Origin: Halocafeteria seosinensis
Taxonomy: Eukaryota; Sar; Bigyra; Bicosoecida
NCBI GenBank assembly: GCA_001687465.1
Contig: LVLI01000100.1
Coordinates: 109,021-173,020, forward strand
Direction of reading: 5' to 3'
Length of the DNA: 64,000 nt
Shown piece by piece: positions 1-64,000 of this stretch (positions are counted from its first letter, which is position 1; the number at the start of each line of letters is the position of its first letter). The notes below the pieces were generated by a model, which made no database searches, was not told the DNA's origin, and saw only the letters and a program-made list of their open reading frames with translations. A program made the translations under genes and the position numbers.

Positions 1-912
1 CTCGACACCCCTTTGGTCACAGATACGGTACACAGCGAAGAATACACTGACGACGCGTCGGTTGGGATCGAAACAGATACGTCTGGCGGATCCAGCTGGG
101 AGTTGCACCAAAACTCACCGGCGGGTAACAGTCCTTGGTTTTACAGTGCTCGAGGGCTAAGAATTCGTCCCTTTTCGTATTTGTGCGCCCTATGTTGTTG
201 TCGTCAGATGCAGGAGCGCCCGGCATTAAATCGGATGATTACAGGAGAATATCCTATAGGAAGTAAAGGCAGGCATTGTTGCAGTGATCTACCGCCACCT
301 CGTGAAATTGCAAAAGACATGGCATGCATTCCCTGTATTAAACAGTGCGGGACCCCGTCAGCTGTGACGGCATGTAGTCGAAGTCTGGCCGTTTGGGCTA
401 TATGCATGGTGTTGGGTCCCTTCGTGGTCGCCGGCGCTGTCGTAATCGGAACTCTATTCTTGACTATGGACTTAGTGTTGATGCCAGTGATACTGGTGTT
501 GGGAACTATTCTCTCTTGTATTTTGCTAGAACCTTGCTTTCTTTCTGTTTCATTTTGTTGTGGTATGCGGTCTTCGAGACCCGGCTTCACGTTGACTGCT
601 TCGCTTGTTCGGTATTATTCCTTTTCCGGTCGAGTGAACGATAACGATACTTACTATTCGGAGCATAAAATTGTTGGATCGGTCGTTTTGGTAGAAAACG
701 CCAAATTTTTTCGTACTTTATGGGTACAAAGTACCGGAACAAATCCAGGAATGTCGTTTCAAGAACTGTTGGTCCGAAATCCTATATGGGGGTTATTCGA
801 ACCCGACGTACCAGCTGATGCCATCGCGAAGGCATGGGATGAGCTCATACGGCGATGCGGCGGCACACGTCCCTCATTTGTTCCTGAGAAAGCTTTATGG
901 GATATCATTTAA
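1..912 (+). CDS. Cys-rich multi-pass membrane protein, 5' end outside window
   Basis: The frame is open from the first base of the window to a TAA at 910-912, so this is the 3' part of a gene that begins further left (about 303 codons visible). I do not recognise a family. The N-terminal half is hydrophilic and rich in Cys, including a CALCCC cluster and several CxxC pairs. A long hydrophobic stretch at about 380-560 is enough for two transmembrane helices, followed by FCCG and a soluble tail of about 115 residues with mixed charge. The Cys clusters beside the membrane could be lipid-modified or metal-binding; this is inference. No intron is needed in the visible part. An unrelated SH3 gene follows on the same strand 575 bp downstream. 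Confidence 0.55.
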   Translation, partial: LDTPLVTDTVHSEEYTDDASVGIETDTSGGSSWELHQNSPAGNSPWFYSARGLRIRPFSYLCALCCCRQMQERPALNRMITGEYPIGSKGRHCCSDLPPPREIAKDMACIPCIKQCGTPSAVTACSRSLAVWAICMVLGPFVVAGAVVIGTLFLTMDLVLMPVILVLGTILSCILLEPCFLSVSFCCGMRSSRPGFTLTASLVRYYSFSGRVNDNDTYYSEHKIVGSVVLVENAKFFRTLWVQSTGTNPGMSFQELLVRNPIWGLFEPDVPADAIAKAWDELIRRCGGTRPSFVPEKALWDII

Positions 913-1487
913 AACCCGGAAACACACATCAGTAGACTCTCAACTGCAGAACACATTATATTCCTCCTCTGGGAAGACGTTGACCTCAATATTTGTAGCC
1001 AAGAAGAACATGCATTGCTATTACCACAGCACCCCCAAAGCTTTTGAAGGTTCTGATTGTTTCAAAGTTTCAATATTACGTGTACTTGTACTTGTGGTTG
1101 GCTGATGTGCTGCGCCGAGGTTTCAGCGGAAGTTGAGCTTACAATATTCCTCTAACGGAGCTTATAATACATGTATGGTATTCCTCTACAATAACGCCTT
1201 TGCATTCAAGCCGGCAATTATTCCCAATTTACACCTTTGACGCTTTCAACCCATTCAAGAGTGCTTCCTTAGTAGCAGTTCTTAGTAATACTTCCACGAA
1301 TGTCGTAAGCGAATCGTACAACGATTCGTACAAGTTACTAACTGACGAAGCAAACAATCATTTCGCCACAAGGCGCCTTCGGATATTACAGCATAATTGC
1401 AATGTCTACGTCTTGTCAAGACCCACCGTTGTTCATTCAAGTATATCTTTAAGCGTGGTACAGTCTCCGAGGCTCATTTACGAGAGA
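913..1487. other. intergenic, nothing recognised
   Basis: This stretch lies between the stop of the Cys-rich membrane protein and the proposed ATG of the SH3 gene. It has only short frames without domain signal. An open frame runs into the SH3 exon from about 1200, but its N-terminal part (Ser/Asn/Val-rich) has no recognisable character, so I treat it as leader; extra 5' sequence or exons of the SH3 gene could lie here. Confidence 0.4.
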
Positions 1488-2539
1488 ATGGGCACTGAAC
1501 CGACGCATATCGTGGAGCACAATTTCACATCTGAAGGGCCTGAAGAGCTATCATGCGATGCAGGGGATCTTGTAGCCGAAATCCGTAAGTTTGCACACAG
1601 ATGTGATGAATGGAGCTACGAATGGGCGCATATACACGATGATACTCTGGTGGTGCAGAGAATACGAACGTGGATAGCGCGGAGGGATGGACTTTAGTCC
1701 TCCGCGTCAAAAGTGCGTTAATTCGTGATCCAACCAGTTTGGAAGAGAATTCAGGCTTTGTACCCACTGGTAAGTAGGAAATTCATCCGGATTTTTATGG
1801 TCAAATCATGCATAAGGTGCCTTCTCTTGCCCCGCAGAATACATCCGACGGCTGTCGCAGAAGGAGAAGAACGAACATCGGGCAAGCCAGTCAGGCTCAC
1901 ATCTGCAATCTCAGCCTCAGAGCTCCCCTTCTGCTACAACGGCGGTTTCTGAGCGATATGAGCGGTCCCCACAAACGCAATCGCAGAACTTTGGCAACAC
2001 CCAAAGCTCATGGGGTAGCAGCCCGTTGCGCACATCGGCTCTTCGCGGAACCCAAACATCCCCCGATTCACCGTTTTTCACTCCCTCAATAAATGTGAAA
2101 GGCGACCAGAAGCCTCGTCAGACCCATGAAGATACAACTGCATTGGCAAGCACCGGTGGCTCTCGTTTAAGCCATTCAGCGGGCAACAATGTAGATCAGA
2201 ATCTAAGGTACGTTGTGTACAATTAGAATGATTGATATGATGTTCTGGGCATCTTCATGAGCGTTTCACAGTAATGAATACCGCCACCTATTTGCGAGTC
2301 AAGAGGACTGGTACTCACAAGTTAATTCTCGAAGAAAGGCAGCGTACCAGAGCATAGAGCGCAGTTTGGACTCTCTGAACACGCGCATCCTCAAGACAGA
2401 CGAAAAGTCATCTTCTGTTATCGATAAGTTAAAGGAGCTTGACGTGTTGATAGATGAGGAAAGGAGGAGGTGGCAGGACCGCTTAGATGAGGAGCAGCAA
2501 TACCTCACTGAAGAGGAGGGGACCGAAGCAACGTATTGA
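1488..2539 (+). CDS. SH3-domain protein with C-terminal coiled coil
   Basis: Proposed exons are 1488-1584, 1659-1769, 1838-2207 and 2272-2539 (846 nt, 281 aa), all with GT-AG introns of 62-74 nt. Joined, residues about 8-70 form an SH3 domain: an ALYDF-like start (HNFTSEGPEELSCDAGDLV), the tryptophan in EGWT, and the closing strand SGFVPTEYIRRL. SH3 folds bind Pro-rich peptides in scaffolds and cytoskeletal or endocytic adaptors. The middle (exon 3) is Ser/Gln/Thr-rich and disordered. The end (exon 4) is a charged helical coiled coil ending DEEQQYLTEEEG. The domain becomes visible only after removing the introns at 1585-1658 and 1770-1837. The start at 1488 is the nearest ATG before the SH3 domain; upstream exons are possible. 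Likely an adaptor; the partner is unknown. Confidence 0.75.
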
Positions 2540-3431
2540 TAGCTCGGGGCTCCAATCATGCTTGATTATTTTGCATGTTCGTCATACAGGAGCTCAACTT
2601 GTAATGTTTTAAAACCAAAGTGGAACGAATACCGCGTGATATTGCATGGGGTTTTCTCCACATTGCGGAATGCAAGCGGATATATAGTTTGACTGAATCC
2701 CCACATGCATGATAGATAAGATATGTATTGGAATAAGAGTACCAAGTGGTAGGATATCGAAGTAGATAATCGTACAACGTTGTACCTTAGCTTGAGGCTC
2801 TTGGTAAGGGCTTATGTCCTTCTCATATACTTCGTTTTTGATAATCAACTTAACGGTAGCAAGTTTTCTCACTGAGTAACAATATCTTGACTTCATCCCA
2901 CCACACCACACGTGGTTCACCGTAACGTTCGTCGTGGTCCGTGACTTTNNAACCAACCGAACCCGACGAAATGTTTGTCGTGTTGGGCAACTTTCCTCGC
3001 ATCTGCAGAAGCTGAGCAGAGTCTGGGACGATAATGCCTTACATGCGCTTTTTATTACATCCGTCGCACGCACCATTTCATAGATATACACTCACTTTGT
3101 ATTGGTATTCGTTCAGGTAAGTATTTGCCACTGTTTTGGTGGATAAAAGGATCACTAGGAACCATGGTTCTGTCCCTCGTTTGAGCGTTCCTTTTGCTCT
3201 ATACAATGTCCATGGGATATTTTATTGACGATTCCAGTTCATCAAGATAAAGAAATCCATCCATCCTTTGTTGCTGCTGCTGTTGCAGGTGTCCTCGGGG
3301 ACGTAGTGTGGGAAAATTGGGATTTGCCACTTCCACATCGGAGGAATTGAAACTATTCTGAGACCACTCTATCTATCTTGATTGCCTCGCTGTGTTGGAG
3401 CGATTATTATGGGCGCACACAGTCTTAGAGC
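2540..3431. other. intergenic with a two-base assembly gap
   Basis: About 0.9 kb without a supported gene. Two ambiguous bases (nn) sit at 2949-2950. A minus-strand frame spans them (2609-3091), but its composition (many Cys, Arg and Ile, no domain) does not look like protein. A short CTG/TTG-rich run lies near 3270-3290. Confidence 0.4.
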
Positions 3432-3474
3432 ATGAAGAGCGAGACAGGCAGCCACTATAAGGAGGGAGGACGGT

Positions 3475-3624
3475 ATGGGCAGTACCAAAGTCCTCGCTCG
3501 GGCGCTGGAAAAATCAATGGCACTTCATGCAACCATGCAAGCAGTAATGGGAACGAAAGCCACAAGGGGTCTTTCCGAAGTCGTTGCGGATTTCGAGGAG
3601 TCTCTCTCCAGTTCCCCGTCCTAA
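3475..3624 (+). other. 49-codon upstream frame overlapping the Sel1 start (uORF or misframed exon)
   Basis: An ATG at 3475 opens 49 codons rich in Ala, Lys, Met and Glu (begins MGSTKVLARALEKSMALH) and closes at TAA 3622-3624. The last A of that stop is the first base of the ATG at 3624, giving the overlap TAATG. The peptide looks more like real helical protein than the Ser/Gly/Arg-rich translation of the main frame over the same bases. It may be a regulatory uORF with stop-restart, or the true N-terminus displaced by a frame error. Confidence 0.35.
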
Positions 3625-4898
3625 TGAGAATACTTCTGTATCTGGGGGCAACAGTGATGTCTATGAGCACCAGTCCCTCCCGGGTTGAAGTCAAGTCTCC
3701 AAGAGAAAACATAGAGTTCCTCTATCCAGAAGCTCACGGAGGATACAACGAACTTCTGGGTGACAAAGTACCTTTTGAATTCACAAACACTGATGGGACT
3801 AGCGAATTGACTCCTGAAGTTTTGGAAAGCACTCGTCTAAGAGCTAAGCGAGGCGATGCTGGTACGTGTAGTTCACCCACTGTTCTGATGGACTCTGTTT
3901 TACATGTTGTTTACTGATTTACTCAAACAGATGCATCATACTTCCTTGGATTGCTTTCTTTCTATGGGCACCATGTCCCGAAGAGCCGGATGCGTGCCTC
4001 CCACTATTTCAGGTTTTCTGCTGAGAAAGGACATGTAGGCTCACAGACTAACCTTGGGGTGATGCTTGCTAACGGTTTAGGCATTGCTCGCAATGATTTG
4101 GAAGCTATATATTGGTTCCACCGAGCCGCGGAGAGCAACCACATGGAAGCGCAGTGGTGGCTAGGGAAAATGTATATCGAAGGAAGAAGTAATTTGCCTC
4201 CTCAGCAAGCCCAAGGAGAAGCTTTCCACGTACGTATCATCTAGAGCCAGAATTAGCGCAGTTCGTGCTTTACTTTGCTTGTTCGGGTCTGTTTTGCCTT
4301 TCAGTGGTTACAATTGGCAGCGTCTAGAGGTGGAGTTCCACCTAAACATTACCTTGGAATGATGTACGAAAACGGAATTGGAGTACCTGTAGACTACAGC
4401 ATGGCCCGGGACCTTTACATCGAGGCAGCCCGTGGTCAAATGCCTGACTCTATGTACAACCTAGCATTAATGTATGCACATGGGCGAGGCACGGGGCAGG
4501 ATTATTTGGAGGCTATTCGGTTATTGAATACAGCTGCAGCGGAATATAAGCACCCAGCGTCTGCGCTCGCCCTGGCGCTGATGCGAGTCAGGGGCTTAGG
4601 AACCGAAATTGACTACGGGGATGCTTTCCAGTGGCTTGAACTAGCCATCAAAGGAGAAGGAGTGATAGCAGAAGAGGCGATGAGAGTTAAGATGATATTA
4701 AAAGAATCATTGAGAAATGCAGAAGATTATGCAGACAGTATCATCGGGCAACACAATCTTCACAACGAGGATCCGGAGGTGGTCGAAAAGCACAAACGAC
4801 AGTTAATGATGCAATACTTGCAAAACAACAGTCCAAACGTTCACTTAACTCCAGATTTGAGACTTCAAATCCCAAAGGAGCGATGGGGTCTACCCTGA
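3624..4898 (+). CDS. Sel1-like (TPR-type) repeat protein
   Basis: Exons 3624-3861, 3931-4229 and 4305-4898 give 376 aa (an ATG at 3432 in the same frame would give 440 aa). From about residue 80 onward there are at least five Sel1-like repeats of about 36 residues, recognised by units such as SQTNLGVMLANGLGI, AQWWLGKMYIEG, KHYLGMMYENGIGV, SMYNLALMYAHGRGT and SALALALMRVRGLGT, each followed by an A..W...AA helix. Sel1 repeats form alpha-solenoids that scaffold protein complexes; in eukaryotes the best-known member is the SEL1/Hrd3 adaptor of ER-associated degradation, but this protein is shorter and lacks a clear C-terminal transmembrane helix, so a generic scaffold is safer. The N-terminus is uncertain because coding character appears to change frame twice before 3700. 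Confidence 0.75.
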
Positions 4899-5153
4899 GT
4901 GACTGAGTCGCCGGCATATTCAACATTACTTGGTTGAAGTTTGGGAGGCTCTTGGCGTTCGCAACGCGAATAGTGCTCAGCAACCTCCGCTACAAACAAC
5001 ACCTTAATATAAATGTAAACTTTCGGATTGTTATGAGTGTTTTGCTACGACCACTGATATGTATACATTCCCTCTTTGAAGGCGTTATCTTCTTCTATAA
5101 AAGGTTGAAAGGGGGAAGAATCTCACTTTGGTGACTGATCCTCGCTAAGGAGC

Positions 5154-7022
5154 ATGGGCCAAATACCAGACGATGTTTCCGTCGTACATGTAGCCTGGTC
5201 AACGACATTCATTCTAGCCCACACGGTATCTTCTCATCTGTTGATGGCTAAGGCATGGGGTGTGTCCGTCAGCTTCGTAAGTCGCCAGTGACGTTCTCTT
5301 TTGGAACACTCTTACCATATTGTTGTTATCTGGCACAACAGGTACTTTGTTTTCTCCCACTATGCATCAGCTATGCTACTAAGAGTTTGATGTCTATTGG
5401 AGGCATCGTTGTATCCTTTCGAGCTCTTATCGACGTGCCGACCGCAAGGTACTTAGAGCTGCCAGAATGAGTGGCCACTTGAAAGAGTTTGTAAGATCTC
5501 TCGCAGATTATGTCCACCTTCGTTGATAGCTCGGTTTTCCAGTTTCTTTGGCAACGCTTCTCTCGGTAAGCAGTTACTAGCCAATACGCATGGCCACTCT
5601 CATAAGTAGTTACGATTTGGTCATATACAGCCAGTCAAGCAGTTATGGTCGGTTTGTTCCTCGATTCTCAAGATCACGCCACAAGACTCGAAGCTTCGAC
5701 ATTGTTGTCAGTACTGACTATTGTTGTCTTATTGAGCTTGTCAGTGATTGCTGGAGCAACGTACAGTACCCATAACTCGTCGAATGTCGGGGTAGTGGAA
5801 AGTTTCTTTTCCTTTTACGTCCATGTCTCGTTGCTGGTACTGCTTATAGCTCTTAAGAGTCCGTTGGACGCCAATTGGTTTGCTACATTTTCGCCGGTGT
5901 ATATATTATTGTTAGGAACATTCGTCGGTTCCTGCTGCGTTTTCGTCCGCACCTTTTCGAGTGTGGCATTCATGTTTGGTAAATCGCTTCGAGATAACTT
6001 TGACAAACTGAAGGCGTGCTCATGCTGCAAGAAATCGTCGTCGCCAACAAACAGCCGTTCGTCTCACCATGTCGAAGAAACATTTTATGGCGAAAACGAA
6101 ATGAAGAAGCATGGCGGTATACGGAGTGAAAGCGCTACTCCGAACGTCGAACTGAGTGAAAATCCGGTAGACGAAGCAACAAAATCCTTATTTTTCTTCT
6201 CCCTAGCTCTCCTTGTCATCACAACTGCCGTCGCGGTCTCATTGGTACGTCAACTGCATGTTTTTAACGTTTCGTGGTTGCCTGATAAGCACTGCCTTGT
6301 GCCACCTGCAGTTCTGGGTTGGGTCTTGTTTGGAAGCTGCGGAGTTGGAACGTGACGGGAATGTCATAAGACTGGACGAGGTCTGCGTACAGAATTCTTT
6401 GACTCCACTGGTTTTGTGCTCGTGGATATGCGTTGGCTTATGGATGACAGTTTCTGGTCACATTTTATCTTCTCAAGTCCACAGTAACATTCTCAGCTGG
6501 GCATCGGAGGGTTCCACAGACGATGAGACACATCCCGCGAAGCAACGAGATTCAGGATATATTAAGACGGGGAGAAGACTATCTAACATGCTTGTTCAAA
6601 GTCTAGTGCTGCCACCACATGCAACCATATTCGATGGAGAAGCAGAAGATCTAGTCGATGCAAACCAGTCTGATACCAGTACGTCTCATCCACCAAGCGA
6701 CCACTATAGCCCCTCCGCGAGGAGACTAACAGGGGGTTCCCGTGGCAGGTACTCTTCGGCTTTGACGCCTCCGCCAACCACCGGGATTTTCAGAAGTGAA
6801 CCAAGAAAGCGCAACTCGCTTGCTTCCTACCTGACTGGCATGTATTCGAGTGGGTACCTCAGTGTTCCGGAGGAGATAGACCAGGAAGAGCAGAACTACA
6901 GAGAACGCCAGAGTACCGCAATTATGACGCAGCCGAGGACAGTATCGCAGTCTATTGCAGGTTTAAATAGGGTGCATAATACGGGGAGGCAAGGTAAACG
7001 AAGCACATCTACCTTACGGTAG
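5154..7022 (+). CDS. multi-pass membrane protein, possible TMEM185/Fragile-X-F-like
   Basis: Five exons, 5154-5276, 5342-5448, 5507-5565, 5631-6244 and 6312-7022, sum to 537 aa with consistent phases; introns are 58-67 nt. The first three exons are short, and the N-terminus emerges only after splicing (MGQIPDDVSVVHVAWSTTF). About 7-8 hydrophobic helices are visible: near residues 13-60, 115-140, 150-200, and, after a hydrophilic loop with Cys-rich KACSCCKK and acidic/His segments, 255-330. The C-terminal ~190 residues are a Ser/Thr/Arg-rich cytosolic tail. The segment LKSPLDANWFATFSPVYILLLG resembles the repeated signature of the Tmemb_185A family, but I rate that weak. No transport or enzymatic motif is seen. 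Confidence 0.65.
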
Positions 7023-7217
7023 GAACATGCTTTAGCCCTTTCCTCGCTGAAGGAGTCAGTGCGATAGGAGGCGCATCCGGAGTATATTCATACTCATCTT
7101 GGTTAGATACGCTCTAGAATGACCCAATTTAAAGAACTCCGTCAATGCAAGACTATGCCACTTGAAATCTCCGTTACAAAAGCGCCCCCAATAGCATCCT
7201 GCTCTAACCTCTATTTG

Positions 7218-8614
<1,397 letters not shown>

Positions 8615-8654
8615 TGTAGTGTAAAGATGGGTACTTTTTAGTGAAGTGAGTGTC

Positions 8655-9137
8655 CTAGAAACAGTGTAAATCAACCCCTAAAGATGGCATCTTTCTAGTG
8701 ACACAGCGCCGATGTTGAAGTTGAAGCATTTTGTTAAGAATGCATACAAGTGTAACAAGTCTAAGGAGTCTTGTTGTAGAGTACAATGCGCAACACCTGG
8801 TTGGCCAGAAAAGTTTCGTTGTTTTATGTACTCTATGAGTAGCATTCAATTTCAAGTCGGTTGAGGCGAACTTAGCTATGGTGCCAGTCGAAAGTGTCGT
8901 CGGGATTCCAATCATTCCATACAGAGTTGTCCAGTATTTCCAGGTTTCAGATTCATCTGCCTTTGATTGTTTTCTGCGTTCACGACTGAATTTGATGTAG
9001 TCCTCTACCCTTTTCCTTCTGGCGGTTTCCTGTATCTCCCTAGGAAGTGACTGGAACACTCTAAGAAGCTCTTCACGAAGTTTCTTGTCGCTTTCTGTTC
9101 GCACGCCTTTAAGTAAAAAGATCCGTTGGTGGTGCAT
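8655..9137 (-). CDS. hypothetical basic helical protein (possible LYR/ACN9-like), model incomplete
   Basis: From an ATG at 9137 the minus strand encodes about 160 codons. The first ~80 residues look real: charged amphipathic helices with LRVFQSLPREIQET, RVEDYIKFSRERRK and ETWKYWTTLYG, which faintly recall the LYR/ACN9 mitochondrial assembly factors (LP.E......YIK..F). The remainder (from about 8890 down) is low in character and may be intronic or 3' UTR. Upstream minus-strand sequence to about 9690 also has protein-like fragments in shifting frames, so further 5' exons are likely but not resolved. It lies head-to-tail behind KRR1 on the same strand, and its 3' end overlaps the KRR1 promoter motif region. 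Confidence 0.3.
   Translation of the reverse strand: MHHQRIFLLKGVRTESDKKLREELLRVFQSLPREIQETARRKRVEDYIKFSRERRKQSKADESETWKYWTTLYGMIGIPTTLSTGTIAKFASTDLKLNATHRVHKTTKLFWPTRCCALYSTTRLLRLVTLVCILNKMLQLQHRRCVTRKMPSLGVDLHCF
8714..8728 (-). promoter_or_regulatory. TTCAACTTCAAC motif upstream of KRR1
   Basis: TGCTTCAACTTCAAC in gene orientation, about 100 bp upstream of the KRR1 ATG (8614). It shares 15 bases with the NEK copy. Confidence 0.45.
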
Positions 9138-9986
9138 CTTAAATCTTGCGCAATATTTTAAGGAGACCACCAGGCGTATCGTTGGTCAACTGCAACCCGT
9201 TCCAGCTCGGCACATTGAGTACTTCGATGAAAGGTTACCCTCCATTGTCTTATATTCATCAAAAGAACCGAAGACGGTAGAGTAATGCTCATAGTACGTA
9301 GACCAGCGCAATAGCTTTCACTTTCGACTGCGGGTGCAAACTCTTCCACATGTACAGACTGATCGCACTCAATGCTCGGTGTTTGTAGCAGTCCGAGAAG
9401 TTGCAAGTTCAAATGCGCCTTGGGAAACAGAGTTTCGTTATATTACCGGTACAATGGTAGTGCAAGTGTTTCAGTATCGGTTGCATCCCTCCAGTCGCGG
9501 CACCACCCCAGTCAACAAGTTTTCGGCGGTTGCGTATTTTGCTGGTGTCTGATGGCAGACTTTTCTCCATACTTCCCGTTCCTGTCTTGTTAATTGTACC
9601 AACCGCCTTGCAATACTCTTCTCGTACGTTGTGTTTGATTCCTTTGTAGCGGCTCCGTGCTTGCACTGTATGGTTTAGCCACATCCTTCGAAGCCTCCTG
9701 ATAGTTTCTTCAAAGATCGTCCAACACTTTCACTGAGTTTGTCTGACAAGTGTCTGGATATGGTCGACAAAATGTATTCTGTCAATTCTTACCCCACCGC
9801 TACCGGCTTACCGGGGTGGCTCGGGCGCACCGGGCACGGACAAGGGACGGGCGATCGAGTTTGCTACCTCGAAAGGCTAATTGTGTTGTCATTACACACA
9901 AAGGGTGACATTGGAAGACCCCAGAGCACGGTATTATCCCTGTCTCTTGTACTTGGAAGGGTTTCATTGGGTAACTATCTTCTAAA
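9138..9986. other. unresolved region, possible 5' exons of the minus-strand gene
   Basis: No complete gene is supported. A minus-strand frame at 9409-9684 (91 codons, Lys/Arg/Asn-rich) and another at 9158-9412 could be exons of the hypothetical gene ending near 8655, but I could not find a phase-consistent splice chain. The last part (about 9880-9986) is the leader of RPL44. Confidence 0.3.
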
Positions 9987-10708
9987 ATGGTAAGTGAATC
10001 GACCCAAAGGGAGAGCAGCCTCTCAAGTTGACTTCTGAGGGCTATATAGCTCCTGCAATCTCACATTTGAGATGTCTACTACAATGATGATACCGGTTCT
10101 AATCTTTCACGCATTCAATATTTTTTGCTGTGTCCTTTATGCAGGTAAATATCCCCAAAGAAAGACGGACCTTCTGTCCCAGCAAGGACTGTCGTAAACA
10201 TACCTCCCATAAGGTGTCTCAGTACAAAGCCGGAAAGGCCTCGTTATATGCACAAGGTAAGTTTTACCCCAATTGTAGTATCACGTTTGATGTTGGAGTG
10301 CTAGGAAGGAGAGCACTGGCTGTATGAAGTGGTGGCTCGGTGCTCCCCTGTAGAAATGCCAAAAAGGGGTAGGACAAAGGCAAAGGGAGTGGCTGGGAGG
10401 GCACGAGCACCTCGGGCATCTGGTTGACACCACCTTCAATGTCAATCTTTTCGTGGACTTACGATTGCATTAGGAATCCGAGCTCATGACCTCATGGCTT
10501 GTATGTTACGTCTATATACACAGGGAAGCGCCGTTACGACATGAAGCAGAAGGGTTATGGTGGTCAGACCAAGCCCGTATTCCGCAAGAAAGCCAAGACA
10601 ACAAAGAAGATTGTGCTCCGCTTGGAATGCAAACAATGCAAGATGAAACATCATGTTCCCATTAAGCGATGCAAAGTGTTCGAATTGGGTGCTAAGAAGA
10701 AAGTATAA
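9987..10708 (+). CDS. RPL44: 60S ribosomal protein eL42 (RPL44/RPL36A)
   Basis: Exons are 9987-9989 (only the ATG), 10145-10256 and 10524-10708; 99 aa. The product is a zinc-binding protein of the large ribosomal subunit near the E site. Seen: [19 protein letters not shown] with the C-x4-C pair, [43 protein letters not shown] with C-x2-C, and KRCKVFELG. The start codon followed at once by an intron is common in ribosomal-protein genes. The C-terminus ends GAKKKV and lacks the last few residues (QF end) of many orthologues. Introns of 155 and 267 nt are several times longer than the window norm of ~67 nt. Confidence 0.96.
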
Positions 10709-10929
10709 TTTGGGACATTTAAGCTTCTTGGTAGTAGTTATTTTATGGAGAATGCGGCTAAATACCGTGCTAACTAACACACAGTCACCCTTTTGAGTCA
10801 TGCAAAATATTTGACATCGAAAGCACACCTCACGATTGTAACACCATCGTCGACTCGACGACACTGCTTTACAGAGCACAATCACTTATTTCCGAAAGAT
10901 AGGAGTGAACACTAGTTCAGGATTGATAT

Positions 10930-13900
10930 TCACCGTCTTCGCATTCGCCTTCTTCCGGAAGTTTTCTTACTGCTTTTGTCTCGAGTGCGCCGCAGCTGTG
11001 CTTTCTGTGCGCCACCGCGTAGACTCCTTATTTTAGCATCGACGTTTGTGATGGGTGAAGTCTCCTCCACTGGAGAAGTATCGAGGTCGGAGCCGTCACT
11101 GAGTGCTTCCTCGTCTATAACGTAGTGTTTGGGGTCATCGTTAGTCCAATCAATTTCCATCATAGACCTCAAGTATCCCCTTTCATCCTGTTCCATATAT
11201 TTCTTAAGAGACCTATTCGGAGAGTCAAAATTATCGGCACCAAAAGCATTTCCAATAGGTTCGGAAAGTATCTTCCCCTCGCTAGTCGAACCGGTACTTG
11301 AAGGAATATTTGGTGAAGCGTCGTGGAACTTCGCGTACACTGTTTTCATTGCTTTTCTGGCTTCCTTCTTTTGCTTATTCGAAAGCAACTTGTAATCATA
11401 GCCATTATACTCCATTGCATGTGTTAATGAGTCCGTGATGGAGTTCTTGGGGCGAAGGTGTGGATCCTTCGCACTGATTCCAAAACATCTCATAAGGATT
11501 TCTGGTGGCAAGTCCAAGCGCGACAGTTTAAATTTCCGATGTTCTTTTCTGTCCTTCTTACGAGCTGCGGAAGATTGCAAGGGACCTCTACTGGGGGCAA
11601 GGTGACGCCGTCCCATTTTCTCAAGACCTTGATGGATAAGTTGTTCAGTTCGCTGAATATAGGCCTGCGTCTCTTCAACAGACGTGAATTCATTTGGAAA
11701 GCGTCGAGATAGCCAAAGATACAGATCAAAGACAGAATGAGCACTTTCCAGTTCTCTCAGTTCCAATGGAGTGCGGGGAGCCAATGTGGGAGGTTTTAAC
11801 TCAACTGGTACTCTAGCCTTGGAAGAGTATTTCTGTGCATATCTGCGAAGGGCTGTGAGACACAAGGCATCGTCGACGTCCACCTGCAACTCAAATGTGC
11901 TTGCGGGATTATCAGGCATAACTAAATGACATACGACGTAAATGCTTACAGGAGCCAAGCAGAAGTTAAAACGGGCTTTTAAGGGCATCGGGATATTATC
12001 AAGCTGCTTCGCGATTTCCAGCGTATCCTCGCAATCACATAAGAAATACTTATCGGGATCTACTTGAGCACATTTTAAGAACCTGGGTTAATAGATATAG
12101 AGATAACAGGGAGTCCAAATTTCAATGATTTCCACAATCCACTTACAAGTCCAATAACTGGGAAAATTTGATATGTCGCTTTCCGGGTAGCACATGTTTT
12201 GATGAATCGGAGCTACCCTTTCCCCCAAGAGTCAGTTCGCCTTTAGAGCAGGGAACTTCTCCGTCTTCAAAGTTTTCTAAGTCACTTACGCCAGTGAAAA
12301 ATGTGGTTGTATCTTCATATCCTGTTTCAAAGCCGTCGATAAGACTACCTACGTTAAACAGTTCCTTAGAAGACACTTCTCGCTTTATTATCTTCTCTCG
12401 TTGATCTCGGAACCTGCGTAAGAATTCGGAAAGAGCCGGATCCTCCCTTGCCTCTGAGCTTTCTTTTGAGTCTCGCGTTCCCTGCAAGCGGTCAAATTGC
12501 AAATTTTTGCGGCTTTCCGGGGATGCTATCGCCATTGCAAAAAGCTCTAGCTGTTCTGAGGTCGGGAATACCCCTGCAGCCTGAACAGAAGGCGTCTCCT
12601 GACCCATAGATGACTCTAGATGTTTCAAGTCTTTCCGGTTTAAGGCCATAACGGTCCCAGTGTCATACGTGGAGCCGAATCTGCCAGCTCGTCCACCTAT
12701 TTGCTTTGACTCTGTAATGGTGAGTTTCCGTCTTTGTATTCCATCGAATTTGGACAGGGTTGAGAATATTATTCGATTTATTTGGAGATTGAGCCCCATG
12801 CCGACAGCATCCGTTGCTACTAGTACTTGCGAACCCCCTGTCGTGGCACTGTCTGTCGTCGACTCCTTAGAATTCCCCTCATTGAAGCGTTTCGCTTGCT
12901 CTTTTCTTACAGCAGGAGGGAGCGCTCCGTAAATTACACCGCATCGTAAACCTGTAGACTTCTCTATCTCCCGCTTCACGTCAAATAGTGTTTTTCTTCC
13001 GAACACCACAACACAGTCCCCTGGTTGGACATCTCCATAGGATCGGATGGGGGATTTACTCACTTGAAGTGGTGACAGCCTTTGGTAATCGAATACTTCC
13101 ACTTCTTCGCCCGTACTCTGAGCTATCCTTTTAATCAGCGGCACAGCGGAACTATCCCCACAGCAGTGTACCTCATCAGCTTGCATACCAAGCAGGACTC
13201 GGGTCCACGCCCAACCACGGGATAAATCACCTGCACTCACAGCTCATTCATCAATGAGATGCAATTACCTAACGTGTGTGTAATTAAGTCTTGGGCACGT
13301 ACCGAGCATTTGCACTTCATCCAAGACTGCGCATTCCACTCGCTCATTGACATCTATCATCTCGATGGTGGCAGCGGTATGTTCGGCGTTTTCATGTAGC
13401 TTTCGTTCTTGCCCTGTGACCAAGTTGCACGTAGTTCCTTCTTGATTGAGTCGCTCGTACACTTCCCAAGCAAGCAGTCGTAGAGGACCACAGTAGAACC
13501 CTGAGGAAGCTTGTCGTAGACGTTTGAGAGCGTGATGTGTTTTGCCAGAATTTGTCGGCCCGACATGCAGGACAATCTTCCTCGGAATTCGACGTGCGCC
13601 GAGATACCACTTCTCTGGGTGCCGAAGATCGGCCAAATCCATCAAAGTACTTAAATCGGTGTTTTCATCCACTTCTAGCCATCGAGCAGAGGAGGAAGCA
13701 GTGGTGCGCTTCTTGGTGGCAGCCGTCGTCGCATGAAAGCGAGTTCCTTTCGGTAGTAAATACTGTAATTCCTTGTGGAACGGGCGTATACGAGAGCTGA
13801 GACGCGCAGGAGACACCCGAATCGAAGCAAATGCAGCCACATGACGCCATCCTCCTCCATGCGACCACTGTTTCAAGAACCTAAGGCACGTCCGACATCT

Positions 13901-13957
13901 CATTATTTCGAGGGTTGGCTCGACGGCGGAAGTCAACCAAACCAGATCCCAACGCAT
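10930..13957 (-). CDS. SUV3: SUV3 mitochondrial ATP-dependent RNA helicase
   Basis: Exons (minus) 13957-13303, 13230-12147, 12082-11950 and 11883-10930 give 941 aa, longer than human SUPV3L1. SUV3 is a DExH/Ski2-like helicase that works with exoribonucleases in mitochondrial RNA turnover. The first ~80 residues are Arg/Ser/Ala-rich without acidic clusters, fitting a mitochondrial presequence. Motifs: P-loop GPTNSGKT (about 133-140), DEVQM (213-217), then GDLSRGWAWTR across the first splice, ATDAVGMGLN, and motif VI QIGGRAGRFG. The SUV3 C-terminal block (FLCDCEDTLEIAKQLDNIPMPLKARFNFCLAPVD) is restored by the last two splices. The C-terminal ~200 residues are an extra basic/acidic extension ending in an Arg-rich tail. 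Introns 64-72 nt. It is divergent with the TBC gene (168 bp between ATGs). Confidence 0.94.
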
Positions 13958-14125
13958 GCCACCAGAATCCCTTCATCAAGGATGCTGTATAGAGCTTAAT
14001 GGACATTCGAGAGAGCAACTTCCTGAGTTTGTGAAGTTGGAGGAGCGGATGCCCTTGTAGAGCCTTATACACGTTCCGTGTTGACTTCTTTCAGCCCTCA
14101 GATACACACATCTTTATTGTGTGGG

Positions 14126-16279
14126 ATGGACACAATGTCGGTGCAACATGAGGGCCAGAATGAGACTGTGGACACGGGAGTGGAGGAACGACGACGCTCC
14201 GGCGATTCAGCTGTCGCACAATGGTTAGGGAGGCCATTCACGGCCGATCCTGAATATTTTGACTGCTGGTACACAGAGGACGACGAGGAGGATGATGGAG
14301 ACGACGGAACCGCAGGGAGTGACGATGGAACGGGACAAAATGGGGGACCGTACGGCAACTTCAGTCCAATCGCCACCAATTCCAACGGCCTCTCTCCTGT
14401 GAGAAGTGAAAGGGGGAGCGAAATTATGTCCACACCAGGCGGACAATTTTTTCGGCCCTTCTCAGAGCGATCAGGTACTCCACGCCAGAGGAGATCAACG
14501 GGGAGAAGCAAGGGACGACCGTCCGTCTCGAGCATTCCTCGTGTTTCCCCATTGACGCCAGGGGTCTCCTCCCAGAAAGACATGGATAAACTCGAAGAGC
14601 AGTGGAAAAGCTTAATATATACCAAAGTAAGTTTTAAGTTAAATGCTTATAGTTGGGTGAGTAGCAGATACTATTGGAATGAAATCAATCCTCCTTCGGT
14701 CTCCAGACACCGTCACTTCTATCCACGGACTATCGGAGACTCTTTTCCGAAAAGGGCATTCCTTCCACTATACGAGGTGAGGTGTGGGAGTGGGCCATCG
14801 GAGACAAGCTGCAGATCACATCGCAGCTTTATCGTGAATTGTTGCGGCAAGCTAATGGATATATACGAACACGTCGTGCTGCAAAACACTGTGAATACAT
14901 GCTTAGACACGAGCATGGAGACAGTGATCAAACGACGAGGCAGTCACCGTCTACCGCTGCTGCGAACCAAGAACGAACAGCAACCCCAACGAAGCAGTAC
15001 GACGCGTACCAGCTTGATGAACATGAATCCCCGAAGGACAATGAACCAGAAGCAGTCCCTGTGAATAATCTCTTTGAGACGGAGCGGGAGAGTGAGCAGA
15101 TGCTTCGTAGTTTCGCTGGGGGATCTGAGCTGCGTTCCCCACTCTATATTTCTAATCGTGGAGGTCGTCTTCGAGCAGACACATTACGGGCCAAAACGGA
15201 ACGCAAGCCAAGACACTCTTCAATTTTGGGAGATAACAGAAAGAAATGCGGCAGTCTGGAACACATTGGAAACCTGGAACCGTTATACTCCCTGCTCGCG
15301 GAAGTCCACGCTGTCAAGAAAGTCGAAGGATCACAGGCATTGTGCCCGATGATTGATGAAGATGTAGAAAGAACGCTGCGAAAGCTGTATTTCTTCTCAA
15401 GAGAAGCTGAGCTGTACCAAGCTTTGCGCCGGGTAAGTGGTTGCTCTGGCTGTGGTTTTACGTCCATTGCATTTTGGACTGTGTGGTCTGCAGGTTGTCA
15501 CATCGTTCTGTTGGTACCGCCCAGACATTGGCTATACACAAGGCTTCACGTATTTACCGGCGATGCTGCTGCTCCATCTAAAGGAGCGAAGGGATATTAC
15601 GGAGAGAGTACAGCCTTCTAACCAGGAATTACAGGCTAACGATATGGAGGATGATGAGTGTAATGTTTTTGATCTTTATACAAGCGTGGAGGAACTATAC
15701 AGCGTTTCTCGACCCGAATCGCTGGAACTGAATGCATTCAGACGACTCTCAAATATTGTCTTCAAGGAACCGTACTATACACTCGTTCGGAACCCGTCTC
15801 TTCCTGAACCTTGGCTAGACCTCTTATTGAAACTGGTCGCCCGCATTGTTCCACAAATGAAGGAGAAAATTGAAGAAGAAACCGCGTTTAGCCCACACGA
15901 AATCATAGGCTCGTTCTTCCTTGCGAATATTGTTTCGTTGGGGGCAAAATCAGTTCATGTGGATGTTGTAACACGGATATACGATCGCTGCTTTTTATTT
16001 GGTATGATAGAAATCATACCATGCACAATTGGGATATTGAAAGCATGGGTGGATACATTCCCTTCTTTGTCTGACGAAGTAAGAAATGGTGTCGACGTCT
16101 ATTGCTCAATTCTCATTTACAACGCTTATTTTGCCTGGCAGGTGAGTGTTCATGATCTGGTTTCACCAAAGTTAATCGACGCAACGGAGGCTACGAACTT
16201 CGAAGTATCTAGGATTATTGATACTGTGCATTTGACGAGAGCGGAAAGAACAGAAGCTTTGTCCTTGATGACCTCATGA
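14126..16279 (+). CDS. TBC-domain Rab GTPase-activating protein
   Basis: Exons 14126-14626, 14707-15432 and 15494-16279 give 670 aa. TBC proteins speed GTP hydrolysis by Rab GTPases in membrane traffic. After an acidic/Ser-rich N-terminal region (residues 1-165) the TBC domain starts at KGIPSTIRGEVWEWAIGD (the R-x3-W element, splice at 14707), is interrupted by a ~190-residue disordered insert, and resumes with IDEDVERT, then VVTSFCWYRPDIGYTQGFTYLPAMLLL across the splice at 15494 (the Y.Q.. finger, with Tyr-Thr-Gln-Gly), and a helical C-terminal lobe. The catalytic Arg of the IxxDxxR finger is not in canonical form (MIDEDVERT fits IDxDxxRT). A donor-like GTGAGT at 16142 is read through. It converges on the NEK gene; the stops are 17 bp apart. 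Confidence 0.85.
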
Positions 16280-16296
16280 GAATCAGCATCCATGGA

Positions 16297-18483
16297 TCAA
16301 CCCCACCATGATGGCTTAGGTGTGCTATAGCCTCCTGGTCTTCCCGTGAAAATGTTGCCTTTACCAAACTGGGCACCATAGTTGTACTGCAACGGCTCTA
16401 GTCCTCCCACGGCAAGCGGTCGTCTAACGAATTGTTTCTGTGCCCCCGGCCCGTATTGGTCCTTTACATGATATCGCTCAATGTTTTCTTTTTCATCTTT
16501 TTGGGGAGTCCTTAGGTGCTTAGCAGCTGCTGCAGCGAATACCGACGGTCCTTTCTTGGCACCTCGTGGATGGTAGGGCTCAGGCTCCCGAGGACTTATA
16601 CTTGAAGCCTGGCTATTGTTTTCTCGAGCATGCTGTATAGGATCCCGATATCTCCCATCACCATTGCGCTGGGGGGCTGGAAATGCTCCTCCCCTCTCTC
16701 GCTTGGCGTAGTAGTTGACACGGTGCTTATTTGGAGGTTCGTCGGGCTGAGAGGGGCTCCCGCGACGCTGATCTTGCTGCTCATTCTGCTTGCGTCTTGG
16801 CGGTGGCTTAGGTTTCAGGTCTGAACAACTTGGATCTGTAGGTGGCTCTGCGCAGTTGTTGAAATCCGGATCTTTCTTATCCTCTTCCGCAAACACGAGA
16901 TTTCTTCCGGGCCGTATAAACTGCGAATAGTTCTCCAGAGGTTCATCTGGAGCATTTTGGCTATCCCGGTCTTCGTCTTTGTTGTAGCGAGGTTGTGGCA
17001 GATTCTCTGTCAACCGCCGAATCCCATACGGGTGCATCTTCATGTTCCGCGGTGCCTTTATTGTTGACAGCAGGTCTACAGGTGACTCATCGCCTACGTC
17101 AATCTGCACAGGGTCTCAAATCTGTCCCGATTGATCCAGAGTAAGGCAGCCCCACTTACGGTTACCGATGGTCCTAGCTCCTCACGTTTTTCCTGAATGA
17201 TGGGATCCTTGAGCAGTTGCGAAGCAGACGGCCTGGATTTAGGATTCACTTGAAGAACCTTGCCGATGATCGTTGCGAGATCCTTTGAGTAACCTCGAGG
17301 GATAGTTGGATAAGCTCCTGACTTGACTTTTCGTCCAAGTTCCTGCAAGGATAAAGAGTGAAGATGTATTATGCTTAAACGAGTGGGCAAGTCGCAGGGG
17401 ACCTACTTGGATATTGCGCGCCTCAAACGGCACTTTCAATGAAGTTGCTTCGTATATGATGCACCCAACAGACCATATATCGGATTTATCATCGTAGTTC
17501 CTCCCGTTAAATATTTCCGGCTGAAGTTACATGAGTGTTAACTACTGCGACCACACTTCGATAATTCGGTGCCTTGGAACGTACCGACATATAGTATGGA
17601 GTACCAATTTGGGTATTGGCCTGCAATTGATTTTTCGTCAACTTTGACACATTAAAATCTCCAATTTTTAGTTTTCCGTCATTCGTAAGGAAGCAGTTAG
17701 CTGTCTTCAAGTCTGTGCCCAGTGAGTGGTGCACGTTGCATCGCAGTGGGAGCTGAGAAACCCGTTGTGCTGTCGTTTCCTTACCTCGGTGCAATATCTT
17801 TCTGGAGTGAAGATGTTCTAAAGCCTCCAAAATTTGTATAAAATACGACCATATTCTGAAATCAGCGAGAAGGCCCACCATGTTATCAATCATCTTAGTG
17901 CGGCGTACATAAGCACATTCGAACTTACAAGTGTTCCGGAATCAGCGAATTGGTTCGCCTCATATACTTCACCTTATGCGAAAGATCTCCGCCGTTAGCA
18001 TACTCCATTACAATACAAATTTCCATCGATCTCTGGAGAAAAGCAAAACAAGTTCTCAATACCTGAAGCTAGCTCCAAATGTGACCCGCGCTTACTTCTG
18101 CTACAAACGCCTCATACCACCTAATGATATTAGGATGCTTAACCGACGCCAGTAGGCTGCGTAACAGAGGCAAATACGACATGTGATAAAGGAGCACATA
18201 ATACACTCGGTGAAGCTTACCGTATTTCATTAAGAGCATCTTCGATTTCTCTGTTGGACATCCTTGATATTCCAACCTTCTTGAGCGCGTACGTTTGCCC
18301 ATCATCCTTCTTCCTCACCATAAACACTTCGCCAAAAGCGCCCTTGCCTAGTTTCTTGAGTGTCTTAAAGTCATTCAACGTTGACCTCTCCGTGGAACTA
18401 CCCTTGCTGTCCGCCACAGAGCCAGCAGGTTTTTGGGCAGCCGTTATACCAATTGGCTTGAGGCGACGTGCTCCAAAGTTCAT
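16297..18483 (-). CDS. NIMA-related (NEK) serine/threonine kinase
   Basis: Eight exons (minus): 18483-18221, 18156-18096, 18032-17929, 17855-17785, 17712-17585, 17520-17407, 17342-17160 and 17103-16297, total 576 aa with consistent phases; introns 56-73 nt. NEK kinases act in cell-cycle, centrosome and cilium control. Kinase residues: Gly loop GKGAFGEV (46-53), ALKK (Lys68), HRDLKTAN (165-172), DFN (185-187), GTPYYMSPEIF and SDIWSVGCIIYE. DFN replaces DFG, seen in some NEK proteins. The HRD motif spans a splice (R|D). The C-terminal ~265 residues are Pro/Arg/Asn-rich without coiled coil. A copy of the TTCAACTTCAAC motif lies about 210 bp upstream. A ciliary role would fit the presence of CFAP57 in the window; this is inference. 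Confidence 0.93.
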
Positions 18484-19050
18484 CTTCCGTTTCTGCAAGT
18501 TTCTCTACTACATATCGTTACGCGATGACAGTTGAATTTTCACATTAGCAAGCCCAATCAACCCCCTTGTGTCACTGAGAGTTATAACGCCTCCCCAAGG
18601 TCAGAAAACCGTATTTTTCAGCTTCGTCATCTGCAGCACTGCCTTTGGCCCTAACGCGGTCGCAGAGTTGCGATCTTTTCCCCTCCGGTTCAAGTTGAAG
18701 TTGAAGCACCGTGGTGCGTTTGGAAGCAATGAGTCCCTCAATTCTTCTTTTCCCCTCCTCGGGGAGAATGAGCGCATCATGGGCAGCAGTATACAGAGAA
18801 AGAGAATACAGAGATAGCCACATTTTGCCGCAGGATAGACAAAAATTACCGTGAGATCACCTTGTGTAACCCGTTTCAAGTTTTGCCTGTGGCAAACTGA
18901 GCCTTAACCATGCACCAGTTCCTTCGGTGGTGAAACTCTTTTGTAGGCAACTACGGCAATGCACGACATAAACTCAAAGTTTTCAAGCATGTTTGCTTCT
19001 GTTTTCCCTACCATATGCACAAACGTCCCCCTTATTGATGAAGCTAGTCC
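18484..19050. other. NEK upstream region, no gene seen
   Basis: Contains the presumed NEK promoter with the motif copy at 18694-18708. Frames of about 80 codons on both strands at 18570-18880 have no domain and no codon-like character. Confidence 0.4.
18694..18708 (-). promoter_or_regulatory. TTCAACTTCAAC motif upstream of NEK
   Basis: In gene orientation the sequence is TGCTTCAACTTCAAC, sharing 15 bases with the copy upstream of KRR1 and 14 with the copy upstream of the gene at 63561. It lies 211 bp from the NEK ATG. Function is inferred from recurrence. Confidence 0.45.
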
Positions 19051-19218
19051 TCAAGTGTATCCGGAAAACTGATACGAGAGTACATATCGTACGCTTCCTC
19101 GAATGAATGGGACAAGGAGAAAACTTACTTTAGCTTTCTGAATCTTTCCAATCATTGCCTCTACATCTTTGGGCTCCAATGGGAACCGCGATTTAACCCC
19201 AGCTTGTCGCAGCGACAT
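19051..19218 (-). CDS. possible 35-residue two-exon small protein
   Basis: ATG at 19218, exon 19218-19129 (30 codons), a 60-nt GT-AG intron with a good GTAAGT donor, then 19068-19051 ending TGA. The predicted peptide begins MSLRQAGVKSRFPLEPKDVE and is basic with one amphipathic helix. No family is recognised. It could be a real micro-protein, or the last two exons of a gene whose start lies upstream (the frame stays open to about 19257). Support is only the coherent splice structure. Confidence 0.3.
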   Translation of the reverse strand: MSLRQAGVKSRFPLEPKDVEAMIGKIQKAKVSFLLVPFIRGSVRYVLSYQFSGYT

Positions 19219-21134
19219 AGTGGACGCCCTTCCAACTTTCAAGTAAATGGAAAACAACTGACACCGACAACTTTACAGAACGACGCACTGTCCTCAGCAA
19301 CTTTATTTTGTACATGTAGAGTGTGAACAAATGCAACAATATGACTATACTTATCAACACCACAAGTCTACCGCATCTGCACTTGTGGACGGCTAACTGT
19401 GGTCCTGTCACTCATTTCCAACAAGACTGACGCGTCAATCAAAGTGATTCCCAGGCCTAGGCGTTCCAGATAGTAGCCACAGAGAATCGGCTTCTAAAGG
19501 TCTATGGGATATCGTCTATGTTCCAAACTTTTTGACTCCTGCGTCCGTTGTAACTTACATCGTGTAAGCGTCGGTATTGTATTTTTGGTGTAAGACCGAT
19601 CGAGCCGTCACGTACAAGATACGAAAGAAGTTCCCTGGATTCTCTTTCTCCAGCTTTTTCTGTGTGTATTTTTGTTAACCTTGACGGGAGGAGAGTTATG
19701 GAAGACATGCTACATCCTCTTCTTAAAATCGTTTTTGGCTCGCACAATACAGCACGTACGGGACAAATTGTTCTGTATGGTACATCCGCAAAAGGACAAA
19801 ATGTTAAGCGCACTCTCATGTATACATGGCCTACATGTGCGGGAACAGGGGAAGGAACACGTAGAAAGATTGCAATTCCACACTGGTTACAGTACTTGTG
19901 TTAAGTTGTCAACAGTTTAAGAGAGGAAACAACTCGGGTTTGTGTAAGGTGATGCCGTGACAGTGGCTCCATTTGTTGTGCCAACCTCCTCGTGATCGCT
20001 CTCAGTTCTGTGGTGTGTGTTAACTTTTTCTCAGCCTGTAAGTGTCCGGCCATGAACTGCGACCGGACATCTTAGGAAGTACAAGGTGTGAAGGGGTGCG
20101 TGTGTGTGTGTGTGGTCAACTCTGCGTCCTAATGGACGGAGCATTTTGAGTGAACACTGCCACTATCGTGGAATAGAACTGAATGCCGAGTTGCATTGCC
20201 AACCGATGTGCAGGGACAAGGGCATCAGACCCGACGTCTCTTTGAAAAGTATCTTTTATCTGATTCTTTGCGTTGTAGAGACGCAGGGAATTTTCCGCAG
20301 AGTCTACGGAGGTTCGGACAAATTGCAAATAGCTCTAAGGCGAATCCCTTTGCTTTTGCGGTGCTAACAGTGGCCGGGCACTTGCCGCCAGTAAAAGTGG
20401 ATGCAGGATCAAGCGTTACACGAGATACGACGACTGTTCGTACTCGGAAAGCCTGCAGACACTGCCGATACATTATGGATACTGTAGTGTTGCCATGCGT
20501 TCGCTGGGATCAATAAGCAATTCAGCAGAAAGTTTCACGACACACCTCGTTTTCTTCGCTGTTGTATCTCGACATACAATGTTGTAGTTTTGGTCCTGTT
20601 CCTCCAACACACACACACCCACACACGTGTGACAGATAGCCCAGTGGCCGTATCCTCTGCAGTATACCTCCAACCGTTGTGGCCGCACTCGCTTCTACAT
20701 GTAGGCACCCTATGGAGAATACAGTACGAGACAGCGCGGTAAGGTCTGATCTATGCAAACGTCGGATATGTTTGAAGCGCCTTGGGATGATCCGATCGCG
20801 CTTTCGTCCCCCATGGGCCATGGGCCATGCATGGTGGGGCCATGCATCAGTTCGTCCTCACGACTCCATGTTAGGTCGCACTTGCAACACTGTTGCTGTA
20901 AGACTCTGAATTAACAGACCCATACATGCTATTTGAATTGCTAATAATTACAATGAGAAAACTTTGCGATTAGTTGATGAACAAGTCCCCATTTATCGGC
21001 CTTCGAAATCGTTAGTTTGTGTATACAAAATTGATAGAGAAGTTGCGACGTAAGCGAGCTACCTTTTAACGGCTGCTCTCCGGTGACTAGTGTACAGTCT
21101 GCCTAATTACCAGTGAACTGCGTGTGTCTTAAGT
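19219..21134. other. gene-poor 1.9-kb stretch
   Basis: No supported gene. There is a short TG-dinucleotide run near 20098-20115, a shorter CA-type run near 20608-20630, and a dense cluster of CATGGGCC/CATGCAT palindromic words at about 20811-20850. A plus-strand frame at 20104-20367 contains ETQGIFRR, reminiscent of RhoGAP domains, but the match does not continue. The final ~100 bases are the leader of the next gene. Confidence 0.4.
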
Positions 21135-22557
21135 ATGGCTACATCTCAGTCTGGCCGAAAGAGTCCAAAGACTCCGAAAACACCGAAATCCAGCAGTACT
21201 CCTGTTCGGCCTGCGGATCAAATCCCTGAGACTACACTTCCTGAGAATACCAGTCTCTTTCGCACCATCGCACTCAGGCAAGATGAGCTCGTTCCCTTGT
21301 TCCAGACGAAGTTGGGAGCTAATAATGTGACGGGATTCATGTCTGCTTTAGGAATCTCGGGAGAAGGAGCACTTCGATTTGCACCATCAATAAATGGCGT
21401 TTCCAGCTTGGAGGATAGCGTAGTTTTACTGGAGGATCAAACTACCAAACAGCAACTAGAAGACCACCAACAGGGACGGCCAGCCTCAGAAGAGGAAGAA
21501 TCAAAATTGCACGAGCGTTCTACAACACCGACGGAGAAAAGACAGGAGCAAACTAGTACAGGGAGGAAAACAGGAGGTGAAAAGGACGCAGGTTCTAAAG
21601 AAGAGTCCAGTGCAAATGTTGATACGTATTTCGAGACAGATGTATTGTCTTTACACAACCCCCCTCGATCCGCAGACACCCAGCGAAAAGAGCTTACTGG
21701 TTCCCGATCAGTGGGCTTTGCTGGTGGTTACGCTGAAAACGAAGCCGCCGCAATCGTCCGATACTATGTGCACCGACAACCGAAATTAGCGTGTTTGCGT
21801 GAAGATAAGGATGCGTTCCGTTATCTTGCAAAAGCGTATATACAGGACGAGTCCACTCTCAACGAGTTTGTCCTAGCGGGGGATGAGGATCAAAGCACAA
21901 AAGTAGGAGACAACAAAACAAAAGCGGCTACCGTAAGCGAAAACATTACGTCCCGAATGCTCAGTGGGATTCTCAAGGACCATGGGCATTTGTTGACTCG
22001 ATCCATAATCCGTGCAATGCAAAGCGACGGTTTCGAAGGCTGGTGGTTAAAGGAACCTACAGGGCAAGAAGAACTGCTACTATTTAACCCACGCGCACAT
22101 GTTTACGCATCCGATGTGCAGTTGCAACATCCTCAAGTAAGCAACTTGTGCATCTTGTCCTCTCAGTGCCGCATTCACTCAATACTATTGCTCGCAGAAG
22201 TCGCTACAAGCCATCCAGCTCATTTTTGCCCACCCAAACGGACAAGGAACTCCCATGACATTCCGACTAAACGACACAGTAGAAACTATTCGGCATGTGC
22301 TGGCCAGTCGCTACCCCGGTACGTACCGTACGCACAGTCTGACTCAGTGTGTTCCCTGCAACAAGAGTATCCTCACTGCAGCTCTAGCTCAAGCCAGCGA
22401 AATAGGACTTCAACTGGGAGACCAGGCTCTTGACGAAACAGAGGATCAGAAAACAATTGATGAGCTCAACATTAAGAAGAATTCCCTCATTTACATTAAA
22501 CCTGGCGGTGGATCGGATCCGAAGAAACAAAAAGGTGCTCAAAAGAAAAAGAAATAA
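21135..22557 (+). CDS. protein with C-terminal ubiquitin-like domain
   Basis: Exons 21135-22136, 22198-22318 and 22382-22557 give 432 aa. The N-terminal ~40 residues are Ser/Pro/Lys-rich (SPKTPKTPKSSSTP, CDK-type sites). An unrecognised globular part follows (about 40-110), then a long Glu/Lys/Thr-rich linker and a helical domain around 200-320. After the first splice the last ~85 residues read as a ubiquitin-like fold: KSLQAIQLIFAHPNGQ, MTFRLNDTVETIRHVLASRYP, ALAQASEIGLQLGDQAL, KTIDELNIKKNSLIYI, followed by a Lys-rich tail instead of a cleavable Gly-Gly end. Such domains usually mediate binding to ubiquitin-pathway partners. Its stop is 19 bp from that of the convergent antiporter gene. Confidence 0.75.
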
Positions 22558-22576
22558 AACATGGCATATTCATGGA

Positions 22577-25495
22577 TTACGATCCAACATGACATCTCAC
22601 CCGGGTATGGGAGTGAGAATTGTTTTCAGCGTCAGGCTCCCCATCCTTGTTCTCTAGTTTTACCGCCGCCCCGTCTTTCCCGCGATCCATTTCATCTGAA
22701 TCCGATTCATGAAGCTTAACCGTCTTACTCGTTGACGGCGAGGAACGATTAAACAATAAGTTCCACAATCCGCTTGCTGTGACTGTAGCGGACCCATTGG
22801 TCAAGCTATCCCATTCGTCATGGGTGTCTCCTGGAGCCCGCTTGGACACGACTTTAATAGCCATCAGCAACTGCTGAAATAACGGGTGTATCGCTGTGGA
22901 GAGCACTGTAACTGTTAAGAAGAACAGATAGCTCCGACGGGAAATGAGACCCAAAGCATGAGCTTTACCGGTGAATGCTAAACTGTACTCAGCAATTTGG
23001 GCGAGTGCAAGACCCACACAGATAGCTTCATTTCTCCTAAACTTAAACCCCATAAGTATCAATCCAACGAGAAGCGCTTTCAATGCAACCAAATTGACCA
23101 ATAGCACACTCAAAGGGGCTAAATTCTTAAATACAAACCCTGGGTTAAGTACAAGTCCTATAGATGCCAAGAACATTCCCCCAAAGACATCGTTCAGCGG
23201 TTGAACGGCTTCAATGATACTGCCAACTGTCTTTTCGGTGGAGGAAGTTAGCATGAGGCCTGCGAAAAATGCCCCCATTTCTAGTGAAAGTCCCATGCTT
23301 TCCGTTAGGAGTGCAAGAGTGAGGCATATGGCCACTAGCCCGAGAAGCAAGATCCCTTTACTAAACTGGATGCTTTGCGCTAGCGAGCGGGCTCTCGGGA
23401 TTACCATCTTAGAAATTAAAAGCACTCCTCCAATCATGAAACCGAATGTGAATATACTGCGTAACGTAGCCTCAAATACTACAGATAAGGACGCCAGTTG
23501 ATCACGCGATTCCTTGTAGCGCACAATAACGTGAGGGATGGACAACAAGAGACCCATCAATAAATCCTGAACGGCAAGAATTCCTAAACAGACCCTTCCA
23601 GTCGGACTTGAAACCTGATTCGTCACACTTAACGTGTCCATAGCTCCCGTGGGGCTGCTGAGACTAACAGCTATACCAAGCATTATTGCTTCCGGCACGC
23701 TGTTCATAACGGCCGTAAAGTAGCCAATCAGCCACGCAAGACCGACGCAGAGAACACAAACGACCCCGGCTACAGCCACAGATACAACGTAGTATTTGCT
23801 GTGATCAACAAGCTTCAGCCCGAAATGCATACCATTCGTGAACAACGGGAAAACTACCCCGAACTGCGATATCGTCGATACCGACGACAGTTTTGTAACA
23901 TAACCTAGGCCGCTGGGGCCCACTAACATTCCAGCAAGCAAGTATCCTACCGCAGGAGGCAGCCTGAACGACCCAGCCGCAGTACCTGCAAATGCCGCTG
24001 CGCACAGCAGTACTGCAATGTCTTGCATCAAACCAAGGTCATATGTTAATAGAGCTGGGTCAGAAACGGTACTGCTCGAGGATTCTAGATCTTCAGCTTG
24101 GTTAGTGCTCCCAATATTTTTACTCCTCCTTTCACGCTGACGGGCGTTTAAGGCAGAAAGCCTGGCCAACGCTTCACTGTACCGAATTTTTTGACCACCC
24201 GGAAGTTTAATATCCCCTGTTTCATAATCCACATCCCCATTTTGGGCCGCCTCCATCAGTTTGTTCAAGAATGACATCTCGGCGTCTTCAGCACGCAATT
24301 CTTGTAGCGTTTTCGTTGTATCTACAAGCTTGCTCCGCGCCCCTTTTAGTCGATCAAATAACAATTCAAGAGATTCAGATACTTCCTTTAGCTTCTTTTG
24401 GGTTTCCGTTCGCTCGCGAGTCTGCGTTTCCACAGTACTCCTCAAAATTTTGTTCGTATCGACCAGTTTTTCCTTAGGCCCACAAGGACATAGGCGTTCT
24501 ACATTGTTTGCAGCGGCTGCACAACTGGGTTTGTTGGTGTCACTTGTCATTTCGGCGTTAACGAAGCAAAGACGCTCCTGCTTTTCCGTAAACTTAACCG
24601 CACCGGGTTTGTCTGGCCCGTAACCTCCGAGACACTTTTTCGGACAATCAAAGTTTTCGGCAAGCTTCTCGCATGAATTTATTTCCTCGAATTTTGAGTC
24701 CCTGCAGCTGTACTCTCCTCCACTAACTCTATGGCAAGCATCGTTGCAACTTTCAAAAGGCTGGCTTTTTGCCAAGGCTAAATGAGTCTTCTTATGTTTC
24801 TGATGACGATGAGCGTGAGGTCGATGTCCAGTTTTTTTCTCTGACTTTGTCTCATCCGAAGGAGTGTCAGTCGAGTCTTCGTTTTCAGTCTTCGTCGACT
24901 TTCCATTACCTGCATCATCGTAATCCTTTGTAATTTGGAGTGTCTTTGATCCTTCAGCAATCTGTCGCTCGGTATCGGCCAGAATTTCTGCAGGTGGGAC
25001 CAAAAGCTCTTAATCATCGCGAGAAGGCAATATTTGCCACACTCTACTGAACATACCTTTCAGTCCTTCTTTTAGCCTTTGGGCTTCTAACGCTATATCC
25101 CCGTCTTGCCACGGAATTCTATCTTCCTGGGACGCAGTGCTGGAGGTCTGTTCATTGTCTTTGCTATTCCCATGATGGATCGTTCTGTATCGCGGTTGCA
25201 GAATGGATGCATCCTTTGATGACACATCTTTTGTTGCCTCGTCATCATTGTCATCGTCGTCTTGCCCTGTAACAGAGTTGATTTCGTCGAAACCAGCGTC
25301 CGTGGAACGGTCAATTGTATCCATTGCCTGCTGCTCTGCCTCCTCCTCTTTTGCTTGCAGAGGCTTAGTTTTGCCATCAGAGGCTTGGGTGATTATCGAC
25401 CCATCTATGGCTAGTGTGGAGGTGCATAAACAGCTCCAGAAAAAAGCACATACGAGGGTTATAAGCCACCATGTAGGTCTTCGAGCGCTTCCCAT
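22577..25495 (-). CDS. KEA/KefB-type cation:proton antiporter (CPA2) with Cys-rich and coiled-coil N-terminus
   Basis: Exons (minus) 25495-25057 and 24987-22577; 949 aa. The 69-nt intron removes an in-frame stop. CPA2 antiporters exchange K+ or Na+ for H+ across endomembranes, plastid or plasma membranes. Order: signal peptide (MGSARRPTWWLITLVCAFF...), acidic linker, a Cys-rich module (about 240-340) with CNDACH, CEKLAENFDCPKKCLGGYG and LCPCG, a coiled coil (about 340-440), then some 12-13 transmembrane helices starting QDIAVLLCAAAFAGTAAGSF with PAVGYLLAGMLVGPSGLGY, typical of the family, and SSPTGAMDTL/AVQ-D in the ion-pathway helices. No RCK/TrkA-N domain follows, as in KEA4-6-type proteins; the tail is short, Ser/Asp-rich and His-containing. 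The lumen-facing Cys module ahead of the coiled coil is unusual. Confidence 0.9.
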
Positions 25496-25967
25496 CTTCA
25501 ACAATCTCCGTTGTATGAGGTCATTCCTTAGCCCCGTGGGATGATAAAGAGACACAAGAAAACTAAAGACAGCGGTCAAAATACAAAAATCTACAAATGC
25601 GGTAGAGTGGTGTCATCTGGATTCTGAGGAGCCGTTTGCGCCTGCCTTGAAGTCTTCGGTACACGAAGTTAAGTTGGGAAGCAAAGTTTCACGGGAAGCC
25701 ATACAGTTGTACTGTACGAAGCGTACTACTGACTATGAATTGTGGCATCTCTTCGAAAAGTGGAGAGTCAAACAGGGAAACTACTCGTAATTAAACTATC
25801 ATGTGTACATATTCAGCACATGTTCATCCACATTCCACATTCACCGAAAGTACACAAGGATGAAAATTGTAAGCACACACTGAGTACATTCCACAGCTAA
25901 ACTAGCTAAAATTGAACTTAGAGCTACGAAACGAACGAAACGGAAAGGAATACGAAACAGGTGATTA
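25496..25967. other. intergenic between antiporter and secreted-protein gene
   Basis: About 470 bp holding the antiporter leader and the 3' flank of the secreted-protein gene. No gene or strong repeat seen; several ACGAAACGAACGAAACG-like short repeats near 25925-25945. Confidence 0.35.
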
Positions 25968-26639
25968 TCACGTCATACAGTGTAGGTCACCAGCTGGGCT
26001 AATTGCCAGATGATCCGCATGTACCCTCTGAAGATTCCAAGCACCGTATGCTACATCACCGATACAATAATTTCAAATATAGATACAGTAACTTACCTTC
26101 CAAAGGATAAGACATTGAGTAGGGAATTGAGTTAAGACCACATGAGATCAGACTTGTGCCAACAATTTGGTTGTTTCTTTCAGTCACGTACAGACAAGAC
26201 GGGTGATGCGGAGTCCTCGAAATGAAGAGTTGCACTGAATACGCTCCGCTCGTAGTTTGATTGATATTCCTGAATGAAAGCAATAAATCAGTGCAGCCGT
26301 TTGAAAAGCGGTTGCAGGTACTGTACCTTTCAGAATGGCTTACTGGGTGGCAAGATTCCCGCAGGAGTTTGGCCTGACTGAATTGTATGTGCAATGCTGG
26401 ACATAGTTTTGCACATCAGTTAAGTTGTAGAACGTGCAAGTTGAATCATACTTGCGGAGATGCCATCCCTTCCTGTATGAATGAGTATGGGCTTGTTAAG
26501 CCACCGTGTTTAACTCAAGCGGAGCCATGCATTAAGACACGTACTTATATCTATCCGGTAAGTCACTTTCCTCCGCATGTCCGAACTGAATTGAGGAGAG
26601 GAAAGCAAGAAGGAATAGAGCAACCGTGAGTGCTCTCAT
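25968..26639 (-). CDS. small secreted or surface protein, four exons, no known family
   Basis: Exons (minus) 26639-26545, 26472-26344, 26269-26097 and 26050-25968 give exactly 480 nt and 159 aa. Every junction is GT-AG and in phase; introns are 72, 74 and 46 nt. Residues 1-22 are a textbook signal peptide (MRALTVALFLLAFLSSIQFG) followed by HAEESDLPDR. The mature part has about six Cys, several N-glycosylation sequons (YNLT, QNINQTT) and beta-strand-like segments (AYSVQLFISR, LYVTERNNQIVGT), then ends HCMT. It is probably secreted or vacuolar. No single frame shows this gene; it appears only on splicing, and the perfect phase sum with a signal peptide makes it convincing. The antiporter lies downstream on the same strand. 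Confidence 0.75.
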
Positions 26640-27357
26640 TTTTTTGGCCTCTATTACTCCCTTGTGCCAGCTTTAAAAGACACCCGGAGCTTCTACACGC
26701 TACCCTGTCTAAACAGAATGTTCGAATGTTCAATTAATGGATAGGATCAAACACCACGGTCAATCCAATCCATGTATGACTTACTCTTTGGTTATCAACA
26801 CATCCGTAACTAACAATGTATAACATAATAGCCTTTCTCAAAGCATTTTGCACTCTACGCGTCCAGACTTCCTGTTCGTCGGTTTGTTCTACACCGACGA
26901 TCGTGCGGATTCCCGCTGCAGGGAGGGTAAATTCCAGGACACGGGCCGTAAGATGGCGACCGCGAAGTCATTGATGCCTCATGACTTGACAGCAGATCCA
27001 ATGACTTCCCATCGTGAGCGTGGTTGCAGAAGAAGGAATTGCATGATCATCGTAGCCCTGCCAAGTGTCCTTGGGCTTCGGAGTTCAGTTAGGAGTTGGA
27101 GACTCAACTCCCAGACTTTGAGTTGTTTGAAATGGTTGGCACGGCTTCACAAGACGCTCTTCACTGTAGCATATGTTCCCTCGACCATGCTTTGGTATTC
27201 ACTCACACGTACATGTATGGTCAAAGGTGAACCTGCTGTTCAATGTCCTTCTTCCTCCTTAAGTTTTCTACCACCACCAATCCGCTGGTGAATTACCGGT
27301 ACGCGTCGTAATTCAAATCGGCACGCCGGTATTGCGTTGGTTGAGGTTGTTAGAAAT
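26640..27357. other. divergent intergenic region, no gene seen
   Basis: About 720 bp between the secreted-protein gene (leftward) and the hydrolase gene (rightward). A plus-strand frame at 26848-27291 has no domain and is probably chance. Likely carries both promoters. Confidence 0.4.
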
Positions 27358-28272
27358 ATGCAGCTTTCATTGGATAAAATGGCAGCAACTACGGGGAAAC
27401 GAAGCAAGCCCTCAGAGAAGAAGGACGAAAGGTCCCATTATGTAGGGATACTCGCTCATGGCGCTGGGGCTGGAAGTAACAGTGATTGGATGCGAACGTG
27501 GACGCGTCGCTTGAATGATACAATAACGCCAACAGTCTCCTTCGATTTTCCTTGTAAGTCTGAGTTGTTGTGGATTCATTCGTTTGACTGATGGTATCTA
27601 ACGGGATTGACGCTTCTCGCAGATATGAAAGAAGGGAGGAAAATGCCTCCCCGAGCCGAAAAATTAACATCCTCTTACGTGCAAATGGTGAAGGACGCCA
27701 CCGAGAAAAATCCAGACAAATCAGCAGTGGTCCTTATGGGGAAGAGCATGGGTTCGCGTGTAGCGTGTCATACAATAGCCGATTCCATGGCAGAGCTACC
27801 TCAGTCAAAGCAGTACGCCCTCGTTTGTTTCGGGTATCCGCTTATTGGTATCAACAAGAAAGTGAGAGACGAGGTATGTACGACTATGTACTCAGACACA
27901 AGGTTACATTAGCATGATAACGCGCTTCCCCTGTCGTCTCAGGTTCTAAAAAAAATACCGGAAAGTGTCCCTGTACTGTTTATCGCTGGGAGTAAGGATA
28001 AGATGTGCCCCGTCGATGCCTTGAAAGAGATTCAGAAGGAAATGAAGGCAACTTCAGAAATATATACAGTAGACGATGCCGACCATTCTCTTCAGGTCAC
28101 AAAGTCCTATCTGAAACGCAACAACACAAGCCAAGATGCTATTGACCAAAGGATCTTGCACGAGGTTACGGACTTCTTAGATAGGCATACCCTCGTGCAG
28201 ACTGCATACCAAATGACAGCATCCATCCAAAAAACTAAAGTTGCTTCCACGAAGCGTCCCCGAAAGCAGTGA
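27358..28272 (+). CDS. alpha/beta hydrolase, TEX30/KANSL3-like
   Basis: Exons 27358-27553, 27623-27873 and 27943-28272 give 258 aa. Seen: the oxyanion region ILAHGAGAGSNSDWM, then FDFPYMKEGRKMPPRAEK (completed by the first splice and characteristic of TEX30/KANL3 hydrolases), the nucleophile elbow GKSMGS (Ser at about 107), LFIAGSKDKMCPV carrying the likely acid, and DDADHSLQV with the catalytic His. The C-terminus ends in a short Lys/Arg-rich tail (KRPRKQ) that could be a nuclear signal. The substrate is unknown in this family. The start is the first in-frame ATG; a second lies 21 bases on. Its stop is only 6 bp from the stop of convergent VPS36. Confidence 0.88.
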
Positions 28273-28278
28273 TCCACG

Positions 28279-29579
28279 CTATGATGGCCCGTGCTGCTCC
28301 ACGTCGAGAAACAGGTTCTTATAGAATCGAATTCCAGCCATGGAATCGTCCCGACAAAGGTATCCTTGCTGCTCGGCTAACTGCAATTTAAGACCCCATC
28401 AATTGACGAATACAGACAATGTGCGCTCCTCTAGCAGGATACACTTACAAGCAAGTGATGTTTTGCTATAGGAAGAGGTACATGCCATTGAGTGGCTAGC
28501 TCTGCTGCTGATACCCATTGGGTGTAGTCTGATAGCATGGATACTATTCGACGGACAATTGTAGCTTCATCATGAGACTGTATCTGAAGTACAGCCGTTC
28601 CCGATTCAAGAGTCTTCAACCTGATACCTAAGTTTTGTTGATCCATAATCGAACAAGCCTTCCACAGGTCCTTTGGGGAAACGAGGTGCGTTCCTCGAGC
28701 CCTATTATACAGACAGTACACATCTGTAAGGGTCATCATTCCACCTGATCTTTCCAAGAAGCGTTTTGTAAAATCTGCAAGCTGTCTCGCCAGTTGGTTA
28801 TAGTATCGGCTGCCTGCAAACCAATGGAGGCGGATCTTCTCCCTATGTATCGAGTGGTGTCATCAAGACCTACCTGAAGTTTCCTTAGTCACGATGTTCG
28901 TCAAGCCGAGATTTTCCGTTAAGTTCGCGAACTGTTGTTTCTCCTCTGTAGGTTCCTCTGTCTTCTTGCCTGTTTCCTCCGCGTACCTCTTCGCTAAATC
29001 TACAGCCTTCCGGGCATTCTTAACCAAAGCATCCAAATCTGAGAAAGCTTGTTCACTGAACTTTTGCTCCTCGGCGTGATCCTGTTGTCTTTGCTGGATG
29101 AGTCCGGCCACACCAAGAGTTTTCGTCCTCCGTTGCGAGCCTGTGCTGGCACCGTGTGTTTCCCATGAACGCCTTTGACGTGCAGTGTAGAGCCAATCCT
29201 TGAATTCTTGTTTGCCTTTTCCTTTAAAACCGAACTGGATTACTCGACCAGATTGAAGTTGGATACCAATTTTGGGAGTCCGAAACAGACGCTCCGAGTC
29301 TGAAACATTCACTATGCTGCTAAGATGCCAACTGTAACCGGGAGTTGTGAAGTTGATTTCCGACGGCGATCTTCCTCCTTTGATAACGCTGTCGATTGCT
29401 TCTTGTGACAGCCAATAGACTTTATGGGTGGAAATAGTGGCAGTCCCGTTAATCATCAACTTGGTATCGCCATCATACAAATCCACATGTCTATGTGCGC
29501 AATGTTGAATTTCTTCGTCTGCCTCGAACTTGGGTTGGCCCGTGGGCGATAGCTCCACTGGTTTTCCGATTTCTGTCAT
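28279..29579 (-). CDS. VPS36: VPS36, ESCRT-II subunit
   Basis: Exons (minus) 29579-28874, 28813-28449 and 28380-28279 give 390 aa. VPS36 joins VPS22 and VPS25 in ESCRT-II, which sorts ubiquitinated cargo into multivesicular endosomes. The N-terminal GLUE domain shows [41 protein letters not shown] and [18 protein letters not shown]; then a coiled-coil linker with AGLIQQRQQ, and C-terminal winged helices with [77 protein letters not shown]. The last exon is only 34 codons. A GTTGAAGTTG motif half (29684-29693) lies 105 bp upstream. It is divergent with the EGF/NHL gene (360 bp). Confidence 0.95.
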
Positions 29580-29683
29580 ATCCTATCCAGTGCTCCACTA
29601 CCGTATATAACCCCCTTGACAATCCCCTGGAATAGCTACTACCATCAATGCTCCCGATCCAGCATGAAAGGATACGCGTGGGA

Positions 29684-29693
29684 CGTTGAAGTT
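29684..29693 (-). promoter_or_regulatory. partial TTCAACTTCAAC motif upstream of VPS36
   Basis: In gene orientation CAACTTCAAC, ten bases of the longer motif found upstream of KRR1, NEK and the gene at 63561, at a similar distance (105 bp) from the ATG as in KRR1. Confidence 0.3.
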
Positions 29694-29939
29694 GTGACAC
29701 GACATTCTTTTCGCCGCTCTTTCGGAGGTGCTAATTCACTGCTGAAGCGCTGACCGAGCAACGGGGCACACACCGACAAACACCATGCGTACTTCTTTGA
29801 TATGCATCTTTATATATATGTAGAGATCCTCCTGAGAAGGATATCTGGAGGTGTACAGGGTTGGTGCTAGATAAGCAGCGTAGAGCTCTGAAGTTAAACA
29901 GAATGAGGTTGGGACGTGATATACAGCGGTGAATGCACA

Positions 29940-32900
29940 ATGAGAGGAAGGAATCAGATCCCAGCTGCTGTGCCTTTCCTATTTTCATTCCTACTATTCG
30001 CATCTGTTGAACGGCAGGCACGCGCGTGGATTTCTTTTCCCACGTTTAGTTTGGAACCGTGGTGTAACCAAGTTGAGAACCCCCCGTGGCCTTTTGCTTA
30101 TCAGAAGGACGGCGGGGATCCTGTGTCAGAGCCGAAAGGGAGGACAGCATCTAATCAACAGTTTTTTGGAGAACAGTGTACGACGCTGGGAACGAGATCC
30201 ATCTGCTTCCTCTGCAAAGACCCTCAATGCCGAAATCCAGACGCAACAAATTCATCAGACCTACCATGTCAGTTTCAAATACAGGGAGCCGACTGGGGGT
30301 CTCTTCCGAAAAACATCCCAACAGTATCTGACGTTCCCTTCGCAGTGGGTACTTCCATTATGCACAGGTACGACTACGGCAACGCGGACAGGATTTGCGT
30401 CATGCTCAGTGGTGGAGCGTGTAGCAGGCACGACAAAGATAGTTACGCTGACTGCGAAGTCAAATGCTGGGGCGCGCATATACCAGACCGACCCGTACCC
30501 TTTGAGCAAGGATGGACATATAGCAATCAAACAGGCTCAGCTCAAGGAGAAGTGGTCACAACTCTAGGAAATCTGAATGGAACAGAAGGACATAGAGACG
30601 GAAGCGCCTCAGATGCAATGTTGAACCGTCCATCTGCAGTAGCGGTGGACTTCGCTGGAAACTTATATATCGCCGATACGGGGAACCACGTCATAAGGTT
30701 CTATAATAAGTCAGAAGATTGGCTGTACACCATAGCGGGTGTGTCTGTGATAAGCGGAATAAGGGATGGACTCGCCAATCAGTCACTCTTTAATAGACCA
30801 GCCGGTATTGGAGTTTTCTTTCCACCCGAGGCGCAGTTTCCCATTGTCTATGTATCAGACACGGGGAATCATGCGATTCGGGCTATCGTGGTCGTTGACG
30901 GGGACAATGGAAAAGCGTTTACTTCCCAATTGCTTCGTGTTACAACCATTGCTGGAGGTGGATCCAATTTGGAATCACTGTTCGGAGCAGAAGATGTCGG
31001 TGACAGTGGTTTCGCAGACGGTTTTGGGACGGAAGCCCGGTTTAATAACCCTCGCGGAATCGCAGTCAGCGAAGACGGGCGGTTTATCTTTGTTGCAGAT
31101 ATGAACAACCACGTTGTAAGGTTTATAGAGAAAGAGCGAGACTCTCAGTTTAGAGTGGGCGTATTGGCCGGAACCATAGTCAACGTCACTTCTTGGGACT
31201 ACGAGATTGGTGACGATGATGCTTTTTCGGGACTACTCAAGGCCCAAGTAGGGCTGGAGGCCGCCGAAGTATCCATAGACAGCGGCCAAGTTGGATGCCC
31301 TCCAAACATGGATCCATCAAGACCCATGGAATGTTTGGTTGGTCTCAAAGGGATTCAGGATGGGATAGCTAGTAAGGCTAAATTTACGCATCCATTCGAC
31401 GTGGGTATAGGACCCGCGGAGGAATCACAATTTCCAACGGTTGTGGTCGTCGACCAAGATCGAGTGAGACTAGTAACGGGAATACAAAACACTTCATTTC
31501 CCAGCTTGCTATCTTCAACCGCTCGAGTGGTCACGCTTGCAGGAGGGAATGTGGATGGGGACACTGACGGCTCAGGCGATACGGCGGTCTTGGATAAACC
31601 AAGGGTGCGTTGCCAAAGCCAGAAGTATTGTTAACTCTATCTGTGTATGGTTTTGTCTGTCGTGATCATGGTGCTGCAGGGAATATTCTCGGACCCTAAA
31701 GGGAGAATTTTCGTTTCTGAAACGTTGCCGTGTCGTCTGAGGCAGATTTCTCCTGCCGAAATGGTCGCTTACCCCGTCACATGTAGAGCCTCGGCCGCTA
31801 GCGTCCTAGCACCTCAGGGTTGTTCTAGCTATGATCCTCCAGTAGATCAAGTGGATAGACTCATGACTGCATCTGCTAAAAATGTCATCTACAATTTTGA
31901 ACATCCCCACCTTGAAGGAATTAAGCGAAAAGAATGTTTGGGATCTCCTCCCCTGGACATTGGTATAGAAGCGATAGCGCGTAGAAAAGGATCTAACGGC
32001 GGTACCATGAGTAGCAACTTTACCAAGAACGAAGATACTGGAGAACTGACAACTATCCGGATAAAATGTCCTGGGTCATGCATGGAAGAGTACGAGAGTA
32101 GTCCTGAGGAGTTTGTAATAGAAGGAACTGATATTTATTCGGATAGAAGCTCCGTGTGCTTGGCTGCTATTCACAGCGGGGTCTTAGACCGTGACGGTGG
32201 AACTGTTACGCTGAGGCTCCAAAAAAATGTATGCATCGGCTGCAAGGGCACCCAGTTCATTAAAGGAAACATTTCTCGTGGAATTTCGTCGGATGATATT
32301 CTAGAGAGCGGACGCACATTTGACTTTGAAGAGTATCCAGTCTACAAAGTAGAGGTCCAAACTGTCGCAGGCCCTCCGTCAGCTCCGCTTTCTAACCCGT
32401 GCGGATATGTTGATGCAAAACCACCTACATATGCAAAGTTTGACTCTCCTGGTGGGTTAGCTGCGTATCCGTTCGTCGAAATAGGTGGACCACTACCTGG
32501 GGATGGAGAAGCCAATACGGTATACATCGCTGACGAGGGAAATAATGTGATTCGTAATTTGATTGGAGGCTGCTCAACAATATGTGAAAATGGAGGAGTG
32601 TGTGTAGCAGGAGATGAATGCAGTTGTCCTCCAGGTTGGACGGGAATAAGCTGCGATGTTCCGCAATGTAACGCTGTAACATGTGAGGACAGAGAGATTT
32701 GCACAGCACCCGAGATTTGTACGTGCGTACCAGGCTACACTGGCTTCGAATGCGATGAACCGTTGTGCGTGCAAGAGTGCCAAAATGGGGGCATATGTGT
32801 AGCTCCGGATACTTGCGGCTGTGCACCTGGTTGGTTTGATTCCAATTGCACTACGCCTGTGTGCACTCAGACCTGCGGTAATGGTGGAGACTGCGTGCAA

Positions 32901-35900
32901 CCGGACATTTGTAGGTGCACGGAGGGTTGGAGCGGAGCAGACTGTAGAACTCCAGTGTGTGAATCTCCCTGCCAAAACAATGGGACATGTATAGCTCCGC
33001 ATACATGTCGGTGTAATCCGCACTGGAGTGGTTCGGACTGCTCTCAGCCGTTGTGTCACCAAGGGTTCTTCCTCGCAAATGAAGGGCCAGCACTGCTAGA
33101 AGACTACATCCCGTGCGATTTTTCAACGTGGTGCAATGTCACCAACGAGTTTGAATGCCTTCAACAAGAGTTGAGGACTCTTGCAGAGTCTCCCACTTTA
33201 CCTTCTGCAGCTTTTTTTCCTCGATGCTTTATAATGGAATTAGATACGTCTCTTGTAACCCCTTTTCGATACCTGGTTCGTGAAGATGTGGCAACAGAAT
33301 ACTTTAGGAACACTCCGCGTACTCTCTTTCCTGAAGGCTTACCGGAAACAAATCCCGACCGCCAAATTGCCTTGGTACAGAAACGAGTGTTTTCCAACGG
33401 GAGTTTTGAATGCGCGAATGGAGGGTCTTGCGTCGCTCCAGATACTTGCCGATGTAGAGACGGCTGGACTGGATTTGATTGTAGGATTCCAATATGCAGA
33501 AACGGTTACTACGACCCGAACCGGCGGGCTGAATCTTGGAACTACTTTTGTAGTTTGAGACCATTGACAGTCTGGGAGAACTTCCAAACACTGAATGGAA
33601 AATTCCCAGGTTACATTCATGAGCATCCAAACTTCTTTTCGATTCGCGATGATAGTGGTGTCACTTCTGGATTTCCGCAAACTCATATCTTAAGATTTCC
33701 TGATAATTTCGAAAGTTTCGAAGGGTGGCGTCTTGACGGCTGGTACGAATTGGATAGTCCTGGAACCAACAGTCCACCTGAGTGGCGTCATGGAATTACG
33801 TGCACACCCTTATTTAAACGAAGCTGTAAGAATCCGACAAAACAGGCATTTTACAATGCTATTCCAGGCGGGAATCTTCTGACGGACCCAGAGCAAGTAT
33901 TCGCTCCTATCCTAAACTTTACAGACAAAGAAGGTTTGTACTTCTCCGATGTATCAGTATCTTACGACGGTATGTTTTTAACTCTAATAAATACTTATTT
34001 GCAGTGATTGCCAGATGGAGGTGGACAGAGGATGGTGGAAGTTGCACTGATGAAGTACAGGATGGCTGTTTTAATAGAGGAACATGCGTTGCCCCGGAAA
34101 CCTGCAAGTGTGCTCCAGGATGGGAAGGACACGATTGTTCCTGTAAGTGCATCATCCGTACTAGTTGATTAGCATAATATGCGTCAATTATTGGCAATGC
34201 CGTTCTTTCTTTACGATTCAGTACCGGTGTGCCGGCAGAGCACGGAAACTATCTCTCAGGAGCCCGACCTTCCCGTTACATTACGAAGGGCAAACGGGGT
34301 GAATAAGGGCAATGTCTCGGTGCTTGACGAAACTCAACTCCCACAGAAGGCAGGTGATGCGCTTATTCAGTACAGGAAGTGCCCCAACGCTGGAAACTGT
34401 ACGTTACCTGATCACTGCGTGTGTGAACGCGGATGGGAAGGAGAGAACTGCACTAAACCGGTTTGCGCACAAGAGTGTATGAACGGCGGTAAATGTATTG
34501 CTCCTGATACCTGCTATTGTCCGCAATGGTCGAACTCATTTCGGGATTCCCGGGGAAATTTTTACTTCCGACGCCAGGACGAAACTCCACAGCAAACAGG
34601 GTGGACAGGATTTGACTGCAACACCCCCATTTGTGTGCAAGCAGAGAGATGGTTACCGAATGTACCTCCGGCAGTTACCCCAGAAACTTTAGAAGTAACG
34701 TTCAACAATGGTACGCACCAGGCTGGATGTAGCGGATTTCATTTCCTAAAGCCCTTAAACAGGACACGCGTATCGACTAAACTGTGCGGACAACAAGTGT
34801 GGTTCCAGGGGGCGTACATTAATAGCTGGGAATTCCGCCCATTGGATAATGACGACCTGACGCGGCGAGTGACTGGCAGAAACATCCGAGTCAACACACC
34901 AAACTATGTTCGCGAAGAGAACACAATTGATTCCGACTGGACTGAAGGACCATTAGTCGAAGGAGAAGGTATATATGCGTGCTACAATGGTGGAAGTTGC
35001 GTTGCACCCGATACATGCGTTTGTTCCGAAGGCTGGTCAGGATACGATTGCAACACACCTTCTTGTAACTTTTCGAGAGCCGATGGGACCACCAGTTCCT
35101 GCAAGAATTCAGCAATTTGCGCCTTTAGGAACACCTGTACATGTCCTCGTTTTCCTTCTCACCTTCCAGAAGTACACGACGAGATACGTCCGATGATGAC
35201 GGGATACACCGGCCCAGACTGCGCTGTTCCTATTTGCGCTCAAGGCTGGCTATCGTCAGATTGCGAGGATGTTGAGGACCAGTCGCTTCTTTCACCATCT
35301 GGAGAATGCTATCGGTGTCCCAATGGAGGCATTTGCGTTGCTCCTGATTCATGCAAGTGCCCCAACGGTTGGACTGGCTACGACTGTCGCACACCCGCAT
35401 GTACACAACATGCGACAGACAAGCTAATTGAAGAGCTAGATACGGTAGACCCTCTGAGAGTACAGGAATTTGAAATTGACCCGTGCGGCACGAAACAAAT
35501 GGTCGAATTTGGCAACAGGTTGGTTTCCCGAGGAAATTGCACTGGTCCAAACGTGTGTACCTGTATATGTAAAAGAAGGACTGCTCCAGGAACATCACCG
35601 TGGAAAGATCCTTTCGATAGGTCCATTCCTAAATCATCCATCTTTGGAAGATTTGATTGCGCTTCCGGATTCGAAGGCGAGTTGGATTCGGAGGGGAGAT
35701 TTTCAACATGCCACCTAGAGATTTATGAGCCCTCCTGGATCGAAGAAAACACTCTCAACCTGGTCCTATCAATTACGTTCTCCTTTTTGTTTATCGTGAT
35801 CGTATATATACTCATTCGAAGGAAGCTGAAGAAGCGCCACCAACAAGCGCGGGATGCTAGGCGTCGTCGCCGTGAAGCGTACGAGGATGGTCTCGCAGAA

Positions 35901-35915
35901 ATGGAAGATGAGTAA
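29940..35915 (+). CDS. large type I membrane protein with NHL repeats and EGF-like domains
   Basis: Exons 29940-31604, 31680-33969, 34005-34142 and 34222-35915 give 1928 aa. A signal peptide (MRGRNQIPAAVPFLFSFLLF) leads. Residues about 200-560 contain NHL beta-propeller repeats (RPSAVAVDFAGNLYIADTGN, FNRPAGIGVFF...VSDTGNHAIR, FNNPRGIAVSEDGRFIFVAD), continuing after the first splice (GIFSDPKGRIFVSE) and again at AYPFVEIGG...NTVYIADEGNNVIRN. From about 32570 come 12 or more EGF-like/tenascin-type modules (CQNGGICVAPDTCGCAPGWF and relatives, with CRCxxGWxGxDCxxPxC). Near the C-terminus one helix (LVLSITFSFLFIVIVYILI) precedes a basic/acidic 50-residue tail. The architecture suggests a cell-surface adhesion or sensing receptor; the binding partner is unknown. 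The intron at 33970-34004 is only 35 nt. The stop lies 9 bp from that of the xylulokinase gene. Confidence 0.9.
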
Positions 35916-35924
35916 GCGAGCTCA

Positions 35925-37766
35925 TCAGAGAAACTTTTCCTCAAGAGCTTGATAGGCCTGCTGGAGACGAGGAATTCGAGAAATCCACTGAGCTGTTGGA
36001 ATGTACGAACTGTTGCACTTTGAAACTGTAGATATCTCGCAAGGATTAGCACTCTCACCTGCACAAGCCATCAATGCGCCACCAAGAGCAGCAGCGTCTG
36101 CAAAGCCAAACGAAAGAGTCGTACATCCAAAAACTTCGCTTGTTAGCTGGATTAGGTTGTGCGACTGGGATCCACCACCAGTGACCACTACCTTCGTGTA
36201 CTCCTTCCAGCCACACTCCACGCATCTCAGTCTCATAGAGAGCAGTTTCGATAGTACGGCGGCTGCAGCCCTTTCGTGTGTAGCCAGGCTGTTAGGCTTT
36301 CGCACGTGCGTTTGCTCGTCGACATTGTACACCGCTTCACCTACGAAGTCGATCGGTGGGGTTATTTCCGGAAGGATATTATATAAGCTTACGTGTTTGG
36401 CATTGTCGCTATCCGACGCGAAGAATCCAAGAGTATCATTGAACGTTTCCCACTTCGCATTCTCACTGTGGCTTCCACATAATTCATCTGCCAGACGGCT
36501 TCTTACCAAGCCTCCATTTTTGTAGCAAAACAAGGCAATGTAAACATTTCCATCCGGATGGGTCGGCGAGACGAAAACATTGCATCCCTTAAATTTTGGA
36601 GGGTTTCGAACTAGCATCATGAGGGTGTCGCTTGTACCTAGACTAATGCCAATTTCTCCAGGGCGGGAAAGACCAAGGGCGGCAATTGCACTAGGGTTAT
36701 CACCCGTAAAAGCACACACGTTGCAGCGTTCTGGGAAACGATACTTCTCCTTGAAGTAAACTGCGATATCTCCAAGGATGTACCCACTGGAGCAAGTCTC
36801 ACCGAGAAATGATGTACAAATGTCATCTTTGGAAGTATCAGCTGTTTCTGCAAATATTGAAATTGCTTCCGCGGCCCAACACTTCGATCGGATATCAAAC
36901 ATGTTCGTCCCGCTTGCATCTCCCCAATCAATGGGAGCATATTTTCCTAGTAGTATGGAGGGAACAACACTGGATACCAGAGACAAGCGTTCAAAGTGCT
37001 GCAATACGTTAGGCTGATCGCGGGTCCTCTTCAGTAGCTGCGCGAGGGTGAAACGTTCGTAGGCTCTAGAACCTGTTATTTCTTGAAGTCGGTCGGCACC
37101 ACCAAACCACGACTCAATGCAATTGCATTCGCTTGTTGTTGAACTATCCATCCATCTGGTTTGGCATCACATGTCGAGGCAATTAACAACGGCTCTTAAA
37201 AGGTCCCCTCCCATAGGGTGCACTTACATGGCTGACTCTCTTTCTCCAAAGCAATCTTGTAGTTGTTCCGTTAGAGATTTATTCGGGTCTAATTTTTGTA
37301 GCACACCTGAAGAGCCACTCTTCCATAGACAAAATGCATGCTGTTGGCCACATCCTGAGATTCCACGGACACGTTCTGCATCCGATTGTTCACATCATCG
37401 AGCTTGCAATGTAACAGTCACCTTCCGAGATGGTTAGAATGCTCACGTACGGAACGGGAAGCCTTTCTCCTTGAGCTTGTCCAAACATCGTTCAAATGCA
37501 TCCACCCACATGATGGGATGCTGCGTGACGGTTCGTCCGTCCTCATGAATGTGAATTCCATCTCTCGTCGCATATCCACCGAGGTCATCGTACTTCACGG
37601 ACACTTTCTCGATAATATCGGAGCATGACCGAGGAGGTGCTGCTTGGTCTCCTTGGGCATCCGACGTCTGTGGAGGGCACCCGCTGGACTTTACTTCCAG
37701 CGCGACAATGGTGCAGCCCGAAGTTGAACTATCGACTCCGAGGTAGATATTGCTCGTCATTTTCAT
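35925..37766 (-). CDS. XYLB: xylulokinase, FGGY family
   Basis: Exons (minus) 37766-37451, 37375-37228 and 37155-35925 give 564 aa. The enzyme phosphorylates D-xylulose with ATP to feed the pentose phosphate pathway. Seen: the phosphate-binding start IYLGVDSSTSGCT, VRGISGCGQQHAF (after splice one), [39 protein letters not shown] spanning the second splice with the catalytic Asp in WMDSST, LLGKYAPIDWGDASGTN, CAFTGDNPSAIAALGLSRPGEIGISLGTSDTLM, and the C-terminal KVVVTGGGSQSHNLIQLTSEVFG with ADAAALGGALMA. Introns 75 and 72 nt. An ATG six bases further in (37760) is an equally good start. It is head-to-head with the gene at 37842. Confidence 0.94.
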
Positions 37767-37841
37767 AAGAATGGGGAGGATTGGTGGTAGCCGATGTGAG
37801 TAATTTTTCCACACAATCAAACCGACCGTCTGTCTCCGATA
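37767..37841. promoter_or_regulatory. 75-bp shared divergent promoter region
   Basis: Only 75 bp separate the ATG of xylulokinase (minus) from the ATG at 37842 (plus). Both 5' UTRs and core promoters must lie here or overlap the opposite gene. No TATA box is obvious. Confidence 0.5.
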
Positions 37842-39065
37842 ATGACGTCAAACAACGAATCCCAGCCCCCGACCGTCTTGGACGGACGCCCGGGGCAGCA
37901 CTCGCCCCAGGAAAAGATGACCATGGCCCTCTCTCAGCGTAAAGTACTGCTCGTATGTGGAAATCTGTCCGTGCCGGTCGTCCTAGAGAACCCGGAGTAT
38001 GCTCGCAAACGCACCACGCCACCGTCGCTCTCGCCACCGTCTGCCGCGCAGCTACAGAATGAGGGTCCTATCCCGGTATCCATTCTGGGCTTCACTTCTC
38101 TCCAAGCGGTCGCTTGCTACCCAGTGAATCACGACAGAGACTCGGGGATCTCCTCGATCACTTACATGCGGCCTGCTATGGAAACTGAAATCGATAGAGA
38201 TGATGCTGCCTCAGTGGTGAAGCGCACGTACTCTGTGATGAGTGGCTTGGTGGCTGCTATGGTGGGCGTAAGTATCCTGTGTAATTCCAAAGGAATCTAC
38301 CTCTGGAAGTTGAAGGGATATTCCTCCTTTATTCTTTCGTGTTTGCAGTGTGAATACGTTGGAGTAGCTACGTTTGGTCTGTCGGATAAACCGGCGGTGC
38401 TATTATGGCCAGTTCGTGTGGTTGATGGCACTGATGGCTGCAGGTACGTACGGCCCTCAAGCTCGAAACCACAATATTTCTAGAGAAGTTGATTGGATGA
38501 CTAATTGCTGTGCAGTGATATATGCCTTGAATGTAGGTTTGTGGATGTGGAACAGGATTATCCCGGAATTGGGAAGCTCACTGAGTTGGCGTTGCTTCCA
38601 TTTCAAACGATCTCTCCTTTTTCAAGCATTGGAGATTCCGAGATAGACTTTCAGGGATTCTGTTCCTTCAGTGATCACTACCGAAATGGGGAGGAAAGCA
38701 AGGCAGTATATATGAGTGGCACTCCCGAAGCACTGGAAGTGGCATGGAAGGAGCTGCAGCAAGCTGGTGACCGGCTTCCCAAACAAACCAGAGATTTTGT
38801 TGAACAGGCAGAGCGGATAATTGATATAGCAGAGACATACGAAATAGAAGGAATGAAAGACTGTCTTATGTCACTGGTAGAGTCCCTAGCAAACCGACTA
38901 CGGGACAAACGTGACCAGCTTCATTCAAAGCCTGGTTCAAAGAGGAAGAGCACTAGCACGTACTCAATGACGAAGTCTACCCAGAAAGAGGATGCTTCCT
39001 TAGTATCGGCTTTGCAGTCTTTGGAAGATATACGCATACAGGTGTACAACGGCCCGGCTACCTAA
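37842..39065 (+). CDS. conserved-looking protein of unknown function
   Basis: Exons 37842-38267, 38349-38443 and 38516-39065 give 356 aa. I do not recognise the family. The first ~70 residues are Pro/Ser-rich. A mixed alpha/beta region follows (PVSILGFTSLQAVACYPVN, SVMSGLVAAMVG joined to CEYVGVATFGLSDKPAVLLWPVRVVDG), with a CSDICLECRF Cys cluster formed at the second splice. The C-terminal ~170 residues are helical with a charged coiled-coil-like segment (LPKQTRDFVEQAERIIDIAE) and a Ser/Lys-rich tail. No signal peptide or membrane helix. Its stop is 92 bp from RPF1's stop (convergent). Confidence 0.65.
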
Positions 39066-39157
39066 GAGCCCAAGTATTGTTAATTGTTGCACCTGGATTC
39101 CATTGGGTTACAGCACATGACGGTCTTCTCCGAGGGAGATAGCATCGCAGTGTACTA

Positions 39158-40284
39158 TTATAATTGGAACCTCCTGCGTGACGTGTCCATCACTTTGCGT
39201 TTGTGGACCCACTCGTATTCACCTTGAGTGGTGTTAAATGTATCTGCCAGCAGCCAACGCAGTTTTAATGTGAAACGAGGCCCTAACTCCTGCAGATGGG
39301 CTTTACGGCCTTTGGAGTCAAATATGTAACGGTGCTGCCTCACAAAGACATAGTCTCGTTGGTTATGAAATGTAACGACCCGCCTTCCTTCGAATTCAGG
39401 AGACTGCGTTCAGAGAGAACATTTGTGAAGTTCAGGTGACACACTTTGCAGGTGTCTATGAGCTTACATGGGGGAATAAAGAGCCAAAGAGTCTTCCCGT
39501 TCGATGCCCCAGGCGTGTGTTAAAATTGTTGAGAATAATCTCTGGAATGTGATCGGTTGGATTTCCGTGTCCTTTGATCTCTTTGCGCATCATCGTGCTT
39601 GTTAGCTTGAAGCACGCCGTTGGCCCGACTGGTAAATGGATGATGATAAGACTGCAGCGTACATGCACTGTGCAGGAGAAAGTGCCCACAACATTGACCC
39701 AATCAAGAGACAACGTACCTATTTGGTTTCTTTTGTTTCTCATCGATAAATAAGAGATGTGTAAACCCTTTATTATGGGCGAATTTGCAGATCTTCTTGA
39801 GTTCAAAGTTGCCTCGTTTATAATAGAATGCGTTCGGTATCATCGACAATAGCTCCCCAATCAAAGGGAACACACCCTTGGTGGGTCTGGGCCGCGTAGT
39901 AATCATCAATTTTGGGTCTTTGAGCGATTGAAAATATGGAGCGAACTCATCCTCAGCTTCATCCTGCAAGACTTCTTCGTCTTCGGGGGACACAAACGTA
40001 TCATCAATTTCCCTCGTATTCTCTATGGTTCTCGGTATCTGTTTCGGCGGCGCTTGATCACCTAAGGTGTCCCGCTCCCTCTTTCGCTTCTCTTGGCGTT
40101 CGCGCTTTTCTATTTTCTTGGCTCGTTTTTGCTTCCTGTACACTTCTGTTCGCTTGAGACGATTTCCGATTTCGCTCGTCTTAGCTCGGAGGACCCCCTC
40201 TCTTCCTCCTTTTCCCAAGCTTTTGGCAGAGCTTTTACTGCTATGTCCCGCACTTATAATTGCGGATTTGTTTGAGGAACCCAT
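39158..40284 (-). CDS. RPF1: RPF1, Brix-domain 60S ribosome biogenesis factor
   Basis: Exons (minus) 40284-39719, 39651-39468 and 39403-39158 give 331 aa. RPF1 acts in pre-60S assembly in the nucleolus. The N-terminal ~90 residues are a Lys/Arg-rich helix ([20 protein letters not shown]). The Brix domain reads [66 protein letters not shown] (after splice one), [59 protein letters not shown] (after splice two), [14 protein letters not shown] and [19 protein letters not shown]. Introns 67 and 64 nt. Confidence 0.96.
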
Positions 40285-40755
40285 TTTAGTGCTTGGTCTC
40301 GATAGCGAATGCGTATCCACTCCGTATAGGCCTCACAATCAAACCCCTCTCCTGCGTTGCTGCGCTCCAAGCATGGCCGTGGTTCACAGGTCTCACAAAA
40401 GATTGTCCGGATCCAACTCGGTTTGCGAAAAGATTGTCGTGTATCCTAGAGTACCTTTTTTGCCCCCTATCATGGGGCCCTTTCAGCTTTTTTGTTGAAG
40501 ATACATGATGGACACGCCCTCTTCCAGGTGTATTTGTTGCTCGTTCCACACCTGACGCGTGGCGTATTCAATTCATCGTACGACAACGATCACCGTATAT
40601 ACTTGTGAAAAGCTGTTTTTGTGTATGAAATTGTGAGAGTAGTGGGTAAGTGCAATATCTTGGATTCCTCCTTTGCCCGTGACACAAAAAACTCCAGGCT
40701 TTTTGGATTCCTTTCGTCTTTTATCTTCCTTTTACAGAGCTTCTACCCGTGGAAC
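40285..40755. other. divergent promoter region of RPF1 and the RRM gene
   Basis: About 470 bp with no supported gene. Short frames on both strands at 40290-40550 lack character. An extended pyrimidine-rich stretch (40690-40740) precedes the RRM gene ATG and could be a 5' UTR intron acceptor region (TTTTACAG at about 40730-40738). Confidence 0.4.
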
Positions 40756-43700
40756 ATGAGTACAGCCGAAGAACAAGATGCTCCTCTCAATGGAGAAGGA
40801 GCTGAGACCACTGAGCAACATGAGAAAGAGAATGGAGACCAGAAAGATACAGCAATGAACGGGGAGCCCACCCCGGACGAGGAATCGAAGACCGAAGGAA
40901 TGCCTACAGAGGTTAAGAAAGATACTACACCTAACGATGAGACTGGTATGTGCTAGTATATGCCACCTACTTACGGTCTATGTATGTTTCCCCTGGGTTC
41001 AATGGTTGATAGAGCGGGTTTAGGGGGGCAGAAATCGAGAACCTGACCCCTGCGGAGCCTCCAACATTCGCTGTTTTCGTCGTTATTTGATATAGAGAAG
41101 GTGCTCTTTTATTGGATACTCATATATGTCACACCCCTTCCTTGGGGTTCTGTTGTATGTCTGCAGCTGGAGAACGCAAAGTGGTGAAACTCAAGGGCCT
41201 CCCATGGCAGACAACCAAAGATGAGGTTCTAGAATTCATGCAGGAGATCAACCCGAAGCCTGAAGATATCCTTCTGACGTATAATGCCGAGTAAGTCGCT
41301 GATGATGTATTATATTCGTACATCTGGTTGCCGTTCATCGTGTCGTCTCGTTTTTGCAGTGGAGAAGCCTACGTCAACGTGTATGGAGATGACAAGACTA
41401 AAAAGGTGCTTCGTCTTAACCGAAACTATTTGGGCAGACGGTGCGTCCTCCTTTTGTGAAAATGGCTGGTAGATTCATCACCTAAGACTCTATTTGTCTT
41501 TGCAGCTACATTGAAATTACTCGGAGTAGCATATCGGCCATGGATGAAGCCCAGAAGGGTGCGTCGTTTGTCGGTATTTTATGGATGCAAGCCACTTTTA
41601 TTATTGTGGCTTATTTTCTTTACTTTTCAGAGTATGCTCATCGGTCCAATGGGGAGGAGAAACGTGTCGTACGTTGCAGAGGATTGCCGTATGATGCTAC
41701 AAAGGATGACATTCGTGAATTTTTCGATGGATACAACATCTACGTAAGAGGATCTTGTCAATTTTGACAGAGTGCAGGAACACACATGAAACACTTTTCT
41801 GCAGAAGGGAGATGAAGATATACTTATTTCCATCAGGATCGACGGTCGTCCTGACGGTGATGGCTATGCTATTTTTCCTACGGAACAAGAAGCACAAGCA
41901 GCGTTTGAGCATTTAAACAAACAAGAGATCCATGGTCGCTACATGGATCTTGCTCACACTCACCTAGGGGAAATCTATGCCAAACAGAGCAAGATGGACC
42001 AAATGAAAGTACCCGTACGTTATTCAAGTTCAAAATAGGTGTAAAACACGCGCTGATATGACAATGATATTGGTTCTTGCAGCGACGGACCGGTATTCCG
42101 GATATCAACGACTGTATTCGTTGTGAAGGCTTTCCAAAGGAAGTACCTGCCGAAGATGTAATCAAATTTTTCGATGGCCTGGAAGTCCGTCCACGTGGCG
42201 TCCTCAGAACGAAGAACGAGAAGGGCGAAATGCTAACTGACGTGATTGTGGTTTTCAAAGAGCCTGCGGTTGCTACGGAAGCCTTTGAGAGGGATGGCAA
42301 CACGTACGGTGATGTGGCTATTGTATTGAAAAAGGTAACCAAGCCAGAACTATACTTTGCTTGCAATTTTGGGATCATGCTCGATCCCGTGATCGAACGA
42401 GACGATGTTATCTGCCTTTCTGATCTTCCCAAGGACGTGAAACCGAAAGAGATCAGGGGTGAGTTTCCTGATATTCAGTTTTCGAAGCCTGGCGTCTGGG
42501 TTGCCAATCTCCCAAATGGCAATTGCGCGGGAAAGGCTTTCCTTGCCTTTGAAAAGCCGGAAGATGCGGATGACGCATTGGAAACCGCAAAGCGCGTAAA
42601 GATAAGAGGAGAAGAAGTAATAGCGGAACGCTGCAAACGTTGGGATTTGTATTTCGCATTACGTCGCGTCCCTCAGTCTCATATGCGAGCTGATATGCGA
42701 CCACCTCATGACACCTGTGTGAGGTTCCGAGGACTCCCCTTCGAAACGAGCCGAGAAGACATCATGAATTTCCTTGGAGAGTAAGTTAACCTAGGGTTCT
42801 GTCGATGTTATTGGATTTTTGTGTAAGCGTTTTGTGCTTTTGAATGCCAGTGATTTCAAAGCGCGGAGAGTAACGCTATCATTGGGACCCGGTCGTCGAG
42901 CGACGGGTGATGCTTTTGCTCAATTTGATTCAGTTGAGGCTGCAATGGATGCTCTCAGTTTTAATCATGAAAGCATGGTTGACCGCTTTGTCGATCTTTT
43001 CCCGTGTAACGAGGATGAGATGCTAAAACATACGAATCCAAGGGCCGTAGTGAGCGGTGAACTTGGTCCTCCGCCGGGAGGTTTCCTTTCTGGTAGTGGA
43101 CCCTCCAGTGAAGATGCACGGAAGCGCGCAGGACCTCCACCAGACCCGTCGGAGAGAAGACATTTTGATGGAGACCGTAGCCGAGGGAGAGGCCGTGGAG
43201 GATTGTAAGTGATCGAAGGTTTTTTTCGTCTATTTTCCGTGCTGTATCTCGTATTGTTTTTGTCAATTTGAACTGCAGTGATCGCGGGGGAAGAGGAGGT
43301 GGTGATCGAGGCCGAGGCTTTAGTCGTGGTCGAGGTGGAGACCGGGGTCGTGGTGGTGGCCGTGGCCGAGGTGGTGACCGTGGAAGGGGCCGGGGAGGGC
43401 CTCCTGGTCGAGGAAGAGATGACCGCGGTGGTCGTGGAGGACGAGGTGGCCGCGGAGGTCCTCCTGGTCGCGGTGGCCGAGGAGGAGGACCTGGAAATAC
43501 TGAAAGAGGTGGTGGTGGCGGATCGAATAGAATCCCATTGGGAGGTGGACGTGGCGGATTCGACCGTGGCCCACCTGAACGAGACGACCGTCGTGGCTCT
43601 AGTCGTGGCCCGCCTGAGAGGGACGATCGTCGCGGTTCTAGCCGCGGTCCACCAAGCGATCGTGGTCCACCTGGCCGCGGTCCTCCGGGAAGAGATGAAC

Positions 43701-44065
43701 GCGGTCCTCCTAGCAGGGGGCCACCTCGTGACGACCGGGGCCCACCTAGCCGTGGTCCCCCAGGAAGAGACGATCGCGGCCCACCTAGTCGTGGTCCTCC
43801 TGGAAGAGACGATCGGGGCCCACCTAGTCGTGGTCCCCCGGGAAGAGACGATTGGGGCCCACCTAGTCGTGGTCCCCCAGGAAGAGACGATCGGGGCCCG
43901 CCCAGTAGGGGTTTTGATCGTGGCCCACCTAGTAGAGGTTTCGATCGCGGTCCTCCTTCGAACGGGCATGACAATAGAGGTCCTGGACGAAAGCGTAGTA
44001 GATCCCCACCAGATCGGAGACCCTCGCGTGAAGAGAGCCGCGAACGTTCGAGACGACGAATGTAG
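40756..44065 (+). CDS. hnRNP H/F-like RNA-binding protein with five RRMs and RGG tail
   Basis: Nine exons: 40756-40945, 41167-41290, 41360-41440, 41506-41558, 41631-41743, 41805-42014, 42083-42780, 42851-43204 and 43279-44065 (869 aa, phases consistent). After an acidic N-terminus come quasi-RRMs of hnRNP H/F type: VVKLKGLPWQTTKDEVLEFM, VVRCRGLPYDATKDDIREFF, CIRCEGFPKEVPAEDVIKFF, VICLSDLPKDVKPKEI, and CVRFRGLPFETSREDIMNFL. Two are split by introns inside the fold. The C-terminus is a ~250-residue RGG/RDDR-rich disordered domain with 13-residue repeats, ending in an RS-like tail (KRSRSPPDRRPSREESRERS). Such proteins bind G-rich RNA and regulate splicing and stability. Introns 1 (221 nt) is long for the window. 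AATAAA lies 42 nt after the stop. Confidence 0.93.
43695..43910 (+). repeat. 39-bp tandem repeat coding GPPSRGPPGRDDR
   Basis: Five near-identical 13-codon units (one of 12 codons, one with W for R) followed by shorter GPPSRGFDR units. Synonymous changes between units show the protein repeat is kept while DNA drifts. Confidence 0.85.
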
Positions 44066-44106
44066 CCACCGTGTGATGAAATGAAAGAAGTGAACCCAAT
44101 GAAAAC

Positions 44107-44112
44107 AATAAA
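44107..44112 (+). terminator. poly(A) signal AATAAA of the RRM gene
   Basis: Perfect AATAAA 42 nt downstream of the stop at 44065; a second AATAAA lies near 44174. Confidence 0.45.
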
Positions 44113-44445
44113 AGAAGCAACAAACAAGAAGAGCTCTCAATAAGTGAGGTTTGTTCCCATTTACTTTGGGTACAATAAACGGGCGCTAAGCAAAAGCTTT
44201 GACAAACTTGTTCGCGGCTGTAGTTCGCAAAGTACCCAACGTACATACGTTGACACACATGTACCAGAAGCCACTAGTGGCTCAACGTTTCAGTTTTGGT
44301 TCGAAACGTATCAGCCCGAAGAGCTACGACATCTCGCAACTGCCGTTGGTTCTTGTTGCCGTATTAAGCGCGTTCCTAAAGAGGTTACCTAGACCCAACC
44401 CATGGAGACTGCAATCCAAGAAATTTGAGCGCCAAGTTGAAAGTT
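44113..44445. other. 3' flanks of two convergent genes, nothing else seen
   Basis: No supported gene; open frames are short and without character. Confidence 0.35.
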
Positions 44446-44919
44446 TTAGTGTCCATTGTCATCATGGTGATGGTGGGCCATTTCGTGCTCTTTCTTGACC
44501 TTGTACCCGGTGAGCCAAACACCACTGTATACGACGACGCCCATGAATATCCAAGGCTTCACGGAGAAATATAGCGCTGTGGAAGTTTTCCGTAAAAATC
44601 CGACATCTCTGCACAACAGAAGCAATACAAAATGTGCTCACTTTGGGTGTTCGATTCCACTCAGATCCCACCCTTTTTGTAGTTTTTCGCCCCCGTGTAC
44701 CACCGCACGCCCACCTCAGGCTCCTCCTTCTTAGTATCCTAAAGCGCATTCAAGCAAGTCATACGATACATACCTGAAAAACCAATATCCAAACGACATT
44801 GTTATAACCTTTGTATTCTTAATACGTCTGTTAAATGGATTTTTGCCTTCCTCCTCCTAAGGGGGGTTCCAGATACCTTTGTACCCTTCGTATTCGACGA
44901 TGCACGATTTGATCTCCAG
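44446..44919 (-). CDS. small single-span membrane protein, 5' end unresolved
   Basis: Clear 3' exons (minus): 44738-44672 (22 codons plus one base) and 44606-44446, joined by a 65-nt GTGGGA...AG intron. The joined protein reads DTKKEEPEVGVRWYTGAKNY, KKDVGFLRKTSTALYF, a transmembrane helix WIFMGVVVYSGVWLTG, then KVKKEHEMA, four His and DDNGH. Size and layout resemble small mitochondrial inner-membrane subunits; the family is not recognised. The 5' end has two options. (a) Start at ATG 44799 with a 31-nt intron. (b) A 35-nt exon 44808-44774 behind a 35-nt intron, preceded by exon 44919-44877 and an unseen first exon. The acceptor is an AGAG doublet; the other choice gives a different short C-terminus. 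The largest continuous frame here (44462-44749) is not the coding frame. Confidence 0.5.
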
Positions 44920-45120
44920 CTACTATATTATCTTATATGTCAGAATAAATTTGGCATCGAATATCAACTCTCTAACGACCATAGTGTGCTCCATACTCGA
45001 GCTACTGTGGAAAGCAGCAATCATTTCGTTTACCTTGCAGCGGATGGTATTTAGCAGAGCTTACCTAGGCGTGTTTGACAGTCTATTTTACCACCGTACT
45101 TATACAATTTACAGATCAAT

Positions 45121-45600
45121 ATGTCGTATAGCTTTATAGCGAGGTCGTCCCTTCGAGGGGTGGCTATGAGGAGAGTCACAGGCGTGAATGTACCGAACAG
45201 AGCTGTCCCTAAGCGCCATTTTGCCAAAGTCTACCCCGAATACCCCGAGTTTTCAGTCGATAAAAACAATTGGATAGAGGTATGTCGTCTCTCACGATAT
45301 TCTTTGCTCTTTTCTCTATCCAATGAGCTACCGCTTGGTCTCTGCAGAAGAATGAAATCGTCCGAGAAAACAAATATAAAGTGTGGAGAATCACACAGGA
45401 GAATGTCATTCCCCTTTTTATCATGGTTATAGTCTTCCCTCTCTTCGTATGGAGCAGCTCCAAGCAAGAACTGGTAGGTTAAGACAGACACTACTGCTAT
45501 CCGCACTTACATCTTGTCATGTCATGTCATGTGTGGTGTGGACCAGATCTTACGGGACGAGAAGCAACGCAACCGAGAAGCAGCGAAAGATATGATATAA
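45121..45600 (+). CDS. small mitochondrial-type membrane protein (possible complex I accessory subunit)
   Basis: Exons 45121-45279, 45348-45473 and 45547-45600 give 112 aa. The N-terminal ~35 residues are rich in Arg, Ser, Val and Ala with no acidic residue (MSYSFIARSSLRGVAMRRVT), a good mitochondrial presequence ending near KRHFAKVYPEYPEF. After the first splice: KNEIVRENKYKVWRITQENV, then one membrane helix IPLFIMVIVFPLFVWSS, and a charged tail ILRDEKQRNREAAKDMI. The plan (N-in, single helix, charged tail) resembles NDUFB4/B15-type complex I accessory subunits, but no diagnostic motif is seen. Introns 68 and 73 nt. It diverges from the small membrane protein at 44446, about 200 bp away. Confidence 0.7.
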
Positions 45601-46080
45601 TCAAACAATAGTCGTAGTGACGGACGAAGTATCAACGAAGAGGTGATTCATTTCTCTATCGCAGGAATGTGCGCTTTTTGCCGTTGCTAGTTCACAGGCC
45701 TAAGTTTGCTGCTTCCTCCGTGGTGCTAGAGGGTTTAAGTTAATTTTACGAGAAGCAAACACTGCTCATCGATTAATGGACTCGACCGTACCGCTCAAAG
45801 AGTACTCGCTTGTATCCATTAAGTTAGCATAGATAATACGAGTCGTACTCGACTCACTTCTGCGCTACTAGTACAGCCATTATTCGGTAGTACCGTCCAT
45901 TTGCCCTGGGGTAGCTCCTCAGTAGAAGCCATCGACTCTAGGTTTGCTTTGACCCAGCAGATGGATGGGTGGTTTTAACGGAGTAATTAATTTCAATGGT
46001 AGTGAGGAAAAAGCGACACTGTATTAGTATTGAGTCCGTACTACAATCGTAAAACTTCTAGTAGAGCCACAATCAAAATC
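45601..46080. other. 3' flanks, no gene seen
   Basis: 480 bp between the stop of the small membrane protein and the stop of convergent CFAP57. Only short frames; repeated CGTACTCGACT/GTACTCG words near 45790-45855. Confidence 0.4.
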
Positions 46081-49000
46081 CTAACCACGCAACTGTGCTG
46101 GTCCCTGATTCTTGTTGATCGGTGGAAGAGCTTCTTTTGTTTCCGGATTATTGGGTGATTCGCTGGCAGTAGACATGTCGTCATTCATCTGCACATCCAA
46201 AGCCTTTGAAGCAAGTTGTTCTTGGTACTGTTGTAACTGCTCTTCGCTTATGTAAGGACTCTTGAGCGTCTCCTTCCCCAGCCCAGGTTCAGCCATGACC
46301 AACTCTCGTAGCTCGTACAGTCGTTTGAATAAGCCGGCCATAGTCTCTTGTTGCTTTTCAATATCTCTTGCAGCACCAGTGTTAGCGCTAAGCTTTCTAT
46401 TGGCACCAGAGGAGCCTTGACGGGAGACGACGTTGGGCGTGCGCGACGTTCTGGAAGCGCTTCGTCCTCCAACCCGGTCAGATGGGAGACCCTCACCAAA
46501 AACACCATATCGAGCCATTGTACGGCCGAGCCCACTCCTCTCGACAGCGGTCTTAGCTTTAGTCGTTTCTCCTTCTTCGCCTTCCCCTTGTGATTTAGAC
46601 TCGATGCGAAGCGTCTGAATCTTCCGCCGGAGGCCGTTAATTTCTTTCGTCAGCATGGTATTTTCTCGCATAAGTCTCTGGCGATCCTTTTGCAGTGTAC
46701 CGTTTTCTTTGTCCATTTTCTTCTCAACAGATTGTAGGTTCTTTTCTAAATAGGCCCTTTGTCTTCCATATTCTTTCTGCAAGTCCGCCGTGTCCATGGA
46801 CGCTTTTTTACCAACCTGAAAAGCGGTAGGATCTTCATGAATATACCGGTGGAATAGTTCCGTAACATCCTGCTTCAGTTGTTTGCTATCATCGACATGT
46901 TGGTGAATCGTAAGGATATCTTTTTCGATACCTTCAACATGTTTCTGTTGTCCATTGACTTGTTCAGCCACTTCATCGTAGTCAGACTGCATTCCCTGTC
47001 GCTTTAGTTTCAATTCGGATATCATGAGCAACAAGGCAGCATTGGATTTATGGTACTGCAATAGTTCCAGCTCCATTTCTTTCATCTGTTCACGCATGTC
47101 AGCGATCTCACGTTTCCTTGGTCTAATCTGTCGCTTCAATTCTTGTATCTTGTAGTTCAGCACGAACTTAAACTTCTCCAGTTCCTGATTTTTCTTTCGG
47201 AGATCATATATGCGGGAATCTTTCTCGTTTATAGTTTCTTCTCGCTCACGGATTTCCTTTTTGTGCCCCTGTACATCTTTCTGCAAACTAGATATTTGGT
47301 CGTATAGCTCCTTTTCACGGTCCAGCATTTCTTGAATCTTCGTCCTTTGAGATTTCTTGTCTTCTTCTAGACTGTCGTATTTCCGTTTCATCATGCCGTT
47401 TTCCCCCATAAGCATAAGGGTAGCTTGCTTTTCTTTGGCCAATCGCTTTTCGTATCTTGCCTTCATGGCATCCATATCTTTGTCCGCATTATCTTCTAAA
47501 TTGTTTTGTCGAGACTCGATGTCATCTTTTAGCTTTTTCCGTTCCTCAGCAAGCGTTTCTGTCGTCTCATTTTCTTCTTCGATTGCGCGCTTATAGTCTT
47601 TTTCCAACTGCTCGACTTGCTCTTTCTGTTGTTGGAGCATCTCTTGGATCTCATTTTCCCACTCCTTGGTGCGTTGATCATGTTCATAGCATAAAGAATC
47701 ATACCGGTGAATCTCTGCCTGTATTTTCTTTTTGTAGGACTCTTCGAGTTCTTCTAGATCCTTGGCGTGTTGATCCTGCAAAGTATTTAACAGTGGTTAA
47801 AACGACTGCAGTAGGAATGGCCAGCATGAAGTAACCTTACATGCATTTGCTGAAGCTCAGCATCGTATGTGGATTCCGCTTCTTCTTTAGCCTTCTGCAA
47901 TTCCTCATGCTTTCTTTTTTCTTCGGCTAGTTCTTCTTGAAACTTCTCCTCCACTTCTTTCATTTTCTGCTCCTGACTCATTTTCTTGTATTCAAGATTG
48001 TAATCATTCTGTACCTTGAGCTCTTGAACCGTGGACTCCAACTTCCGTTTTCGAGCGCGGCTACCTTCAAGTGCTGCTTTAGTCACTAAAATCTCCTCCG
48101 CAAACGGTAGACCCGCACCTAAAGGAAGGGAAATTGCGTTGGGGCCAGTGTGAGCCATTGCCTGATCTTGAGATGCGGAAGAGGTATGTGCAGCACTGTA
48201 AGAGGTCTTTCGTGCTGCCTTAGCGTCCGTAGGATAGTGAAGTGTGATACTTCCATCTTTAGATCCGGAAATAATCAGGCCTTCGTCCCATGCTATAACC
48301 ATTTTCGTGACCGGCGCCCCGTGACATATCAGTTCAGTGTACGGCACAGTCACCCTGTTACTCGTAACTGCTGTGCCTAATTCCGGCCGATTCCCTGCCC
48401 CGCTAGTACCCCCTCTAGCTGTTCCCTGACCGCTTGTAGTTGCATAGTCAGATAGAGGAGCGGTGTAAAATCTTAATCCCCCCAGAGCGTCGCCATTTCC
48501 GATTGCCGTTACAATACCACGGTCATCTGAAAGAGCACAAACTGCGCTAAAAAAGTAGCCCTCGGTGTTAACGTCAGCCTTCGCCTGTGCTCTGGAACTT
48601 CCAAGGACATCAAGGTGCCGGAAGCAATGTGTCTCTTCGTCCTGGGCGTTCCGACCCACCACTAACGCCTCATTGGCATAAGCCTCACCTACATGCTCAG
48701 GGTCTATATCTAGCAGCACATTCCGAGGAATATCTACTCGATTTACACTTGTTCCTTTCAAAGCGTCCCAGCGGTGAACAGCACCATCCGAGCCACAGCT
48801 CACGACTACAGTATCATCCATGGACCAAGAGAGCGCGTTCACCTTATCATGATGTCCCCGCATAGTTCGAAGTGCCACACCGGTATACGTTTCGAAAACT
48901 GTAATGGTAGTTCCCGTGGCTGCAGCGAAATAATGACCACCGTGGGAGAAACGAGCACAGGAGACCCTCTGCACGCAAACAAAATCATAATGGGTAACAT

Positions 49001-50568
49001 TACTTTGGTACAGTAGGATTGCAACGTACTCTCATAGCAAAATCCCGGATAGGTCGAATATCGTCCATCAACACATTCATAAGCTGGAGAGTGGACTCAA
49101 ATCCAACAATTACATGCATCCCCGAAGGATGGAATGCAACACTGCACAAGGTAACGTGAAACATATGGTATTGGTTTTACAGAGGGCATCCCTGTCACCC
49201 ACAAGTCATCATACCTATATGGAGGTTCGCGGAAGCGCTTAACTAGTTCTAGAGTCGGTTGAAATCCTTGATTTCCGCCGCTTCCGCGAGACTGGCTGAA
49301 GTTCCATAAACGTACAGTTTGGTCGGCCCCGCAACTGATAAATAAAGGCTTGCGTAAACATATGTCGATTCCGGTAATATCCTTGTTCCCTTTCGAGTCC
49401 TCAGTATGGAAAGATGTGACAAGGGGACGGAAAACAATATCATCGGACTTGAACAGCTCATAGTTTGAAAGACGGAACTCATAGGCTTGCCCGCTCGATA
49501 GCAAGGCCACGAGGTTTTCTTCGTTTGCAGAAACGGTTAAATGAATAACTCGGGACTCATCGCCAACAACAGCAAATTCTGCCGTCAATTTGTAGAAAAG
49601 TCTGGCGTCTTCGCTTTTTTCGTAAATCCTTACGCGGCCTCCATCGCAGCCGGCCACGAAGCCTTTGCTAAATGAGATCAGACTATCAATTGGGTGTCCA
49701 TCATGAGGAGATGTATCAAGAATTTTTCGAAATTCCGTCCCCTCGAAAATGAACAACTCGCCTGTGTCTGTACCCGTGACAATACGCTCCTCTGGGAGCC
49801 ACGCATGACAGAGAAACGTTCGCGGGTCTTGCTTCATGTTCATCTGCGATAGCACGTCACGCAAGATGTATGCAATGAAAACAGCATGAAGCCGCAACAA
49901 CCTATTAACAACGACGTACAACAAGTGGTTTCAGAGTATCATCGGCTAGTCTGAACATCTTGATCACGCCATCCCCTGTGGCCAGTGCTACAGAAGAATC
50001 AAACGGATGCGTATCCGTTTGGTGGACGACATTCTGGCTGGTTCCTATCTGCCTATATTGGGAGAAGATTTTCGACTTATCCCAAAGAAGGTAATTGAGA
50101 GTCCAATCAGGTTCTCCTCCTTGAACGATAATGTACTTTGTGTCCACTGTGAACTGCATCGACCGAATCACGTTGGAGCCGATGTCGAAGCCCGAGAGGA
50201 CTCGTCTCTGTCGTTTGCCTCGGACAGTCCAATCTATGATTGTAATGGTGGGACCCTTATCTCTGAACGTCTCCGCAAAAGCTGTGACGCGTCGCGTCTG
50301 TGAGACAGCCAATGCGGTCACTCGAATAGCATCAGGCGAGCAAGGAACGGTCATTTGGGCTTTGCTGTCAGCATCCAGTTTGATCAATTGATGCCCACAG
50401 ATGTAGACACATTCGGCATCGTCCAGATACTCGATCGGATTGGATATTTCCTTCTTCAGGCCAAAGGAATACCTGCAATGGAGAGCATAAACCTTCATAA
50501 ATGGAGGACAGTGGGTCTCGCTACGCGCCTTCTTCAACGTACCCGTGCTCCAACCGTATCGACGACAT
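46081..50568 (-). CDS. CFAP57: CFAP57 (WDR65), axonemal WD40/coiled-coil protein
   Basis: Exons (minus) 50568-50543, 50472-49920, 49843-49215, 49141-49030, 48968-47841 and 47775-46081 give 1380 aa. CFAP57 is a conserved ciliary protein tied to inner-arm dynein assembly. The first exon is eight codons (MSSIRLEHG), joined to YSFGLKKEISNPIEYLDDAECVYICGHQLIKL as in the family. WD40 repeats follow (about 1-690), with FLCHAWLPEERIVTGTDTGELFIFEG, KPLFISCGADQTVRLWNFS, SVAFHPSGMHVIVGFESTLQLMNVLMDDIRPIRDF (formed by the third splice), FSHGGHYFAAATGTTITVF and MVIAWDEGLIISGSKDGSITL. From about 720 to 1250 is a long coiled coil, then a Ser/Arg-rich tail. Introns 61-76 nt. It is direct evidence that the organism builds a cilium or flagellum. 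Confidence 0.95.
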
Positions 50569-50661
50569 TCTTTTGTGTTTCTCTTGTCCCACGAATGCGT
50601 CCTCAATAGGGGTGAAGCGAACAACTAGAATATAAACCCCCCTCCATACTACCACCAAACA

Positions 50662-50688
50662 ACACACACACACACACACACACACACC
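50662..50688. repeat. (AC)n microsatellite
   Basis: About 13 AC dinucleotides between the CFAP57 start and the dispersed repeat; roughly marks the left border of the accessory region. Confidence 0.9.
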
Positions 50689-50771
50689 AGGAAATGCCAG
50701 ACTTCCTGGAACCCGGGTGGGCCCGGTAAACGGCTGCGGCGCCCACCGTCACAGCAGGAAAAAGGTTTGGT

Positions 50772-51681
50772 GGATGGGATTGTTGATACACAACATTCCG
50801 GTACTGCAGCACCGAAGGAAGAAGCCTTGCTATTGCTTACTTGTTTTGTACTACCTGTTACATATTGTCCCTATCGCAGCGTCCCGGAAACAAGTGGTGT
50901 AGAAATGAATGCACACGGCCACCGGCAGCCGTTAATTTGCCAGGAATGCATTGTCCCCGTGGGTGCCCTTTGGAAAAACAACAAAAGGGGACACAAAGCG
51001 CGCGCCAGAGGAAACACCAGCGCAGGGATGGAACGACTTTCGAGAACGAAGTCCATCAATTCTCGACCACAGGCAGCGACGAAGATGGAACATCTCCGGT
51101 GGAATCCGGATTCGAGAACAGCCGAAGAGCAAGCTACACGAACTGACTTATACGTGCAAGAGGAAACTAACAACAATATCCGCCCAATCCTATTAAGCAT
51201 TGAACTGCTAGCGAGTCAAGCGGCTGTGCCAAGCCGGGTGAGTAAGGACGAGACGGAATGGAACGTTGGGAAGACACGCTTGGGGGAGGGGGAACGAGAG
51301 CCAGGAGAGAAGAGGGACGAAGAACTGAGACGGACAGTACGTCTCGGGTGGAATCCGGATTCGAGAACAGCCGGAGAGCAAGTTACACGAATTGACTTAT
51401 ACGTGCAAGAGGAAACTAACAACAATATCCGCCCAATCCTATTAAGCATTGAACTGCTAGCGAGTCAAGCGGCTGTGCCAAGACGGGTGAGTAAGGACGA
51501 GACGGAATGGAACGTTGGGAAGACACGCATGGGGGAGGGGGAACGAGAGCCAGGAGAGAAGAGGGACGAAGAACTGAGACGGACAGTACGTCTCGGGTGG
51601 AATCCGGATTCGAGAACAGCCGGAGAGCAAGTTACACGAATTGACTTATACGTGATGGGATGTGACGGAAACGGATACTGA
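50772..51681 (+). repeat. dispersed repeat copy 1 with open frame and internal tandem array
   Basis: Bases 50772-51178 match 58464-58874 nearly base for base (407 versus 411 nt, one 4-bp indel, few substitutions). In copy 1 a frame stays open from 50767 to 51681 (304 codons), rich in Glu, Arg and Asn, with two CxxC-like Cys and no known domain. The 5' border (GGATGGGATTGTTGATACAC) and the 3' end (AACTAACAACAATA) carry TGTTG/CAACA words as in long terminal repeats, but flanking duplications that would prove an LTR are not seen. The frame may be fortuitous, kept open by the multiple-of-three tandem unit. Possibly a solo LTR or a piece of a larger retroelement. Confidence 0.7.
51101..51654 (+). 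repeat. 249-bp tandem repeat, 2.2 units
   Basis: Unit boundaries at 51101, 51350 and 51599 (GGAATCCGGATTCGAGAACA at each). Units are almost identical. 249 is 83 codons, so the frame is preserved: each unit reads WNPDSRTAGEQVTRIDLYVQ and ends DEELRRTVRLG. The third unit stops after 56 bp. Recent duplication is likely. Confidence 0.9.
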
Positions 51682-52677
51682 AGTTCGGGTCTGCGTCAAT
51701 GCTTTGAAGTCACTCGTTTATGCTGCCTCTCTCCTAGTGGAACAGCGGGCCTGTAGCTACCAGGCACGGGCGCCAGCTGCTACCTAAGTGTAGCGGCTAA
51801 CATCCAGCTGCCGGTGGGCCATCAGTCACATCTTCGTCGTCGTCCTATGATGCGTGAAGCAGGGAAGCCAAGTGCAAGTCATGGGTTCCTAACAAAGGCA
51901 GTGTAAGGAGCGTTTCCAAGATGAAGCGTCCCAGACACTATAGCCAAATACTACTACGTCAAGAATGTACATACAGTATCCTCAGGTGGGGTATTGCTAT
52001 TTGGTAAACTGCGTAGTGAGAAACATAAGGGGACTGGCTAGTTTCATCAGGAAAAATCGGAGCTCTGAACATCAAACCCTCGTCATTTTCGTACAATTTT
52101 TGTTGCTCCATTCCGCGATCATATTCCTTAACCACTGCAAAAATACCCCCTGCGGGCGAGACGAGCTTTCCACGGTACTGGGAAATCGTCCTACCTCCAT
52201 CTCAGTTGCCACGTAATGGGTTTGACAGTCACGCTTTCATGTTATCCAGCTATGGAAACAACGCTGATCAGCTCTTAGGATAGTTTTCATGGGAGTTTGG
52301 GCTCCTGGAGAAATCGGAGAGCTGCGGAGTCTCGGACTTGACGAGCGGTGCTCACAAGACCGCGCCACTAATACTCACCAAACAATCCATGCTTTGATAC
52401 ACTCACACTTGCTGATAACAACGCACGTCCAACAGTTAATTACAGAGCAGAAATTAAAGTAGATATGGTTGTACCAGTGGATACAACCCAGATGAATTTA
52501 AAAGGGGTACTTTTGAAATTTTCCCATTCGTTTATCATTCATATTCGGTGGCTCGTTAGGCAAGACTCCATGACATGATACTCTACGTCTCAACTGGCGC
52601 CACTGTTTGACATCACGGGGTTGCCTACACCCCACTTCCCAGGGGCCACTAATGGCTTAAGTCCGGAGATACTTCCA
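51682..52677. other. 1-kb stretch without gene
   Basis: Short frames only. Some GGCACGGGCGCC/GCTGGATG-type inverted words near 51755-51815. No transposon ends recognised. Confidence 0.4.
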
Positions 52678-53706
52678 CTAGGACTCACAGCCAGGAAAAG
52701 ATGAGTTAGGAAGTTTCGACACTTCGGCAAATGATGCAAGGTCCCTCCATAAGTTATGACTGTCGCAATTGTACATCCAAACATTCATATAATAGAAAGG
52801 GTGGTCAGACGCCAGACACGTCGCGGCGAGGTTATGAAGCCCGTACAAGTAAGCAGCCGCAACCGGACCGACAGATTTTGCCTGTAGTTCCGCCGTTGGA
52901 ACAAACTTACCGTTTTTTCTCCTCTGGGGGACTGCCGCGGACAACACGGAAAGCAAAACTATGGGGTGGGCAGTAATTCTTCTATATGCCCAGTCTCTAG
53001 CATTCCTTAAAGTGAGAAGAACACGGGCGTTCGGGAATACATTCAGAAGAAAAGGTAAGTAATTATAATATGGTGCGTCGGAGACCACATCCACTGCCTC
53101 GAGAGCAAGGAAATCCATTTTCGCAGCGTTTTTAAACCTTCCAGATTTTAACGCCTTGAAGAGCTTCTGTATTCTTTCCCGACTTTGCTCACTGCAGTTC
53201 GGACAGACAAGTTTTTGGAAGTGCACGGTACTTTTTCCAAGTTTATTTAAACCGCGGATAATGGACCTGGTACCAGTGGTGCCTTCTCCAGCAATAATGA
53301 GGAGCTTATGTTGGGACGGAGTTTGAATGTCTGTCGTTAAGACAGACCTTTGAATGTCCTTTAATTGGGAACAAAACTCCATGAGGATGGACTCATTTCG
53401 AGAAGCGGGTAAAGCACACGTCTGCTTTCCATTGCCCAACTGTTTTTCTGTCACATTTGTGTGTGTGTTTTCCCATGTGGTAGTATTTACGACGGCAGCG
53501 GTCAAGCCAATTTCCGATTGATGCAACGTCGAGAACACACATGATATACCAATTGTAACACACAGTGTTGCGAGTGATACTACTATTGCTTGTGGCACAT
53601 TAACGTTGCTCATACCCATCCACATCGTATGTCTCTCTCCGGCGGTTGCCATCGGTCTCCACCCGCTAGGGCTATCCTGAGCCGGTGGTGCTGCCTGCTT
53701 CCCCAT
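52678..53706 (-). CDS. type II membrane sulfotransferase-like protein, intronless
   Basis: One uninterrupted exon of 342 aa. A cytosolic N-terminus (about 36 residues) is followed by a signal anchor (PQAIVVSLATLCVTIGISC), a stem with N-glycosylation sequons (NTTTW, NVTE), and a catalytic-like domain. KLLIIAGEGTTGTRSIIRGL fits the 5'-phosphosulfate loop of PAPS-dependent sulfotransferases (or the P-loop of related families), and SDAPYYNYLPFLLNVFPNARVLLTLRNARDWAYRR fits the 3'-phosphate-binding RxxxxxxxS-like region, here with Arg-Asn-Ala-Arg-Asp. The layout suggests a Golgi enzyme acting on glycans or proteins. The acceptor substrate cannot be told. In a window where most genes have 2-8 introns it is one of three long intronless genes, all between 52 and 63 kb. 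Confidence 0.7.
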   Translation of the reverse strand: MGKQAAPPAQDSPSGWRPMATAGERHTMWMGMSNVNVPQAIVVSLATLCVTIGISCVFSTLHQSEIGLTAAVVNTTTWENTHTNVTEKQLGNGKQTCALPASRNESILMEFCSQLKDIQRSVLTTDIQTPSQHKLLIIAGEGTTGTRSIIRGLNKLGKSTVHFQKLVCPNCSEQSRERIQKLFKALKSGRFKNAAKMDFLALEAVDVVSDAPYYNYLPFLLNVFPNARVLLTLRNARDWAYRRITAHPIVLLSVLSAAVPQRRKNGKFVPTAELQAKSVGPVAAAYLYGLHNLAATCLASDHPFYYMNVWMYNCDSHNLWRDLASFAEVSKLPNSSFPGCES

Positions 53707-54577
53707 CTTTACTCTCGATAATGGAGTACCCTGACGTAGTCAATTTTTTTTGGGAGGGGGGATATACCGAAAACGAGTGGTCCTTTTGCCTTTGAGAGTG
53801 CGGTGGGCCAAGTGAACGGTCCGTTTACTATATCTGATACATACTCAAAGGATTCATCCCCCGTGAATCGATATAAGCTTCCTTTGCAATCATATACTCC
53901 AACAACACAATTTCATCGTTGTTGGAGTATAACACAATTTCATCAAAGCAACGTGCTACTGCCACTACTACACGTTGCCAAGATCTTAGTAGTAGGCCCT
54001 GTTTCTTGTGAAGTTCGGAGAGCGACGAAGTGGCACAGACTGCCGCACAGTGCCACAGTCTACCAGGTACTACTGGCAGGTAGGCTATGGAAGAACTTTC
54101 CAAGGCACGTGGGCAATAAATTATATGCTGGTATCCTCTCATGTCTTTGTTGAAGTGTACGCGTATAATCAACCAATCGACCAACTTCAATATGCCAGAG
54201 CCGAATCAACTACTGAGGGCATTTTGTGGAAGGGACAGTCGTAAAGAGGAATACAAAGTGTCGATTTGATTCTACCCTGTTGCGAGAATCTTGCTGGCAA
54301 GCTCCGTATATAGTTCTGGTCGTCCTCGAGGAATCAGAGAGATTATGCAGGAGCCGTGGCAGCAGTGTGGTGACGGTGATGTGCTTGCGAGGTCTCAAAA
54401 ACGAATACAGGAAACAGCTTCATCGTCTCATAGTTTCCATGCCACCGGATCGTCGAAAGACTCAAAGGGAGGTCGACGATCCTCGAAAACACCGACGTGG
54501 TGCGCAAAACACAGTGGGCTTGAACGCGTCAGTCGTGCTCCAATGCATACCGGTGTATACAGTGTAATCCCAGGAAA
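53707..54577. other. intergenic, hairpin and short direct repeats, possible upstream exon
   Basis: Contains the hairpin at 53894-53930. A plus-strand frame at 54291-54581 (Ser/Arg/Lys-rich) is plausible protein and could be an upstream exon of the gene at 54578, but no in-phase junction was found. Confidence 0.35.
53894..53930. repeat. perfect 13-bp inverted repeat (hairpin)
   Basis: ATACTCCAACAAC at 53894-53906 and its exact complement at 53918-53930 flank an 11-base loop. The loop plus start (ACACAATTTCATC) recurs directly after the hairpin at about 53932-53944, so the structure combines inverted and direct repeats. Confidence 0.85.
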
Positions 54578-55341
54578 ATGATGCGGCACATCTTTGAGGG
54601 ACTCTGCGCCCCTCCAGATAGCCATGATGCTTCGACCATAACTAACGTTTCAGAAATTAGGGGAAACGGGATTCTATGGGGGTTCGAAAAAATTGTGGCC
54701 GAAATGGTTTTAATTCCCTCCTGCAGTTGATTTTCTTTCCCGCTCAGCTGTCAGTATTTTACAGCCAGTTTGAACGCACTTGGTTACGACTAGCTTCCTA
54801 CCTCGAGCTTGGTCAAATAGATAGTGCTGATTCTCGCGGCGCCTTTCATAGAATGCTCAACGCTCGAAAATTTCGCCTCATCAATGCGTCCAAGAGAGAA
54901 TCCACCAAAACAGAAGAGCTGGTGCGTAAAACAAGCTCCGAGTGGTGTGGTGAAAGAATTGAAGATTTTACCAAAGGATTTTTGCTTGGAATACGCTTTA
55001 TCCTTTCGGAATTGTTTTCTCAGGTTCGCGAATCTCTCCCTGCGCCATGGAGCGAAATAGTGTCTGCAAAACTCTCCCGGAAGCGAAGACGATCAAATAG
55101 TGATTCGATGGAGCGAACGGGCCAAAAGCGAAATCGATCCGATAGCGAAGTTAGTCAAAGCTCAACTATGTGCAGCTCGGATAGGCTAAACGTGGAGAAA
55201 GGCCACAGTTGTATGCAACAGACGAAATTTCATGGTTTGATGCTCGTTGCAAATAGCGATATTGTTAACTCTTTGGAAAGGAAGAGCATTTACAGGGCAA
55301 TTTCGGAGTTGGTACCCCGAGACAACGCACTCCTTGAATAG
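54578..55341 (+). CDS. hypothetical helical protein, exon structure uncertain
   Basis: Model: exon 54578-54706 (starts MMRHIFEGLCAPPDSHDAS and runs to FEKIVAEM) joined to 54748-55341 (LSVFYSQFERTWLRLASYLELGQ...). The intron would be 41 nt with a weak donor GTTTTA, or 53 nt with donor GTGGCC; both keep frame. Total about 240 aa. The middle is helical (EDFTKGFLLGIRFILSELF), then a basic Ser-rich nuclear-signal-like stretch (KLSRKRRRSNSD, GQKRNRSD). The 3' end is ambiguous: the frame ends at 55341, but a further protein-like frame (about 55344-55568, ending YIRELK) could be reached by splicing from GTATGC at about 55211. No family recognised. Confidence 0.5.
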
Positions 55342-55568
55342 CAGCTCAAGACTTTCAAAAACCTGTAGAGTTGGAACGAAATAGCGGAGGCAGGCGACGC
55401 TCTTCCAGTATGGACTACCCATGGGCTACCCCAACATTTCTTTTTGAGACACAAAGCCCAAGCGCCCCAGACGAATTGCGAGAATCTTTTTCAACAGAAT
55501 ATCGTAGCCATGGAGATGAAGATGGGAGCCAAAACGTCGCCCTCCAATATATACGTGAGCTAAAATAG

Positions 55569-55903
55569 AAGGTAGCGAATAACTTATGCTGTAAGAACAG
55601 TGCGCGGTCATTGTATCGTCAGTTTTCTTTTGCTGTTCAAGCGTTGAAAGAGCAATACAGGATTGGACACTTCCAGTCTTTTGTCTTCTCTTACCAGTTC
55701 TTCCCCTCGTTCATTTAATGAATTAAAATCACTCTCCGCTTATACTAAAATACTAATGTTGATAAATGTTAAGACTGAAAAAGATAGAGATTAGGAGCTC
55801 TTTCACGAAAATCAGTCATTGATATCACTGCTCTTAAAGGGGTCCTTATGCTATGAGCTGGATATTACATATGGCATACTGGTAGATATTTGTATAGAGC
55901 CTT
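55569..55903. other. intergenic, AT-rich, no gene
   Basis: 335 bp between the hypothetical helical gene and the stop of the ATPase/nuclease gene. Locally AT-rich (about 55720-55800). Nothing recognised. Confidence 0.4.
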
Positions 55904-58261
55904 CTATGTGCCTAACTCCCAAAGACCTCCTCTTTTGCGTTTCGAAAGACAGATGTGCCGGCGCATGTCCTCTTGCCGAATCATGGGACCCCCTGAGTGT
56001 TGGGTATACACGGAAGGAGGCGTATCCCAATCCATTACAGCCGCAACTAAAATACAGGCTTCCGTGCGTAATCTCAAGCGCTTTCGATAACCCCGTGCTT
56101 GTTCAATAGCCTCCCTCATTTTAGTTTCAAGGCGGTTCTTTCCGCGCATCTTGTTTTCAATAATGACATAGAATTCCCCCAGTTTCACGATAATATCAAT
56201 CCTCTTTCTTCCCATTATCTGCTTTTCCACCGAAACCTTTATCTCTGGATGGCTCAGTTGCTCCGCAATCATATGGTAGACCGCGGCCTGAAATGGTATT
56301 TCCCGTAAGGGCTTGCTCAAGAAATCCGCGTTGTTTCGACTTATTCTTTCCGCCCCAGTATTAACGCAGTCAATCACGCGTGTTAGTAATAATTCGGGAT
56401 TAGCTGAAAGCCTGTTCACCTCCCTATTGGACAGGTTTCCTGGTGGGGGAAAGTAACCGCTTAGAAGATCAATTTGAAATTCCAGGTTCCGAGCATCGTC
56501 CGAGGGAGTAAGAACAAGTTTCTCCTTATTCGAGTAACTGACTTGAAGCAAGCCCAAATAAAATAGCAGTATCAGAGGAGCTTGAGTACCTGATTTGTAA
56601 AAGTGCTCAATTCGTGACTGGGTAAACGTCGCTTGATCAACGGTCCCGCCCAGCATAGCATCGCGGAGTTGCTTACGGTCGACCCTCGCAGCAAGCATGG
56701 TTCCATATATATTTTTCGACTGCGAAAACCACATTAGGGGTGGTATTTCCTTCCCCGAGTCTTCCACATACTCGAGCAGCGTGAGTGCATCTAGCGGACT
56801 ATACACCGGTACGTGCCCACTGTCTCCTATGTCCAACGCCATACAAAACCCGTTCACATTATCCCTCAACCAGTCGAAGAATTCCTTCCGTTGAAGAGCT
56901 CGTTCAGTGCGTCTAGTGCGTGTAGCTAGGGGTGTACATATGTTGATGTCAGGTTTGGACGCCCAGTCTAGCACGCGATCTAATGACATGGACGTACTTG
57001 CATGGTCTTCTAAAGCAGTAGATAGCTCCCTTTCCGAGATTCCGAAGAATTCATGATACTTCTTGCGAAGCGTCAACACTTCAGATAACGGAAGATCCGA
57101 CAAGCCAGTCTGACCAAGGGGAACAAGTGATATGATGCACGTGCCCCAAACAACGCTCTTCTCGAGGAGCGCCTTGATGCAGCGGCACCACACACCTAAA
57201 CACCGCGTAACCTCATAATACCCTTCCCTCTCAGGCAATAACCGTCTACGGAGCGGCGGGAAGATACATAGATACCATGCCCAATACTCAAGCTTCTTCC
57301 CATATTCAAGCTCTCGAAAAGGAAAGTCATACTCGTCCATTAAAATTAGTATCTCCGAATTTACTTCATCACGGACATTGAGGAGTTCGTGTCTTTGTGA
57401 ATATTCTTCTTGTGCTAATTCGCCGATTGCCGTTTCGTACAAATTCTTGAGAGTGGTAGGAGCAAAGTGGAGATACGAACCGAAATCAACAGATGGTCCG
57501 GCTTGTACGCCGTGTGCTTGAAATTGCTCCTTTAATTGGTTGAGTAGAGTCTCTGGTTTTGAACACTCCAGCATGGTGACGCTAATGACCGGTCTTAGAG
57601 GTTGTTCTAGGAACCACCTTCCCTCTTTTAGTGCAGCAACTGAGTCGTAAAATAATTTCGTTCTGTCCTTATTTACGTTCCACAGTGCACCCAAGATATA
57701 TTCCACGAACTGTAACCACGTCGTTTTCCCACAGCGTCGTGGGTACGTGGCGAAACACACCCCAAGATGCGCTTGAGAAACGTCCAGAACCGTTTTGTAT
57801 GACTCTGTTTTGTCAATAAAGAGCCCTTGAGGTATCATGTCCAACAATGTACTTGCGGGGCTATTTTGCCGCTTGACCTTTTTAAATTCGTAACTCTTTT
57901 CCACCTTCCGCGCTGCTTGACGTAGCTTAATGTTTTCCTTGAGTTGCTTCTTAAGGGCTTCTACGGCAGGACGCTCAAAATAAGGAAGCCGACGCAGGTC
58001 AGCGTTCTTGCGAAATTCTTCGGCAAAGCGTTTGAAAAACCAGTAGATAAGGAAAACTACTAGGAAAACGACTCCAGCGTAGGCAAGTAATAGTCTTCCA
58101 GTTTCGTCCAGAGCAGTGTAGAGAGCAGCAACCAACCCACCAAAAACGACAGTCATCGTTAAAGAGCTGTATGTTGCCTGTGGAGCTTGCTGTGCATTAT
58201 GCATCAGGCGCTCGTCTCTGCGACGATCTGAGGGTGAATACCGCCGACGCATCGTCTCCAT
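55904..58261 (-). CDS. membrane-anchored AAA-ATPase-like / PD-(D/E)XK nuclease protein, intronless
   Basis: One exon, 785 aa. Two transmembrane helices (about 31-51 and 56-76) with a basic N-terminus. Then the AAA-ATPase-like module: the entry helix, FIDKTESYKTVLDVSQ, Walker A YPRRCGKTTWL (173-183; the family usually has PRRxGKS), VISVTM, and Walker B LILMDEYDFPF (306-315) with the hallmark DEYD. The C-terminus (685-730) has a PD-(D/E)XK nuclease core: RIDIIVKL with Asp689, YVIIENKM with Glu702 and Lys704, and the QARGY element (721-725). This AAA-ATPase-like plus PDDEXK pair is best known in bacteria and in scattered multicopy families of protists and fungi, often lineage-expanded and suspected mobile. 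Active-site residues look intact. The membrane anchor is an unusual addition. It is flanked by the two ~410-bp repeat copies and next to a transposon. Confidence 0.85.
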   Translation of the reverse strand: METMRRRYSPSDRRRDERLMHNAQQAPQATYSSLTMTVVFGGLVAALYTALDETGRLLLAYAGVVFLVVFLIYWFFKRFAEEFRKNADLRRLPYFERPAVEALKKQLKENIKLRQAARKVEKSYEFKKVKRQNSPASTLLDMIPQGLFIDKTESYKTVLDVSQAHLGVCFATYPRRCGKTTWLQFVEYILGALWNVNKDRTKLFYDSVAALKEGRWFLEQPLRPVISVTMLECSKPETLLNQLKEQFQAHGVQAGPSVDFGSYLHFAPTTLKNLYETAIGELAQEEYSQRHELLNVRDEVNSEILILMDEYDFPFRELEYGKKLEYWAWYLCIFPPLRRRLLPEREGYYEVTRCLGVWCRCIKALLEKSVVWGTCIISLVPLGQTGLSDLPLSEVLTLRKKYHEFFGISERELSTALEDHASTSMSLDRVLDWASKPDINICTPLATRTRRTERALQRKEFFDWLRDNVNGFCMALDIGDSGHVPVYSPLDALTLLEYVEDSGKEIPPLMWFSQSKNIYGTMLAARVDRKQLRDAMLGGTVDQATFTQSRIEHFYKSGTQAPLILLFYLGLLQVSYSNKEKLVLTPSDDARNLEFQIDLLSGYFPPPGNLSNREVNRLSANPELLLTRVIDCVNTGAERISRNNADFLSKPLREIPFQAAVYHMIAEQLSHPEIKVSVEKQIMGRKRIDIIVKLGEFYVIIENKMRGKNRLETKMREAIEQARGYRKRLRLRTEACILVAAVMDWDTPPSVYTQHSGGPMIRQEDMRRHICLSKRKRGGLWELGT

Positions 58262-58463
58262 AACAGAGTAGCTACACAGTCCACTTGTGCGTCCACGACA
58301 GGCCTTGAATTCACTCTAATGTAATGTATGTGCAATACAATCGAGTGCATTGCCAGACAACACAGCGACCTGCCCGTATTATACGATATTCACGCTTCCC
58401 TCCACGAATAACCTCTTCAACCTTTTTGTTCCCCTATCATTCCCCTTCTCTAAGTACGCTAAA
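58262..58463. other. upstream flank of the ATPase/nuclease gene
   Basis: About 200 bp with the presumed promoter, ending where repeat copy 2 begins. Pyrimidine-rich near 58425-58452. Confidence 0.3.
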
Positions 58464-58874
58464 GGACGGGATTGTTGATACACAACATTCCGGTACTGCA
58501 GCACCGAAGGAAGAAGCCTTGCTATTGCTTACTTGTTTGTTTTGTACCACCTGTTACATATTGTCCCTATCGCAGCGTCCCGGATACAAGTGGTGTAGAA
58601 ATGAATGCACACGGCCACCGGCAGCCGTTAATTTGCCAGGAATGCATTGCCCCCGTGGGTGCCCTTTGGAAAAACAACAAAAGGGGACACAAAGCGCGCG
58701 CGAGAGGAAACACCAGCGCAGGGATGGAACGACTTTCGAGAACGAAGTCCATCAATTCTCGACCAGAGGCAGTGACGAAGATGGATCATCTCCGGTGGAA
58801 TCCGGATGCGAGAACAGCCGAAGAGCAAGCTACACGAATTGACTTATACGTGCAAGAGGAAACTAACAACAATA
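58464..58874 (+). repeat. dispersed repeat copy 2, ending at the TIR element
   Basis: 411 bp colinear with 50772-51178. It has the same start (GGACGGGATTGTTGATACAC) and the same last shared bases (AACTAACAACAATA). The final TA of this copy is the target site of the TIR element at 58875. Sequence continuing copy 1 (TCCGCCCAATCC) is not found on the far side of the element, so copy 2 either ended here or was deleted on insertion. Confidence 0.85.
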
Positions 58875-60254
58875 CCCTAGGATGCAGAAATAAGGGCCGA
58901 TTCTCCGGTAACTTGAAGTTGCCAACATTCGGATGTCAATTTAAAGGGCCGATTCTTCAAAACGGTCGTATTTGAATGATTCGAAGGTGTTTAACGGAGT
59001 GTAAGCAATCAAAATATAAAGAAAAATACATGTATATTGTGCTACATTTGCCTTCGCGGACTAAACCTTCATGGAAGTACAGAAAATGGATGGAACAGAT
59101 CTGAGGCTGAGCTGCGCGCCAAAACTTGGGCGTATGAAGCATCAAACTCATCGCCAAGGTTCTCCTGGAGCGATGGCGCATACTGCCACGAGTTTTCAGT
59201 TTCTGAATAACCTTTTCATTTGTTAATAATGCGCTGTTCTTCGTCGTCTCCCGCAAGAAGCTCTCCACGACAAAAATGACTGGTGATACACTCAGTGCCC
59301 ACACATGGTTTTGAATCCGCCTGCTCCTCTTAGTCAATTACCTCTTGCAGCAGCTGCACAAGAAAGGATTTTGGAGCTCTAGTGCCTGCAAACCCCTTGT
59401 TTGAACAATAGCTCTAGCTCAGAACGGGTCATGCCGGGAAGAGAATCGGTTTGAACAGTTTGCGGCAAATTGCTTCCCGCACTTGGAACCAACATGGATT
59501 TTACACAGGGAGTGGGAATGTAATACGTACCCACAGCACGGANCATCGGAGCATTGCGTAAGTCAGCAGATCCAAGCATTGACCCGAATTCTTTGAGGTC
59601 CAGAGGTTCAAGAAGCAGCTGAAGCAGTTCGTGCTGGGACAACAGTGCCGGAAGGATTACAACGAGCCCAAGTAAGTTCGCACCTTTGACGAATCTCCTC
59701 GTTCTGCTTGCGTCATGGAGCCCTACCCTTATGCATGCCCTTATTACAGGTGCGTCCGGGCTTGTGAATCGCTGCTGCGAAGAATTTTGAACTCGTTGCG
59801 TCTTGTGCAAGGAGATAAGAAGCGGCAATCTAAAACCCGTGGTAATTATGGTTGCTGAGAATGTATGTAATTGGTTTTCGTACGTCGGATCTGCCAACAA
59901 CCCCCGAAAGGCGTGTGAGATGCGTGACTAGGAACCTAAGTCGAACTTCACAGTGGGTGGTTTTTTGCAATCGGTTGGCGAACGTTCTGGACATTCGCAA
60001 AACTTCCATCACCCCAAGGGGGAGGCAAAGGGGACACACAAATTGACCCCGGGCCACTTTTCGAGCCCTCTCGTGACCAAGAAATCGGACCATATCTTTG
60101 TAACCAGAAATGCTTTGAAAGCAAAAACTTGACAGAGTACACAAAATATGATTGCCGTTCTCATGGTATCGCTCTCTACCCAGTGGGAGACCTGCATAAG
60201 AGCGTCAATAATAAGGGCACATTTAGAATCGGCCCCTATTTCTGCATCCTAGGG
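58875..60254. mobile_element. 1380-bp DNA transposon-like element with 30-bp TIRs and TA target site
   Basis: The left end 58875-58904 (CCCTAGGATGCAGAAATA...) and the right end 60225-60254 are inverted copies with one mismatch in 30. Both ends are flanked by TA (58873-58874 and 60255-60256), as in elements of the Tc1/mariner and other TA-target groups. A second AGGGCCGATTCT sits inside the left end at about 58945. The interior has decayed minus-strand coding (see separate feature) and one ambiguous base at 59543. No recognisable transposase (no DDE/D spacing found), so the element is probably non-autonomous or degenerate. Confidence 0.85.
59069..59900 (-). pseudogene. decayed coding remnant inside the TIR element
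   Basis: The minus strand reads as protein in pieces: an open run from 59900 to 59379 including LLSQHELLQLLLEPLDLKEF and SLPGMTRSELELLFKQ, then, one base out of frame at a GGGG run near 59395, GFAGTRAPKSFLVQLLQE, then after an in-frame stop ADSKPCVGTECITSHFCRGE, another stop, and ENSWQYAPSLQENLGDEFDA to a stop at 59069. The product is not recognised. Stops and a frameshift suggest a pseudogene; the ambiguous base and homopolymer leave room for sequencing error. Confidence 0.5.
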
Positions 60255-60256
60255 TA

Positions 60257-60622
60257 TAATTACCGTGTGCAATGCATTGAGCAATGCGCAGGCGCATCCA
60301 CCGGAGCATTCTTGACGAATTTTGTCGATGTTGAACCCCACGGTTTCCCTCGCTGAACTTCGTTTCCCACGGCCCTCAAGACCTTTTTTGTTGCTACCAG
60401 TTGACAGACGATGAGGAGGCCGTGGATGCATACAATTACATAACCTTGCCGGACTGTATTGATAGGGTGTGCACACTAAAAGAAGAGGAAAACATTGAAA
60501 ACTGATTTTTCCTTGGTGAAGCCGTCACGAAAAAAGAAGAGATACCACTCAATCTACGGTCTAGACTGTACTTTACAGGCTGCAAGTTACAGCCACTCGC
60601 ACTGGACAACGGCGAAAGTAAA
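60257..60622. other. leader of the GLUG-like gene, no other feature
   Basis: About 370 bp between the TIR element and the ATG at 60623. No gene seen. Probable promoter and 5' UTR. Confidence 0.35.
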
Positions 60623-63004
60623 ATGGCGTTGGACGTCGCGTTGGGTGAATTCAGCTTTTGTCTTATATCACTCTTGATGATATCCTTCAACAGCTCGACA
60701 GCTGCGAGGACACTTCCTGGCGTCATCGTTGTGCTTTATCTCCCTTCATTGGTCTACGGGCAAAAGGAAGGTCCTCATTCCAAAACGCCGGAAGCACTAA
60801 ATCCTGATCTCCAAGTGGACATCAATCCTTGGCAAGCTCATAGAATTCCGGAGCGTATATCAGTGCTCTCAAACCATCTCCAATCGTTATGCAGCAATGT
60901 GAACGTGAGAACTCGGTTTCGGCCCCAGCCCATTAATGGTGGAGAATTGTCGAAACAAAAATTTGAAAGCGACAACGACGATGGTAAGGACTTTTATATC
61001 TGCAGCTTGCGGCTTGTTACTCCTTCAAAGTTTATAAATACGTGTACGTCAGGATTGGCTCAGTGTCTTCAGAGGGAGAAAGTTGGAGACCTGCGGTCGG
61101 CGGGGGAACTGGGAACCAATCGCAGCAGTGAGCAACAACAGACCCTCAGTGCATTTTCAAGTCTGATATTTTTAGTAAAGAATCATATGAAGAATTCAAA
61201 AATTGAATTGGCTAGAGGCTGCCTAGGAAGTTTGAAGATCCAAGTAACCAACTCTGGAGGGCAAAAAATAATTTTCCCTTTAGAGTGTGATGGCTCCTTC
61301 TACTCCAAAGGGCAATCATGCTTGGTTATCTTCAGTCTCATTGTTGCTTTGAACTTTTGTTGGGATTTTGCAAAAACTTCGGCAGCTTCGGCAGAGGTAT
61401 CCTGGCAACTAGTGCTTCGAAACGCTGTCAGGAAAATGGTTTCTTCTACCCTGTTGCGCTGTGTATCTTCGTTCCGGATGCTCCTGCGGCAAAATCCCAT
61501 CAACAAGAAAAGGAAGCAACAGGAGTACTTCTTGGAGTTGACGAAGCGCCTAACTGGTGCTAAGCGACCTACTAACCCTGAATCGGCGGCTTTGTTATTC
61601 ACTCTATCACTTTGCTGTCTTCCAGTAAAGATAAAGGGAAAGGACCTACGACCCGCGATTCTACATGGCGATGAACCATGCTTTGACTATATACCGCATC
61701 GAAACCTATTTGAAATGACTTGTGGTGCATTATCGTGGAGTACTGCAGGCTACGGGAAACAAGACTATATCTCGTTAGATGCGAATGAGATATTTGATGG
61801 TGGTCGACAGAATTCGAACCTGATAGATTTGAATGGAATAAACACTTTTGAAGGAATATTCAAGATAATGGAAAATGTCACCTCGTTTGATCAAGCTCCC
61901 TTGATTCGGAATCTTGACGTTAGGAATGGAGAAACTGCAAAACATGGTGGATTTATTGTTCAACAACAACAGAGATTCTTCATGCTAGACTCATGTAGCT
62001 CATCAGGAGATATTGTTTCTATAAACGGTGGAGGCATATGTGGTAGTCATAGTGGGCAAATCAAGATTTCCAATTCGTACTCGACAGGGAGAATTTTGGG
62101 TATGAACGCAGGCGGTATCGCAGGACTTCAGGTAGGCGGCGATCACGGGGTTGTCAATATCACGGATTGTTATTCCACTGGGAATATTGTAGGGGACCAC
62201 GCAGGTGGGATTTGTGGAAATGCTGCTGGTTTTTCGAGTGGTCAAGTGTATATAGTTCGTTCCTATTCTACAGGAGATATTATTCTGGGTAAAGCGGGTG
62301 GTGGCATAGTTGGGCATGTTGCTGGGCAAACCACGGGACTAGTGTATATCAAAGAATGCTATAGTATGGAGAAAATATCTGCACAACATAGTGGAGGGAT
62401 TAGTGGACCTGGTACAGCGCACACTGAGGGAGAAGTACATATTGTAGATTGCTATAGCCGAGGAGATATTAATGGCAACGGGGCAGGAGGAATTACGGGA
62501 TACCAAACAGGAGGATGGGGCGAATACTCTACGGGCGATGTCTACATCGCCAATACATATGCATCGGGTGCAATCACTGGAAAAGATTCCGGAGGGATTA
62601 TAGGGCATGTAGAAAGCGGTGTAAGTGGTACTATTCAAGTGAAATACTCGGTATACCGTAACGACACTGACAGGGTAGCGACGCTTGTAGGACTGGACGA
62701 GAGCAACAACCAAGTTTCCGAGATAGGAAATTCAAATAACTTGACAGACATACGTGGAACACTGTATCACCATAGAGGGTTACAACGATGGTCTGATGAC
62801 GTGTGGGCTATAGATGCAGATGGGGAGTCTCTGCCAATCCTGCACTTTCAACTGTATACGCGTACTCGTTTGCAGATGCCAACAGTCTCTCGAACCGGGA
62901 CAAAACGAGTTCCATTAATACAATGTAGCAAGGCAGATATGAGGCACAGGCATGCCTTCGGAAATCTTTCGGTTAGGCGAAAAGCTAGGACCTCAGTCAT
63001 TTGA
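60623..63004 (+). CDS. GLUG-like beta-helix repeat protein, intronless, secreted or surface
   Basis: A single 793-codon exon. The N-terminus has two hydrophobic segments (about 9-22 and 33-45) ending VYGQ, a likely signal peptide or anchor. The first ~450 residues are unrecognised, with further hydrophobic patches (SCLVIFSLIVALNFCWDF; ALLFTLSLCC) and a basic segment. Residues about 455-690 form six or seven repeats of about 36 residues of the type CYSTGNIVGDHAGGICG, SYSTGDIILGKAGGGIVG, CYSRGDINGNGAGGITGY, ending VYIANTYASGAITGKDSGGI. This Y-S-x-G-x-I...GGI-x-G pattern is that of GLUG-type right-handed beta-helix proteins, frequent in bacterial surface proteins and some large-virus or protist proteins. 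A binding or adhesion role is inferred. No enzymatic motif. The intronless state is notable here. Confidence 0.75.
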   Translation: MALDVALGEFSFCLISLLMISFNSSTAARTLPGVIVVLYLPSLVYGQKEGPHSKTPEALNPDLQVDINPWQAHRIPERISVLSNHLQSLCSNVNVRTRFRPQPINGGELSKQKFESDNDDGKDFYICSLRLVTPSKFINTCTSGLAQCLQREKVGDLRSAGELGTNRSSEQQQTLSAFSSLIFLVKNHMKNSKIELARGCLGSLKIQVTNSGGQKIIFPLECDGSFYSKGQSCLVIFSLIVALNFCWDFAKTSAASAEVSWQLVLRNAVRKMVSSTLLRCVSSFRMLLRQNPINKKRKQQEYFLELTKRLTGAKRPTNPESAALLFTLSLCCLPVKIKGKDLRPAILHGDEPCFDYIPHRNLFEMTCGALSWSTAGYGKQDYISLDANEIFDGGRQNSNLIDLNGINTFEGIFKIMENVTSFDQAPLIRNLDVRNGETAKHGGFIVQQQQRFFMLDSCSSSGDIVSINGGGICGSHSGQIKISNSYSTGRILGMNAGGIAGLQVGGDHGVVNITDCYSTGNIVGDHAGGICGNAAGFSSGQVYIVRSYSTGDIILGKAGGGIVGHVAGQTTGLVYIKECYSMEKISAQHSGGISGPGTAHTEGEVHIVDCYSRGDINGNGAGGITGYQTGGWGEYSTGDVYIANTYASGAITGKDSGGIIGHVESGVSGTIQVKYSVYRNDTDRVATLVGLDESNNQVSEIGNSNNLTDIRGTLYHHRGLQRWSDDVWAIDADGESLPILHFQLYTRTRLQMPTVSRTGTKRVPLIQCSKADMRHRHAFGNLSVRRKARTSVI

Positions 63005-63560
63005 CTCTCTGCCGTAGCAACTCTTTCGGCGATACGAACGGCGTTACATGCATCCCAAAACATCCCCGTGTCCGATGTTGAAAGCTACGGTATGTTTTTC
63101 TACAGATTAAAACCAGCTAGAGCAAGCTGGGTCAAGACGAACGCGGGATGCTTAATCCCCCTCAGAATACTGCAGCAGCGCTGTTTATACCGCCGCTAGT
63201 GCCCGGTATGAGCCCAGTTGCTTTACCACAGTAGTATCCTTCAGCGAGGGCCGACCTACACACGGCGAAACCGCTGACAAATACCGTCTAGCATCATTTT
63301 CCTTACGCTTATTTAATAAACATGTTACATATTACAGTTATATGCGTCCACGATTCCAGCGTTGACGCGAAGCACGTAAATTGGGCCCGGCTGTGCGTAT
63401 TTTTTACGGGGGAGACAAAGGGGGAGACCCAACCCCGGCCGTCTTTTTTCGGGGGCGGAAACTGGCTTCAACTTCAACGACCTGCAACAAACTTCAACCG
63501 GCGTGCGGATACGCAGTCGGGTATGGTTTGGTATTAAAACGATACTGTTCAATCAACAAC
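63005..63560. other. intergenic, promoter of the last gene
   Basis: No gene seen. Holds the TTCAACTTCAAC motif at 63465-63478 upstream of the gene at 63561. G/C runs near 63408-63458. Confidence 0.4.
63465..63478 (+). promoter_or_regulatory. TTCAACTTCAAC motif upstream of the last gene
   Basis: GCTTCAACTTCAAC in gene orientation, 83 bp before the ATG at 63561; identical over 14 bases to the copies upstream of KRR1 and NEK. Confidence 0.45.
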
Positions 63561-64000
63561 ATGAACGATCTGGATTTTCAACACCTCAGAAGTAGCCTGC
63601 AGTCCCATGAATGCAGGTCTGAAGGCTGCGAAATCTGCGAGAAGGCAGACACTGCCCTTGGCAACTATTTCAAGCAGACGTGGCGCCAAATCCGAGCGAA
63701 ACGAAGGCAGGAGTTTCAGTTAGATGGCGATACCATTTATCAGGTAAGCAGCTTCTCGTCATGACCAGATGGTCGTGTTTTCTCTCGGAAGTTGAATGTG
63801 TAACTGCAGGTAACCGCGAAAANAAGGCGGCGTTTGGCTCCCAGGCGTAGCCACGCGCGTATCATACAAAGTGTGCTACAGGAGGAAACGAGGTACACTT
63901 TAGCGAAGGCCAAAAAAAATGTAAGCAATATAAATGTTGGATGGTGCAAAAGGCAGGAAAGGGAGCCGTGTACGTGAAGTGTATTCTTCGACTAATCCCG
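63561..64000 (+). CDS. 5' part of an unidentified gene, cut by the window end
   Basis: Exon 63561-63743 (61 codons), intron 63744-63809 (66 nt), exon 63810-63920, then a GTAAGC donor; the gene continues beyond 64000. The protein begins MNDLDFQHLRSSLQSHECRS, with a Cys cluster (CRSEGCEICEKAD, C-x4-C-x2-C) that could bind zinc, then basic helices (WRQIRAKRRQEF, and RRRLAPRRSHARIIQSVLQE after splicing) with a Lys-rich end. Nuclear or RNA-associated function is possible from the basic character. An ambiguous base at 63824 makes one codon uncertain. Confidence 0.6.

Follow-up and report, generated by a model that had tools for sequence, protein, structure and literature searches.

DUF1703 proteins, described in PMC1913061 from various bacteria, combine an ATPase with a nuclease and are defined by arginines in the P-loop (RPRRFGKS type), a DEYD motif and the nuclease motifs E, D, ExK and Q. 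For Cardinium cCpun, with its 25 divergent paralogues, the published account states that the role of its DUF1703 proteins 'remains to be determined' (PMC6387759), and the ATPase domain PF09820 is listed among the domains of phage-defence proteins (RADAR RdrA, PARIS1 and Old-tin; PMC10952713). A comparable module order is described for the Crinkler/CR proteins of eukaryotes, in which an NTPase, HTH and REase follow variable N-termini (PMC5289972). Our search of the literature on DUF1703, PF09820, PDDEXK_9 and PF08011 returned no title on a eukaryotic membrane-anchored DUF1703 protein. Partial likenesses also exist to STAND/NLR-type ATPases (archaeal 2fna/2qen, CED-4 and plant resistosomes), to the nuclease-STAND antiphage Avs proteins and to the CinB/CidB nucleases of Wolbachia, which are not known to have an ATPase, carry two nuclease-fold domains and belong to a different biology.

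A transcribed DUF1703 gene in a eukaryote

Halocafeteria seosinensis is a halophilic bacterivorous flagellate. Its genome has been sequenced (PMC6972860) and is reported to contain 74 virophage capsid genes (PMC10120064). We analysed a 64,000-nucleotide stretch of this genome (the window; positions 109021-173020 of contig 64, C64) in the context of the whole assembly (30.6 Mb, 605 contigs). A sequence-only reading had proposed that the window encodes a membrane-anchored ATPase-nuclease bracketed by repeats, and the ORF scan bore out the proposed 785-aa frame (Table 1). The sole close database match of its product was a transcript-derived EukProt protein, labelled complete, of equal length and 99% identical. 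A second protein of the same transcript set was identical to a paralogue of the focal gene, C160 (710/710 residues), so the set very probably comes from the same species as the assembly. The focal gene is thus eukaryotic, transcribed and intronless.

The transcript-derived protein and the genome differ at five residues, all within 69 positions (453, 471, 484, 497 and 521; P ~3e-4 for this clustering in a simulation), one of them being the G of the NGF motif. The pattern points to allelic variation, gene conversion or a second copy of nearly the same sequence.

Table 1. Features of the focal locus, in positions of the window
Feature	Position	Strand	Evidence or remark
Intronless gene, 785 aa: predicted membrane hairpin, STAND/AAA-like NTPase, winged-helix region, PD-(D/E)XK nuclease (DUF1703 family)	55904..58261	-	ORF, transcript-derived protein, Pfam, profile-profile, AlphaFold2
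Helical hairpin (residues 33-77), predicted to be transmembrane, between two basic flanks	58031..58165	-	Kyte-Doolittle scan, charges, codon statistics, helical in AlphaFold2 model
NTPase and winged-helix module, about residues 132-636	56354..57868	-	
Walker A PRRCGKTT, residues 174-181	57719..57742	-	GK[ST] in 13/13 aligned members with the region; R-R replaces glycines as in bacterial DUF1703 (described in PMC1913061)
Walker B LMDEYD, residues 307-312	57326..57343	-	D309-E310 in 13/14 aligned members with the region
C-terminal PD-(D/E)XK nuclease domain, about residues 645-757 (E654, D689, E702, K704, Q721)	55991..56329	-	Motif conservation, PF14281 just under cut-off, Foldseek to CinB
Dispersed repeat copy at the 5' end of the gene, outside the gene family	58464..58877	+	62 genome matches on 38 contigs (lower bound)
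Second copy of the ~410-bp repeat, with 249-nt tandem units	50772..51679	+	
MITE-like element of 1386 bp, 33-bp terminal inverted repeats, TA at its ends, independent of the gene	58872..60257	.	

All published DUF1703 motifs were present in the focal protein: YPRRCGKTT, LMDEYD and nuclease motifs I (E), II (D), III (ExK) and IV (Q), with E654, D689 and E702-N-K704 followed by QARGY at residues 721-725. Of the 22 family loci that we found in this genome, 15 were aligned to count conservation; E-D-ExK was retained in 11 of the 13 aligned members reaching the nuclease. The elements previously described as intact (Walker A, the DEYD Walker B, the D...ENK core and QARGY) could all be located in the focal protein. 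An HMM check, also proposed earlier, was positive for one domain model only. PF09820 scored 24.0 bits on the focal ORF alone, against a cut-off of 26.1; the genome search, which took in neighbouring matches, raised this to 27.1 bits, and 10 of the 15 members matched the model at E ≤ 0.1. PF08011 (PDDEXK_9) had no match in the focal protein at E ≤ 1 and weak matches in three of the 15 (best E 0.01), and the focal nuclease scored 20.2 bits with PF14281 (PDDEXK_4), just under its cut-off of 22.3.

Comparison with bacterial proteins settled the assignment. A tblastn search of plasmids with two paralogues (C7 and C9) returned 12 records, ten from Persicobacter (best E 8e-6), one from Fusobacterium (E 7e-3) and one from Cardinium (E 0.4); six of the 12 formed our comparison set, and the three proteins scanned each contained PF09820 and PF08011 well over cut-off. 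Profile-profile alignment (hhalign) of the six bacterial proteins with the 15 family loci gave E 9.3e-26 over 475 columns (residues 137-742) and, with only the four closest family members, E 3.8e-18, at 19-20% identity over the aligned length. The likeness to bacterial and archaeal DUF1703 proteins is one of full-length homology, including the R-R Walker A, DEYD and nuclease motifs I-IV in the same order. By these sequence comparisons the focal protein is a eukaryotic full-length DUF1703 member, though the PF08011 model missed it. Since the nuclease region lies inside the aligned range, the absent PF08011 match reads as divergence of the nuclease rather than its absence, and the earlier description as an ATPase and PD-(D/E)XK protein with intact catalytic residues is upheld. 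The focal protein differs from its bacterial counterparts in its eukaryotic host, in its inserts and in an N-terminus of ~130 residues with a predicted membrane hairpin.

In the AlphaFold2 model (pLDDT 78.5), a restriction-enzyme-like nuclease comes after a P-loop NTPase that has a winged-helix region. In a fold ranking of the modelled NTPase, archaeal STAND-type ATPases came closest, followed by NLR/CED-4 and ORC/Cdc6 proteins. This resemblance is one of fold only, with ORC/Cdc6 nearly as close; the focal protein differs from STAND/NLR-type and Avs proteins in its C-terminal nuclease and N-terminal hairpin, and a Pfam scan recognised no family of sensor repeats in it. The C-terminal domain shares the PD-(D/E)XK fold of CinB (Foldseek to 7esz_C, E 6.4e-4 with a first model and 2.4e-3 with a second). 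A sequence search of the PDB, with the single protein or a profile, gave nothing at E ≤ 1.

Searches for further relatives returned little. In a set of 5.8 billion proteins, searched with limited sensitivity, no relative outside this genome was detected; the searches returned the transcripts of the focal gene and C160, or that of C160 alone. None of 106 pattern matches in a bacterial genome collection was a relative by tblastn, a result limited by the method, given that plasmid relatives exist. The nuclease region matched short stretches of two PADLOC models (CARF-PDDEXK, E 8.6e-5; PDC-S26, E 9.3e-5), and NCBIfam returned the antiphage protein EruA at E 0.014. We also considered a viral origin, which found no support: no relative was detected in IMG/VR (two peptide patterns and tblastn) or among INPHARED phages, and no viral structure matched the model at E ≤ 0.001, the best being a Clandestinovirus AAA-ATPase with E 2.6e-3.

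The gene family and its N-terminal parts

Genome searches with PF09820 and three members revealed 22 DUF1703 loci on 22 contigs at E ≤ 1e-3, which answers an earlier proposal to count paralogues: the gene is multi-copy. Half of the loci have long open frames of 638-803 aa (C64, C160, C345, C117, C14, C84, C7, C9, C366, C438 and C270) and the other 11 are fragments or interrupted (C62, C491, C577, C63, C313, C27, C353, C103, C235, C73 and C5). An expansion to many divergent paralogues is likewise described for Cardinium cCpun, with 25 copies (PMC6387759). The members are mostly divergent, with 16-41% identity to the focal protein, and two pairs were near-identical (C9/C366, 98%; C491/C577, 99.8%) and may be alleles or assembly duplicates. 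Among the seven members in an alignment used to query the protein set, two (C64 and C160) were returned as EukProt transcripts.

The pair C9/C366 differs by 16 synonymous and 23 nonsynonymous changes across 690 codons (dN/dS 0.41, from this single pair and without a significance test). Their likeness breaks off within an intron-like sequence ~130 bp ahead of the open frame. Beyond that point, 73 bp can still be matched at 73%, and the remaining upstream DNA has no match. The upstream ORF of C9 is instead shared with C62 (82.7% over 173 bp), and that of C366 with C270 (32% over 75 aa, E 4e-6). Two ATPase-nuclease frames that are 98% identical, each preceded by largely dissimilar DNA, look like cassette swapping. 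By eye, the N-terminus of C160 is a basic stretch and that of C117 is coiled-coil-like. Judged from sequence, the N-terminal surroundings appear to change around a constant ATPase-nuclease cassette, the upstream ORFs being putative N-terminal parts.

In the focal protein, two hydrophobic stretches precede the ATPase: residues ~33-51, where the Kyte-Doolittle mean reaches 1.73, and residues ~57-77, where it reaches 2.55. Their outer flanks are basic, with 7 and 18 K+R, and the loop between them is short, features that predict a hairpin with both ends cytosolic. Codon statistics over the first 140 codons fit the gene's own frame and no other. Six bacterial DUF1703 proteins that we examined begin directly with the ATPase, and the focal N-terminus adds ~130 residues. 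The two membrane helices proposed earlier thus stand as a predicted hairpin foreign to those six proteins, and placement at a membrane is likewise a prediction.

We looked for a counterpart in the upstream DNA of 13 paralogues and found an upstream ORF with two hydrophobic windows in four (C345, C9, C366 and C270). Only the closest relative, C345 (41% identity), reached a hairpin-likeness score equal to the 95% point of shuffles; C9, C366 and C270 scored lower, and C27 passed its own 95% point without having a hydrophobic pair. In a putative gene model of C345, removal of two short GT-AG introns, of 80 and 37 nt, would bring the upstream stretch into frame with the ATPase; the resulting pair has a clear second helix (up to 2.25) and a weaker first one. 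In a second test of hairpin likeness, 47 of 2,000 shuffles reached the C345 score. Together, these comparisons are no more than suggestive of a hairpin shared with C345.

Flanking repeats and neighbouring elements

The sequence-only reading had hinted that the gene moves or spreads with the repeats around it. The repeats near 50.8 and 58.5 kb do exist and are 96% identical over 300 bp, but a tie to the gene family was not supported. The ~410-bp repeat has at least 62 matches on at least 38 contigs, a lower bound from scoring 40 of 53 candidates; five of the matches are almost complete, and two of these five lie in the window. Three of the 22 family contigs held a listed match, at a distance from the family locus of ~0.2 kb on C64, ~113 kb on C14 and ~14 kb on C5, and among the matches listed the repeat does not border the paralogues. 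We therefore rejected repeat-borne mobility of the gene for this dispersed repeat, judging from those 40 scored candidates out of 53. Chance, in DNA rich in repeats and ~6 kb from the contig end, is the best reading of the bracketing.

One repeat copy is abutted by the element with terminal inverted repeats, which had also been offered as a sign of mobility. This proved to be a separate multi-copy element. Diverged copies occur on C61 (98%), C3 (95%) and C232 (94% over 1-1136), and three of the four copies inspected, the window's included, show both ends with TA at each. No Pfam domain was found in the three ORFs scanned, and as a carrier of the gene the element was rejected on both grounds.

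Several other features of the neighbourhood were recorded. Between the two repeat copies lies a sulfotransferase-like gene (52678-53706; PF17784, 45.6 bits, cut-off 22.8) in which inspection by eye shows a hydrophobic stretch close to the N-terminus. An ORF at 54676-55341 has a sub-threshold match to the C-terminus of WASH complex subunit 7 (19.9 bits, cut-off 25). A 793-aa frame at 60623-63004 contains repeated GGI/S-x-G motifs, which we take to be reminiscent of bacterial GLUG-type beta-helix repeats, and has no Pfam match at E 0.1. Finally, a 121-bp stretch at ~63517-63637 matches the surroundings of C366 (93%; L022 3812-3932) and is probably another dispersed repeat.

Proposed mechanism and competing explanations

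We propose that the focal gene encodes a membrane-tethered, ATP-gated nuclease facing the cytosol, within a conflict or defence family of bacterial derivation; taken as a whole, we give this explanation even chances. The P-loop NTPase module (core, helical region and winged helix), STAND/NLR-like or ORC-like, would act as an ATP-controlled switch that positions or licenses the metal-dependent PD-(D/E)XK nuclease at the C-terminus. Binding of ATP, perhaps with oligomerisation, would be followed by cutting of nucleic acid at the metal-dependent site; both steps are predicted from homology and structure. The N-terminal hairpin would anchor the protein at a membrane, leaving both catalytic modules in the cytosol. 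Diversification of the family in this genome would have come about as dispersed copies of the ATPase-nuclease cassette were joined to varying N-terminal parts, thereby altering where or with whom the same nuclease acts. The likeliest role would be cleavage, on triggering, of foreign or selfish nucleic acid such as that of viruses or virophages or ingested or mobile DNA. Expansion, broken copies, changing N-termini and plasmid-borne bacterial relatives would fit conflict or defence better than housekeeping, and on these family features the earlier suggestion of a genome-conflict system stays plausible.

The cassette might instead be selfish, spreading itself in a transposase-like or homing-like manner with a nuclease that serves its own transposition. 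Dispersal over 22 loci, of which 11 are fragments or interrupted, is compatible with such spread, as is a recent 98% identical duplicate whose break lies just before the open frame, and prokaryotic NTPase-REase pairs are described as linked with transposable elements (PMC5289972). However, comparison of 17 family neighbourhoods besides the window, some with little flank, revealed no shared terminal repeats, and the repeat beside the focal gene was not found next to other members among the matches listed. An 88-bp repeat near C270, C353 and C103 (L024 175-262) is itself dispersed genome-wide (520 candidates), and the members are mostly divergent (16-41% identity to the focal protein). We regard a self-spreading cassette as unlikely.

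The same divergence, together with many copies of which half are incomplete, is unlike housekeeping genes and makes a DNA- or RNA-processing enzyme, or a non-catalytic regulator outside conflict, improbable. Transcription, as given by the EukProt record, would agree with such a role, as would the dN/dS of 0.41 in the one recent pair, which carries no significance test, but no relative outside this genome appeared in the 5.8-billion-protein set, at the limited sensitivity of that search.

We consider it similarly improbable that the family belongs to the Crinkler/CR effectors, which carry a header before the NTPase, HTH and REase and would be aimed at other cells. The module order, as CR proteins are described, the multiple copies and the variable N-terminal parts recall such effectors, but in place of a secretion header the focal N-terminus has a hydrophobic hairpin flanked by basic stretches. 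No Crinkler header was detected in the family: Pfam, which presumably includes a Crinkler N-terminal model, gave no Crinkler or ubiquitin-like match at E ≤ 0.1 in the 15 members and three upstream ORFs scanned. DUF1703 is the family indicated by both the Walker A motif (PRRxGKT) and the full-length match.

Bacterial contamination or a very recent bacterial transfer, which the bacterial origin of the outside relatives found might suggest, is close to refuted by the transcript in a eukaryote set, the neighbouring WD40-repeat and sulfotransferase-like genes, the intron-like structure predicted in one relative and the mere 19-20% identity to bacterial members over the aligned length.

Returning to the membrane-tethered nuclease, a broader reading is that H. 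seosinensis holds an NLR-like set of intracellular nucleases, derived from bacteria and fitted with exchangeable N-terminal addresses, which would form a restriction-like immunity of a eukaryote against viruses, virophages and ingested DNA. In the focal protein the address would be the membrane hairpin; other copies would have basic or coiled-coil-like parts, or separate ones resembling upstream exons. We offer this reading as speculative and rather doubtful. A eukaryote with 11 long-frame DUF1703 copies, at least two of them transcribed and one with a predicted anchor, provides a separate setting in which to study ATPase-nuclease function, and it may add to the cases in which eukaryotic cells have put bacterial conflict modules to new use.
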